From: Flavobacteriaceae bacterium
Lineage (GTDB): Bacteria > Bacteroidota > Bacteroidia > Flavobacteriales > Flavobacteriaceae
Assembly (NCBI GenBank): GCA_029243385.1
Contig: JAQWSC010000008.1
Span: 1-45,611 of the forward strand
DNA length: 45,611 nucleotides
Direction of reading: 5' to 3'
In this document: positions 1-45,611 of the stretch, piece after piece
How the letters are laid out: every line of letters starts with the position of its first letter
Numbering within the stretch: position 1 is the stretch's first letter
Notes under the pieces: model-generated
Told to the model about the DNA's origin: nothing
What the model saw: only the letters and a program-made list of their open reading frames with translations
Database searches by the model: none
Made by a program: the position numbers and the translations under genes

Positions 1-106
1 GTGCATTATTATTTGAGTAACATTCCTCTGGATTTTTATTATCATCTTTTTCACAACTACTAAGAATCGTCAGTAAGAAAGTAAATAGTAAAATTGATTT
101 TTTCAT
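1..106 (-). CDS. Partial exported lipoprotein (N-terminus only)
   Basis: The first 35 codons of a minus-strand gene that runs off the left edge. The N-terminus reads MKKSILLFTFLLTILSSC followed by EKDDN, a clear lipoprotein signal peptide with the lipobox Cys at residue 18 and the acidic stretch typical of surface-exposed Bacteroidota lipoproteins. The start ATG lies inside the 3' end of the upstream lipoprotein gene, with 47 nt of overlap in a different frame. Function is unknown because only the signal region is visible. The pair is probably one transcription unit. Confidence 0.6.
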   Translation of the reverse strand, partial: MKKSILLFTFLLTILSSCEKDDNKNPEECYSNNNA

Positions 107-482
107 CGGATTCTATTCTTTTTTTTAAAACGACGATTTCTAAACCACTTTCAGTAATAATATTTGGACAAAGTGTAAATCTCTTACTTACAAATTGTTC
201 AGTTATTGTGTTAGGATTGTCAGTGTTTGGAAATGTTCCTACCTCGTGATTGGGAATCCCATTTCCATTTAAAATTCTGTCGGTTCCATCAGAGGTCCAT
301 GAATAGTTACTATAAGTATTGACAGACTCGTCATCATTATAGATTTCTTCATTAATAGATACCAAAACTCCTGCAGTCGAATAGTCTCCCGAACAGTCAG
401 TATTATTTTGTTCTTTTTGGCTTTCATTTGTACTGCAAGAAAAAAGGAGAAATAATATGACGACTTTACAGAGAGTTTTCAT
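60..482 (-). CDS. Hypothetical lipoprotein, 140 aa
   Basis: A small exported protein. The N-terminus MKTLCKVVILFLLFSC is a lipoprotein signal peptide with the lipobox Cys at residue 16, followed by a Ser/Asn/Glu-rich linker. The mature part has two further Cys (about residues 30 and 105) and no motif I recognise. It ends in a conserved-looking beta-strand pattern (INFTIYFLT). Its last 15 codons overlap the start of the next lipoprotein gene at the window edge. The two genes look co-transcribed and may be duplicates of one family. Function not assigned. Confidence 0.7.
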   Translation of the reverse strand: MKTLCKVVILFLLFSCSTNESQKEQNNTDCSGDYSTAGVLVSINEEIYNDDESVNTYSNYSWTSDGTDRILNGNGIPNHEVGTFPNTDNPNTITEQFVSKRFTLCPNIITESGLEIVVLKKRIESDEKINFTIYFLTDDS

Positions 483-595
483 TTTGACAGTATTTAAACC
501 TTAGACCCAAATCGAATTAAAAAGTTTACATTCAATATTTGCAGTTACATATTTGAATGACATGTAGGTTCGTATCGCTTTGTGTAGCTGCTGGG

Positions 596-787
596 TTAGG
601 CCCTGTTTTTAGGTTTTTTTTCAGGAATGCGTCCTTGATTACCTACTCCGTCATAATCAACTGTATCGTAGGCTTTAAAGTGTTCTTTTCTTTGAATCCT
701 GTGTTGACTCAAAATAATTTTCAATAAAAACCATACATATACAACGAAAATTATGAGTCCAATAAAAAACATTATTTTATTTGTCAT
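596..787 (-). CDS. Small membrane protein, 63 aa
   Basis: The start is taken at the ATG of MTNKIMFFIGLI rather than at an in-frame ATG ten codons upstream, because that upstream stretch is the out-of-frame tail of the preceding small gene. The chosen ATG overlaps the preceding stop region, as in translational coupling. It has one transmembrane helix (about residues 6-26) followed by a basic, charged cytoplasmic tail. No known motif was seen. It forms a two-gene unit with the 58-residue gene just upstream, so the pair may act together at the inner membrane; the role is unknown. Confidence 0.55.
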   Translation of the reverse strand: MTNKIMFFIGLIIFVVYVWFLLKIILSQHRIQRKEHFKAYDTVDYDGVGNQGRIPEKKPKNRA

Positions 788-953
788 CGCGTCGTCTTTG
801 TCTAATTGCCATGGCAAACCCTAAAATTGTAATCGGCCATAATCCTACATAAATGCCCTCGAGTTCGTTTCCTGTAAACCATAAGGTCACCGAATACACA
901 AAACTCAAAAAAGCTAAAATAATGGGATAATATTTTTCTAAATTTTTTTTCAT
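777..953 (-). CDS. Small two-helix membrane protein, 58 aa
   Basis: An ORF read directly from the minus strand, starting MKKNLEKYYPIILAFLSFVY and ending in the basic, acidic tail AIRQRRRDDK. Two hydrophobic helices (about residues 10-25 and 33-51) are joined by a short loop, with a basic C-terminus, so both ends probably face the cytoplasm. The next gene starts inside its last codons (11-nt overlap), a strong sign of a real coupled operon. Function not recognised. Confidence 0.6.
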   Translation of the reverse strand: MKKNLEKYYPIILAFLSFVYSVTLWFTGNELEGIYVGLWPITILGFAMAIRQRRRDDK

Positions 954-1175
954 TTATTTGTTTTAACTCTACTAATATAAGAAATTAAACCATAGGCGTC
1001 AATATTTTCTAACCAAACGATTTTTTACAAAGCTTCTGTAAAGCAAATAACAAAGCATTGATTTGTATGAAAATAAGCACTGTAAATTGATGGATTTATT
1101 CGTTGTTTTTCTGGGTTTTGGAAGAAGAATCCATTGCAATCGCTTTTGAATTTATTTGCAAACAAAAACTAAGTT
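954..1175. other. Intergenic region, divergent promoters
   Basis: About 220 bp between a minus-strand and a plus-strand gene, with no convincing ORF. It holds a weak inverted repeat TTTACA-N7-TGTAAA near 1024-1042, which shares its half-site with the stronger palindrome just downstream. No clear TAnnTTTG box was found on either strand. Confidence 0.3.
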
Positions 1176-1190
1176 GTTTACATTGTAAAC
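1176..1190. promoter_or_regulatory. Perfect 15-bp palindrome upstream of NTF2-like lipoprotein gene
   Basis: GTTTACA-T-TGTAAAC is a perfect 7-1-7 inverted repeat centred 29 bp before the start codon of the next gene. That position fits an operator overlapping a promoter or transcription start. A weaker copy of the half-sites lies about 150 bp upstream. The size and symmetry suit a dimeric TetR- or MarR-type repressor, but no such regulator is adjacent. Confidence 0.4.
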
Positions 1191-1211
1191 TAAACAAAAA
1201 ATCAATCAATT

Positions 1212-1727
1212 ATGAAAAAATTAGTTTTATTTATGTCCGTTATTTTTACGGTCATTGCCTGTCAAACGCCTCAAGCTGAAAAACAACCCATTGGATTTGA
1301 TATTTCTGAAGAAGGCGTCGAAAGGATGCTTTATGGTGGATCAATGTCAACCGTTGAGGTTTGGAAAAGTTACATAAAGGCTCATAATGAAAACGATCTT
1401 GAAGCCATTCGGAGCCTTAATGCCGATAGTATCAAAATTTGGGGGCCTAGAGGTGAGCTCATAAAAGGAACCAATGCACATATCGAATTTTTATCCAACT
1501 GGTTTTCGGCAAATGCTCCATCGTGGGACTCAAATTATTTTATAGCCAATGCGTACACAGACCAAAGCGGAGCGTTGCGCGAGTGGGTTACTTCAGGGCA
1601 CGATGTTACGCTTACTGTTGAAGGCAATAAAATAAAAGTAAATCAAGTACACGATGCATTGATCTCTGATGGAAAAGTTCAAATGTTTTATGTTTATGAA
1701 CGCGCCGAACCTGTTTCTGCAAAATAA
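1212..1727 (+). CDS. NTF2/SnoaL-like lipoprotein, 171 aa
   Basis: Lipoprotein signal peptide with the lipobox Cys at residue 17 (FTVIAC). The mature region from about residue 45 has the layout of the NTF2-like/SnoaL fold: a first helix (STVEVWKSYIKAHNENDLEAI), an Asp-containing strand (NADSIKIWGPRGELIKG) and later beta-strands carrying the sheet, including REWVTSGHDVTLTVEGNK. This fold holds small ligands or acts as an isomerase or dehydratase; the substrate cannot be read here. The gene stands alone, preceded by a perfect palindrome and followed by a strong terminator, so it is probably singly transcribed and regulated. Confidence 0.65.
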   Translation: MKKLVLFMSVIFTVIACQTPQAEKQPIGFDISEEGVERMLYGGSMSTVEVWKSYIKAHNENDLEAIRSLNADSIKIWGPRGELIKGTNAHIEFLSNWFSANAPSWDSNYFIANAYTDQSGALREWVTSGHDVTLTVEGNKIKVNQVHDALISDGKVQMFYVYERAEPVSAK

Positions 1728-1750
1728 GAAAAGCTTCAAATAATTAATAA

Positions 1751-1779
1751 AAAAAACCTCCACTTGGAGGTTTTTTTTT
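1751..1779. terminator. Bidirectional rho-independent terminator
   Basis: Stem CCTCC-ACTT-GGAGG, extended by an A-run on the left pairing with a T-run of eight or more on the right. The A/T symmetry lets it end transcripts of both convergent neighbours. Confidence 0.85.
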
Positions 1780-1797
1780 ATTGATAAGTCATGAAAA

Positions 1798-2574
1798 TTA
1801 GTTGTCTTTACCAGCCAAATTGAAAGATCCATTTTCAAGATGCCCTACGTGCACATATATTTGATCTTCGTGACTCCCAGAAACCGAACTCCAGAATTTC
1901 TTTCGTGCTTCAACATTAGGGTTTTCTTGAGGCGTAGTGATGGCTTTGGCAAAATCCGTCATGTTGTTAAATCCTCCAAACAGTTGCAAATCAGATCCTG
2001 CGCCTTTGTAGTGAACACTCGCTCCACCACCTAGCTGTAATCCGTCTTTTACCATGGGTCTCGTTTGCCAGTCTAAGTAAGCTGTTGCCATTTCACCAAT
2101 GCTTCCGCTAGTATTGTAGTTCCCAACAACAAAAACAAAAGGAATGTCCCAGTCCACATCTTCTTTAGAAACAAAAAAGTTTTCGTAGTCTATGAATCGC
2201 ATTTCGTCCCAATGCCCGTCAAAAAAAGCCCACCATTGAGTAAATGCTTCGTCCATTTCTTTTTTGGCTTCGTCGGAAAGCTTCTCATAATTTTTTTGAA
2301 AAGCACCTGCAAAATCATCTTTTACAGCGTCTTCAGCAGAATCGTACTGATCATAAATAGCTATCGAAGCTCCTGATCCATACCAATGTCTATACACCCA
2401 TTGTCCTTTAATGGTTCTCTCGTCACTTTGTGACATGTCAGTTACTTTTTTGTGGAGTTCTACAAACTTTCCAATCTGTGTTGGATGAACATCCAAATAC
2501 GTGATTTCAATTACTGACTGAGCCGAAATAAAATAGCTGCACAAAACCGTAATTAAAAGTAATAATTGTTTCAT
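1798..2574 (-). CDS. Exported protein, probable two-domain ferredoxin-like (ABM-type) fold, 258 aa
   Basis: A cleavable signal peptide ends near FISAQ (residue 19). The mature protein seems to repeat a strand-helix-helix-strand pattern: about residues 21-75 (VIEITYLDVHPTQIGKFVELHKK, then WVYRHWYGSGASIAIYDQY) and again from about 145 to 250 (FVFVVGNYN, LQLFGGFNNMTDFAKA, IYVHVGHL). This suits a tandem dimeric alpha/beta-barrel of the antibiotic-biosynthesis-monooxygenase type, but no catalytic residue is diagnostic. It is rich in Trp and Tyr. Monocistronic, convergent with the NTF2-like lipoprotein gene. Function is not known, and the fold call is an inference from the pattern. Confidence 0.6.
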   Translation of the reverse strand: MKQLLLLITVLCSYFISAQSVIEITYLDVHPTQIGKFVELHKKVTDMSQSDERTIKGQWVYRHWYGSGASIAIYDQYDSAEDAVKDDFAGAFQKNYEKLSDEAKKEMDEAFTQWWAFFDGHWDEMRFIDYENFFVSKEDVDWDIPFVFVVGNYNTSGSIGEMATAYLDWQTRPMVKDGLQLGGGASVHYKGAGSDLQLFGGFNNMTDFAKAITTPQENPNVEARKKFWSSVSGSHEDQIYVHVGHLENGSFNLAGKDN

Positions 2575-2703
2575 ATTGATATTTTTAAAGTTGTTATTAT
2601 CGTTAAATATATAACTATTTATTCACTAAAGTGAAAAATAGTAACACATTCAACATAATTTCCCTTAAAAACGCAATAAGAAAGCTGTATTGCTAACTAT
2701 TAC

Positions 2704-5700
2704 TTATTTTTTTATAAACGCACGTGAAATAAGTGTTCCGTCTTGCAAATAGATATTGATATAATAAATTCCAGTGCTTAAATGTTGTACATCCAATTGA
2801 TCTAGATTTCCACCTTTAACCTGGACCGCTTGTCCTGAATTGGATAGCAGTTCGATTTTAATAATTGGATTTTCAGATGAAAGACCGCTAAAATTAATCG
2901 ATGTACTAACGGGATTCGGATATATTAATAACGGTTCGTCGGTATTCGTGTTTGCTGTATTTATTGTAAGAGTCATTGTAGCCGAATAAGCAACATAATT
3001 ATCGTCTTCAGCCTGAAAGGCAGTTACTGTGGTAGCTCCTGGCCCAACAATGATTGCCGTGTTTCCTGATACCGTAGCAATCGCTGTATTATCAACTGTG
3101 TAAGTAAAAGCTCCTGAACTGTTAGAAGAAGCTGTCAACTTAAATGCAGCATCCCCTACTGTTTTTGTTACATCTGAAAAAGTAATTGTCGGGATTTCTT
3201 TTGGATCTTCACAATCTTCGCCCACAACATATTGGAAATATTTTGTCACAACTTGTCCACCAGTGATAGCAAACTTACAGGCATAGCTTATGGTTTGACC
3301 TGTTGTAAAACCTCCAACGGTTTTGCTAAACACATTTCCTCCCTCGGCATTCATAGCACTTTCAGAGAAAGGATCTTCTTTATACAAATACCCAACGGCG
3401 CCTGCTTTGTCGGTATCCAAAAGTTCACAAGTAATTTTGACGCTGCTTCCAATGGTTTCAAAAATCATTTTATAGCCTTGAGAAAATGTTCCCTGTGTGG
3501 ATTCCTTAGAAAAATATTCGCAGGACAGCTTTTGATTTACTGTAATAGAAACGGAACTAGAGGTAGTGATTTCTCCCAAATCGTCGGCTGCCACTGCAGT
3601 TAAACTATGAGTTCCAATCTCAGGATTTAGCCAATCAAAACTGTAGGGAGCGGTACTATCTTGGGCAATTTTTACATCTCCAGCAAAAAATGCTACAGAG
3701 GTTATCTGACCGTCCAAGTCAGAAGCCGATGCATTGATGGTTACCGTGTCGCCTTCAACATAAACCGTATTGTCTGTTGGAGAAGTTATACCTACAGTTG
3801 GCAAAACATTGGCCGTTGACTGAACAATGACGAATACCTCGTCTTTTGCACTGTAGTTATTGTCGGAAATAGAAAGCTCCAGTTTATAAATTCCTTGTTG
3901 GAGATTGCCTATCGAAGATACCAACGCATTTGCATCGGAAAATGTAATTACCGAAGGTCCGAAAACTTGCTTCCACTCAATGGTAGCGTTACTAGGATCG
4001 GGAAGGCTGCTTTGGGAACCGTCAATTTGAGAAGTAGTTTCGGGAATTACAACCACAACATTACTTCCAGCATTGGCAATCAAAGGGTTGTAGTCCAAAG
4101 TACTTTGATATGCAAAAGTCATTTTTCCTAAATTGAATCCTCCGTTTGAAACAACCAATTTAAGGGTATGTTTTCCCTTAACCAATGCTATATTTTGATA
4201 GGTTTTAGACTTCCATTTGTCCCATCCTCCCGAATCCGATACAGTCAGGTTATTGGTTATTTTTTGTCCCGCTATTTCTAGATAAAAGGGACCTCCACTG
4301 TTGTTCTCTGTGGCGTATTCAATCTCTAAGTTATAATATCCCGTTTGTGAAACATCAATAGCATATTCGAGCCACTCTCCTGCTTCTACCCAACCAATGG
4401 TTGCGGTTTGATTTTCATACACAGCATCCACATATTCGTTCGGTCTAAAATTGCCAAATTCGGCTCCATTGTTACCTACGCTCGTATCGTAGTACGAAAT
4501 ATTTTGCCCCAAACCTCCTTCAAAAATATCATAATTTCCGGCTTCAACAACTCCAGGAATCAGGACAGGCTGGGCCAAAAATGGCTTTTGCTCACCCACA
4601 ACAACAGAAATCGAATTGGTGATGGCAAACTCTACGTTTTCATAGACTCTTGCATAAAAATCTTGGAATCCAATATTCAGATTTTCTGCTTTTATTTGAT
4701 AGGGTGCTGATGTGTCGGAACCAACCAACACACCATTGTTGTAAAAATCAACCTTTGTGACGCCTGATCCAAAAGTTGTCACCTCCAGGTTTACACTTCC
4801 ACCGCTGTAGGCTTGATTGAAATCTGAACTGAGCGTTCCGCCTACATTTACATCCCGACTAGTAACTAGTTCTTTGGCGGGAACATCTAAGACAAATCCG
4901 TCCGAAAATGTGACTGAAATAGGTGCGTTTGAATAATTTTGTGCTACGTAGGTGGTTTTTCCTTCATCGGTAAACGCAGCAGCTATAGGATGATTGGCAG
5001 TAATGGAACTATCCACTTTACCAAGTGCTTTCATGCTATGAAGCCAGTAGTAAGTTTGCGCATCAGAAATCCCAAATTTTAAATTGCGATCAGGGTACGA
5101 ATCGTACAATGTGATGGCCAAATCGGGGTTAATAAAAGCCAAATATTCCCAGTAAATGTCGTGCCATAAGTTGGGGTTTTTTTCATTGTTCAATATGCCG
5201 GTATTTTGGGTGATTTCGTTCCAAAGTTTTTCAACATATTCCGTATTGTGCCCCAAATACAAAGACCCTCCATGAATGGGATACATTTCAATACCGTAAG
5301 CAGCGGCAATATCAGCAGTCCAAAATGTTCCACTATCGTACGAGTTTCCCCAAACTCTCGAAGCAACGCTGTAAGGATAGGTGTTCGAAAAAATACGATC
5401 GTTCATATCAAACCAATATTCTTCGACAGCAGATTGTTCGGTAGTGTATAAATAAATCCCCAAGTCTCTAATTGCGTCATTTCCGGTAACCGATCCCCAA
5501 TGAATCAAGGAGGAGTTAAATTGCATACTTTCCGAAGTAGATTCTTGATCGTTTCCTTGAGGAAAAGAGGCAAATCCATTTGCCCAAGCATGACCAGCAT
5601 AGGGACTAAAGTTTCTTAAAAATGGGAACTGGGTGTCATTTCTATTAAAAGAAGCAGCGTCTCTAATGAGTAAATTAACCATATCTCCCCAATCATCTGC

Positions 5701-7086
5701 CCAACCAGGCTCGTACTGCTCTAGGAAAGCTGCCGCATGAATAAAATATCCCCAGTGGAAATGGTGATCATTGATGTTACTGTCTTGCCCATGTCCAGCA
5801 GGATAGCCTAAAAGTGTTGTCCAATCATTGTCGTAATAAAACAAAAAAGCGACTTCTCCTGATTCGTAGCTTAACCAGTCTTCGAGACGTTCTTTTATGG
5901 TGGCTATAATTTTGTTTCTTGCCTCTACATTTCCGGTTTCGTCAGCAATTCGTGCTGTTTGAATCAATCGATTCATCATTTGCCCTTCGTTGTATGAATC
6001 TGTCCAAGTGGCAAGTCCGTCATTTTCCAAAAGCGTAATTTTTTCATCCAAACTGGAAGGATTAAAGCCCTCGCTTTTGAATGCCAAATAGGGAAGTGTT
6101 GGCAAAATTCCCTTAAAAGAATTTTCAACACTGAATGTATTTCCGTCAAGCATTTTGAGTTCTCCTCTAACAGAGGTATAGGTTTCCTTATTGGGAGAAG
6201 GAGAATCGAAAGCTAAGTGTGCCCATTGATGGGGAAGCAATCCTTGAAGCACGGTTGAATGACTGCCTTCCTTGACGTCTGTTTCGATCGTAAAATCGGT
6301 TCTTAAGACACTGGTATTTTCGTTATATGTCCAATTGGCTGAAGTATTAGCTGGGAACACATAAGCGTATTTTTTATACGCTTGCGCAAGTTGAGCTGCG
6401 TTGGTATTGGATTGAGGAAGCATCACTGCAGACCAATAATTTTTATTATTGAGAGAAGAAGTATATACATTCCCGCTTTTATTCCAAGTACTTCCCGCGG
6501 GAGCATATAGTACGTAATCAACATTGTATTGCGCATTTTCAATTAGTAAAACCTCATTATCAATGGTTGCCGTACCCGACTTTACTGCAACCCGAGCAAC
6601 ATCACTAGCTGCTTTTGTAAAATAAACAAAGGGCATTCCAACACCACTGGTAGCTGTAAATTGATGTGAACTGTTTTCCCATGACATTGAAACTGTCCAA
6701 TCGGAGTAATCAGAAACTGTTGCTTTGCTACTGTTTAGACCTTGAACACCAATTTCCACTGATTCTTGATCTCCTATCACACCAAAGGGTATATAAGTCA
6801 TTACCAATCCACTTGTTGTTGTTTTTAGCGTAAGTGGATAATTAAATAAATTACTGACATGATTTTCTTTTAACAAATAAGACCACCAATCGTTAGTAGG
6901 AACCGGTTTGTTTAATGCGTTTCCTGAAATTTGTGGGGATCCGCTAGGTGTTCCATTTCGGCCTGCCTCATCAAGTCCTGGGAAAGTAGTAGAATAACTC
7001 CCGCTTCCAACAGTAGTTTGCGCTATGGATATGGAAATGAATAATTGTAAAAATGTAAAAATAAGAGCTAATTGTCGTGTAATCAT
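2704..7086 (-). CDS. Secreted GH81 endo-beta-1,3-glucanase (laminarinase) with CBM6 and T9SS tail
   Basis: Cleaves beta-1,3-glucan such as laminarin outside the cell. Layout: signal peptide 1-22; GH81 catalytic domain about 27-740, with the family motifs NDHHFHWGYF (Asp440, matching the known general acid) and QGNDQESTSES (Glu515 and Glu519, matching the paired catalytic glutamates); a Big-type Ig module about 760-830; a CBM6 about 836-993; a PKD-like module about 1000-1090; a second Ig-like module about 1095-1184; a Cys-containing module about 1186-1292 that resembles the beta-glucan-binding CBM56 type; a Big_2-like module about 1297-1376; and a type 9 secretion sorting tail about 1385-1460 (PNPVSTSINF to the basic end). 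The gene stands alone, with no SusC/SusD pair in this window. GH81 assignment is strong; the CBM56-like call is tentative. Confidence 0.92.
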   Translation of the reverse strand: MITRQLALIFTFLQLFISISIAQTTVGSGSYSTTFPGLDEAGRNGTPSGSPQISGNALNKPVPTNDWWSYLLKENHVSNLFNYPLTLKTTTSGLVMTYIPFGVIGDQESVEIGVQGLNSSKATVSDYSDWTVSMSWENSSHQFTATSGVGMPFVYFTKAASDVARVAVKSGTATIDNEVLLIENAQYNVDYVLYAPAGSTWNKSGNVYTSSLNNKNYWSAVMLPQSNTNAAQLAQAYKKYAYVFPANTSANWTYNENTSVLRTDFTIETDVKEGSHSTVLQGLLPHQWAHLAFDSPSPNKETYTSVRGELKMLDGNTFSVENSFKGILPTLPYLAFKSEGFNPSSLDEKITLLENDGLATWTDSYNEGQMMNRLIQTARIADETGNVEARNKIIATIKERLEDWLSYESGEVAFLFYYDNDWTTLLGYPAGHGQDSNINDHHFHWGYFIHAAAFLEQYEPGWADDWGDMVNLLIRDAASFNRNDTQFPFLRNFSPYAGHAWANGFASFPQGNDQESTSESMQFNSSLIHWGSVTGNDAIRDLGIYLYTTEQSAVEEYWFDMNDRIFSNTYPYSVASRVWGNSYDSGTFWTADIAAAYGIEMYPIHGGSLYLGHNTEYVEKLWNEITQNTGILNNEKNPNLWHDIYWEYLAFINPDLAITLYDSYPDRNLKFGISDAQTYYWLHSMKALGKVDSSITANHPIAAAFTDEGKTTYVAQNYSNAPISVTFSDGFVLDVPAKELVTSRDVNVGGTLSSDFNQAYSGGSVNLEVTTFGSGVTKVDFYNNGVLVGSDTSAPYQIKAENLNIGFQDFYARVYENVEFAITNSISVVVGEQKPFLAQPVLIPGVVEAGNYDIFEGGLGQNISYYDTSVGNNGAEFGNFRPNEYVDAVYENQTATIGWVEAGEWLEYAIDVSQTGYYNLEIEYATENNSGGPFYLEIAGQKITNNLTVSDSGGWDKWKSKTYQNIALVKGKHTLKLVVSNGGFNLGKMTFAYQSTLDYNPLIANAGSNVVVVIPETTSQIDGSQSSLPDPSNATIEWKQVFGPSVITFSDANALVSSIGNLQQGIYKLELSISDNNYSAKDEVFVIVQSTANVLPTVGITSPTDNTVYVEGDTVTINASASDLDGQITSVAFFAGDVKIAQDSTAPYSFDWLNPEIGTHSLTAVAADDLGEITTSSSVSITVNQKLSCEYFSKESTQGTFSQGYKMIFETIGSSVKITCELLDTDKAGAVGYLYKEDPFSESAMNAEGGNVFSKTVGGFTTGQTISYACKFAITGGQVVTKYFQYVVGEDCEDPKEIPTITFSDVTKTVGDAAFKLTASSNSSGAFTYTVDNTAIATVSGNTAIIVGPGATTVTAFQAEDDNYVAYSATMTLTINTANTNTDEPLLIYPNPVSTSINFSGLSSENPIIKIELLSNSGQAVQVKGGNLDQLDVQHLSTGIYYINIYLQDGTLISRAFIKK

Positions 7087-7240
7087 CAGTGTTTTTTAAA
7101 AAAATTAAAGATATATGAAATAAGAATTTGCAATCCATAAATACACTATACAAAACCTCAACAATACGAGTTTATTAAAAAAGGGAGGCTAAAGCGTTCG
7201 TTTTAGTATCTTTAAAGATTGAATCTTATAATTTATTTCT

Positions 7241-7951
7241 ATGAATCGTATTGTTTTTTTGCTTCTTGTAGTAGTTTGCATAAGTTGTTTGGACGATGAA
7301 AATTATCAATTATTACTTGCCGATAGCTTCCGCGAACGTATAGAAAAAATGGTTTCTCCTACCATTATTGATGTAAGGAGTCCTGAGGAATATGCGCAAG
7401 GACACTTACTAGATGCCTTAAATATCAATTGGAATGACAGAGAGTTTGAAAATCAAGTGGCTGTTTTGGATAGAAACCAACCCGTTTTTGTGTATTGTTT
7501 GAGTGGCGGAAGAAGCTCTAGAGCTTCCAAGAAATTACTAGCGATGAATTTTAAAACCGTTATAGAGTTAAAGGGCGGGATTCTTCAGTGGAGAAAAATG
7601 AACTATGCTGAAAAGAAAATGGGGACACCTCTTGATTCAGGGTTGTCAATTTCGGACTTCAATAATTTGGTAGATTCAGAAAAATTAGTGGTGGTTTCCT
7701 ATTACGCAAAATGGTGTGCGCCTTGTAAAGTAATGAAACCCATATTAGAGGAGATTTCGACAGAAATGAACGATAAAATCAAACTGGTACGAATTGACTA
7801 TGACGAAAACCTAGCCTTGCTGAAAACCCTAGGGATTCATGGCTTGCCTAGCGTTCAATTTTTTTCTAGCAACGAATTGCTGGAATCCAGGCGAGGGTTT
7901 ATGGATAAAAAACAACTTCAAGAGGTTATTGATAGGTTGACAGTAAATTAA
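7241..7951 (+). CDS. Lipoprotein with fused rhodanese and thioredoxin domains
   Basis: Lipoprotein signal with Cys16 (VVCISC), so the protein should sit in the periplasm on a membrane anchor. The rhodanese domain (about residues 25-120) has the active-site loop CLSGGRS with Cys86 and the usual DVRSPEEYAQGHL motif. The thioredoxin domain (about 135-236) has the WCAPC centre (Cys159, Cys162) and the cis-proline loop GLPSV (Pro203). Rhodaneses carry persulfide sulfur and thioredoxins reduce disulfides, so the fusion suggests that the persulfide or an oxidised Cys86 is handled by the neighbouring domain. Both active sites look intact. The partner is unknown. Monocistronic, and divergent from the laminarinase gene. 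Confidence 0.88.
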   Translation: MNRIVFLLLVVVCISCLDDENYQLLLADSFRERIEKMVSPTIIDVRSPEEYAQGHLLDALNINWNDREFENQVAVLDRNQPVFVYCLSGGRSSRASKKLLAMNFKTVIELKGGILQWRKMNYAEKKMGTPLDSGLSISDFNNLVDSEKLVVVSYYAKWCAPCKVMKPILEEISTEMNDKIKLVRIDYDENLALLKTLGIHGLPSVQFFSSNELLESRRGFMDKKQLQEVIDRLTVN

Positions 7952-7981
7952 AAACCATCCTTAAATCCAAGCGAAGCAGGC

Positions 7982-8356
7982 TTATTCTTTGACTAAAAAC
8001 AGCTTTCGATAAATTTCAGTATCCAAAACAGATTGGTATTTGGGTGCAAAGTAATTGCTAAATAACGTTCGGACTGCCTCATTATGGGCATTTTCATATT
8101 CAACATCGCTTTTCCAGGTACTCATCCATAAATAGCGATACTTTTTTACTTGATCACTTTCTTTCACGGCATATATTTTATAGCGATCGGCACCAAATCC
8201 GTTTTCTTCATAAATCGCATTCAGTAGGTCAATATCTTGCTTGAAATCTTGTATGCTCAATGACTCAGGAAGATCAAACATATGAACACTTATGCGTTCT
8301 GCGGATTGCGACATTACAAAAAAAGGGATTGTCAGTAGTAGAAATTTGATGTTCAT
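7982..8356 (-). CDS. Exported hypothetical protein, 124 aa (ABM-like)
   Basis: A signal peptide ends about residue 17 (FFVMSQS). The mature 105 residues show a strand (RISVHMFDLP), a long helix, strands (YKIYAVKES, YRYLWMSTW), a second helix and a terminal strand. This is the order of a dimeric ferredoxin-like fold and resembles half of the 258-residue secreted protein at 1798-2574. No catalytic motif is visible. It is the last of four minus-strand small exported genes. Its start region shares an AAAACCAAT block before the ATG with the next gene upstream, so their promoter DNA may be duplicated. Confidence 0.6.
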   Translation of the reverse strand: MNIKFLLLTIPFFVMSQSAERISVHMFDLPESLSIQDFKQDIDLLNAIYEENGFGADRYKIYAVKESDQVKKYRYLWMSTWKSDVEYENAHNEAVRTLFSNYFAPKYQSVLDTEIYRKLFLVKE

Positions 8357-8361
8357 AACAT

Positions 8362-8412
8362 TGGTTTTATAAATATAAAGAACTAAAAGAGTAAATTATG
8401 CTTATGGTTTAA
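8362..8412 (+). pseudogene. Decayed copy A of a repeated plus-strand C-terminal coding remnant
   Basis: Read on the plus strand, this boundary DNA encodes WFYKYKELKE, then a stop, then IMLMV and a final stop. It lines up with the C-terminal remnants at 9005-9055 and 9597-9650 (LKE, D/I, M, x, I/M, V, stop). An in-frame stop shows it is no longer coding. It overlaps the 3' end of the minus-strand SHOCT-like gene. Confidence 0.45.
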
Positions 8413-8966
8413 TTGTTACTTAAAACAATCTTTTTTAGTGGTTCTGCACTTGTTTCAAATTCATTTTTTGTAATTATTCCTATATCAAGTAATTCCTTTA
8501 ATTTTATTAATTCTTTTCTTGCTTGCTCTTTAGACATAGTGAAATTACCATCTTCATTAGTTATAGTAAAATTTAATGTTACCACTCTACTTTTCATTTT
8601 CATTAGTGCGCCTACAACCAATAAGTCAGTGTTTGGTTTTACAATATTGGGTCGTGTTTCATTTAATAAAGCAAAAGCGCCAATTTCAGCATCAGTTGGT
8701 AAATTAATATTTTGCCTATCAATATTAATAATTTTAAAATTGTAATTATTTAATTTACAAAATTCAATAATCTTGTCTCTTCCAAATTTTTCGAGTTTTT
8801 TATATGAAGTAAATGAAGAGCCTTTTTTGGTAACTTTAATTGTAAATTGAGAATTCCCGGTACTTACTATTTTGTTAAATACATTGTTATTGACTGCTTT
8901 ATTAAAACTTTCGTCTTGTGCAAAAAGAAATGCTGGTGCCATGAGCAATAAAAACAGTTTTTTCAT
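8409..8966 (-). CDS. Exported protein with C-terminal SHOCT-like module, 185 aa
   Basis: Signal peptide MKKLFLLLMAPAFLFAQ. The middle (about residues 35-130) is a mixed alpha/beta domain of unknown family with TIKVTKKGSSFTSYKKLEKFGRD and a DLLVVGALM strand. The last 35 residues (IKLKELLDIGIITKNEFETS) match the short SHOCT pattern: a helix ending in Leu-x-x-x-Gly-Ile-Ile-Thr, then Asn/Glu-Glu-Phe, a module known to mediate oligomerisation. A TACTTTTG promoter box lies 17 nt upstream of the ATG. It lies in a run of unrelated small exported genes separated by repeated remnants. Confidence 0.65.
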   Translation of the reverse strand: MKKLFLLLMAPAFLFAQDESFNKAVNNNVFNKIVSTGNSQFTIKVTKKGSSFTSYKKLEKFGRDKIIEFCKLNNYNFKIINIDRQNINLPTDAEIGAFALLNETRPNIVKPNTDLLVVGALMKMKSRVVTLNFTITNEDGNFTMSKEQARKELIKLKELLDIGIITKNEFETSAEPLKKIVLSNN

Positions 8967-8983
8967 AAAAATTGGTTTTGCAA

Positions 8984-8991
8984 CAAAAGTA
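8984..8991 (-). promoter_or_regulatory. Promoter -7 box TACTTTTG for the SHOCT-like gene
   Basis: Matches the Bacteroidota TAnnTTTG box and ends 17 nt before the start codon. A clear -33 TTG is not visible. Confidence 0.55.
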
Positions 8992-9004
8992 ATTATTTCT
9001 TTTT

Positions 9005-9055
9005 AGAAAATTAGAAGTAGCAGGACTAAAGGAGGCTGATATGCCTATAGTTTAG
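9005..9055 (+). pseudogene. Copy B of the repeated C-terminal coding remnant
   Basis: The plus strand encodes RKLEVAGLKEADMPIV then stop. It aligns with copy C (11 of 17 positions identical, most others conservative), which points to a protein-coding origin. There is no start codon and a stop lies shortly upstream, so this is the 3' end of a lost gene. It overlaps the last codon of the minus-strand TPR gene. Confidence 0.5.
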
Positions 9056-9549
9056 TTACATTCATTTTCTACCCATTGAGGGACTGCAATGTTTTGAATT
9101 TCAGCAGCTTTTCTCCAGTCGTCACAAGAGCCATTTGAGTCACCAAGATTTTTTTTAGAATCTCCTCGTGCCTGATATGCATCATAATCATTGGGTGAAA
9201 TTTCAATGCATTTAGTGTAATCTGAAATTGCACCATAAAAATCCTTTATTCCAAATTTAGAATTTGCGCGGTCAAAATAATAATCCGGGTCATCGGGCTC
9301 AAGTGATATTGCTTGGTTGAAATCAAGAATTGCACCAGCATCATCTCCTAAGCCTGCTTTTGAACCTGCTCTAAAATAATACACAATAGAATACTCTCCA
9401 AACTCTAGAGCTTTTGTGAAATCTGCTATTGCACTATAATAATCTTCTGCTTGAAACTTGTCCAAGCCACTATTGTAATATTCTTCAGCTGTCTGCCCAA
9501 AAGAGCTGAATGAAATTAATAAAGTAAATGTTAGTAATAAGTTTTTCAT
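9052..9549 (-). CDS. Exported tetratricopeptide-repeat protein, 165 aa
   Basis: The start is placed at MKNLLLTFTLLISFSSFGQ, which makes a clean signal peptide, rather than six codons upstream. Three to four TPR units follow (AEEYYNSGLDKFQAEDYYSA, then YFRAGSKAGLGDDAGA, DYYFDRANSKFGIKDFYGA, DAYQARGDSKKNLGDSNG). The protein closes with a short C-terminal segment containing a Cys pair (SCDDW and NECN) that may form a disulfide. TPRs bind other proteins; the partner is unknown. A TACATTTG promoter box lies upstream. Confidence 0.75.
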   Translation of the reverse strand: MKNLLLTFTLLISFSSFGQTAEEYYNSGLDKFQAEDYYSAIADFTKALEFGEYSIVYYFRAGSKAGLGDDAGAILDFNQAISLEPDDPDYYFDRANSKFGIKDFYGAISDYTKCIEISPNDYDAYQARGDSKKNLGDSNGSCDDWRKAAEIQNIAVPQWVENECN

Positions 9550-9564
9550 TATATGTAGTTTATT

Positions 9565-9572
9565 CAAATGTA
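9565..9572 (-). promoter_or_regulatory. Promoter -7 box TACATTTG for the TPR gene
   Basis: Exact TAnnTTTG match, 15 nt from the chosen ATG. Its position favours the downstream start MKNLLL over the upstream ATG, which would overlap the box. Confidence 0.6.
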
Positions 9573-9586
9573 TAAAATATTAGTTT

Positions 9587-9603
9587 AACCTACTTAAGAG
9601 GTT
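9587..9603. promoter_or_regulatory. Inverted repeat AACCT-N7-AGGTT upstream of the TPR gene
   Basis: Lies about 15 bp upstream of the -7 box. Its left arm, AACCTACTTAA, is repeated exactly upstream of the next lipoprotein gene, where it starts a longer palindrome. It could be a shared operator or a shared duplicated promoter region. Confidence 0.35.
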
Positions 9604-9650
9604 TAGAAATGGCTGAACTAAAAGAAGAAGATATGCCTATGGTTTGTTGA
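9597..9650 (+). pseudogene. Copy C of the repeated C-terminal coding remnant
   Basis: The plus strand encodes RGLEMAELKEEDMPMVC then stop. It is the best preserved of three copies, sitting directly against the 3' end of the minus-strand lipoprotein gene. The parent protein is not identified; the ending would suit a small cytosolic enzyme. Confidence 0.5.
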
Positions 9651-9651
9651 T

Positions 9652-10050
9652 TTATTGAAGTGTATAGAAGGCTTCATCTCCTGTTATTAGTATCTGTTTA
9701 ATACTGGTATTTGAGGATTTAATAAATTCATATTTATTAATGATACTGCCTAAAGTGATTTCAATAGAATATCTATTGCTATCTATTTCCTCGTGAACAT
9801 TAGTTTCAAAATTAGAGTCGCCATCGTACATATCCAATAGTGCCTTATTGCAAGATGTAAAAGACGCTATTGTACAGAAGTCATTTGTTTTAAATTCGTA
9901 TCCTACAGGTAACACTTGTCCTGAAATCTCCTGTAAATAAACACCTTGTATCCAAGATGGGGGATTTATGCCAGTCGCGGAATTTGAACCATCATCATTA
10001 CTCGAACAACCTAAAATTAACAAAAAAAAGATTAGTAAAAAGTATTTCAT
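9652..10050 (-). CDS. Hypothetical lipoprotein, 132 aa
   Basis: Signal MKYFLLIFFLLILGC with the lipobox Cys at residue 15 and an SSNDDGSN linker, typical of an outer-membrane lipoprotein in this phylum. The mature part has two Cys about 8 residues apart (FCTIASFTSC) and several beta-strands (NRYSIEITLGSIINKYEFI), compatible with a small lipocalin-like barrel. This is a family-level guess only. The promoter box is almost on top of the ATG, so the mRNA is probably leaderless. Confidence 0.7.
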   Translation of the reverse strand: MKYFLLIFFLLILGCSSNDDGSNSATGINPPSWIQGVYLQEISGQVLPVGYEFKTNDFCTIASFTSCNKALLDMYDGDSNFETNVHEEIDSNRYSIEITLGSIINKYEFIKSSNTSIKQILITGDEAFYTLQ

Positions 10051-10054
10051 AGCA

Positions 10055-10062
10055 CAAATATA
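10055..10062 (-). promoter_or_regulatory. Promoter -7 box TATATTTG, probably giving a leaderless mRNA
   Basis: Only 4 nt separate the final G of the box from the ATG. Transcription in Bacteroidota starts a few nt after this box, so the start codon would be at or near +1. Confidence 0.55.
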
Positions 10063-10084
10063 ACCTACTTAATTATAGTAGGTT
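10062..10084. promoter_or_regulatory. Perfect inverted repeat AACCTACT-N7-AGTAGGTT
   Basis: Eight-bp arms around a 7-nt spacer, directly abutting the -7 box of the 132-residue lipoprotein gene. It shares AACCTACTTAA with the repeat before the TPR gene. Operator is the simplest reading. Confidence 0.45.
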
Positions 10085-10446
10085 TTTCAAAATTAATTTT
10101 TTTCAAAAAGTGCAGCATTTTTAATTTAAAACCGAACATATCTAACCTGTATTCAATTTGTAACTTTATATTGTTTTTAAAGACATAAAAAATATTTAGT
10201 GATTTAAATATATAAACACATATTTAGAATGGCGTCTGAAACGCCTAATTATATTTTTTAGAGTTAATTAGTTAACCACTACCCACCAAAGTTACAAGTT
10301 TTTAAGATATTTTGAAATCAGAAGTTATTAAAGATTTATAGACTTTTTGTTGATAAATCTACAATATAAAAACATTATAAAATTACTTAAACACAACCAA
10401 TACAGTTCCTCTATAAATCACTTTATTTTTAAACTTAACAGGATGT
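10085..10446. other. Gene-free AT-rich stretch
   Basis: About 360 bp with no ORF worth calling. The only structure seen is a small hairpin GGCGT-CTGAA-ACGCC at 10231-10245. It may be the edge of an old integrated element that reaches to tRNA-Asn. Confidence 0.4.
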
Positions 10447-10764
10447 TTAAAGCTTTCTATGACAGCTTCTCTGGGATTGGTTATCAATAGCATCTTCTAT
10501 TTGTTTGTCTGTGTGGTTGTTTAGTTGTTTAAGTATATCTATCTCTAAAACATTTGTAGATTCTATTTCCAAAGGTGCTTTAGAAACTACATAAGGAATT
10601 CCTAATTGAAGTAATTTTAATTGTTGATTAATAGACAACTCATTAATGTCTATAGCGTTTATAGTTTCGTTTAATATAAGGGCTAACTTTTGTTTTACTT
10701 GAATACCAACTTTATTGGGTGTTCCTTTCTTTCGTCCTCCATATTTCTTTCCTGTTGTATTCAT
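10447..10764 (-). CDS. Small protein of mobile-element type, 105 aa
   Basis: Begins MNTTGKKYGGRKKGTPNKVG. The GGRKKGTPNK signature is typical of small DNA-associated proteins found in Bacteroidota prophages and integrative elements (DUF5681-like). The middle is helical (NETINAIDINELSINQQLKLLQLGIPYVVSKAPLEIES), as in those relatives, and the last 20 residues are basic. No neighbouring phage or conjugation gene is present, so it looks like a survivor of a decayed element inserted downstream of tRNA-Asn. Function unknown. Confidence 0.55.
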   Translation of the reverse strand: MNTTGKKYGGRKKGTPNKVGIQVKQKLALILNETINAIDINELSINQQLKLLQLGIPYVVSKAPLEIESTNVLEIDILKQLNNHTDKQIEDAIDNQSQRSCHRKL

Positions 10765-11318
10765 ATCTATTTTAAACTATTTTAGATTTTCTTTCACTTA
10801 AACATCTGCCCCTAAGGGCACTTTCACAGTATGTTCTTCTCCTAACTTCATTAAAAAAGATATTGCTATCTATTAATGAAGAACCCTCCATCAAAATCAA
10901 GGCAGAAAACCTATTCACGCGGTGTCTATTACTACTGACACAGGAAAAACTGCTACGCTTACCCACTTACGTACTCTATTCGAGTTTATTGTGTCAAACC
11001 TTATTGGGAAGTTAAAGGTTTATTATAGAAAATATCTTGGTTTTCTAAACACATTTAGATGATTCTATGTGCCAAGTCTAATCATCTTATTTATATAACG
11101 TAAAGAAAAAGTGATTTTGCGTTTTTGATGAAAAAAAATGACTCCGGAAGCTCAGTCGGATTGGAACAATACGGGTTGGGAAAACAACTAAAAGCGAAAA
11201 GAACAGAAATGTCTGTCAATTGTCTGTCAAATTTTATATGTTTACAGCGTTCTTTGATGTCTTTTAGTATCAAGTGAGGAAATTCTAATACGGGTTTTCA
11301 CAACTGGTTAGAGCGCAT
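10765..11318. other. Gene-poor remnant DNA between the small mobile-type gene and tRNA-Asn
   Basis: No convincing gene. Several structures suggest broken mobile DNA: a 10-bp direct repeat AATACGGGTT at 11168-11177 and 11287-11296; a D-arm-like tRNA fragment CTGGTTAGAGC near 11304; another at about 11148 (GCTCAGTCGG); and inverted repeat GATGATT...AATCATC near 11057-11086. The two short ORFs here have odd composition and no homology signal. Confidence 0.4.
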
Positions 11319-11345
11319 AAAAAAAGGCTTACATCTCTGTAAACC
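11319..11345 (-). terminator. Rho-independent terminator after tRNA-Asn
   Basis: On the minus strand: GGTTTACA-GAGA-TGTAAGCC followed by seven T. The 8-bp stem has one G-U pair. It starts 7 nt past the tRNA discriminator base. Confidence 0.85.
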
Positions 11346-11351
11346 TCTTTG

Positions 11352-11425
11352 CTCCCCCTCAAGGACTCGAACCTTGGACCCTCTGATTAACAGTCAGATG
11401 CTCTAACCAACTGAGCTAAGGAGGA
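11352..11425 (-). tRNA. tRNA-Asn (anticodon GTT)
   Basis: A full cloverleaf can be drawn: acceptor TCCTCCT/AGGGGGA with one G-U; D-arm GCTC...GAGC; anticodon arm TCTGA-CTGTTAA-TCAGA, giving anticodon GTT; and T-arm CAAGG-TTCGAGT-CCTTG. The discriminator is G. The CCA end is not encoded, so it must be added after transcription. It has its own promoter box and terminator. Confidence 0.95.
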
Positions 11426-11443
11426 AGTTGCTTTTAGCGTTGG

Positions 11444-11451
11444 CAAATATA
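11444..11451 (-). promoter_or_regulatory. Promoter -7 box TATATTTG for tRNA-Asn
   Basis: Exact TAnnTTTG match, 18 nt before the mature 5' end of the tRNA. Confidence 0.6.
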
Positions 11452-11491
11452 AACGTTTATTTGATGCTATAAAATAGTTTTGAAAAAATAT

Positions 11492-12811
11492 TTACCCAAA
11501 AATAGCTCGGTAAATATCATTTCCATTGGCAAACAATACCAACGCAATCAACAAGAAAAACCCAAGCATCTGTGCATACTCCATAAATTTATCGTTGGGT
11601 TTGCGACCTGTAATTATTTCATACATCAAAAACATAACGTGTCCGCCGTCCAACGCTGGAATGGGCAATACATTCATAAATGCTAAAATGATCGATATAA
11701 AAGCGGTATTGGCCCAAAAGGCTTGCCAGTTCCACGTAGCTGGAAACAAGTTTCCAATAGCACCAAAACCACCCATTTGAGTAGCTCCTTTTTTGGTAAA
11801 AACATAACTAAACTGGGCTACGTAATCGTGCAATGTCCAATATCCCATCTCAAATCCTTTGGAAATGCTTTCCAAAAAACTGTATTTTAAATGTTGAACT
11901 TTCAAAGTAGTAGGATCAAAACCAATTCCAATCATTTTTTGAGCGTTCAAATCAGAAATAATCGTCACAGACTCGTTTCCTCGAAACACCTCCAAACTAA
12001 CTTGATTTTCTTCCGAAGCCTGAACAATATCTTTCAGTTGCGTATTTGGCGATAAAGGCAATCCGTTAGCTCTCACAATCTGATCACCAACCAATAGCCC
12101 TGCTTTTTCAGCCGGAGAACCAACCCCAACCGAATCCACAATATATTCAATTAACGGAGAAAATGGCGTCATTACGCCTTGTTCAAACATTTGATTTCCT
12201 AACGAAGACGGAACACTCAATGTTTCTGTCAATCCATCCTGGTGGCGTACACGAATTTGTTGAATGTCTCGTAAAAACAAAAATCGATTGATGTCCAAAA
12301 CATTTTCCAACGGCGCTCCATCAACTTCTAAAATTTGATCTCCATCCTGAAAGCCATACGGCTCTATAATCTCAGATACCGCAAATCCCGCAGGTAAATC
12401 GTTTTGAGTAACCACATTTTTACCCCAAACAAACACAATCATCATATAAATCAAAAATCCTAAGACCAAATTAACGGTTACACCGCCCAACATGATGATA
12501 AGACGTTGCCAAGCCGGTTTGGAACGAAATTCCCAAGGTTGAGGAGGCTGTTTCATTTGCTCGGTATCCATACTTTCGTCAATCATACCTGCAATTTTTA
12601 CATATCCTCCCAACGGAAGCCAACCGATTCCATATACGGTTTCACCAATTTTCTTTTTAAACAATGAAAACTTTACATCAAAAAATAAATAAAACTTCTC
12701 AACGCGGGTTTTGAATAACTTTGCTGGGATAAAATGTCCCAACTCATGAAGTACAATCAAGATAGAAAGACTCAAAAGAAGTTGGATGGCTTTAACAAAA
12801 AATGGGCTCAT
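11492..12811 (-). CDS. rseP: RseP-type site-2 zinc metalloprotease, 439 aa
   Basis: An inner-membrane protease that cleaves transmembrane anchors of signalling proteins. The start is set at MSPFFVKAIQLLL because this puts the zinc motif HELGH at residues 22-26 of the first helix, as in the family; the longer in-frame start adds an unlikely 23 residues. Other marks: the GGYVKIAGM loop, two PDZ-like domains (about 145-200 and 225-290, the second with SPAEKAGLLVGDQIVRANG) and the third metal-ligand motif NVLPIPALDGGH near residues 380-391. All catalytic residues are present. Divergent from the SCO1 gene. The partner anti-sigma factor is not in this window. Confidence 0.93.
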   Translation of the reverse strand: MSPFFVKAIQLLLSLSILIVLHELGHFIPAKLFKTRVEKFYLFFDVKFSLFKKKIGETVYGIGWLPLGGYVKIAGMIDESMDTEQMKQPPQPWEFRSKPAWQRLIIMLGGVTVNLVLGFLIYMMIVFVWGKNVVTQNDLPAGFAVSEIIEPYGFQDGDQILEVDGAPLENVLDINRFLFLRDIQQIRVRHQDGLTETLSVPSSLGNQMFEQGVMTPFSPLIEYIVDSVGVGSPAEKAGLLVGDQIVRANGLPLSPNTQLKDIVQASEENQVSLEVFRGNESVTIISDLNAQKMIGIGFDPTTLKVQHLKYSFLESISKGFEMGYWTLHDYVAQFSYVFTKKGATQMGGFGAIGNLFPATWNWQAFWANTAFISIILAFMNVLPIPALDGGHVMFLMYEIITGRKPNDKFMEYAQMLGFFLLIALVLFANGNDIYRAIFG

Positions 12812-12900
12812 AGAATGAATTTCAGATGCCAAAAATACAGTTTTAGTACGGTTTAAAAAAAATAATAAAACAGAAAACAAAAACCCATTAAATTATCCAT

Positions 12901-12908
12901 TATTTTTG
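12901..12908 (+). promoter_or_regulatory. Promoter -7 box TATTTTTG for the SCO1 gene
   Basis: Exact TAnnTTTG match, 19 nt before the ATG. Confidence 0.55.
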
Positions 12909-12927
12909 CAGTTCAAACCGTTGGAAT

Positions 12928-13602
12928 ATGATACAGTTTTTTGAAAAATACAAACGATTTGCAGGCATAATGATTGTTGTTTCTGCCATTATCATCGTCT
13001 TGTTTTACAGAGCATTAAAGCCGATTCCTGTACTTCCTATTTATCAACCTGCCATGGTAGCTACTGAATTGGTTGATGAAGAACTGCAACACATAAAAAA
13101 ATACCACCAAATTGCCGACTTTTCTTTTATCAATCAAAACGGCAAAACAATCACTCAAAATGATTACAAAGGATTTATCTACGTAGCCGATTTTTTCTTT
13201 ACTACCTGTCCGACTATCTGTCCTATAATGACCGACAATATGGTGTTTTTACAACAACAATTGACCGATATTCCCAATGTTAAACTACTTTCTCATACTG
13301 TCACTCCTGAAATTGATTCTGTACCTGTACTCAAAAAATATGCGCTCAAAAAGGGAGTGGATGATAGCCGCTGGAATTTAGTTACCGGTGAAAAAAAAGA
13401 AATCTATTCGTTGGCACGCGCTTCCTATATGGTAGTAAAAACATCCGTAGATGGAGGACCTTTTGATATGATTCACACCGAAAATTTTGTATTGGTTGAC
13501 CCTCAAGGAAGAATTCGAGGCTATTATGACGGCACCCAAACAGAGGCTATGCAAACCCTACTGAACGATATTGATGTTCTGCAGCAGGAACTCAAAAAAT
13601 AA
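12928..13602 (+). CDS. SCO1/SenC-family copper chaperone, 224 aa
   Basis: A membrane-anchored, thioredoxin-like protein that delivers copper to, or reduces, the CuA site of cytochrome c oxidase. It has an N-terminal transmembrane anchor (about 11-28), then the thioredoxin-like domain. The copper ligands are all there: Cys94 and Cys98 in TTCPTICP and His183 in DMIHTENF. The VDPQGRIRGYYDG strand-turn near the C-terminus is also typical. It lies just upstream of feoAB, but with its own promoter and another promoter box between, so co-transcription is not needed. Confidence 0.93.
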   Translation: MIQFFEKYKRFAGIMIVVSAIIIVLFYRALKPIPVLPIYQPAMVATELVDEELQHIKKYHQIADFSFINQNGKTITQNDYKGFIYVADFFFTTCPTICPIMTDNMVFLQQQLTDIPNVKLLSHTVTPEIDSVPVLKKYALKKGVDDSRWNLVTGEKKEIYSLARASYMVVKTSVDGGPFDMIHTENFVLVDPQGRIRGYYDGTQTEAMQTLLNDIDVLQQELKK

Positions 13603-13635
13603 ACAGGATATCATGGTTTATTTATTTCAAAACCT

Positions 13636-13643
13636 TACTTTTG
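13636..13643 (+). promoter_or_regulatory. Promoter -7 box TACTTTTG for feoAB
   Basis: Exact TAnnTTTG match, 29 nt upstream of the feoA start codon. Confidence 0.55.
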
Positions 13644-13672
13644 CTTCTTTAAAATCATTCTAAATAAAGAAG
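13644..13672. promoter_or_regulatory. Inverted repeat in the feoA leader
   Basis: CTTCTTTA-N13-TAAAGAAG fills the whole stretch between the promoter box and the TTG start codon. It could be an operator for an iron-responsive repressor, or an mRNA hairpin whose right arm lies directly on the start codon. Confidence 0.45.
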
Positions 13673-13906
13673 TTGACCCTAGCTGAGTTAAAAAGAGGAC
13701 AAATTGCAGTAATTGAAGAAATTGCTACAGATACCATTCCATTAAAATTGATTGAAATGGGTTGCTTACCAGGAAACACGGTTGAACTCATTCAACTGGC
13801 GCCTTTTAAAGATCCCATGTACTTAAACATTAACGGAAGTCACTTGGCTATTCGACGCGAAACAGCGTTTCATATTACCATCACTTCAAAATCGTCCGAT
13901 GAGTAA
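13673..13906 (+). CDS. feoA: FeoA, ferrous iron transport accessory protein, 77 aa
   Basis: A small cytosolic SH3-like protein that works with FeoB in Fe(II) uptake. It has the usual layout: TLAELKRGQIAVIEEI, then LIEMGCLPGNTVELI and HLAIRRETAFHITI. The start codon is TTG (the protein would begin MTLAEL); no ATG is available upstream in frame before the promoter box, and the length fits the family. The stop overlaps the feoB start by 8 nt, so the two are coupled. Confidence 0.9.
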   Translation: MTLAELKRGQIAVIEEIATDTIPLKLIEMGCLPGNTVELIQLAPFKDPMYLNINGSHLAIRRETAFHITITSKSSDE

Positions 13907-15989
13907 GCGTATCAACGTTGCGCTCATTGGCAATCCCAACACTGGTAAAACTTCAGTGTTTAATGAGCTAACTGGACTCAATCAAAAAGTAGGGAATTAC
14001 CCTGGAATCACTGTTGAAAAGAAAGAAGGAATTTGCAAACTTCAACGCGGGATCAAGGCGCACATTTTAGACCTTCCCGGAACTTACAGTCTCAACGCTT
14101 CTTCACTCGACGAAAGTGTCGTGATTGAATTGTTGCTCAATAAAAACGACAAAGACTATCCCGATGTGGCAGTTGTCATTTCAGAAGTAGAAAACCTAAA
14201 ACGAAACCTTTTGCTGTTTACCCAAATTAAAGATTTGGGCATCCCCACCCTATTGGTAATCAATATGTCGGATAGGATGACAAAAAAAGCAATCTCATTA
14301 GATATTGAACTGCTTGAGGAACAACTCAACACCAAAATCGCACTCGTAAGTTCTCGAAAAAAAACAGGAATTGACACCCTTAAAGAACTTATAATTTCAT
14401 ATAAAACATTATCAACAAAGCCTTGTTTGGATCTCTTTTCGATTGATACGAGTTACTTTGAAGGCTTGAAAAAAACATTCCCCAACCAATCGCTTTACAA
14501 ATTGTGGTTGGTCATTACTCAAGATGTCAATTTTGCCAATGTAGAACGAAAAAAAGTAGAAAGCACCACGGGTTTTATTACCCGATCTACTTCACACCTC
14601 AAGCGGCTACAACAAAAAGAAACCATTAAGCGGTACCAATTTATCAATGCTGTTTTAAAGGAAGCCTATCACGTTGATCCCGAAAATGCAACAGACTTGC
14701 GTTCAAAATTAGATCGGATTCTGATTCATAAATTTTGGGGGTATTTGATTTTCTTTGTGATTCTGTTAACGATTTTCCAAGCCATTTTTGACTGGAGTAG
14801 CATTCCTATGGATTGGATTGATGCTGGATTTGTTGCCATGAGTGAAGCCGTAAAGTCTTCGCTTCCACCAGGAATCTTTACCAATTTATTGGCAGAAGGA
14901 ATCATTCCTGGATTGGGCGGAATTGTGATTTTTATTCCTCAGATCGCCTTTTTATTTATGTTCATTTCTGTTTTGGAAGAAACAGGATATATGAGTCGCG
15001 TGGTATTCCTAATGGATCGTGTAATGAGACGTTACGGGCTAAGTGGAAAAAGCATCGTACCGCTTATCTCTGGAACTGCCTGTGCCATTCCTGCCATTAT
15101 GGCAACTCGAAATATTGAAAATTGGAAAGAAAGACTCATCACCATTTTGGTAACTCCTTTTACCACCTGTTCGGCACGACTGCCTGTATATTTAATTCTC
15201 ATTTCGTTGGTAATTCCGAATCAGCGGTTTTTGGGAATTAGTATTCAAGGACTCACGCTAATGGGACTCTACTTGATTGGTTTTGGAATGGCTATTTTGT
15301 CGGCGTCCATTCTAAATAAAACACTACATATTCAAAGCAAAACATTTTTTGTGGTCGAAATGCCCAATTACAAATTGCCTTTGCTGAAAAATGTAATTCT
15401 CACCATCATAGAAAAAACAAAATCTTTTGTTTTTGAAGCAGGTAAAATTATTTTGGCAATTTCTATTTTATTGTGGGTATTGGCCTCCAATGGTCCGGGC
15501 GAAAAATTCAACAATGCTGAAAAATACGTTATCTCAGCTTCTGTTGAGTCTGCTGATTTCTCAAATGAAGTGGCTGCTTTCAAGCTCGAACATTCTTATT
15601 TGGGATTGGTTGGAAAAGCTATAGAACCGGCAATTGCTCCCTTAGGCTACGATTGGAAAATTGGAATTGCTTTGGTTAGTTCGTTTGCAGCTCGCGAAGT
15701 TTTTGTCGGTACGCTGGCTACTATTTATAATGTGGGAAGTGATGAAGAAAACACCATTAAAAACAAAATGGCTACGGAAGTCAATGCCGCAGGTCACCCT
15801 GTTTTCAATTTGGCTTCGGGGATTTCTTTAATGCTTTTTTATGCCTTCGCTATGCAATGCATGAGCACGCTTGCCATCGTAAAAAAAGAAACTAATAGCT
15901 GGAAGTGGCCAAGCTTGCAATTAGTTATTATGACTTTTATTGCCTACATAACCGCCTTTGGGGCCTACCAAATTCTGAATCAATTATAA
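13899..15989 (+). CDS. feoB: FeoB, ferrous iron transporter, 696 aa
   Basis: An inner-membrane Fe(II) transporter with an N-terminal GTPase. The GTPase motifs are clear: G1 GNPNTGKT (11-18), a G2 Thr near 38, G3 DLPG (58-61), and G4 NMSD (122-125), a slight variant of the common NMxD. A helical GDI-like segment follows, then the membrane part from about residue 280 with the two gate regions (GLGGIVIFIPQIAFLF with the EETGYMSR loop, and LISGTACAIPAIMATR). The protein is complete. Coupled to feoA upstream and, 2 nt downstream, to the Cys-rich partner gene. Confidence 0.96.
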   Translation: MSKRINVALIGNPNTGKTSVFNELTGLNQKVGNYPGITVEKKEGICKLQRGIKAHILDLPGTYSLNASSLDESVVIELLLNKNDKDYPDVAVVISEVENLKRNLLLFTQIKDLGIPTLLVINMSDRMTKKAISLDIELLEEQLNTKIALVSSRKKTGIDTLKELIISYKTLSTKPCLDLFSIDTSYFEGLKKTFPNQSLYKLWLVITQDVNFANVERKKVESTTGFITRSTSHLKRLQQKETIKRYQFINAVLKEAYHVDPENATDLRSKLDRILIHKFWGYLIFFVILLTIFQAIFDWSSIPMDWIDAGFVAMSEAVKSSLPPGIFTNLLAEGIIPGLGGIVIFIPQIAFLFMFISVLEETGYMSRVVFLMDRVMRRYGLSGKSIVPLISGTACAIPAIMATRNIENWKERLITILVTPFTTCSARLPVYLILISLVIPNQRFLGISIQGLTLMGLYLIGFGMAILSASILNKTLHIQSKTFFVVEMPNYKLPLLKNVILTIIEKTKSFVFEAGKIILAISILLWVLASNGPGEKFNNAEKYVISASVESADFSNEVAAFKLEHSYLGLVGKAIEPAIAPLGYDWKIGIALVSSFAAREVFVGTLATIYNVGSDEENTIKNKMATEVNAAGHPVFNLASGISLMLFYAFAMQCMSTLAIVKKETNSWKWPSLQLVIMTFIAYITAFGAYQILNQL

Positions 15990-15991
15990 AT

Positions 15992-16111
15992 ATGCAACTT
16001 TTCCTAACATCCTGTGCCGTTGCGCTTTCCATCCTTTTTCTCTACAAAAAGTTTTTTAGGAAAAACACATCCACAAAAAAAGGATGTGGCAATGACTGCG
16101 GTTGCCACTAA
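15992..16111 (+). CDS. FeoB-associated Cys-rich membrane protein, 39 aa
   Basis: A tiny gene starting 2 nt after feoB. One transmembrane helix (about residues 5-19) is followed by a basic stretch and the tail GCGNDCGCH, with three Cys and a terminal His. Small proteins of this build (FeoB-associated Cys-rich membrane proteins) are known downstream of feoB and are thought to assist or sense iron at the transporter. An additional Cys (Cys8) lies in the helix. Confidence 0.85.
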   Translation: MQLFLTSCAVALSILFLYKKFFRKNTSTKKGCGNDCGCH

Positions 16112-16167
16112 AAAATGGCAGACCGAAATTATCGATCTACCATTTCAAATAAAAGAAATTGATTTTT

Positions 16168-17181
16168 TTAGTGGTGTCCCAATGCGTATTGAATCCCTAG
16201 GGTGCTCGTCAAACCATTTTTCATCTGAATTCCCTCAACCGACTGAGAAAGAGGAATGTTGACTTCAAGTGCAAAACGTAAATTTCTCAACACTCCCTCG
16301 GCAATCAAATAATTGCTTCCCAACCCTAAATTCAATTGGTTCCGACCCGAATTGTTGGCATTAAACAAGGGCATCATCATCGGATTGAGTTCAGTGTCCT
16401 CTCCTTTAATACTTCCTATGGAAAGGTAATCCAAGCTTGCTGAAAAACTACAATTTTTGGAAGCCTGAAATGCATACCAACCCACAGCGCTCCATTGACT
16501 TCCTAAGGTATAGTCTTCTGAATTTTCAGCCAATCTAAACTTATAAATCGATTGAAGTCCCCACGAAGTGGCGGCTGTTTGTCCTAAGTATGTAGCTCCA
16601 AAATACGGATCCCAAGTGCCACTTCCTAACTGCATCGGATATGCCAATCTAACGTTGTTCATCATTGGGGTATCTCCACGTTGATCCAAGCTCCCAATAG
16701 GAACAGAAACTCCTACATTCGCGTGAATTTTTTGACGTTTTTGACTCAACAAATGAATTAATCCAGCAACAGAAATATCTCCAAAACCACTTGATGAAGT
16801 TTCAAAATCGACATTCATTTTGGTAAGCAAATCCATGCTATTAGAAATGTAATTTCCCATTATCATTAGGGTTAATTTATCGGAAGGAGCGTACATAAAC
16901 CCTAACATTTGCATGTTCATTGTCATTTTTTGGGGGGCTGCCATGTATATTTCAAATACTGTTGTGTTTTGTGTTTCTGAAGATTCATTCAGCATTCCTT
17001 TCATATTCATGCTCATAAATCGGTAGGAAAACATCCATTCTCCTTTGGTGTGCATATGATCACCCATCACATGTATGGGAGCGTGTCCGTCAGGACGTGA
17101 AGAGCTCCAGGAAGTCTCTTGTGCCGAAAGCACAAAACATAATAAAAGCGATCCCATTATTGGGATTACAAATTTTTTCAT
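16168..17181 (-). CDS. Met/His-rich outer-membrane beta-barrel protein, 337 aa
   Basis: A signal peptide ends at about LSAQ (residue 20). Right after it comes DGHAPIHVMGDHMHTKGEWM and then many Met in short repeats (MSMNMKGM, KMTMNMQMLGFMY, MMM), a composition seen in copper-handling proteins. The rest alternates hydrophobic strands ending in aromatic residues (WSAVGWYAF, SFSASLDYLS, LRFALEVNI), as in an outer-membrane barrel of the phenol-degradation/MetA-like transporter type, ending LGIQYALGHH. It is read after the 129-residue Cys protein (56-nt gap with a small hairpin), so both probably serve one metal-related role. Metal identity is not proven. Confidence 0.65.
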   Translation of the reverse strand: MKKFVIPIMGSLLLCFVLSAQETSWSSSRPDGHAPIHVMGDHMHTKGEWMFSYRFMSMNMKGMLNESSETQNTTVFEIYMAAPQKMTMNMQMLGFMYAPSDKLTLMIMGNYISNSMDLLTKMNVDFETSSSGFGDISVAGLIHLLSQKRQKIHANVGVSVPIGSLDQRGDTPMMNNVRLAYPMQLGSGTWDPYFGATYLGQTAATSWGLQSIYKFRLAENSEDYTLGSQWSAVGWYAFQASKNCSFSASLDYLSIGSIKGEDTELNPMMMPLFNANNSGRNQLNLGLGSNYLIAEGVLRNLRFALEVNIPLSQSVEGIQMKNGLTSTLGIQYALGHH

Positions 17182-17213
17182 ATTATAATATATTGTAATT
17201 CAATTAATAAAGG

Positions 17214-17233
17214 AGTTGCTCTTGAAAGCAACT
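17214..17233. other. Intercistronic hairpin
   Basis: AGTTGCT-N6-AGCAACT in the 56-nt gap between two minus-strand genes. There is no T-run after it on the minus strand, so it is more likely an RNA processing or stabilising hairpin than a terminator. Confidence 0.4.
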
Positions 17234-17237
17234 TGCG

Positions 17238-17627
17238 TTAAGAAAATGATGTTACAATACGAGGAGGAGGCAATAAGGGTTTTTGTGAACTACCTTTATA
17301 TCTGCATAAAAAATGATACGAAGTGTTTCTTTTCGAAATTGGAATGTTAATGACGAAATCGCTGTTTTCTAAAAAAAGAGTAGGAAATTTTTCAAAATTA
17401 ATTTGTAAGTGATTGGTATTGTCCGAAGATTCATTTTCCAAAACATCCTTTGTAAGTTGACATTTTCCATTACATGCTAACACTTCTTTTTCTTTGTTGA
17501 TACAAAGCACTTCAGCAATGTATTCGTAATTGATAAAGTAATTGAAAAAGGGAAATGTAGGACGAAGCCCTGAATAACAGAAAATGAAAATAAATAAAAA
17601 GCTAATCGCTTTTTTGTGTTGGCTCAT
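17238..17627 (-). CDS. Small membrane-anchored protein with CNGKC motif, 129 aa
   Basis: One N-terminal transmembrane segment (about residues 8-30), followed by an extracytoplasmic stretch YEYIAEVLCINKEKEVLACNGKCQL. The three spaced Cys (one in VLC and two in CNGKC) are the mark of a small family found next to copper and other heavy-metal genes in Bacteroidota; its biochemical role is not known to me. The C-terminus is Pro- and Ser-rich (QKPLLPPPRIVTS). First gene of a two-gene unit with the Met/His-rich barrel protein, with a good promoter box upstream. Confidence 0.65.
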   Translation of the reverse strand: MSQHKKAISFLFIFIFCYSGLRPTFPFFNYFINYEYIAEVLCINKEKEVLACNGKCQLTKDVLENESSDNTNHLQINFEKFPTLFLENSDFVINIPISKRNTSYHFLCRYKGSSQKPLLPPPRIVTSFS

Positions 17628-17654
17628 AAATCAAGAACTGAATGGTATTTTTTG

Positions 17655-17662
17655 CAAATTTA
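17655..17662 (-). promoter_or_regulatory. Promoter -7 box TAAATTTG for the CNGKC gene
   Basis: Exact TAnnTTTG match, 27 nt before the ATG. It separates this pair from the upstream ZIP operon. Confidence 0.5.
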
Positions 17663-17687
17663 CTTAAAGTTTAAGTTCTAAAAGAAT

Positions 17688-18506
17688 TTATCCCAAAGCG
17701 ACATCAAGTACCATCATAACAATAAATCCTCCTATAAATCCCATAGCAGCAATGTCTGTGTATTTGTCCTGTTGTGTTTCAGGAATAACCTCCTCAACCA
17801 CTACAAAAATCATAGCTCCTGCAGCAAAGGATAGAGCATAGGGTAAAATGGGAGTGAAAAAAGTAACTGCCACTGCTCCTATAACCGCTGAAATCGGTTC
17901 AACAATTGCTGAAGCTTGGCCATAAAAAAAACTTTTTCTTCGACTGGCACCTTGTCTTCTCATGGGCATAGAAACGGCAATCCCCTCAGGAAAATTTTGA
18001 ATTCCAATTCCCAATGCCAAAACAACCGCACCCACAATGGAGGCTTCAGGAAGTCCGGCAGCTACGCCACCAAACAAAACTCCAATAGCCAAACCTTCGG
18101 GAATGTTGTGCAATGTAATTGCCAAAAACAACAAGGTCGTTCGGTGCCAAGGTGTTTTTATTCCTTCTGCTTTTTTAAAGTTGATGTGCAAATGAGGCAA
18201 TACTTTGTCCAACGAAAAAATAAACAATGCTCCTAGTAAAAAACCAACCGCTGCAGGAATTACTTTTACAAAACCCTCTCCTTCACTCATTTCAATTCCT
18301 GGTGCCAATAAACTCCAAAAACTTGCCGCAACCATAACACCGCCCGTAAACCCAAGCATTCCGTCCAAAACCGAGCGTCTCATGGTTTTGAAGAAAAAAA
18401 CAAAAGAGGCTCCCAAAGCAGTTAGACCCCAAGTAAATAAAGTGGCATAAAGCGCTCCTAAAATAGGATCTGTATTTTCAAAAAATGTAATAATTTGCTC
18501 AAACAT
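17688..18506 (-). CDS. ZIP-family metal transporter, 272 aa
   Basis: Imports divalent metal (Zn, Mn or Fe) across the inner membrane. About eight hydrophobic helices; the two signature metal-binding helices are complete: HNIPEG (133-138) and QNFPEG (170-175), plus the VVVEEVIPE motif near the C-terminus. The His-containing loop LPHLHINF is between helices. Closest in layout to the GufA/ZupT subgroup. It starts 2 nt after the stop of the MntR/DtxR-type regulator, so both are one operon and the transporter is very likely metal-controlled. Confidence 0.92.
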   Translation of the reverse strand: MFEQIITFFENTDPILGALYATLFTWGLTALGASFVFFFKTMRRSVLDGMLGFTGGVMVAASFWSLLAPGIEMSEGEGFVKVIPAAVGFLLGALFIFSLDKVLPHLHINFKKAEGIKTPWHRTTLLFLAITLHNIPEGLAIGVLFGGVAAGLPEASIVGAVVLALGIGIQNFPEGIAVSMPMRRQGASRRKSFFYGQASAIVEPISAVIGAVAVTFFTPILPYALSFAAGAMIFVVVEEVIPETQQDKYTDIAAMGFIGGFIVMMVLDVALG

Positions 18507-18508
18507 GT

Positions 18509-19165
18509 TTATACTTTTAAAACGTAAATATTGTTAATGGTTTGTTTCGATAATATATGATTCGAGTCATTAATGGATACATGCATCGAATGATCAAAAG
18601 CTTCAATAAATGAAATGGTAAGTAAATCCCCCAATGCAATATTCCGCTTGTCTAAATATTGTAAAAAAACAGCGGAAGAATCCTTAACCCCCACAAAACG
18701 CGCGATATCACCAACCTCTAATGTGGATAATAAAATCTTTTCTGAATACTGAATAAACCCTGCCCGATTGGGTATAGGATCTCCGTGAGGATCGTGTTGA
18801 GGGTAATCCAAAAAACGATCCAATTCTTGAGTGAGTTTGTCCGAATGTACGTGCTCTAACTGCTCAGCAATTTCATGAACTTCGTCCCAAGAAAAATTGA
18901 GCTTATCAAACAAAAAAACCTCCCACAAACGATGCTTTCTAATAATTTTTAACGCAGTCTTTTGTCCCAATTCTGTCAAAGAAACTCCTTTGTATTTTTG
19001 ATAAGAAACCAACGATTTATCCCCCATTTTTTTTAGCATTTCTGTAACTGATGAAGGCTTGCTATTTATTTTGGACGCTATCGAATTGGTGGTAATCTCT
19101 TTATCAGTTTCCAACGATAAATGAAAAATTGTTTTGAGATAATTTTCTTCTGAATGCGTTAACAT
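18509..19165 (-). CDS. MntR/DtxR-family metal-dependent repressor, 218 aa
   Basis: A metal-sensing DNA-binding protein. The winged helix-turn-helix is at about 5-65 (TTNSIASKINSKPSSVTEMLKKM is the recognition region). The dimer and metal-binding domain holds many expected ligands: HRLWE (His78, Glu82), DEVHEIAEQLEHVHSD, and the FLDYPQHDPHGDPIP loop. A C-terminal FeoA/SH3-like domain runs from about 145 to 218, as in the longer DtxR branch. It is the first gene of an operon with the ZIP transporter. Palindromes right at its promoter suggest autoregulation. Whether it senses Mn, Fe or Zn cannot be read. Confidence 0.9.
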   Translation of the reverse strand: MLTHSEENYLKTIFHLSLETDKEITTNSIASKINSKPSSVTEMLKKMGDKSLVSYQKYKGVSLTELGQKTALKIIRKHRLWEVFLFDKLNFSWDEVHEIAEQLEHVHSDKLTQELDRFLDYPQHDPHGDPIPNRAGFIQYSEKILLSTLEVGDIARFVGVKDSSAVFLQYLDKRNIALGDLLTISFIEAFDHSMHVSINDSNHILSKQTINNIYVLKV

Positions 19166-19170
19166 AGACG

Positions 19171-19178
19171 CAAATATA
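19171..19178 (-). promoter_or_regulatory. Promoter -7 box TATATTTG of the regulator-ZIP operon
   Basis: Exact TAnnTTTG match. Only 5 nt separate it from the ATG, so the mRNA is probably leaderless. Confidence 0.6.
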
Positions 19179-19207
19179 AATATTTTTATAGAGATATAAA
19201 AATATTT
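19178..19207. promoter_or_regulatory. 12-bp perfect inverted repeat over the promoter
   Basis: AAATATTTTTAT-N6-ATAAAAATATTT abuts the -7 box and covers the -33 region of the regulator operon. It is very AT-rich, so chance is possible, but perfect 12-bp arms at this position suggest an operator. Confidence 0.5.
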
Positions 19208-19221
19208 TTAGGCAATCCTAA
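19208..19221. promoter_or_regulatory. DtxR-type half-site palindrome TTAGG-CAAT-CCTAA
   Basis: Five-bp GC-containing arms directly next to the AT-rich inverted repeat. TTAGG...CCTAA resembles the outer arms of known DtxR/IdeR operators. It lies between the regulator operon and the divergent lycopene cyclase gene and could affect either. Confidence 0.5.
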
Positions 19222-19269
19222 AGATAGTATAAACACTTATTTTTTGTACATTTACGTTAATTCTTAAGA

Positions 19270-20421
19270 ATGCAGCGAGCATACGATTATATTATTGGGG
19301 GTGGAGGAGCATCGGGATTATACTTGGCATCCGTTTTGGCGGATCATCCTATTTACAAAGATTTTAAAGGGCTTATTATAGATCCTAAAACTTCTTATGA
19401 AAATGATCGAACATGGTGTTTTTGGGAAAAAGGACTTGGCGCCTGGGACGAACTTATTTTTAAACAATGGGATACCATTAAATTCAAAAGCGACTCGCTC
19501 AACAAAAACGTTTCTATAAATCCTTTTCAATACAAAATGATTCGTAGCAAAGAAGTCTATTCGTCGTTACTTGAACGCATCAAAAAACACCCAAATATTG
19601 AGTTTTGCCATGAAAAAATAGTTCACTATTCGGACGAAGGTGTTCGTGTATTGGTTTCTACAGAGCACCATACATTCTCTTCCAAAAAAATGTTTTCGAG
19701 CATCTTAAATTGGGATTTAATAAAATCACAAACCAAATACCCTTTGCTTCAGCAACATTTTGTAGGATGGTTTGTAAAAACCTCCCATCCTATTTTTGAC
19801 AAGCAAAAAGCAACGTTTATGGATTTTTCGGTTTCACAAAAAAAGAATACCCGATTTATGTATGTGTTGCCTTTTTCGGATTCTGAGGCGCTTATCGAAT
19901 ATACTTTGTTTTCAAAAGATTTACTTTCATTGGAAGAATATGAAAATTCGATTGATGAGTACTTGGTTCAAATGGGCGCTGGCGAATATTCCATTGCTGA
20001 AAAAGAACAAGGAAGCATTCCCATGACAGCGTTTCCTTTTGAAAAACGAAACACTAAAAACATTCTACATATCGGTTCTGCAGGAGGATGGACCAAACCT
20101 ACCACAGGTTTTACTTTTAAAAATATTGAACGAAAAACAAACGAGCTTTCTGATTTTTTAGAAATCCGTTCAGATTTTTCAAAATTTACAAAATCCAATC
20201 GCTTTCGTTTTTATGACCTATTGTTTTTGGATGTGTTACATCGTTATAATGAAAAAGGAAGCATGCTTTTTTCAAAATTGTTTCAAAAAAATTCAGCACA
20301 GCGCATTTTCAGATTTTTAGACGAACAAAGTAGCATAAAAGAAGAAGTTAAGTTAATGAGAACAATGCCAACTGGGCTTTTCATCCTTGCCTTTATAAGG
20401 CGTCTCTTCCGCATAAACTAA
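19270..20421 (+). CDS. crtY: Lycopene cyclase (CrtY type), 383 aa
   Basis: Closes the ends of lycopene to beta-ionone rings in carotenoid synthesis. It has an N-terminal dinucleotide-binding loop (YIIGGGGASGLYLA, residues 8-20), the RTWCFWE segment, the FMDFSV motif typical of the bacterial CrtY branch, the LIEYTLFS segment, and the GSAGGWTKPTTGFTFKNI motif near the FAD contact. Length fits the family. No other carotenoid crt genes are next to it except the convergent prenyl synthase. Divergent from the metal regulator operon. Confidence 0.93.
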   Translation: MQRAYDYIIGGGGASGLYLASVLADHPIYKDFKGLIIDPKTSYENDRTWCFWEKGLGAWDELIFKQWDTIKFKSDSLNKNVSINPFQYKMIRSKEVYSSLLERIKKHPNIEFCHEKIVHYSDEGVRVLVSTEHHTFSSKKMFSSILNWDLIKSQTKYPLLQQHFVGWFVKTSHPIFDKQKATFMDFSVSQKKNTRFMYVLPFSDSEALIEYTLFSKDLLSLEEYENSIDEYLVQMGAGEYSIAEKEQGSIPMTAFPFEKRNTKNILHIGSAGGWTKPTTGFTFKNIERKTNELSDFLEIRSDFSKFTKSNRFRFYDLLFLDVLHRYNEKGSMLFSKLFQKNSAQRIFRFLDEQSSIKEEVKLMRTMPTGLFILAFIRRLFRIN

Positions 20422-20450
20422 AAAACTTCTCCAAAAGAAATCCTAGAGTT

Positions 20451-21425
20451 TTAGTTAGCACGTTGCATGATGGCACTTCCAAAATCCAATAAGATTTGTT
20501 TTTTTGCAGCATCGATTCGCAATTCATTCAAGTACTCAAACGCTTGTTGCGTATGTTTCTTAATCATTTCTTGCGTAGTCTTGGCGGCTCCTGTTTCTAA
20601 AAACAGCTTTTTAACCGTTTCCAGTTTTTGACGAGTCCTATTGGAGGATGAAGCAAACTCCTTGTGAAGTTGTTGCTGCTGGGTGGATGAACCCAATGCT
20701 AGGGTTTGATGGTATAAAATTGTTTTTTTATTTTCAATAATATCTCCCCCAACTTGTTTTCCAAAAACTGCTGGGTCTCCAAACGTGTCTAGATAGTCGT
20801 CTTGAAGTTGAAAAGCGATTCCTAACTGAACCCCAAATTGATAAAGTGTCTTTGAATCGGCATCAGAAGCGTTTGCCACGATTGCTCCCATTTGTAAAGC
20901 ACATCCTAACAAAACGGCTGTTTTTTGAGTAATCATAGTCATGTACTCTTGCAAAGAAACATCGTCTCGGGTTTCGAAATCAATATCATATTGTTGTCCT
21001 TCACAAACCTCCAAAGCCGTTTGACTCAACAAGCGCGTCAATGAATTAAACACAGCAGGAGAATACGATTCTAATTGTTGATACGCCTGAATCAGCATCG
21101 CGTCGCCCGAAAGGATCGCCGTGTTGATGTTCCATTTGTGATGCACAGTAGTTTTTCCTCTTCGCAAAGGAGCTGCATCCATAATATCGTCATGCATCAA
21201 CGTAAAATTATGAAAAGCCTCAACAGCCATTGCCGCAGGAAGGGCATCTTTTGGATTGGCGTTAAAACAATCTGCAGCCATTAACGCTAGTACTGGTCGA
21301 AGTCTTTTTCCTCCTAAAGTAAGCAGATACGAAATGGGTTCATACAAATTATGAGGTTGGGACTGAAGCGTATTTTTGGCCAAATGATCCAAAAACAGTT
21401 GCCGTTGCTTTCCAATATAATCCAT
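20451..21425 (-). CDS. Polyprenyl diphosphate synthase (FPP/GGPP type), 324 aa
   Basis: Condenses isopentenyl diphosphate units into a longer prenyl diphosphate. Both aspartate-rich motifs are intact: DDIMD (79-83) followed by APLRRGKTTVH, and DDYLD (209-213) in FQLQDDYLDTFGD. GGKRLRP (38-44) is the substrate-binding motif. The residues just before the first motif (FHNFTLMHDD) include bulky aromatics that limit chain length, consistent with FPP or GGPP rather than long chains. Convergent with crtY, so both may feed carotenoid synthesis. The exact product length is not proven. Confidence 0.9.
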   Translation of the reverse strand: MDYIGKQRQLFLDHLAKNTLQSQPHNLYEPISYLLTLGGKRLRPVLALMAADCFNANPKDALPAAMAVEAFHNFTLMHDDIMDAAPLRRGKTTVHHKWNINTAILSGDAMLIQAYQQLESYSPAVFNSLTRLLSQTALEVCEGQQYDIDFETRDDVSLQEYMTMITQKTAVLLGCALQMGAIVANASDADSKTLYQFGVQLGIAFQLQDDYLDTFGDPAVFGKQVGGDIIENKKTILYHQTLALGSSTQQQQLHKEFASSSNRTRQKLETVKKLFLETGAAKTTQEMIKKHTQQAFEYLNELRIDAAKKQILLDFGSAIMQRAN

Positions 21426-21494
21426 GAATTGCTTTTTTGCTAAAATACGTTTTTCGACAGGGAATAAGCAACCCCAAAAACACTAAATACTTAA

Positions 21495-21520
21495 GAAACT
21501 TTTTTGGTATTTAAAGTTTC
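21495..21520. promoter_or_regulatory. Operator-like inverted repeat at the tetR promoter
   Basis: GAAACTTT-N10-AAAGTTTC, perfect 8-bp arms. The spacer contains the TTTG -33 element (21503-21506) and the right arm ends 5 bp before the -7 box, so a bound dimer would block RNA polymerase. It is the likely site of the TetR protein encoded next to it. Confidence 0.6.
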
Positions 21521-21525
21521 CGTTC

Positions 21526-21533
21526 TATATTTG
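21526..21533 (+). promoter_or_regulatory. Promoter -7 box TATATTTG with -33 TTTG, tetR-efflux operon
   Basis: TTTG at 21503-21506, 19 bp, then an exact TAnnTTTG: both elements at the consensus spacing for Bacteroidota. The leader to the ATG is 22 nt. Confidence 0.7.
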
Positions 21534-21555
21534 CAGTTCCTAAAAAAAGGATGCA

Positions 21556-22161
21556 ATGAAATCAAAAATTTGTAGCAAAGCGCAAGAAATGTTTTTGGAA
21601 CTAGGTTTCAAGAGCGTTACAATGGATGATATCGCTAATGCAATGGGAATTTCTAAAAAAACAATTTATGTTCATTTTGCAAACAAAACAAAACTCGTTC
21701 AAGAAACTACCTTTAACATGTTCGATGAAGTTTCAAATAAAATTGAATCGATTCGCATAACAGCCAACAACCCAATTACTGAACTCTACGAAGTAAAACT
21801 TTTTTTAATGCGTTATTTAAAAGGAGAAAAAGTATCGCCGCAGTTTCAGCTTCAAAAGTTTTATCCAACAATACATCAGGAACTCCAAAAAAAACAATAC
21901 GCATTTATGTTGGATTCTGTAAAAAGAAGCTTGGAAAAAGGCATTGCACTGGGACTTTTTCGCGATAATATTGATATTGAATTTATTTCTCGAATGTATT
22001 TTAATGGAATGAATGGAATTAAAAATCGGGAAGTATTTACTACAGAATTATTTCATCCCGATTATTTGATGGAATCCTATCTTGATTATCATCTTCGAGC
22101 CATTGTTACCCAAAAGGGACTGAAACAACTTAATAAAATAACCTTAACAAAAGCCTCATGA
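21556..22161 (+). CDS. TetR-family repressor of the efflux operon, 201 aa
   Basis: Helix-turn-helix in the first 45 residues (MDDIANAMGISKKTIYVHFANKTKLVQ). The rest is a helical ligand-binding domain without close motif. The stop overlaps the start of the TolC-like gene by 4 nt, so the regulator is the first gene of its own target operon. A palindrome at the promoter is the probable operator. The inducer is unknown. Confidence 0.9.
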   Translation: MKSKICSKAQEMFLELGFKSVTMDDIANAMGISKKTIYVHFANKTKLVQETTFNMFDEVSNKIESIRITANNPITELYEVKLFLMRYLKGEKVSPQFQLQKFYPTIHQELQKKQYAFMLDSVKRSLEKGIALGLFRDNIDIEFISRMYFNGMNGIKNREVFTTELFHPDYLMESYLDYHLRAIVTQKGLKQLNKITLTKAS

Positions 22162-23501
22162 AAAACATCATACTTGGAGTGCTCTCACTGCTGTTTTTTT
22201 CTTCAATTCAATCACAAGAAAATCGTTCTTTTTCGTTAGAAGAAGCTATTGCTTTTGGACTGATATACAATCGAACGGCTCAAAATGCAGGCAGTGATAT
22301 CGCCATTGCCAAGAAAAAACAATGGGAAACCATCGCCTTGGGATTGCCACAAATTAACCTGAATGGAGAATATACCAACAACCTCAAACAGGGGGTTTCA
22401 TTAATTCCTTCAGAAATTTTTGGTGGACCAGCTGGTGAATTTACAGAAATTGCCTTTGGCACACGGCAACAAATTAACGCCACATTACGTTTGGATCAGT
22501 TGCTATTTGACGGTTCGTATTTGGTGGGTATTCAAGCTTCCAAAGTGTATTTGGAAATATCCAATCGCGCTAAATTAAAGACAGATTTGGAGGTAAAAAA
22601 GGCAATCATCAAAGCCTATTGCAACGTGTTGTTGGCTACTCAACAAATTAACGTGTTGAATAGAAATCTTGAAAATGTACAGAAGAATTTGTTGGAAGTT
22701 GAAGCCATATTCGAAAACGGATTGATAGAAAAAGAAAATGTAGAGCAACTTCAAATAACACTGGCTTCTCTTGAAAATTCTCTGCAATATGCGCAACAAA
22801 TGAAAATCATCTCTCAAGGACTTCTGAAAATCGTTTTGGGCATTTCCAATGAAGACTCGATAACACTAACCGATAGCTTAGAAGGACTGACCTTAAAAAA
22901 ACTTAGCAAATCTGTTCTTGACAATCCTTTTATCATTGAAAACAACATCGACTTTCAAATTGCTAAAAACAGCGTAGCATCACAAAAACTATTGTTAAAA
23001 TTAGCACGCTACAAGGCACTTCCTTCATTGACCGCTTTTATTGACGGAAGGTACAATGGGAATAACGATCGTTTTGAGTTTTTAGATTCCGAACAACCGT
23101 GGTATGGATCGTCGATGGTTGGAGTAAAACTTACACTTCCCGTGTTTAGTTCATTCAAACGAAGTGCATCTGTAGCGCAAGCCCGCCTTGATCTTAAAAA
23201 AGAAATCAATCTTTTTGAAGAAACAAAACAACAATTAAACTTAAAGGTGGCTTCGGCAAAATCATCGTGTATGTTGGCCGTTAAGAAATTTCAAACGGCT
23301 CAAAAAACACTCAAATTGGCTGAAAGTATCGAGCAAAAAAATCAAACAAAATTTTACGAAGGCTTGGCTTCAAGTTTTGAATTATACCAAGCACAAAATC
23401 AATTGTACACAAGTCAAAATCAATTGTTACTTGCCATGATTGATCTTATTAATGAAAATTCAAATTTGGAAACATTACTCCATCAAACTCCTACAGAATA
23501 G
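22158..23501 (+). CDS. TolC-family outer-membrane efflux channel, 447 aa
   Basis: Forms the outer-membrane exit duct of the tripartite pump. Signal peptide 1-19 (ending SIQSQ). Two long repeats of helix-strand-strand-helix follow, the first beginning SFSLEEAIAFGLIYNRTAQNA, with coiled-coil helices around 150-230 and 360-440 (QNQLYTSQNQLLLAMIDLINENSNLETLL). Length and layout are normal for the family. Coupled to tetR (4-nt overlap) and followed 2 nt later by the adaptor gene. Confidence 0.92.
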   Translation: MKNIILGVLSLLFFSSIQSQENRSFSLEEAIAFGLIYNRTAQNAGSDIAIAKKKQWETIALGLPQINLNGEYTNNLKQGVSLIPSEIFGGPAGEFTEIAFGTRQQINATLRLDQLLFDGSYLVGIQASKVYLEISNRAKLKTDLEVKKAIIKAYCNVLLATQQINVLNRNLENVQKNLLEVEAIFENGLIEKENVEQLQITLASLENSLQYAQQMKIISQGLLKIVLGISNEDSITLTDSLEGLTLKKLSKSVLDNPFIIENNIDFQIAKNSVASQKLLLKLARYKALPSLTAFIDGRYNGNNDRFEFLDSEQPWYGSSMVGVKLTLPVFSSFKRSASVAQARLDLKKEINLFEETKQQLNLKVASAKSSCMLAVKKFQTAQKTLKLAESIEQKNQTKFYEGLASSFELYQAQNQLYTSQNQLLLAMIDLINENSNLETLLHQTPTE

Positions 23502-23503
23502 TC

Positions 23504-24652
23504 ATGAAAAAAACAATTTATTTAATTATCGGAATCCTTTTGCTTAACGCTTGTAGTGAGCCAAAAAAACAAACTATTGAACAACTTATCGAAAGTGGTT
23601 CTTTGGAACAATTGCAAGAAAAAAGAAAAGAATTGGTTGTAGAAATGGGAAAGAGTTCCCAAGATTTGTCAAAAATCAATCAGGCAATCAATATTTTGGA
23701 TACCACTCAAAAAAAGGCGTTGGTTAGTGTTTTTGAAGCAAAGCCTTCTCTGTTTGAACATTATACGTCGGTTCAAGCAACCGTAAAAACAGATCAAAAT
23801 ATGGTTTTGATGCCCGAATTTAGTGGTAGAGTACTAAAAATTCTTACCAAAGAAGGTGAAAGGGTACAAAAAGGGCAAGTTCTTGCTGTAATTGATGATG
23901 GAGGTCTGAAAGAACAGCTCGAAGTACTCCAGTCTCAATTTCTTTTGTCTAAAACACTCTTTAGTCGCCAAGAACGTCTATGGAAACAAAATATTGGATC
24001 CGAAATAGAATATTTACAAGCAAAAACTGCTTACGAAGCTCAGCTAAAGAGCAAAGAACAACTCGAAAACAAGTTAGACAAAACCCGTGTTAGAGCACCT
24101 TTTAGCGGTATCGTCGATCATGTAATCATTGAAGAAGGAAATTTGGTGGCTCCTGGGCAGTCACCGCTCTTTCGCATCATCAACTTTAAGAATATGTATG
24201 TGTATGCCAATGTTCCTGAAAAATATTTGACAACGATTAATAAGAATACGAAAGCTACCATTGAAATCCCTGTTTTAGATTCCAAATTTGAAGCCAAGGT
24301 GAGCAAAAAAGGAAACAATATCAATACAGGAAACCGAAGCTTTAGAGTGGAGGTTAAGGTGCCAAACAGCCTTGAAAATATAAGCCCAAATCTCAATGCC
24401 AAAATGCATCTTAACGATTATTCTAACACCAATGCTTTGATGGTTCCACAAAGCGTAGTTTCTGAAAATGCTTCCAATCAGGAGTATGTTTTTATTGCTG
24501 TTGACAACAAAGCGCTACAAGTTTTTGTGGAAACCGGTCGAACTCAAGGCAAATGGATTGAAATTGTATCTGGTTTACAACCTGGAATGAGAGTCATTGA
24601 AGAAGGCGCTCGTTTTGTTCGTAATCAGCAACCTATAAAAATTATCGAGTAG
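23504..24652 (+). CDS. RND efflux periplasmic adaptor lipoprotein, 382 aa
   Basis: Links the inner-membrane pump to the outer-membrane channel. Lipoprotein signal with Cys17 (LLLNAC). An N-terminal coiled-coil segment (about 25-75) comes before the usual adaptor domains, then the lipoyl-like half-motif (GRVLKILTKEGERVQKGQVLAVID), the helical hairpin (about 135-190), the second half-motif (TRVRAPFSGIVDHVIIEEGNLV) and the barrel and membrane-proximal domains to about 375. The extra N-terminal coiled-coil is longer than in classic AcrA. Confidence 0.92.
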   Translation: MKKTIYLIIGILLLNACSEPKKQTIEQLIESGSLEQLQEKRKELVVEMGKSSQDLSKINQAINILDTTQKKALVSVFEAKPSLFEHYTSVQATVKTDQNMVLMPEFSGRVLKILTKEGERVQKGQVLAVIDDGGLKEQLEVLQSQFLLSKTLFSRQERLWKQNIGSEIEYLQAKTAYEAQLKSKEQLENKLDKTRVRAPFSGIVDHVIIEEGNLVAPGQSPLFRIINFKNMYVYANVPEKYLTTINKNTKATIEIPVLDSKFEAKVSKKGNNINTGNRSFRVEVKVPNSLENISPNLNAKMHLNDYSNTNALMVPQSVVSENASNQEYVFIAVDNKALQVFVETGRTQGKWIEIVSGLQPGMRVIEEGARFVRNQQPIKIIE

Positions 24653-24654
24653 CT

Positions 24655-27600
24655 ATGAAAGAACAGCGAAACTCCTCCGAAAAAGATTTTCTATTTTCTA
24701 CATGGGCGATTACCCACAAAACAATCATCTATGTAATCATGACCATCTTCCTGTTTTTAGGAATTTCGGCATATTTTACCATGCCCCGAGAAAATTTTCC
24801 GGAGATCAAACAAACCAATGTTTTTTTGAGTGCAGCCTATCCTGGAAACACCGCTGAAGATGTAGAACGGTTGATTACCAATCCGCTGGAGGATGCCGTC
24901 AAAGGCATTTCCAATTTGGTCGAAATTACATCAACCTCTCAAGAAGATTATTGCATTATCAAACTGGAATTTGATGAAAGCATAACCGTTGAAAGTGCAA
25001 AGCAGCAAGTCAAGGACAATATTGACGCGGTGATTTCTGGCGAGGACTGGCCAACTTTTAACAACGCCAAAATCGAACCCAATGTGTTTGATTTGAACTT
25101 TTCAGAAGAAATGCCCATTCTGAACGTTAATATAAAAGGAGATTACCCCACAGAAAAACTGAAAGAAATCGCAGAAATTCTTCAAGAAAAAATTGAACGT
25201 CTGGACGAAATAAAAGAAGTAGATATTCGCGGTGCGCAAGACAAAGAAATTGAAGTGGCTGTTGACATTCAAAAAATGAAAGCTTCTAAAATCAGTTTCG
25301 ACGATATCATCAATTCAATTGCTAGAGAAAATACTACCGTTGCGGCGGGAAATATCGTTAGTAGCGGTCTTCGAAGAACGTTGCGAGTTATTGGAGAAAT
25401 CGAAAATCCAGAAGATCTTGGAAGCTTTGTGGTAAAAAACGACAACGGAACTGTTTTTTTGAAAGAGGTTGCTCAAATTTCTTTTACAGAAAAAGAAAAA
25501 ACTACCTATGCTAGAGAGTTTGGTGAAAATGTAGTGATGCTGGATGTGAAAAAAAGAGCGGGTAAAAACCTCATTGAAGCCGTCAACAAAATTATTGAAA
25601 TGGTTACCTACTCGAAAGAAAACATTTTTTCGAACAACCTCGAAATTAGTATTTCCAACGATCAATCCATGTTAACGATCAATCAAGTAAATGACTTGGT
25701 CAATAATATCTTGTTTGGGGTGCTACTTGTTGTTACAGTTCTCATGTTTTTCCTTGGATTTCGAAACGCTCTTTTTGTTGGCTTTGCAATCCCGATGTCG
25801 ATGTTTATGTCATTAATGGTTTTACAAGCCCTAGGATATACGCTCAACACTATGGTTTTGTTTGCTTTGGTTATGGGGCTTGGAATGTTAGTAGATAACG
25901 GAATTGTGGTTGTGGAAAACGTTTATCGACTCATGGAAAAAGAGGGTATGAGTCGTGTTGAAGCCGCCAAAAAAGGGGTAGCCGAAATCGCATACCCAAT
26001 CATTGTATCTACAGCAACCACTATTGCCGCTTTCATTCCCTTGGGGATGTGGCCAGGAACCATGGGTGAATTTATGATTTATTTTCCCATTACTTTGTCT
26101 ATTGTTTTGGGATCTTCTTTGGTCGTTGCTATATTTTTTAACTCGATGTTGGTTTCCCGATTCATGGAAATCGAAGAACGTTCAATTTCACTGAAAGGAT
26201 TGATTCGACTGACCTATACAATGGGATTGTTTGGGTTGCTTTTGATTTTTGCAGGAGGCGTTTGGTCGGGATTTGGAACGCTTTTTCTTTGTGTCGTTGG
26301 ACTGGTTTGGCTTTACAAATATTACATCAAAAAATGGGCGGCTTTTTTTCAATTCCAATTTCTTGTAACCCTTGAAAATCGGTATGAAAAAGTACTGGCT
26401 TTTGCAATGCGCGGATGGCGTGCTTATGCCTTTTTGGGAGGAACAATACTGCTATTATTGTTAACATTCGTAATTGTCGGAATTGCTTCGCCCAAAGTAG
26501 AATTTTTCCCTGACAATCAGCCCAATCAAATCATCGTCTATATTGAGTATCCTCAAGGAACTGATATCGAAAAAACAAACAGCATCACCAAAAAAATTGA
26601 AAAAGATGTTTTTTCAGTAATCAATGACCCACTTTATCTGGAAAACAACTACAATTATATGGTAGAATCGGTGGTGTCTCAAGTGGGAGCAGGTGCAGGA
26701 AATCCTGAAACCGATAGTGGATCTGAGGCCGACATGCCGCACAAGGCTAAAATAACTGCTACCATGCGTGAATTCAAATTTCGCCGAGGACAATCCAGCG
26801 AAGAATTGCGGCAAAAAATTCAAGCCCAACTTAATGGGAAGTTTGCAGGAGTCTCTATTTCCGTCGAAAAAGACGCCAACGGGCCGCCCTCAGGATATCC
26901 TGTCAATATTGAAATCAACGGACTGTATTACGATGAGTTGATTGTTACAGCCGAAAATATAAGAGCTTTTATAAACAATCAGAATATTGCCGGAATTGAA
27001 GAGTTAAAAATTGATGTCAATCGAAACAAACCTGGAATGCGGATCGAAATCGATCGCGAAAAAGCAGGTGCACTTGGACTCTCCGCAGGGCAAATTGGAA
27101 GGCAATTGCGCCGTTCGTTGTTTGGCGAAAAAGCAAGCGTTTATAAATCAGGGGGCGAAGACTATGACATCAATGTTCGCTTTCAGGATCAAGACCGATA
27201 CAATCCATCGGCCTTATTCAATCAAAACATTACATTTAGAGACCAAGCTTCAGGAAAAATTAAAGAAATTCCTGTTGCAGCCGTAGTGTCTCAACAAAAC
27301 ATTGTCTCATACAGTGCTATCAAACATCGAGGATTAAAACGGGTTGTTACAGTTTATTCCTCCATTCTACCAGGTTACAACGCAGTGGAAATTGTAAATC
27401 AACTTAAGGTTCGACTCAAAGATTTTACAGAACTTCCGCAAGATGTCAATTATAGCTTTACAGGAGAAATTGAAAAACAAGATGAAAACATGGCCTTTTT
27501 ATCCAGAGCGCTTGGTTTGGCTTTGATGTTAATTATGTTGCTTTTGGTCTTTCAATTCAATTCCATTACAAAGCCTGCCATTATACTTTTGTCGATCTTT

Positions 27601-28104
27601 TTAAGTTTTATTGGCGTGTTTTTGGGACTTGTGATTTTCAATATGACTTTTGTAATTATCATGACCATGATGGGAATAATTTCGCTTGCTGGAATTGTAG
27701 TTAACAACAGTGTTGTTTTGCTCGATTATACCCAATTGCTACTCGATCGAAGAAGAAAAAATAATGGACTTGCCTCAGAACAACTGCTTCCTAAAGAAGA
27801 AATCTTTCAAGCGGTAATCAATGGAGGAAAGGCGCGTTTGCGGCCTGTACTATTAACAGCAATTACTACAATTCTTGGGCTTATCCCTTTAGCCATTGGA
27901 TTGAACATCAACTTCTTTTCATTGTTTATGGAAGGGAATCCGCAAATTTATATTGGAGGTGATAATGTCATCTTTTGGGGGCCGTTGGCTTGGACTGTTA
28001 TTTTTGGGCTTACTTTCGCAACTTTTTTAACCCTTATTATAGTTCCTGTCACTTTCTATTTGAGTAAGCGCGCAGCGATTAGAATAAAAAACTTAACTTT
28101 ATAA
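24655..28104 (+). CDS. RND-family inner-membrane efflux pump (AcrB-like), 1149 aa
   Basis: A proton-driven exporter, 12 transmembrane helices in two halves with two large periplasmic loops. Helix 4 reads MGLGMLVDNGIVVVENV: Asp414 is followed by Asn415 where AcrB has a second Asp, a variant found in some RND branches. It is about 100 residues longer than AcrB; an extra segment with several hydrophobic helices lies near 525-600 (LIRLTYTMGLFGLLLIFAGGV), and a Gly/Pro-rich stretch (GPLAWTVIFGLTFATFLTLIIV) is close to the C-terminus. The substrate cannot be read. Fourth gene of the operon after tetR, channel and adaptor. Confidence 0.93.
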   Translation: MKEQRNSSEKDFLFSTWAITHKTIIYVIMTIFLFLGISAYFTMPRENFPEIKQTNVFLSAAYPGNTAEDVERLITNPLEDAVKGISNLVEITSTSQEDYCIIKLEFDESITVESAKQQVKDNIDAVISGEDWPTFNNAKIEPNVFDLNFSEEMPILNVNIKGDYPTEKLKEIAEILQEKIERLDEIKEVDIRGAQDKEIEVAVDIQKMKASKISFDDIINSIARENTTVAAGNIVSSGLRRTLRVIGEIENPEDLGSFVVKNDNGTVFLKEVAQISFTEKEKTTYAREFGENVVMLDVKKRAGKNLIEAVNKIIEMVTYSKENIFSNNLEISISNDQSMLTINQVNDLVNNILFGVLLVVTVLMFFLGFRNALFVGFAIPMSMFMSLMVLQALGYTLNTMVLFALVMGLGMLVDNGIVVVENVYRLMEKEGMSRVEAAKKGVAEIAYPIIVSTATTIAAFIPLGMWPGTMGEFMIYFPITLSIVLGSSLVVAIFFNSMLVSRFMEIEERSISLKGLIRLTYTMGLFGLLLIFAGGVWSGFGTLFLCVVGLVWLYKYYIKKWAAFFQFQFLVTLENRYEKVLAFAMRGWRAYAFLGGTILLLLLTFVIVGIASPKVEFFPDNQPNQIIVYIEYPQGTDIEKTNSITKKIEKDVFSVINDPLYLENNYNYMVESVVSQVGAGAGNPETDSGSEADMPHKAKITATMREFKFRRGQSSEELRQKIQAQLNGKFAGVSISVEKDANGPPSGYPVNIEINGLYYDELIVTAENIRAFINNQNIAGIEELKIDVNRNKPGMRIEIDREKAGALGLSAGQIGRQLRRSLFGEKASVYKSGGEDYDINVRFQDQDRYNPSALFNQNITFRDQASGKIKEIPVAAVVSQQNIVSYSAIKHRGLKRVVTVYSSILPGYNAVEIVNQLKVRLKDFTELPQDVNYSFTGEIEKQDENMAFLSRALGLALMLIMLLLVFQFNSITKPAIILLSIFLSFIGVFLGLVIFNMTFVIIMTMMGIISLAGIVVNNSVVLLDYTQLLLDRRRKNNGLASEQLLPKEEIFQAVINGGKARLRPVLLTAITTILGLIPLAIGLNINFFSLFMEGNPQIYIGGDNVIFWGPLAWTVIFGLTFATFLTLIIVPVTFYLSKRAAIRIKNLTL

Positions 28105-28132
28105 CTTGTTCCATTTAAAAAACCCTAAATAA

Positions 28133-28717
28133 ATGAAAACTACAAATTCAACCCATACCAAAATGGCTAGAGAATCGCTAGACGGACTATGGGGTCTTGC
28201 GGTGCTCGGCTCGTTTATTTACTTCATTGTTTTGATGGGAGTTCAGTTATTGGCCGAAATCGACCCGCTTCTAACGATTGTTTCCATTATAGTCAGTGGC
28301 CCCTTGGGGTTGGGGATTATTATTTTCAGTCTTAACATTTCTAGAGGTAACAATCCTAAAATAGAGGATATCTTTGAGGGATTTCAAAATTTTAAATCGG
28401 CTGTTGGAGCCTATCTTTTGATGTTGCTTTTTATCTTTCTTTGGTCGCTCTTGTTAATTATTCCTGGAATCATTGCGGCATTTTCGTATTCAATGACCTT
28501 TTATATTTTGGCAGACGACCCCTCTATAACTCCCATGGAAGCCATCGACAAAAGCAAAGCGATGATGATGGGAAATAAATGGAAGTATTTTTTGTTAAAC
28601 CTACGATTTTTGGGATGGGGTCTATTGTGTCTGCTTACTTTTGGAATTGGATTTTTATGGCTTTTACCTTATATGCAAGTGAGTTTTGCCAAATTTTATG
28701 ACGACATAAAAGAATAA
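28133..28717 (+). CDS. DUF975-like integral membrane protein, 194 aa
   Basis: Four or five helices with the family features: MARESLDGLWG near the start, SGPLGLGI, a RGNNPKIEDIFEGF loop, FLWSLLLIIPGIIAAFSYSM, the YILADDPSITPMEAIDKSKAMMMGNKWKYF loop and a terminal LLPYMQVSFAKFYDDIKE. Function is unknown in the family. It follows the pump gene by 28 nt and ends at a terminator, so it is the last gene of the efflux operon. Confidence 0.8.
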   Translation: MKTTNSTHTKMARESLDGLWGLAVLGSFIYFIVLMGVQLLAEIDPLLTIVSIIVSGPLGLGIIIFSLNISRGNNPKIEDIFEGFQNFKSAVGAYLLMLLFIFLWSLLLIIPGIIAAFSYSMTFYILADDPSITPMEAIDKSKAMMMGNKWKYFLLNLRFLGWGLLCLLTFGIGFLWLLPYMQVSFAKFYDDIKE

Positions 28718-28743
28718 GGCTGTTGCCATCAATTCACAAGACC

Positions 28744-28772
28744 AAAAAACCCATCATCTAAATGGGTTTTTT
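28744..28772 (+). terminator. Rho-independent terminator of the efflux operon
   Basis: CCCAT...ATGGG stem extended by A/T pairs, then six T. Confidence 0.85.
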
Positions 28773-28832
28773 AGGGCTAGTCAAATTCTTTCACGGAAGA
28801 CAGCCATCGATTAAGAGGCTTTTATAAATTGG

Positions 28833-28958
28833 AACTTCGTAATGAGGGCTGAAAGTGCAATAAAACAGGACATTTCCTCCATTTCGGCATAGCACCGCTA
28901 TGATTAAATGGAGAAATGCAGCAAAGGGTTTGTTTTGAAGCAGTTTCAGTTCGTAATA
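28833..28958. repeat. Long imperfect inverted repeat, folded intergenic element
   Basis: A central hairpin CATAGC-ACC-GCTATG is flanked by CTCCATTT/AAATGGAG and CATTT/AAATG, all nested on one axis (28871-28918). Beyond that, weaker matching arms continue (AAAACA with TGTTTT, CTGAAA with TTTCAG) and TTCGTAAT occurs at both ends as a direct repeat. Two arms of about 55-60 nt with short direct repeats at the ends are what a MITE-like element or a structured RNA would look like. It has no ORF. Confidence 0.5.
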
Positions 28959-29026
28959 GATTTTCTAATGCATAATGCGGGTTTAACCACCTAAAGTTCT
29001 TATTTTTACGCTCAAATTAAAGAGCA

Positions 29027-30778
29027 ATGCTACGAAGTCATACCTGTGGAGATTTAAATATATCCGACAAAAATTCATCCGTTGTTTTATCAGGATGGGT
29101 CCAGAAAATTCGTGATAAAGGGTTTATGATTTGGGTAGATCTTCGCGATCGATACGGCGTTACTCAACTGATCTTTGATTCCGAACGCACTCCCAAAAAC
29201 GTGTTTGAAGCCGCCAAAACACTCGGAAGAGAATTTGTTATTCAAGTACATGGAACCGTCATTGAACGAGAATCCAAAAACAAACACATTCCTACGGGAG
29301 ATATTGAAGTGCTTGTGGAAACCTTACAAGTGCTTAATGCTTCCAAAACACCTCCGTTTACGATTGAAAACAATACAGATGGCGGAGAAGATATTCGAAT
29401 GAAATATCGCTATCTTGATATTCGTAGAAATCCCGTAAAAGAAAGTCTTTTATTTCGTCATCGGGTGAGTATGGAAGTAAGGAATTATCTTTCCACATCG
29501 GGTTTTATCGAAGTAGAAACGCCTTGTTTGATAAAATCAACTCCAGAAGGCGCGCGCGATTTTGTTGTTCCCTCTCGAATGAATTCGGGAGAATTTTATG
29601 CGCTGCCTCAATCCCCACAAACGTTCAAACAGCTCTTGATGGTGGGAGGAATGGATAAGTATTTTCAAATTGTAAAATGTTTCCGAGACGAGGACCTTCG
29701 TGCCGATCGTCAACCGGAATTCACTCAAATTGACTGCGAATTAACTTTCGTAGAACAAGACGATATTTTAAACACTTTTGAGTCTCTAACAAAGCATTTG
29801 CTAAAAACCCTCAAGGGAGTTGATGTTGCTGCTTTTCCAAGAATGACTTATAACGATGCCATGCGAAGGTATGGAAACGACAAACCAGACATTCGATTTG
29901 GAATGGAATTCGGCGAATTAAATACATTGGCAAAAGGAAAAGGGTTTCAAGTATTTGACAAACAAGAATTGGTAGTTGGAATCGCAGTCCCTGGAGCAGC
30001 TACCTTTACACGAAAAGAAATTGACAAACTCATTGATTGGGTAAAACGCCCTCAAATTGGAGCCAATGGATTGGTTTGGGTCAAATACAATGAAGACGGA
30101 TCTTATAAATCTTCTGTGGATAAATTTTACTCGCAAGAAGATTTGTCAAAATGGGCCGATACGTGTAATGCGCAAGCTGGAGACTTATTGTTAGTAATGG
30201 CTGGCGATACATCAGCTACTCGATCTCAATTGAGTGCCTTACGAATGGAAATGGGAGAACGATTGGGACTCAGAAAACCCGATGAATTTGCGCCATTATG
30301 GATTGTTGACTTTCCTTTATTGGAATGGGATGCCGAAACCGAACGCTTCCACGCTATGCACCACCCCTTTACTGCACCCAAACCCGATCAAGTCAGCTTG
30401 CTTGAAACAAAACCCGAAAAAGTGTATGCGAATGCCTATGATTTGGTGTTGAACGGAAATGAAATTGGAGGAGGCTCTATAAGAATTCACGACCAAAAAT
30501 TACAACAACGAATGTTTGATCTTTTAGGATTTACCAAGGAAGAAGCGAAAGCTCAATTTGGTTTTCTAATGGACGCTTTCCAATACGGTGCTCCACCACA
30601 CGGAGGAATTGCCCTTGGATTTGATCGATTGGTCGCTATTTTGGACGGAAAAGAAACCATTCGCGATTACATTGCCTTTCCAAAAAACAACAGCGGACGC
30701 GATGTAATGATTGATGCTCCCGCTCCAATTGACACCAATCAGTTGGAAGAGCTTGCTCTTACTATCAACAAATACTAA
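29027..30778 (+). CDS. aspS: Aspartyl-tRNA synthetase, bacterial type, 583 aa
   Basis: Charges tRNA-Asp. It has an N-terminal OB-fold anticodon-binding domain (about 1-105), class II motif 2 ([18 protein letters not shown]), the inserted GAD domain in the middle (about 280-420), and motif 3 ([13 protein letters not shown]). Length fits bacterial AspRS. It stands after a folded intergenic element and is followed 11 nt later by a small membrane-protein gene. Confidence 0.97.
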
Positions 30779-30789
30779 AATCAACTGCA

Positions 30790-31056
30790 TTGAAACTATT
30801 CCTAAAAATATTCACAATTTTATTGGTGGCGAGTTTTGGATATGGATTTTATATCAAATCCTCTGAAACCCTTCTAGGTGAACGTATTATTGGAGTTTCT
30901 GTTTTGGTGTTTTCGTTCGTGTTGATGCCTCTTTTTATAGCCTTTCGATGGAAAAAAAGACGAATCGAAGACTATATTATGACCCCTGAAAGCATAGAGA
31001 AAATGTCTAACTCATTGAGTTTCAAAAAAGAAAAAACAAAGAAAAGCAAAAAATAA
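30790..31056 (+). CDS. Small two-helix membrane protein, 88 aa
   Basis: The start is TTG; no in-frame ATG fits before the first helix. Two transmembrane helices (about 3-22 and 32-53) and a long basic tail ending KKEKTKKSKK, which would lie in the cytoplasm. It follows aspS so closely that they are probably co-transcribed. No known motif. Confidence 0.7.
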   Translation: MKLFLKIFTILLVASFGYGFYIKSSETLLGERIIGVSVLVFSFVLMPLFIAFRWKKRRIEDYIMTPESIEKMSNSLSFKKEKTKKSKK

Positions 31057-31117
31057 CTGCTCTTAACCAAATAATTATCCCTAACTTCGCAACTTAAATT
31101 TTTTTAATTAATATACA

Positions 31118-31312
31118 ATGACTGGTACAGTTAAATTTTTTAATGGCTCAAAAGGCTATGGATTCATTACCAACGATGAAACAGGTGAAGACATCTTTGT
31201 TCACGTTACTTCTTTAAACGGGCTAGCCCTCAACGAAGGAGACAAAGTAGAATATTCTGAAGAAGACGGAAGAAAAGGAAAAGTTGCTGCCGATGTGCAG
31301 GTTCTTGACTAA
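31118..31312 (+). CDS. Cold-shock-domain protein, 64 aa
   Basis: A small RNA-binding OB-fold protein. The two RNP motifs are present: KGYGFI (12-17, RNP1) and DIFVHV (25-30, RNP2). The surface is acidic (GEDIF, NEGDKVEYSEEDG). It covers the whole family length. A strong terminator follows at once, so it is the last gene on its transcript. Confidence 0.93.
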   Translation: MTGTVKFFNGSKGYGFITNDETGEDIFVHVTSLNGLALNEGDKVEYSEEDGRKGKVAADVQVLD

Positions 31313-31336
31313 AAATATTTTATTTTAGACCATCAT

Positions 31337-31364
31337 ACCCTTGGCTTTGCCAGGGGTTTTTTTT
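31337..31364 (+). terminator. Rho-independent terminator after the cold-shock gene
   Basis: CCCTTGGC-TTT-GCCAGGGG, 8-bp stem with one G-T pair, then eight T. The T-run reaches the stop codon of the convergent tadA gene. Confidence 0.85.
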
Positions 31365-31812
31365 ATTTCAGTCTTTTGAGGTGAAAGAACTGTGTTAACA
31401 AATCCGAACTTTCCTGGGCTAAAATGCCTTGTGTTACTTCAGTAGATGGATGAAGCGACGTGCCCATAGTTCGATATCCGCGTTTTGGGTCAGAAGCACC
31501 AAAAACCACCCGTGAAATTTGACTCCAATACAAGGCACCCGCACACATTTGACAGGGTTCCAAAGTCACATACAACGTGCATCCTTTTAAGTATTTTCCG
31601 CCCAAATAATTGGCCGCAGAAGTAATCGCTTGCATTTCAGCATGAGCCGTTACATCATGAAGAACTTCTGTTAAATTATGGGTTCGTGCAATAATTTGTT
31701 GCTCTGCAACTATAACCGCCCCTACAGGAACTTCATCCTTATCAAAAGCGTGTTGAGCTTCTTCCAAAGCCTTTTTCATAAAATACGCATCGTCCATGGG
31801 AGTGATTGACAT
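31363..31812 (-). CDS. tadA: tRNA adenosine deaminase TadA-like, 149 aa
   Basis: Converts adenosine to inosine at the wobble position of tRNA-Arg. The zinc site is complete: HAE (57-59) with the catalytic Glu, and PCxxC (Cys87, Cys90) in EPCQMC. Other TadA features are ARTHNLTE and DPKRGYRTMG. A start at MDDAYF five codons later is also possible. Close relatives that deaminate free bases cannot be fully ruled out. Confidence 0.9.
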   Translation of the reverse strand: MSITPMDDAYFMKKALEEAQHAFDKDEVPVGAVIVAEQQIIARTHNLTEVLHDVTAHAEMQAITSAANYLGGKYLKGCTLYVTLEPCQMCAGALYWSQISRVVFGASDPKRGYRTMGTSLHPSTEVTQGILAQESSDLLTQFFHLKRLK

Positions 31813-31857
31813 AATTGTTTAGATTTCATTTGATAGTAAAAATACGATTTCAACTCG

Positions 31858-31865
31858 TACCTTTG
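31858..31865 (+). promoter_or_regulatory. Promoter -7 box TACCTTTG for dxs, probably leaderless
   Basis: Exact TAnnTTTG match; only 4 nt lie between the box and the GTG start codon. Confidence 0.5.
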
Positions 31866-31869
31866 TTAA

Positions 31870-33636
31870 GTGAATAAAAAAATTCTTCCATATTTAGATT
31901 CGCCCAAGGCCTTGCGTGCGCTTAATCAAAAGCGGCTCCCTGAGCTAGCCAATGAAGTTCGAGAAGCTATTGTTGATTTTGTTGCACTAAAAAAAGGGCA
32001 CTTGGCTGCTAGCTTGGGAGTGGTAGAATTAACCATTGCACTTCATTACGTTTTTGAAACACCGAGCGATTTGTTGGTTTGGGATGTTGGACACCAAGCG
32101 TATGGGCACAAACTTTTAACAGGAAGATTCAACAATTTTGAAAGCATGAGGCAATGGCAGGGAATTAGCGGATTTCCTAGTAGGGCTGAAAGTCCTTACG
32201 ACGCCTTTGGAACCGGACACGCCTCTACTTCCATTTCCGCTGTTTTGGGAATGGCTCAGGCCAGTCAATTAAGCGGAGACGAGTCCAAGCAACACATCGC
32301 TGTCATTGGAGACGCTTCTATTGCTGGAGGAATGGCATTTGAAGGCCTAAACAGTGCCGGAGAATCCAACGCCAATATTCTCATTATTTTAAATGATAAT
32401 GCCATTGGAATTGACCCTAGTGTGGGTGCTTTAAAATCCTATTTTGGGCAAATAAAGGAGGATTCCTCTCCCAAAGACAATTTTTTTGAAGCCTTGAATT
32501 TTCATTATCAAGGGCCCGTTGACGGACACGACATTGACAATTTGATTTTTCATTTAAACAAACTTAAACAAATAAAAGGGCCTAAAGTGTTACACATCAA
32601 CACGATCAAAGGAAAAGGAGTTTCGTGGGCAGAATCTGATCCATTAACATACCATGCCCCTGGACAATTTGATAAAAAAACAGGAGTTATTGATTCAAAT
32701 CAAAACCCTCTGTTACCTCCAAAGTTTCAGGAAGTCTTTGGAAAAACCTTGGTTGAACTTGGAGCTGAAAACCAAAAAATTGTAGGAATAACTCCGGCAA
32801 TGCCCTCCGGAAGCTCATTAAACGTTTTCATGGACGCTTTCCCCGAACGATCCTTTGACGTAGGAATTGCAGAACAACATGCGGTTACTTTTTCGGCAGG
32901 ATTGGCCACACAAGGGTATATTCCTTTTTGTGCGATTTACTCAACATTTCTTCAGCGCGCATACGATCAGGTAATTCACGACGTTGCATTGCAACATTTA
33001 CCTGTAATATTTTGTCTCGATCGCGCAGGATTGGTAGGAGAAGATGGAGCTACGCATCACGGTGTTTTTGACATTGCCTTCTTACGTAGTATCCCCAATA
33101 TGATAGTGAGCGCACCCAGAAACGAAATTGAGCTACGAAACCTCATGTTTACAGTACAACAAAAAAATCACGGTCCTTTTTCGATACGATATCCTAGAGG
33201 AAGAGGAAGCATCATAGACTGGAAGCAACCTTTTGAAGCAATTACTATTGGAAAAGGGCAGCTTCTTAAAAAAGGAACGGATGTGGCCATCCTTAGCTTG
33301 GGAACCACTTCCGAAACCATAAAAAAAGCCCTCGATACCCTAACAAACTCAACCCGATTTGCGCATTACGATCTGCGTTTTGTAAAGCCTTTGGATTCTG
33401 AGATGTTGCATACTGTATTCAAAACATATCAAGCAATCGTTGTGATTGAAGACGGTGTTTTGTCTGGAGGAATTGGAAGTGCTATTTTGGAATTTTCTAA
33501 CGATCATCAGTACACTGTTCCAATTAAGCGACTCGGAATTCCTGATCGATTTATTGAGCACGGAAACTTGGAGGATTTAAATCAAGATGCCAATATTTCT
33601 GTGAGTGCAGTTCAAGAGGTATTAAAGTCACTGTAA
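31870..33636 (+). CDS. dxs: 1-deoxy-D-xylulose-5-phosphate synthase, 588 aa
   Basis: First step of the MEP isoprenoid pathway, from pyruvate and glyceraldehyde 3-phosphate, using thiamine diphosphate. Marks: GHLAASLGVVELT and DVGHQAYGHKLLTGR at the N-terminus, the thiamine site GDASIAGGMAFEGLN to LNDN, and DRAGLVGEDGATHHGVFD. It is a little shorter than the E. coli enzyme, as is usual here. The start is GTG. Its product supplies the prenyl synthase and lycopene cyclase in the same window, though they are not in one operon. Confidence 0.96.
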   Translation: MNKKILPYLDSPKALRALNQKRLPELANEVREAIVDFVALKKGHLAASLGVVELTIALHYVFETPSDLLVWDVGHQAYGHKLLTGRFNNFESMRQWQGISGFPSRAESPYDAFGTGHASTSISAVLGMAQASQLSGDESKQHIAVIGDASIAGGMAFEGLNSAGESNANILIILNDNAIGIDPSVGALKSYFGQIKEDSSPKDNFFEALNFHYQGPVDGHDIDNLIFHLNKLKQIKGPKVLHINTIKGKGVSWAESDPLTYHAPGQFDKKTGVIDSNQNPLLPPKFQEVFGKTLVELGAENQKIVGITPAMPSGSSLNVFMDAFPERSFDVGIAEQHAVTFSAGLATQGYIPFCAIYSTFLQRAYDQVIHDVALQHLPVIFCLDRAGLVGEDGATHHGVFDIAFLRSIPNMIVSAPRNEIELRNLMFTVQQKNHGPFSIRYPRGRGSIIDWKQPFEAITIGKGQLLKKGTDVAILSLGTTSETIKKALDTLTNSTRFAHYDLRFVKPLDSEMLHTVFKTYQAIVVIEDGVLSGGIGSAILEFSNDHQYTVPIKRLGIPDRFIEHGNLEDLNQDANISVSAVQEVLKSL

Positions 33637-33638
33637 TA

Positions 33639-34958
33639 CTATCGCATTTTTTGGTACCACTCCAACGCTTTTCCATCGGTTAGGCTGGCAACAAAACAGC
33701 AAATATCTAACAATTGTGTGTACAAATCTCCTTCGGGATGAAGGTATTGACTTGGCAAACAAGCCAACGCCAGTCGATCAAAAGCAGAAAGTTTTCCTTG
33801 TTGGTTATGAACCGAAGCTGTTACAAAAACATCCAGTAAGCGATTGATAACCTGATAGCCTTTTAACTCTTTTTCAATGACTTCAGAGGATTGATATACT
33901 TTGTTGACGCTAATATCAATAATATCTTCTATTTGTGCCTTGTACTTACTAATTTTCATGATGGATGTAGAAAATGTTCCTTCAAGAATAGCCGATTCGT
34001 TTTCTAAAAAAATGGCGACAGCATCGTTTATCAACGTATTGATAGACAACGCGCGCAAATAAGCCACCCGATCAGAAGTATGTTCAAGAGCGTTGTATTT
34101 TTTTCTATTGATACTGTCTTTAACCAAATTGATAAGATATTCGAGAGCATACTCTTCTGAAATCAATCCTAAATTGATTCCATCTTCAAAATCAATCAAT
34201 GTGTAGCAAATATCATCAGCGGCTTCTACCAAAAAAGCAAGCGGATGTCGGTGATAGGTTCCGTCTTCTTTTTGAAGACCCAGTTCTTGAGCAACTTCGG
34301 CAAAAAATTGTTTTTGAAGGTCAAAGTATCCGTATTTTTTGTCTGCTACATGAGAAGAAGGTTTTATTGGAAGCGAGCCTTTGGGATATTTGGTAAAAGC
34401 CCCCAAGGTGGCATAGCTCAATCGCAATCCTCCTGGAATTCCTGCTCTGGCTTGGGATAAAATTTTTAATCCATTGGCGTTACCTTCAAAGTCACATAGA
34501 TCTTGGTATTGTTCGGGAGTCAAATGAGATTTATAAACAACTCCCGATCCAGATTTAAAAAAATCTCCAATGGATTTTTCGCCACTGTGCCCAAAAGGAG
34601 GGTTTCCAATATCGTGCGCCAAGCTGGCAGAGGCAACAATGGCTCCAAAATCATTACTTTGGTATCCGTAAGCCTCCTGAAGTTGAGGATGTTTTTTTAG
34701 AAGAGCCTGCCCTACTCTTCGTCCCAAAGTACGGCCAACTACGGAAACCTCTAAACTATGAGTTAGGCGTGTATGCACAAAATCTGTTTTGGAAAACGGA
34801 ATGACTTGCGTCTTGTCTTGTAAACTTCGGAAAGAGGATGAAAAAACAATCCGATCGTAGTCAACCTCAAATCCTATTCGAGTTTCGTCCTGTTCAGTGC
34901 GCAAGCGTTTGTGTGTATCTCCTTGTCTTTTGAGTGATAAAAGCTGTTCCCAATTCAT
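33639..34958 (-). CDS. dgt: dGTP triphosphohydrolase family (HD domain), 439 aa
   Basis: Hydrolyses dGTP (or other dNTP) to nucleoside and triphosphate. The HD metal site is visible: H67 in HTRLTHSLEVS, then H115-D116 in SLAHDIGNPPFGHSGE, with a further Asp in EAADDICYTLIDFEDG. Length and layout fit the family. Convergent with dxs, 2 nt apart, with no terminator between. The exact nucleotide preference cannot be read. Confidence 0.92.
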   Translation of the reverse strand: MNWEQLLSLKRQGDTHKRLRTEQDETRIGFEVDYDRIVFSSSFRSLQDKTQVIPFSKTDFVHTRLTHSLEVSVVGRTLGRRVGQALLKKHPQLQEAYGYQSNDFGAIVASASLAHDIGNPPFGHSGEKSIGDFFKSGSGVVYKSHLTPEQYQDLCDFEGNANGLKILSQARAGIPGGLRLSYATLGAFTKYPKGSLPIKPSSHVADKKYGYFDLQKQFFAEVAQELGLQKEDGTYHRHPLAFLVEAADDICYTLIDFEDGINLGLISEEYALEYLINLVKDSINRKKYNALEHTSDRVAYLRALSINTLINDAVAIFLENESAILEGTFSTSIMKISKYKAQIEDIIDISVNKVYQSSEVIEKELKGYQVINRLLDVFVTASVHNQQGKLSAFDRLALACLPSQYLHPEGDLYTQLLDICCFVASLTDGKALEWYQKMR

Positions 34959-35000
34959 AGCTGCAATGTAAGAAATGATTTTTTTATTTCACCTATGCTC

Positions 35001-35062
35001 TTAACAATTCAATAACTGTTTTTTGATAAATGAATAAACAACTCTTAACATACTGTTAAAAT
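35001..35062 (+). promoter_or_regulatory. Candidate Pho-box array upstream of the phosphate-locus lipoprotein
   Basis: Two 7-4-7 direct repeats: TTAACAA-N4-ATAACTG at 35001-35018 and TTAACAT-N4-TTAAAAT at 35045-35062. The four half-sites start at multiples of 11 bp (35001, 35012, 35045, 35056), that is on one helix face. The last half-site ends 16 nt before the final G of a TTATTTTG promoter box (35071-35078). The 7-4-7 build and the position next to the -7 box are those of PhoB sites in other bacteria. The base sequence differs from the E. coli box. Confidence 0.6.
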
Positions 35063-35104
35063 GTGAGGTGTTATTTTGCCTTGAACTTTTAATCAAACTA
35101 AAAA

Positions 35105-36328
35105 ATGAAAACACTTTTTAAAACTTATTCGTTGATATTGATCACTTTTTTAATCACTTCTTGTGGAGGTGACGATAGTGTTGTTATTGGTGAAGAAAAT
35201 AATGATTCATCTTCTTACACGTTGAGTGGTACTTATTCAGAAAGCAAAACACTGTCTGCTGAAAACATTTGGACATTAAAAGGGAGAGTTACTTTTACTT
35301 CTGGAGCTACATTAACAATTCCAGCAGGGACTATAATTAAGGCTGAGGGTGGAACAGGAACCAACGCATCTTCATTAATTATTGCAAGAGGCGCAAAAAT
35401 TGACGCTCAGGGTACTGCTAGCAATCCTATTGTTATGACTTCAATAGCGGATAATATTGAAGTTGATCAAAAATTTGGCACTAACTTAAGCGAAAATAAT
35501 CGTGGATTGTGGGGTGGACTTCTTATTTTAGGAAATGCTCCTTGTTCATTGGAAAATGATGTCACTCAAGTTCAAATAGAAGGAATTCCGGCAACCGACA
35601 CCAACGGTCGTTATGGAGGAAGTAATGCCACCGACAATTCGGGTGTTCTAAAATATGTCTCTATACGTCACGGTGGTGCATTGATTGGAGATGGAAATGA
35701 AATCAATGGTCTAACATTAGGAGGCGTTGGTTCAGGAACCGTTATTGAAAACATTGAAGTTATTGGAAATGTAGATGATGGAATTGAATTTTTTGGAGGA
35801 ACTGTAAACGCTTCCAACTTGTTGGTTTGGGCTCAAGGAGACGACGGCTTGGATATCGATCAAGGTTATTCAGGAACCATTGACAATGCAATGGTCATAG
35901 CTGGCGATGTTTCTGATCATGGTCTTGAAATTGACGGTCCTGAAGGAGCTGCCGAAGGTTCTTTTATTCTCAAAAATGTTACCTTAATTGGAAGCGAAGT
36001 TGCCGCAGATGGAGAATACGCTGATTACCGAAGCAATGCCATGGGAACTTCTGAAAATATTTTTGCTTATGGTTTCCAATCAGGGAAAGATGTTGAATTA
36101 GACAATGACGGTGTTGCAACCAACTTCAATAGTGGAAAATTGAATTTTGCCAGCTGGCAAATTATCGCTCCAGCAGGAGTAACTGTTGCAGGTATTTTTC
36201 AAAACAAGGCAGAAACAGTAACTGTTTCAAACTTTGGAGACTTTGCAACTTTAGTAACAACAGGGACTGTTGGTGCTAATGCAGCTGATTTTGCTTGGAC
36301 ATACGCTAAAGAAAAAGAAGCTTATTAG
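35105..36328 (+). CDS. Beta-helix-like lipoprotein of the phosphate locus, 407 aa
   Basis: Lipoprotein signal with Cys20 (LITFLITSC) and the GGDDS linker. The body is built of repeated short strands with Gly/Asn turns (TLTIPAGTIIKAEGG, GVLKYVSIRHGG, GTVIENIEVIGNVDDGIEFFGGTV, NLLVWAQGDDGLDIDQ), a right-handed beta-helix pattern. Acidic turn motifs (DDGIEFFGG, GDDGLDIDQGYSG, DHGLEIDGPEG) could bind cations or a phosphorylated ligand. It is followed 37 nt later by the TonB-receptor gene, so the two form an outer-membrane uptake pair, the lipoprotein probably on the cell surface. The ligand is not proven. Confidence 0.75.
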   Translation: MKTLFKTYSLILITFLITSCGGDDSVVIGEENNDSSSYTLSGTYSESKTLSAENIWTLKGRVTFTSGATLTIPAGTIIKAEGGTGTNASSLIIARGAKIDAQGTASNPIVMTSIADNIEVDQKFGTNLSENNRGLWGGLLILGNAPCSLENDVTQVQIEGIPATDTNGRYGGSNATDNSGVLKYVSIRHGGALIGDGNEINGLTLGGVGSGTVIENIEVIGNVDDGIEFFGGTVNASNLLVWAQGDDGLDIDQGYSGTIDNAMVIAGDVSDHGLEIDGPEGAAEGSFILKNVTLIGSEVAADGEYADYRSNAMGTSENIFAYGFQSGKDVELDNDGVATNFNSGKLNFASWQIIAPAGVTVAGIFQNKAETVTVSNFGDFATLVTTGTVGANAADFAWTYAKEKEAY

Positions 36329-36365
36329 GGCATCACTTTTCATAAAATTTAAAAATATTTCTCTA

Positions 36366-39185
36366 ATGAAAGTGTTCAAAATTATTGCTACTATATGTCT
36401 TGTTCTTGGATTGAGTTTCTTTGGAAATTCCCAAACAGGGATTGTGTCTGGAACTATAATTGACCAAGGGTTTCAAGATGCCGTTCCTTTTGCTAACGTC
36501 ATTGTTAAAGATCTTCAAAAAGGGACTTCGAGTGATTTTGACGGGAGTTACGAATTGGTTTTAGAAGAGGGAAAATACACGCTGATTTTTTCGTTTTTAG
36601 GATACAAAACCGTTGAAATTTCGGATGTTTTAGTCCAAGTTGATCAGGTAAATGTATTGAACGTTACTCTGGAAGAACTTTCGCAGGGCTTGGATGAAGT
36701 AGTTGTGACTGTTAGTGCTAGGCAGAATACAGAGCAAGCCGTTTTAACCTTTCAAAAGAAATCGTTGAGTTTACTGGACGGTTTGTCTTCGCAAAGCTTT
36801 AAAAAAACAGGCGCAAGCGATATCGCATCGGCCGTAAAAAACGTTCCTGGAGTTTCCGTTCAAGGAGGTAAGTATGTATATGTTCGAGGTTTGGGCGATC
36901 GCTATACCAGGTCGATTTTGAATGGTATCGATATACCCGGATTGGATCCCGATCGCAATACTATTCAAATGGACTTATTCCCTACTAGTATATTGGATAA
37001 TCTACTGGTTATTAAATCTGCCACAGCCGATATGCCAGCCGATTTTACTGGTGGAATTGTTAATGTAATTACCAAGGAATTTCCCGCTCAAAAAGAATGG
37101 AGTGTATCGATTGGTACTTCTGCAAATCCAAATATGCATTTTAATAGTGATGCTTTGGATTATGAAGGTGGAAAAACCGATTTTATAGGATTTGATGATG
37201 GAACGCGTTCGCTACCTACAAATCCCAATGCGAACTACTCCCCCATAGAAATAATTAACAATCCCATTCTAACAGAAGTAACCAAAAAATTTACTCCTAC
37301 ATTGGCTGCTGAGCGAAAATCGAAAGGGCCCAACCTGAGTCTTTCGATTTCGGGTGGAAATCAATTCAATGTTGGAGAAAGTGGAAACAAACTAGGTTTT
37401 TTTGGATCGCTTTCTTATAAAAATAACAGTACTTTTTATAAAAATGCCGAAGATAATACCTATCGAAGAAGCTCAAACAAAAGTGTGTTTGATATAGAAG
37501 TCAATCGAACTCAAACAGGAGATTTATCGACCGATAACGTCATATTGAGTGGTATGACGGGCGTCTCATTTAAGACCAATACCTCCAAATACAAACTCAA
37601 CTTACTGCACATTCAAAATGGAGAGTCGACTTCAGGGATTTTTGACCAATCGCTAAACTTTTCGGATTTTGAGAACTATAAAAAAGATAATTTAGAATAT
37701 GTTGAGCGATCTATTACCAATGTACTTCTCTCTGGAGATCATTCTATTTTAGATGGTTCTTGGAAAGTGGCCTGGAAGCTTTCGCCTACTCGTTCGTCAA
37801 TTCAAGACAAAGATGTAAGAACAACCGCTTTTAGAATCAACGATGAAGGAGGTTTTAGTATTCCCCAAAACCTTCGACCCACTCGTATTTGGAGAGATTT
37901 ACAAGAAGTTAACGTAGTTGGCAAATTGGACGTAACTAAAAAACTCACATTGTTTGGCAGAGATGCTCGGCTGAAAACGGGAGGTTATGCTTCTTTTAAA
38001 GAGCGAAATTTTGACATTTATAAATACGAGATCGCTATTAGTGGTTTCAAAGGAATTTCGGAAGGAGACTCTAATCAAATTTTGGCAGATGATACTATTT
38101 GGTCTTTAGAGAACCAAGAAGGAAATTATATAGATTTATTATCTACGGTTGCTGAACAAGGAACGTCTTTTAGTGCAAAGCAAATTACTTTTGCTGGCTA
38201 TTTTTCGTCCGAATTTAAGGTTTCTGAATCCCTTCGAACCGTTTTGGGTCTTCGTGTTGAGAAATTTGATGTATTCTACACTGGTGAAAATAGTTCAGGG
38301 AAAATAGCGCTAATCAATGCCAAAGTAATCGATAAAATTGATTTGTTTCCTTCTGCCAATTTTATTTATGCGCTAACCGATGAAAAAAACATTCGCTTGT
38401 CGTATTCAAAAACTACTGCAAGACCTTCTTTTAAGGAAGTTTCTATTGCTGAAATATTTGACCCACTTTCGAACCGAACCTTTTTAGGAAATATCAATTT
38501 AGAGCCTTCTTATATTGACAATTTGGATTTGCGTTACGAAATTTTTGGAAAAAATGCGGCCTTTTTTGCGATAAGCGGGTTTTATAAATCGTTTAAAGGT
38601 CCTATTGAATTGACCTATTCCGAAGCTGCTGCTGATAATTTTCAACCCAAAAACTTAGGAAATGCCAAAGTATTTGGAGTTGAATTGGAAGTTCGAAAAA
38701 ATTTAGATTTTATTGGAGCCGATAACTGGAATATAAATCTAAATACTTCCATTATTAAGTCCAAACAAGATTTTAGCGAAAGCGAGTATAATTTGCGTTT
38801 ATTGGGGTTGAGGGAAGGCGAGACTATAGAAAAATCAAGAACATTGCAAGGACAGTCTCCTTTACTTATAAACGCTGGACTGACTTATAATAATAAAGAC
38901 AATGGAATTCTTTCAGGGCTCTATTATAATGTTCAAGGCAAAACATTGGAAATAGTAGGAACTGGAGTTGTTCCAGATGTATATACACTACCTTTTCACA
39001 GTTTGAATTTTAATTTTTCAAAGAATTTTGGTAAAGACAAAAAGCACACAATTACACTACAAATTAGTAATGTGTTAGACTCCAAAAGAGAAAGTCAATA
39101 TGAGTCTTTTAAGGCTGATAATAAAATCTTTACGCTAAGAGAACTAGGAAGAACGTTTTCGGTGGGGTATCAAATTCAATTATAG
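36366..39185 (+). CDS. TonB-dependent outer-membrane receptor, 939 aa
   Basis: The start is set at MKVFKIIATICLVLG, giving a signal peptide; the longer in-frame start runs into the lipoprotein gene. After the signal comes a carboxypeptidase-D-like N-terminal domain (about 24-105, GIVSGTIIDQGFQDAVPFANVIV). The plug follows (about 125-235, AVKNVPGVSVQGGKYVYVRGL then FTGGIVNVITKEF), then a 22-strand barrel to the end. No SusD gene follows, so it is not a classic glycan system. The promoter Pho-box candidate and neighbouring porin O/P and PiT genes point to uptake of a phosphorus compound, perhaps a phosphorylated organic molecule; this is inference. Confidence 0.88.
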   Translation: MKVFKIIATICLVLGLSFFGNSQTGIVSGTIIDQGFQDAVPFANVIVKDLQKGTSSDFDGSYELVLEEGKYTLIFSFLGYKTVEISDVLVQVDQVNVLNVTLEELSQGLDEVVVTVSARQNTEQAVLTFQKKSLSLLDGLSSQSFKKTGASDIASAVKNVPGVSVQGGKYVYVRGLGDRYTRSILNGIDIPGLDPDRNTIQMDLFPTSILDNLLVIKSATADMPADFTGGIVNVITKEFPAQKEWSVSIGTSANPNMHFNSDALDYEGGKTDFIGFDDGTRSLPTNPNANYSPIEIINNPILTEVTKKFTPTLAAERKSKGPNLSLSISGGNQFNVGESGNKLGFFGSLSYKNNSTFYKNAEDNTYRRSSNKSVFDIEVNRTQTGDLSTDNVILSGMTGVSFKTNTSKYKLNLLHIQNGESTSGIFDQSLNFSDFENYKKDNLEYVERSITNVLLSGDHSILDGSWKVAWKLSPTRSSIQDKDVRTTAFRINDEGGFSIPQNLRPTRIWRDLQEVNVVGKLDVTKKLTLFGRDARLKTGGYASFKERNFDIYKYEIAISGFKGISEGDSNQILADDTIWSLENQEGNYIDLLSTVAEQGTSFSAKQITFAGYFSSEFKVSESLRTVLGLRVEKFDVFYTGENSSGKIALINAKVIDKIDLFPSANFIYALTDEKNIRLSYSKTTARPSFKEVSIAEIFDPLSNRTFLGNINLEPSYIDNLDLRYEIFGKNAAFFAISGFYKSFKGPIELTYSEAAADNFQPKNLGNAKVFGVELEVRKNLDFIGADNWNINLNTSIIKSKQDFSESEYNLRLLGLREGETIEKSRTLQGQSPLLINAGLTYNNKDNGILSGLYYNVQGKTLEIVGTGVVPDVYTLPFHSLNFNFSKNFGKDKKHTITLQISNVLDSKRESQYESFKADNKIFTLRELGRTFSVGYQIQL

Positions 39186-39313
39186 AAAATTAATATTATC
39201 ATAATGTTGAATAAACTTTTTAATAATATCATATAATTATTTTTGGTTGTAATTACATTTTTAGATCATTGGACAATTAGTTTTAGTCAACTTTATTTGA
39301 ATTTGATCTTTTT
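39186..39313. other. AT-rich untranslated stretch after the TonB receptor gene
   Basis: About 130 bp with no ORF. It ends at the terminator hairpin; nothing else was recognised. Confidence 0.5.
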
Positions 39314-39340
39314 AACTGCCTCTGGCCAAGGCAGTTTTTT
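39314..39340 (+). terminator. Rho-independent terminator of the lipoprotein-TonB receptor operon
   Basis: AACTGCCT-N7-AGGCAGTT, perfect 8-bp stem, followed by four more T. It separates this operon from the porin promoter just downstream. Confidence 0.85.
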
Positions 39341-39349
39341 AACTTTGAC

Positions 39350-39367
39350 TTAATATTAAGTTAACAT
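39350..39367 (+). promoter_or_regulatory. Candidate Pho box upstream of the porin gene
   Basis: TTAATAT-TAAG-TTAACAT, a 7-4-7 direct repeat. It ends 16 nt before the G of the GATATTTG promoter element (39376-39383), exactly the distance seen in the upstream lipoprotein promoter. Confidence 0.6.
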
Positions 39368-39404
39368 TGGTGTTAGATATTTGCTGTGACTAAAACTAAC
39401 ATCA

Positions 39405-40607
39405 ATGATAATAAAAAAACGAATCTTATTTACAGTTGTATTGTTTGCTATTTCTTTTGCAAACGCTCAAACAGAAAACAATTATATCTCTAAAGGAAAA
39501 TTCGGTAAAGGAATTTTCAACTTTATAGGCAAAGACAGTACTTGGAGTATTAAAATGGCTGCAAGAATGCAGATGCTAAGCACCTTTAATTTTGAAAACG
39601 AAAATGGGCTAAGAAACATGAGTTCATCCGCCTTGTTAAGAAGGTCTCGTTTGAAATTTAATGGATTTGCATACTCGCCAAAGCTAAAATACAAACTGGA
39701 GCTAGGGTTATCAAACAACGATTTGAGTGGAGGAGATATTACTTCAAAAAATGCCAACCGCTTGATTTTGGATGCCGTAGTAATGTGGAATTTTGCTGGA
39801 AATTTTGAGCTGTGGTATGGACAAACCAAATTACCTGGAAATATAGAGCGGGTAATTTCTTCAGGAAATTTACAACTTGTAGATCGCTCGCGGCTTAATA
39901 AAGAATTTACCATCGATCGTGAGTTTGGTTTGCAGTTAAGACACCATTTCAATTTGACGAATACATTTGTAGTTCGTGAAAAACTAGCCATTTCTCAGGG
40001 AGAGGCAAGAAATATTACGGTTGCCAATAAAGGAGGACATCAGTACACAGGACGTTTGGAACTCCTTCCGCTTGGATTATTTGAAAGCAAAGGAGACTAC
40101 TCGGGTGGGGATTTGAAAAGAGAAAAATCTCCAAAATTAATGTTGAGTGCAGGCTATAGCTATATTGAAGATGCTGTAAGAAAAAGAGGAAACCAAGGTG
40201 ATTATTTTATTGACTTAGACGAAGATGGAAAGTGGTTGTCAACTGGAGCCAGTGCAACGGATGTGAAAACGACTTTTATAGATGCTATGTATAAGTACAA
40301 TGGTTTTTCTTTTATGGGAGAGTATGCAAAAAGAACTGCCAATGATGAAACGAATGTAAGAGTTGGAGATGGGTTGAATTTGTCAGCAGGATACCTATTT
40401 AAAAGCAACTGGGAAATTGCAGGGCGTTTTACCAACGTTTCTTTAGATGGAGTGGCAAAGGTGGAAGAAAGAAATGAATATACGATTGGAATTTCACGGT
40501 ATATTGTAGGTCACAAGCTAAAAATACAAGCAGATGCAAGCTATATCGATATCATTGGAAAAACGAATACAGCAGGCGTTCGATTCCAAGTGGATATTCA
40601 TCTATAA
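39405..40607 (+). CDS. Porin O/P family (phosphate-selective porin type), 400 aa
   Basis: An outer-membrane barrel of the OprO/OprP family, known for phosphate and polyphosphate passage. A signal peptide ends SFANAQ (residue 22). It begins GKFGKGIFNFIGKDSTWSIKMAARMQ and contains RRSRLKFNGFAYSPKLKYKLELGLSN, ELWYGQTKLPGNIERV, DREFGLQLR and a C-terminal VRFQVDIHL, all typical. The central Lys/Arg-rich strands suit an anion channel. A candidate Pho box and the PiT gene next to it support a phosphate role. Phosphate selectivity itself is inferred from the family. Confidence 0.88.
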   Translation: MIIKKRILFTVVLFAISFANAQTENNYISKGKFGKGIFNFIGKDSTWSIKMAARMQMLSTFNFENENGLRNMSSSALLRRSRLKFNGFAYSPKLKYKLELGLSNNDLSGGDITSKNANRLILDAVVMWNFAGNFELWYGQTKLPGNIERVISSGNLQLVDRSRLNKEFTIDREFGLQLRHHFNLTNTFVVREKLAISQGEARNITVANKGGHQYTGRLELLPLGLFESKGDYSGGDLKREKSPKLMLSAGYSYIEDAVRKRGNQGDYFIDLDEDGKWLSTGASATDVKTTFIDAMYKYNGFSFMGEYAKRTANDETNVRVGDGLNLSAGYLFKSNWEIAGRFTNVSLDGVAKVEERNEYTIGISRYIVGHKLKIQADASYIDIIGKTNTAGVRFQVDIHL

Positions 40608-40610
40608 ACC

Positions 40611-40639
40611 TTAACATTTAAGTAACATTATAAAATTCA
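40611..40639 (+). promoter_or_regulatory. Candidate Pho box upstream of the PiT transporter gene
   Basis: TTAACAT-TTAA-GTAACAT at 40611-40628, plus a weak third half-site AAATTCA at 40633-40639 in 11-bp register. From the third half-site the distance to the G of the GACATTTG element is again 16 nt (27 nt from the second). It begins 4 nt after the porin stop codon, so PiT has its own promoter. Confidence 0.55.
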
Positions 40640-40701
40640 CTTATACAGACATTTGCAAAGACGTCTAGATTAAAATTATTGTAACAGACAAAATTATATT
40701 T

Positions 40702-42993
40702 ATGGATACTATTTATTTATTAATGATTGTCGCTTTAGCAGTTCTTGCTATTGCAGATCTTGTTGTGGGAGTTAGCAACGACGCTGTAAACTTTCTTAAT
40801 TCTGCGATTGGCTCGAAAGCTATCTCGTTTAAAAATTTAATGATTGTCGCTAGTTTAGGAATCGCGGTTGGAGCCGTTTTTTCGAGCGGTATGATGGAAG
40901 TGGCTCGGAAAGGAATTTTCAATCCGGGAGAATTTATGTTCAACGAAATCATGATCATATTTATGGCTGTGATGATTACAGATATTCTTTTGCTGGATTA
41001 TTTCAACACCGTTGGAATGCCAACTTCTACCACTGTATCCATTGTTTTTGAGTTGTTAGGAGCTGCTGTTGCCATGGCTTTAATTAAAATTGGTGTAGCG
41101 GGTGGCGACTTTTCTGAAATCGTCAATTACATCAATACCTCAAAAGCAACTCAAATCATTTTTGGAATTCTACTGTCTGTTGTCGTAGCATTTTCTGTAG
41201 GTGCTGCCGTACAATGGGTTTCCAGATTGTTGCTTTCTTACGATTTTGAAAAAAAATCAAAATGGGTAGGTGCGGTTTTTGGAGGAATTGCTTTGACGGC
41301 AATTACCTACTTTATTTTGATGAAAGGAATCAAAGGAACACCTTATGCCAAAGTGAGTTTTGACATCATTGGGGGAAGCACTATTAAGGATTTTATGGAA
41401 AATTATGTGTTGGCAATTGTAGCTGTTGCCTCTGTATTTTGGTCTTTATTGTCCTATTTGTTAGTTCACGTTTTTAAAATCAATATTTATAAACTCATTA
41501 TTTTGATTGGTACCTTTGCTTTGGCATTGGCATTTGCTGGAAACGATTTAGTTAACTTTATTGGAGTTCCTATTGCGGCCTGGCAGTCCTACGGCGCTTG
41601 GGTTGAATCAGGGCTAGCCGCCAATGAATTTAGTATGGGTGTATTGGCTTCCAAAGTTCCTACTCCAAGTTTGCTGTTATTTGTTGCGGGAATGATTATG
41701 GTAGTTACCCTTTGGTTTTCTTCCAAAGCAAAACGCGTTGTTAAAACCGAAATCGATCTATCAAGTCAAAGCGAAACTAAGGAGCGTTTTGAGCCTAATT
41801 TCTTGTCTCGAATGTTTGTAAGAGTTGGTATAAAGGCCTCTCAATACACAAACGCTTTGATCCCTAACACGGTGCTCAAAAAAATTGACAAACAATTTGA
41901 ACCCATCAAAGTTCAAAAAAACACAGAAGTAGCTGAAGCAGATAAGCCTGCCTTTGATATGGTTAGGGCCGCCGTTAACCTAATGGTTGCTAGTGTATTG
42001 ATTTCTATTGCTACTTCCTACAAACTTCCCTTGTCAACTACCTACGTTACCTTTATGGTGGCCATGGGTACTTCATTGGCTGATAAAGCTTGGGGGACCG
42101 AAAGTGCTGTATATCGTGTAGCTGGAGTGCTCAATGTAATTGCTGGGTGGTTCTTTACTGCAATAATTGCTTTTACTGCAGCTGCTACCATTGCTTATTT
42201 AATCAATATAAGTGAGTTGATGATTGCTGTATTGCTCTTTGTAGCATTGATTATACTTGTCAAAAACTCAATGTCTGGAAAGAAGAAAAACGGGCAAGTT
42301 GATGAGGAAGAATTGAGAAATGCTGAAAGCAGCTCTATCCAAGGAGTCATTCAAGAGAGTACCAAAAACGTTGCTAACGTTGTGAAGCGTGGTCAACGAA
42401 TTTATTCGAATGCAATCGAAGGACTTGCAAAACAAGATTTGTCATTGCTTAAGAAAAACAAACGACAGATTGTTAAGCTTTCCAAAGAAGTAAACGATTT
42501 GCGCGATCATGTCTTTTATTTTATTAAAAACTTGGACGAATCCAGTTTAGGAGCAAGTAATTTTTATATCAGTCTTTTGGGTGATTTACAGGATGTAACT
42601 CAGTCTTTGGAATACATTTCCAAAGTCAGCTTCAAGCACGTCAACAACAACCACAAAAAATTAAAATACAATCAAATTCAAGAATTAAAGGAAATTGACA
42701 ATGAATTGAATTCGTTATTGAGCGAGATCAGGGACATATTCAGTCAAAATGAATTTTCTAGAATTGTGGGTGTGTTGTCTAAAAAACAATCATTGTTTGA
42801 TGCTATTTCATCAAAAATAGAAGCCCAAGTAGCCCGAACCAGATCGGATGAATCGAGTCCTAAAAACACAACGCTATACTTTTCATTGTTGCTAGAATCA
42901 AAAGATTTAATCAACACAATGATGTCCTTTTCGGAGCTGTATCATAAGGAATACGATGCCTCTATTGAACCGGCAACGATTAAAGAAGATTAA
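40702..42993 (+). CDS. PiT-family inorganic phosphate transporter with C-terminal PhoU-like domain, 763 aa
   Basis: Inner-membrane phosphate (metal-phosphate) symporter. Both PiT signature segments are present: GVSNDAVNFLNSAIGS (about 23-38) and FAGNDLVNFIGVP (about 278-290), as well as PTSTTVSIVF (107-116) and LPLSTTYVTFMVAMGTSLADKAWG. About twelve hydrophobic helices reach to about residue 528. The last ~230 residues are soluble and helical (from about 540), with coiled-coil-like Lys/Glu segments (KQDLSLLKKNKRQIVKLSKEVNDL, LESKDLINTMMSFSELYHKEYD), resembling a PhoU domain fused to the transporter. Such fusions occur in this phylum. Ends at a bidirectional terminator. Confidence 0.92.
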   Translation: MDTIYLLMIVALAVLAIADLVVGVSNDAVNFLNSAIGSKAISFKNLMIVASLGIAVGAVFSSGMMEVARKGIFNPGEFMFNEIMIIFMAVMITDILLLDYFNTVGMPTSTTVSIVFELLGAAVAMALIKIGVAGGDFSEIVNYINTSKATQIIFGILLSVVVAFSVGAAVQWVSRLLLSYDFEKKSKWVGAVFGGIALTAITYFILMKGIKGTPYAKVSFDIIGGSTIKDFMENYVLAIVAVASVFWSLLSYLLVHVFKINIYKLIILIGTFALALAFAGNDLVNFIGVPIAAWQSYGAWVESGLAANEFSMGVLASKVPTPSLLLFVAGMIMVVTLWFSSKAKRVVKTEIDLSSQSETKERFEPNFLSRMFVRVGIKASQYTNALIPNTVLKKIDKQFEPIKVQKNTEVAEADKPAFDMVRAAVNLMVASVLISIATSYKLPLSTTYVTFMVAMGTSLADKAWGTESAVYRVAGVLNVIAGWFFTAIIAFTAAATIAYLINISELMIAVLLFVALIILVKNSMSGKKKNGQVDEEELRNAESSSIQGVIQESTKNVANVVKRGQRIYSNAIEGLAKQDLSLLKKNKRQIVKLSKEVNDLRDHVFYFIKNLDESSLGASNFYISLLGDLQDVTQSLEYISKVSFKHVNNNHKKLKYNQIQELKEIDNELNSLLSEIRDIFSQNEFSRIVGVLSKKQSLFDAISSKIEAQVARTRSDESSPKNTTLYFSLLLESKDLINTMMSFSELYHKEYDASIEPATIKED

Positions 42994-43013
42994 TACGGTA
43001 AAATACTTACCAA

Positions 43014-43049
43014 CAAAAAATGCGATTCGTTTGAATCGCATTTTTTTTT
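43014..43049. terminator. Bidirectional rho-independent terminator
   Basis: ATGCGATTC-GTTT-GAATCGCAT, perfect 9-bp stem, with an A-run before and eight T after. It serves both the PiT gene and the convergent nrdA gene. Confidence 0.9.
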
Positions 43050-43062
43050 AATACTAATTAGA

Positions 43063-45486
43063 TTATGATCCACACATCAAGCAATCGTCGTCTTCGCTTT
43101 CACGCGATTTGGCTAACATTTCCTTGAGTTCTTGTGGAGTTAATGGCTCAACAGGGATTCCTGCAGGCTGAACCTTTCCTACGGTTGGACTGGGTTGCTT
43201 CACTTCCGCTTTCTTTTTCTTCTGGGTTACCGTAAATTTGATGGCATCAACAGCTGACTTGGTTCTTAAATAGTACATTCCTGTTTTAAGACCCGATTTC
43301 CATGCGTAAAAATGCATTGAGGTCAATTTTGCCATAGTAGCTCCTTCCATAAACAAATTCAAGGATTGTGACTGATCGATAAAGTATCCTCGGTGACGAG
43401 ACATATCAATAATGTCTTTCATGCTCAATTCCCAAACCGTTTTATAGAGCTCTTTGATATCTTCTGGTATAGACTCTATTCCTTGAATGGATCCGTTGGC
43501 ACGCATCAGTTCTTGTTTAACATCTTCGTTCCAAAGTCCTAAATTGACAAGGTCTTCCAACAAATGTTTGTTCACCACAATAAACTCTCCTGACAATACT
43601 CTGCGTGTGTAAATATTGGAAGTGTAAGGTTCAAAACATTCGTTATTTCCAAGAATTTGAGAGGTAGAAGCTGTAGGCATCGGCGCTACTAACAAGGAGT
43701 TTCTAACTCCGTGCTTGAGGACTGCTTTTCGCAATTTAGCCCAATCCCAACGACCGCTTAATTCTTCGTCTTTAATTCCCCACATATTGTGTTGGAATTC
43801 TCCTTTTGACATAGGCGAGCCTTTGAAGGTTTCGTAGGCTCCATCCGCTTTGGCTTCTTCTACAGAAGCAGTTACAGCCGCAAAATAGAGGGTTTCAAAA
43901 ATTTCTTGGTTCAACTTCTTAGCTTCGTCAGAAGTAAAAGGCAACCGCAGTTTGATAAACGCATCTGCAAGGCCTTGGACTCCTAGGCCTACGGGTCGGT
44001 GTCTGAAATTGGAGTTCTCAGCTTCTTTTACTGGATAATAATTCCGGTCAATAACTCGGTTCAGGTTTTTGGTTACTTGTTTTGTAACCTTAAACAGTTG
44101 TTCGTGGTCAAAAGCATTGTCTTTTATAAACATGGGCAATGCGATGGAAGCCAAATTACAAACGGCGACCTCATCCTCAGAAGTGTATTCAAGGATTTCT
44201 GTACACAAATTGGAGGAACGAATGGTTCCTAAATTTTGTTGGTTGGATTTTCGGTTCGCTGCATCTTTATAGAGCATATAAGGAGTTCCCGTTTCGATTT
44301 GAGATTCCAGTATTTTTTCCCAAAGCTCACGTGCCTTTATCGTCTTTCTTCCGCGTCCTTCTTCTTCGTATTGAGTGTACATTTTTTCGAATTCCTCGCC
44401 ATGACAGTCGTACAGCCCTGGGCATTCGTTGGGACACATTAGGGTCCATTTGCTATCTTCTTCAACGCGTTTCATGAACAAATCCGAAATCCACATAGCG
44501 TAAAACAAATCTCTAGCACGCATTTCTTCTTTTCCGTGATTCTTTTTGAGCTCTAAGAAATCAAAAATATCTGCATGCCAAGGTTCCATATAAATTGCAA
44601 AAGAACCTTTACGCTTTCCTCCACCTTGATCCACATATCTTGCTGTGTCGTTAAACACTCGAAGCATCGGAACAATTCCATTGGAAGTTCCATTGGTTCC
44701 CGAAATATACGATCCTGTGGCGCGGATATTGTGAATAGACAAGCCGATCCCTCCTGCTGATTGTGAAATTTTTGCTGTTTGCTTTAAGGTATCATAAATG
44801 CCATCGATGCTGTCGCTTTTCATGGTCAACAGAAAACATGACGACATTTGAGGTTTGGGAGTTCCCGAATTAAACAAAGTGGGTGTTGCGTGTGTAAAAT
44901 ATTTTTTTGACATCATATGATACGTCTCAATAGCCGCATCGACATCCTCAAGGTGAATTCCAATCGAAACACGCATTAGCATATGTTGGGGACGCTCAAC
45001 AATTTTTCCATTGAGCTTTAATAAATACGATCTTTCTAGTGTTTTAAATCCAAAGTAATCGTAATTAAAATCACGATTGTAAATAATCGTTGAATCCAGC
45101 AACTCGGCATTGTCTTCAATCACTTTTTTGACCTCATCTGAAAGCAATGGTGCTTTTTTGTCTGTACGGGGATTGACATACTGATGCAAGTCAGTCATCG
45201 TTTCGCTAAACGATTTTTTGGTGTTTTTATGAAGATTGGATACCGAAATTCGAGCCGCTAGTTGCGCATAGTCAGGGTGCGTAGTGGTCATGGTTGCGGC
45301 TATTTCTGCTGCTAAGTTATCCAACTCCGAGGTAGTGACACCGTCATAGAGTCCTTCAATAACTCGCATAGCGACCTTCACTGGGTCAACTAAATCGTTT
45401 AATCCGTAACACAATTTTTTTACACGAGCCGTGATTTTATCAAACATCATGGGCTCTTTATGACCGTCTCTTTTTACTACATACAT
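43063..45486 (-). CDS. nrdA: Class I ribonucleoside-diphosphate reductase alpha subunit, 807 aa
   Basis: Reduces ribonucleotides to deoxyribonucleotides with the NrdB radical subunit (not in this window). N-terminal ATP-cone (about 1-90, [23 protein letters not shown]) gives allosteric activity control. Active-site marks: SSNLCTEI (Cys with nearby Glu), SCFLLTM (the Cys at about residue 217), the radical-path Tyr pair in GMYYLRT, and the C-terminal shuttle cysteines Cys802 and Cys805 in CLMCGS. All expected catalytic cysteines seem present. A structured DNA or RNA element lies just upstream of the start. Confidence 0.96.
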
Positions 45487-45611
45487 GGACTACTACTTTT
45501 TATTTTTGGTTAAAGAAGCCTTTCGCCTCATCAAGCACGGACTGTGTTTGATTTGACGAAAAAGGCTATTATAGTTTATTGGCGACGCAAGCGTCTGGTT
45601 ATTGTTTAAAA
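45487..45611. other. nrdA upstream region with folded element
   Basis: No gene start is visible; the frame open on the minus strand up to nrdA looks non-coding. Structure: an outer stem AGCCTTTCG...CGAAAAAGGCT (with a 2-nt bulge) and an inner stem ATCAAGCAC-N5-GTGTTTGAT with one G-T pair, together 45517-45567, plus a second small palindrome GACGC-AA-GCGTC at 45584-45595. It could be a leader RNA element, an operator array or an old repeat. No TAnnTTTG box was recognised. Confidence 0.45.

What the first reader, a model, noticed from the sequence alone, without database searches (positions are those of the whole stretch)
8362..9650. Three decayed copies of one protein C-terminus between unrelated exported-protein genes
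Seen: on the plus strand, at 9005-9055 and 9597-9650, endings LEVAGLKEADMPIV and LEMAELKEEDMPMVC are followed by stops; a more damaged copy (KELKE, stop, IMLMV) lies at 8362-8412. Each sits exactly at the 3' end of a different minus-strand gene. Amino-acid-level conservation implies a coding origin. Inference: an ancestral gene was tandemly duplicated and its body replaced by small lipoprotein or exported genes, or cassettes were inserted repeatedly at the same site.
Basis: partly seen in the sequence, partly recalled or inferred. Interest (0 to 1): 0.62.

Follow-up and report, generated by a model that had tools for sequence, protein, structure and literature searches.

The report
Gene cassettes stitched by integrase tails
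The repeated protein ending is the last piece of a DNA-cutting integrase gene, reused between small genes as the joint where single-gene cassettes appear to be swapped in and out of genomic islands, so it looks like an undescribed counterpart of the integron.

Summary
The three copies are real. Their parent is found: the last ~24 codons of a tyrosine recombinase (int), of which 79 loci were fetched, mostly labelled Flavobacteriia or other Bacteroidetes. Copies of this tail also occur in arrays without the gene (110 free copies, 77 attached to int). Between neighbouring copies lie cassettes, mostly of one gene; 59 of 66 read against the repeat, often with their stop codon supplied by it. The repeat holds an 8-bp core, GATATGCC (codons D-M-P), exact in 70 of 76 int tails. 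Six pairs of sites with a shared cassette begin to match at this core; one cassette also ends at it, so DNA is probably joined there. Most int genes lie beside tRNA sequence. In the window int is gone; tRNA-Asn, an island marker gene and three cassettes remain. A species of the same genus has unrelated DNA there. It works like an integron but is not one: integron-integrase scores are far below cut-off, the site does not fold like attC, and the layout differs. Some exchange also happens outside the core. No activity was shown. Ten searches of open papers found no description.

The parts
11351..11425 (-). tRNA-Asn, the presumed target gene; its 3' end marks the right edge of the island
   Evidence: ARAGORN, Rfam; synteny with G001 resumes here
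7925..11348 (.). island remnant: replaced by unrelated 5.3 kb in G001, a species of the same genus
   Evidence: blastn at E<=1e-3: 1736-7924 matches at 81%, 11349-14234 at 88%, nothing between; none of the five island proteins found there by tblastn
10447..10764 (-). 105-aa marker gene shared with other islands of this type; function unknown
   Evidence: tblastn hits at E<1e-8 in 8 loci: L107, L067, L101 (twice), L108, L120, L190, L176, L110; in the 4 with int and a downstream tRNA both in view it lies between them, antisense to int
9652..10050 (-). cassette 3 gene: small lipoprotein; antisense TANNTTTG motif at 10055-10062
   Evidence: ORF list, sequence; no Pfam match at E<=0.01
9576..9646 (+). 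site 3: integrase-tail repeat, core GATATGCC intact
9052..9549 (-). cassette 2 gene: exported TPR protein; stop codon is the TTA of site 2; antisense TANNTTTG motif at 9565-9572
9001..9054 (+). site 2: integrase-tail repeat, core GATATGCC intact, left part lost
8409..8966 (-). cassette 1 gene: exported protein with a SHOCT match below Pfam's cut-off; stop codon is the TTA of site 1; antisense TANNTTTG motif at 8984-8991
8380..8411 (+). site 1: decayed integrase-tail repeat with changed core and an in-frame stop
7982..8356 (-). further small exported-protein gene inside the variable stretch; no site found at its 3' end

Best explanation
The window holds the remnant of a tRNA-inserted genomic island that works like an integron. 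A tyrosine recombinase gene (int) of lambda-integrase fold sits at one end of such islands. Its own last ~24 codons are the cassette attachment site: a left arm of about 57 bp, an 8-bp core GATATGCC, and a right arm of about 9 bp, usually TATGGTTTA. Each cassette starts with core plus right arm, carries usually one gene reading towards the site's start, and ends with its own copy of the left arm. One crossover in the core inserts or removes a circular cassette, at int or between cassettes. The core codes for Asp-Met-Pro, so a cassette joined to int supplies int's last residues and stop codon; read backwards, the same right arm can supply the cassette gene's stop codon. Shown by sequence: the parent, the arrays, the orientation, the conserved core, the boundaries of the few shared cassettes, the tRNA setting. 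Inferred: that this recombinase does the cutting, that cassettes pass through circles, that cassette genes use their own promoters.
For: Parent: a 354-aa recombinase in G046 ends ...SLTYLRGLEVAELVEEDMPII; a scan of one genome per species with a three-member alignment gave 122 relatives, of which 79 loci were kept, 66 reading as intact genes with the ending. The predicted fold matches lambda integrase best (E 7.3e-9, TM 0.51) and the R, K, R, H, Y positions are invariant in 45 aligned members. Arrays: 187 sites, 77 joined to int and 110 free; 44 of 45 free copies downstream of int have its orientation. Cassettes: 74 intervals of 120-2600 bp between neighbouring sites; 66 have an ORF of 60 aa or more, 59 antisense; 22 of the 59 end at the repeat's TTA; the antisense TANNTTTG motif lies beside 25 of 109 free sites against 75 of 2,200 random windows and 2 of 77 int-linked sites. 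Core: GATATGCC exact in 70 of 76 int-linked and 87 of 108 free sites; no other 8-mer start in the last 86 int bases exceeds 63%, or 47% outside h71-73, whose 8-mers overlap the core. Boundaries: in 6 pairs (9 sites) sharing only the cassette to the right, mismatches are 28-61% left of the core and 0-4% in it and after it; in 16 pairs (22 sites, 15 pairs involving int) sharing only the left side, 6-11% before, 2% in the core, 26% at h78-86, 62-67% beyond. A 1.04-kb cassette is 98.4% identical in L095 and L174, in different flanks, with both ends at the core; in L095 it gives int the ending MPMVYSSE. Of 15 int pairs at least 90% identical in the last ~460 bases, 14 have unrelated DNA (identity 0.34 or less) right behind the gene. 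Setting: tRNA sequence within 250 bp of 65 of 74 int starts against 2 of 185 random windows; where a downstream antisense tRNA is also in view, 18 of 18 are of the same amino-acid type.
Against: No enzyme activity, circle or excision was observed. The window's genome has no int by protein search at E<=10, although contig C12 ends inside an array. Of 79 int loci only 30 show a free copy in the stretch held, and of 49 with 3 kb or more downstream only 23. The boundary evidence rests on few shared cassettes; pairs share sites, and the limits were set after a first look at looser ones (6 and 151 pairs). A clean right-hand end was seen in one pair of free sites only, and there L174 has no site at that end, a worn site at the other, and a further 148 bp at 84% identity nearby. 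One cassette (59-aa protein; L015, L064, L094) has near-identical bodies but right-hand sites that differ at h33-69, and L068's int tail differs more from two relatives than the DNA just before it; a single fixed crossover does not explain these. The coding-like pattern of free left arms is not predicted by a core crossover alone, since they would not be translated. The tRNA fragments and the cassette site share no core that I could see, so one enzyme may not act on both.
Confidence: 0.74

Rival explanations
1. Cassettes are exchanged by ordinary homologous recombination between the ~70-bp repeats, the repeats themselves being old duplicates of an integrase tail.
For: Some shared cassettes and int tails show exchange inside the left arm (h33-69), not only at the core. 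Free tails resemble the int of their own locus more than other ints (0.862 against 0.786; 0 of 2000 permutations), as gene conversion would also give.
Against: The best-resolved boundaries fall at the same 8-bp core on both sides of a cassette. In int genes the core is conserved beyond what neighbouring codons show. Repeats of 70 bp are short for homologous exchange (general knowledge). Copies behind int keep one orientation (44 of 45).
Confidence: 0.14
2. The copies are leftovers of several whole islands that landed at the same tRNA and decayed, leaving integrase ends.
For: The islands lie at tRNA genes and can stand in tandem (L101 has two int-type tails and two tRNA-Ala). The window lacks an int. 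6 of 109 free copies do have int-body homology upstream.
Against: The other 103 of 109 free copies have no int body within 400 bases upstream. Units are mostly single genes, 22 of 59 antisense ones using the site's TTA as stop codon. One cassette stands in two assemblies with different flanks.
Confidence: 0.07
3. It is a true integron whose attC sites happen to resemble an integrase end.
For: Arrays of single-gene cassettes with repeated sites, next to a tyrosine recombinase.
Against: Integron-integrase model TIGR02249 scores 14.8-21.3 bits for 3 proteins against a cut-off of 265. Sites do not fold better than shuffles (6 sites, 8 folds, z from -1.68 to 0.26). The site lies inside the 3' end of int, and cassette genes point at int.
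Confidence: 0.02

Closest known systems
Integron (IntI, attI, attC gene cassettes)
   Same: A tyrosine recombinase beside a head-to-tail array of mostly single-gene cassettes, each ending in a recombination site; arrays without a recombinase also occur (features of integrons recalled)
   Different: The enzyme scores far below the integron-integrase cut-off and its model resembles full-length lambda integrase; the site does not fold as attC does and is part of int's own coding sequence; cassette genes read towards int; promoter-like motifs lie beside some sites; the island sits at a tRNA gene
Archaeal suicidal (SSV-type) integrases
   Same: The recombination site lies inside the integrase gene
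   Different: [quoted passage not shown] Here the core lies a few codons from the end and each cassette brings a replacement ending
Myxococcus phage Mx8 integrase
   Same: Bacterial integrase with attP inside its coding sequence; integration gives int a new 3' end without inactivating it (PMC6070905, passages read)
   Different: A phage with two neighbouring chromosomal sites; no cassettes and no array of site copies in the passages read
Tycheposons and other tRNA-bordered islands
   Same: Tyrosine recombinase, tRNA at the border, cargo genes (PMC10872708, passages read)
   Different: No cassette array built on integrase ends in the passages read; the original tycheposon paper was not read

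Membership tests
Tyrosine recombinase (phage integrase family) | Pfam Phage_integrase domain and conserved R, K, R, H, Y | tested here: met
   PF00589 at 44.7 bits, cut-off 27.1; R211, K239, R302, H325, Y334 invariant in 45 aligned members (that these are the catalytic ones is recalled)
Tyrosine recombinase (phage integrase family) | Lambda-type fold with an N-terminal arm-binding domain | tested here: inconclusive
   AlphaFold model pLDDT 87.3, pTM 0.61; best PDB match 1z1g, full-length lambda integrase, E 7.3e-9, TM 0.51. The N-terminal strands and helix look like an arm-binding domain (inference); residues 327-340 around the tyrosine are modelled poorly
Integron | IntI-type integrase | tested here: not met
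   TIGR02249 14.8-21.3 bits against a cut-off of 265, for 3 proteins
Integron | Folding single-stranded attC sites | tested here: not met
   6 sites, 8 folds, z-scores -1.68 to 0.26; no attC covariance model was used
Integron | Array of cassettes, each one gene plus a site | tested here: met
   74 intervals, 59 of them 1,500 bp or less, 66 with an ORF of 60 aa or more; longer intervals than 2,600 bp were left out
Integron | attI upstream of intI with cassette genes reading away from it | tested here: not met
   The site is at the 3' end of int; 59 of 66 ORFs read against the site's direction
Integron | Recombinase-dependent excision and insertion of cassettes | not testable with these tools
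   Needs an experiment
tRNA-inserted genomic island | Integrase beside a tRNA gene, with the same tRNA or a fragment of it at the other end | tested here: met
   tRNA sequence at 65 of 74 int starts; of 43 loci with 5 kb downstream 21 have an antisense tRNA there, and 18 of 18 with both ends in view have the same type. The window keeps the intact tRNA only; no fragment was found at its left edge
Suicidal integrase | Integration splits and inactivates the integrase gene | tested here: not met
   66 of 79 fetched int genes read through to an intact tail, and near-identical ints have different DNA directly behind (14 of 15 pairs)

The most novel reading that the evidence does not exclude
A second, independently evolved gene-cassette system in bacteria, in which the recombination site is the end of the recombinase's own gene. 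Every cassette carries a start that restores the enzyme's last codons and stop, so the enzyme survives, and is slightly rewritten by, each capture. One short stretch of DNA thereby serves as crossover site, as protein code on one strand and as the stop of the captured gene on the other.
Probability: 0.6. Interest if true: 0.92.

Novelty: new variant of a known kind. Interest (0 to 1): 0.83.

Why it matters
Integrons are, to my knowledge, the only well-known platform that collects single-gene cassettes. A second system with different enzyme and site rules would show that cassette capture has arisen more than once, and could explain part of the gene turnover in small-genome Flavobacteriia. It gives a search handle, GATATGCC behind an integrase tail, for finding many unknown secreted and membrane proteins. 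It makes testable how an enzyme can keep working while its own gene end is the site being cut and exchanged.

Tried and rejected
A crossover just after the catalytic tyrosine was my first model, because codon constraint in free copies is relaxed left of about h39. I dropped it when pairs of shared cassettes put the joint at h70-77; the relaxed part is now read as the less important end of the left arm.

An attC-like hairpin was tested and not found. A phage or plasmid origin was tested with one int (L058): the 10 phage records listed of 20 matching are about 22% identical and the two plasmid records 26-27%; a viral contig scan with P0001 matched 23 stretches, none confirmed. Defence cargo: 10 cassette proteins against PADLOC gave none at E<=1e-3. 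Pfam at E<=1e-4 gave a match for 14 of 30 cassette proteins tested (one of them, EF-G_D2, below Pfam's own cut-off) and none for 16; 67 were available. A tRNA-Asn fragment at the left edge of the window's island was sought and not found. Contig ends soon after int (21 of 79 within 1 kb) were considered as a sign of repeats but not used, since contigs are short on both sides.

Intervals under 120 or over 2,600 bp were left out. Loci or sites with too little flank were left out. One search printed 45 of 130 pairs. (29 of 397 family genomes with a match) scored only two candidates per genome.

Literature: open-access papers only; apart from the five papers named with passages in the full report, I saw search listings only. 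The original tycheposon paper was not in the listing and was not read.

Full report
What was checked. The three copies exist at 8380-8411, 9001-9054 and 9576-9646, each at the 3' end of a minus-strand gene. A DNA search of the window's own genome (1.69 Mb, 15 contigs, 99% complete) with copy 3 found, besides the three, four more good matches: three at the end of contig C12 and one on C6. On C12 the copies alternate with small units, and the contig breaks inside a unit that is repeated. In a search of 60 genomes (own and relatives), 14 had a match at E<=0.01: the own genome 7, G005 (another genus of the family) 12, G046 one at 1.4e-9, and 11 others one weak match each.

The parent. In G046 the same ending belongs to a complete 354-aa tyrosine recombinase (Pfam Phage_integrase). 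The repeat starts just before the codon of the presumed catalytic tyrosine (LTYLRG; its role recalled from the XerD motif) and ends at the stop codon. A scan of one genome per species of bacteria and archaea gave 122 relatives, of which 79 distinct loci were kept, mostly labelled Flavobacteriia or other Bacteroidetes. Of these, 66 read as intact genes with the ending. The window's own genome has no int: a protein search at E<=10 found only tails. G001, of the same genus, has an int that runs off a contig start inside the repeat.

Arrays and cassettes. A profile of the last 86 int bases (positions called h1-h86) finds 187 sites in 102 loci, 77 joined to int and 110 free, and none at E<=0.01 in the reversed sequences. 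Six of 109 free copies tested do have int-body homology within 400 bases upstream and may belong to broken ints. Of 79 int loci, 30 have at least one free copy, 13 at least two; of 49 with 3 kb or more downstream, 23 have one. Of 45 free copies downstream of int, 44 have its orientation; upstream of int it is 9 against 2. Between neighbouring sites are 74 intervals of 120-2600 bp, median 933 bp; 66 hold an ORF of 60 aa or more, 59 of them antisense to the site. In 22 of those 59 the gene's stop codon is the repeat's terminal TTA read backwards. A Bacteroidetes-type -7 motif (TANNTTTG, recalled) lies beside 25 of 109 free sites against 75 of 2,200 random windows. About half the products (32 of 66) have signal-like or membrane-like starts by a crude rule; Pfam domains include TPR, FG-GAP, beta-lactamase-like, cupin, CBS and peptidase M23 (30 of 67 proteins tested).

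Where the DNA is joined. Among int-linked sites the 8-mer GATATGCC at h70-77 is exact in 70 of 76; other 8-mer starts reach 63% at most, and 47% at most outside h71-73, whose 8-mers overlap the core. It is exact in 87 of 108 free copies. Six pairs of sites (9 sites) share the cassette to the right but not the DNA to the left: mismatches are 61, 56, 43 and 28% in successive stretches before the core, 2% in the core and 0-4% after it. Sixteen pairs (22 sites) share the left side only: 6-11% before the core, 2% in it, 26% at h78-86, 62-67% beyond. Pairs share sites and are not independent, and the limits were set after a looser first look. The clearest case is a 1.04-kb cassette, 98.4% identical between L095 (next to int) and L174 (another assembly, perhaps a related species); its identity starts at the core on the left and ends at the core on the right. 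L174 has a worn site on the left and no site on the right, and 148 bp nearby also match at 84%. Fifteen int pairs are at least 90% identical in their last ~460 bases; in 14 the 200 bases behind the gene are unrelated (identity 0.34 or less) and in one they match at 0.70. So a cassette most likely runs from core to core, as a single site-specific crossover predicts. Results that do not fit: the 59-aa-protein cassette in L015, L064 and L094 has right-hand sites that differ at h33-69 although its body is nearly identical, and L068's int tail differs more from two relatives than the DNA just before it. Some further exchange inside the left arm must occur.

Consequences for the enzyme. The core codes for Asp-Met-Pro, nearly the end of the protein. 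What follows is read from the adjoining cassette, and int endings do vary there (MPMV, MPII, MPKV, MPNIL, MPMVYSSE and others); the MPMVYSSE ending lies inside the cassette that L174 also has. The usual right arm TATGGTTTA (46 of 108 free, 23 of 76 linked copies) gives Met-Val-stop in one direction and a stop codon in the other. Free copies keep a codon-like pattern (17.0, 6.8 and 25.2% mismatch by codon position at h40-84, 44 full copies), and free tails match the int of their own locus better than other ints (0.862 against 0.786 in 20 loci, 37 tails; 0 of 2000 label shuffles reach this). I read this as sites kept in step with the int that must recognise them; this is inference.

The island. 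Of 74 int starts with enough upstream DNA, 65 have tRNA sequence within 250 bp, against 2 of 185 random windows; 55 of the 65 are antisense to int, mostly 3' fragments of varied length, some nearly whole. Of 43 loci with 5 kb downstream, 21 have an antisense tRNA there; in all 18 with both ends in view the amino-acid type is the same. The window has the intact tRNA-Asn and a 105-aa gene (10447-10764) with relatives at E<1e-8 in eight other loci; in the four with int and a downstream tRNA both in view it lies between them. G001 is collinear with the window up to 7924 and again from 11349, with unrelated DNA between. The window's stretch is therefore an island remnant without its int.

Comparison with the known. 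It works like an integron, but three defining features tested are not met: IntI score, folding attC, and arrangement. [quoted passage not shown] Phage Mx8 has attP inside int and gets a new 3' end on integration while staying active (PMC6070905, passages); this is the nearest bacterial precedent. tRNA-bordered islands with a tyrosine recombinase are known in aquatic bacteria as tycheposons (PMC10872708, passages). None of the passages read describes cassettes built on integrase ends. The classification paper of tyrosine recombinases (PMC8138268, passages) and a paper on integron sites in phages, including a Polaribacter phage (PMC9892861, passages), describe other systems.

How sure. The parent, the arrays, the orientation, the conserved core and the tRNA setting are sequence facts. 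The place of the crossover rests on few shared cassettes. That the int performs the exchange is the simplest reading, not shown. That the same enzyme also serves the tRNA site is open, because the two sites have no common core that I could see.

Noticed in passing
L043, L044, L045, L058, L092, L095, L185: Cassette genes with unrelated bodies often begin with nearly the same signal peptide (MKKLILLLLFIPLVSFGQ), as if leader and site travel together in front of different genes.
   Followed up: no
window 10062-10084: AACCTACTTAATTATAGTAGGTT, an inverted repeat just upstream of the cassette 3 gene, contains AACCTACTTAA as in the left arm of the site; possibly a fourth, worn site or a terminator. 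The profile did not list it.
   Followed up: partly
L114, L077, L112, L071, L117, L116: In some lineages the free sites have their own recurring left part (for example AATCTACAATATCTCTACTCC in L114) unlike int's, so the two kinds of site can differ, as attI and attC do.
   Followed up: partly
L065, L066, L084, L085, L089, L095, L097, L116, L121, L131: In these 10 of 65 loci the tRNA sequence next to int is in sense orientation, in most of them its 5' part, so the island can stand the other way round relative to the tRNA.
   Followed up: no
window 11302-11318: A short tRNA D-arm-like stretch (AACTGGTTAGAGCGCAT) lies on the plus strand just beyond the terminator-like sequence that follows tRNA-Asn, inside the island.
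   Followed up: no
L015 7066-7430 (contig C12 end): A cassette for a 59-aa membrane-like protein is repeated in tandem at the contig end and recurs in L064 and L094.
   Followed up: yes
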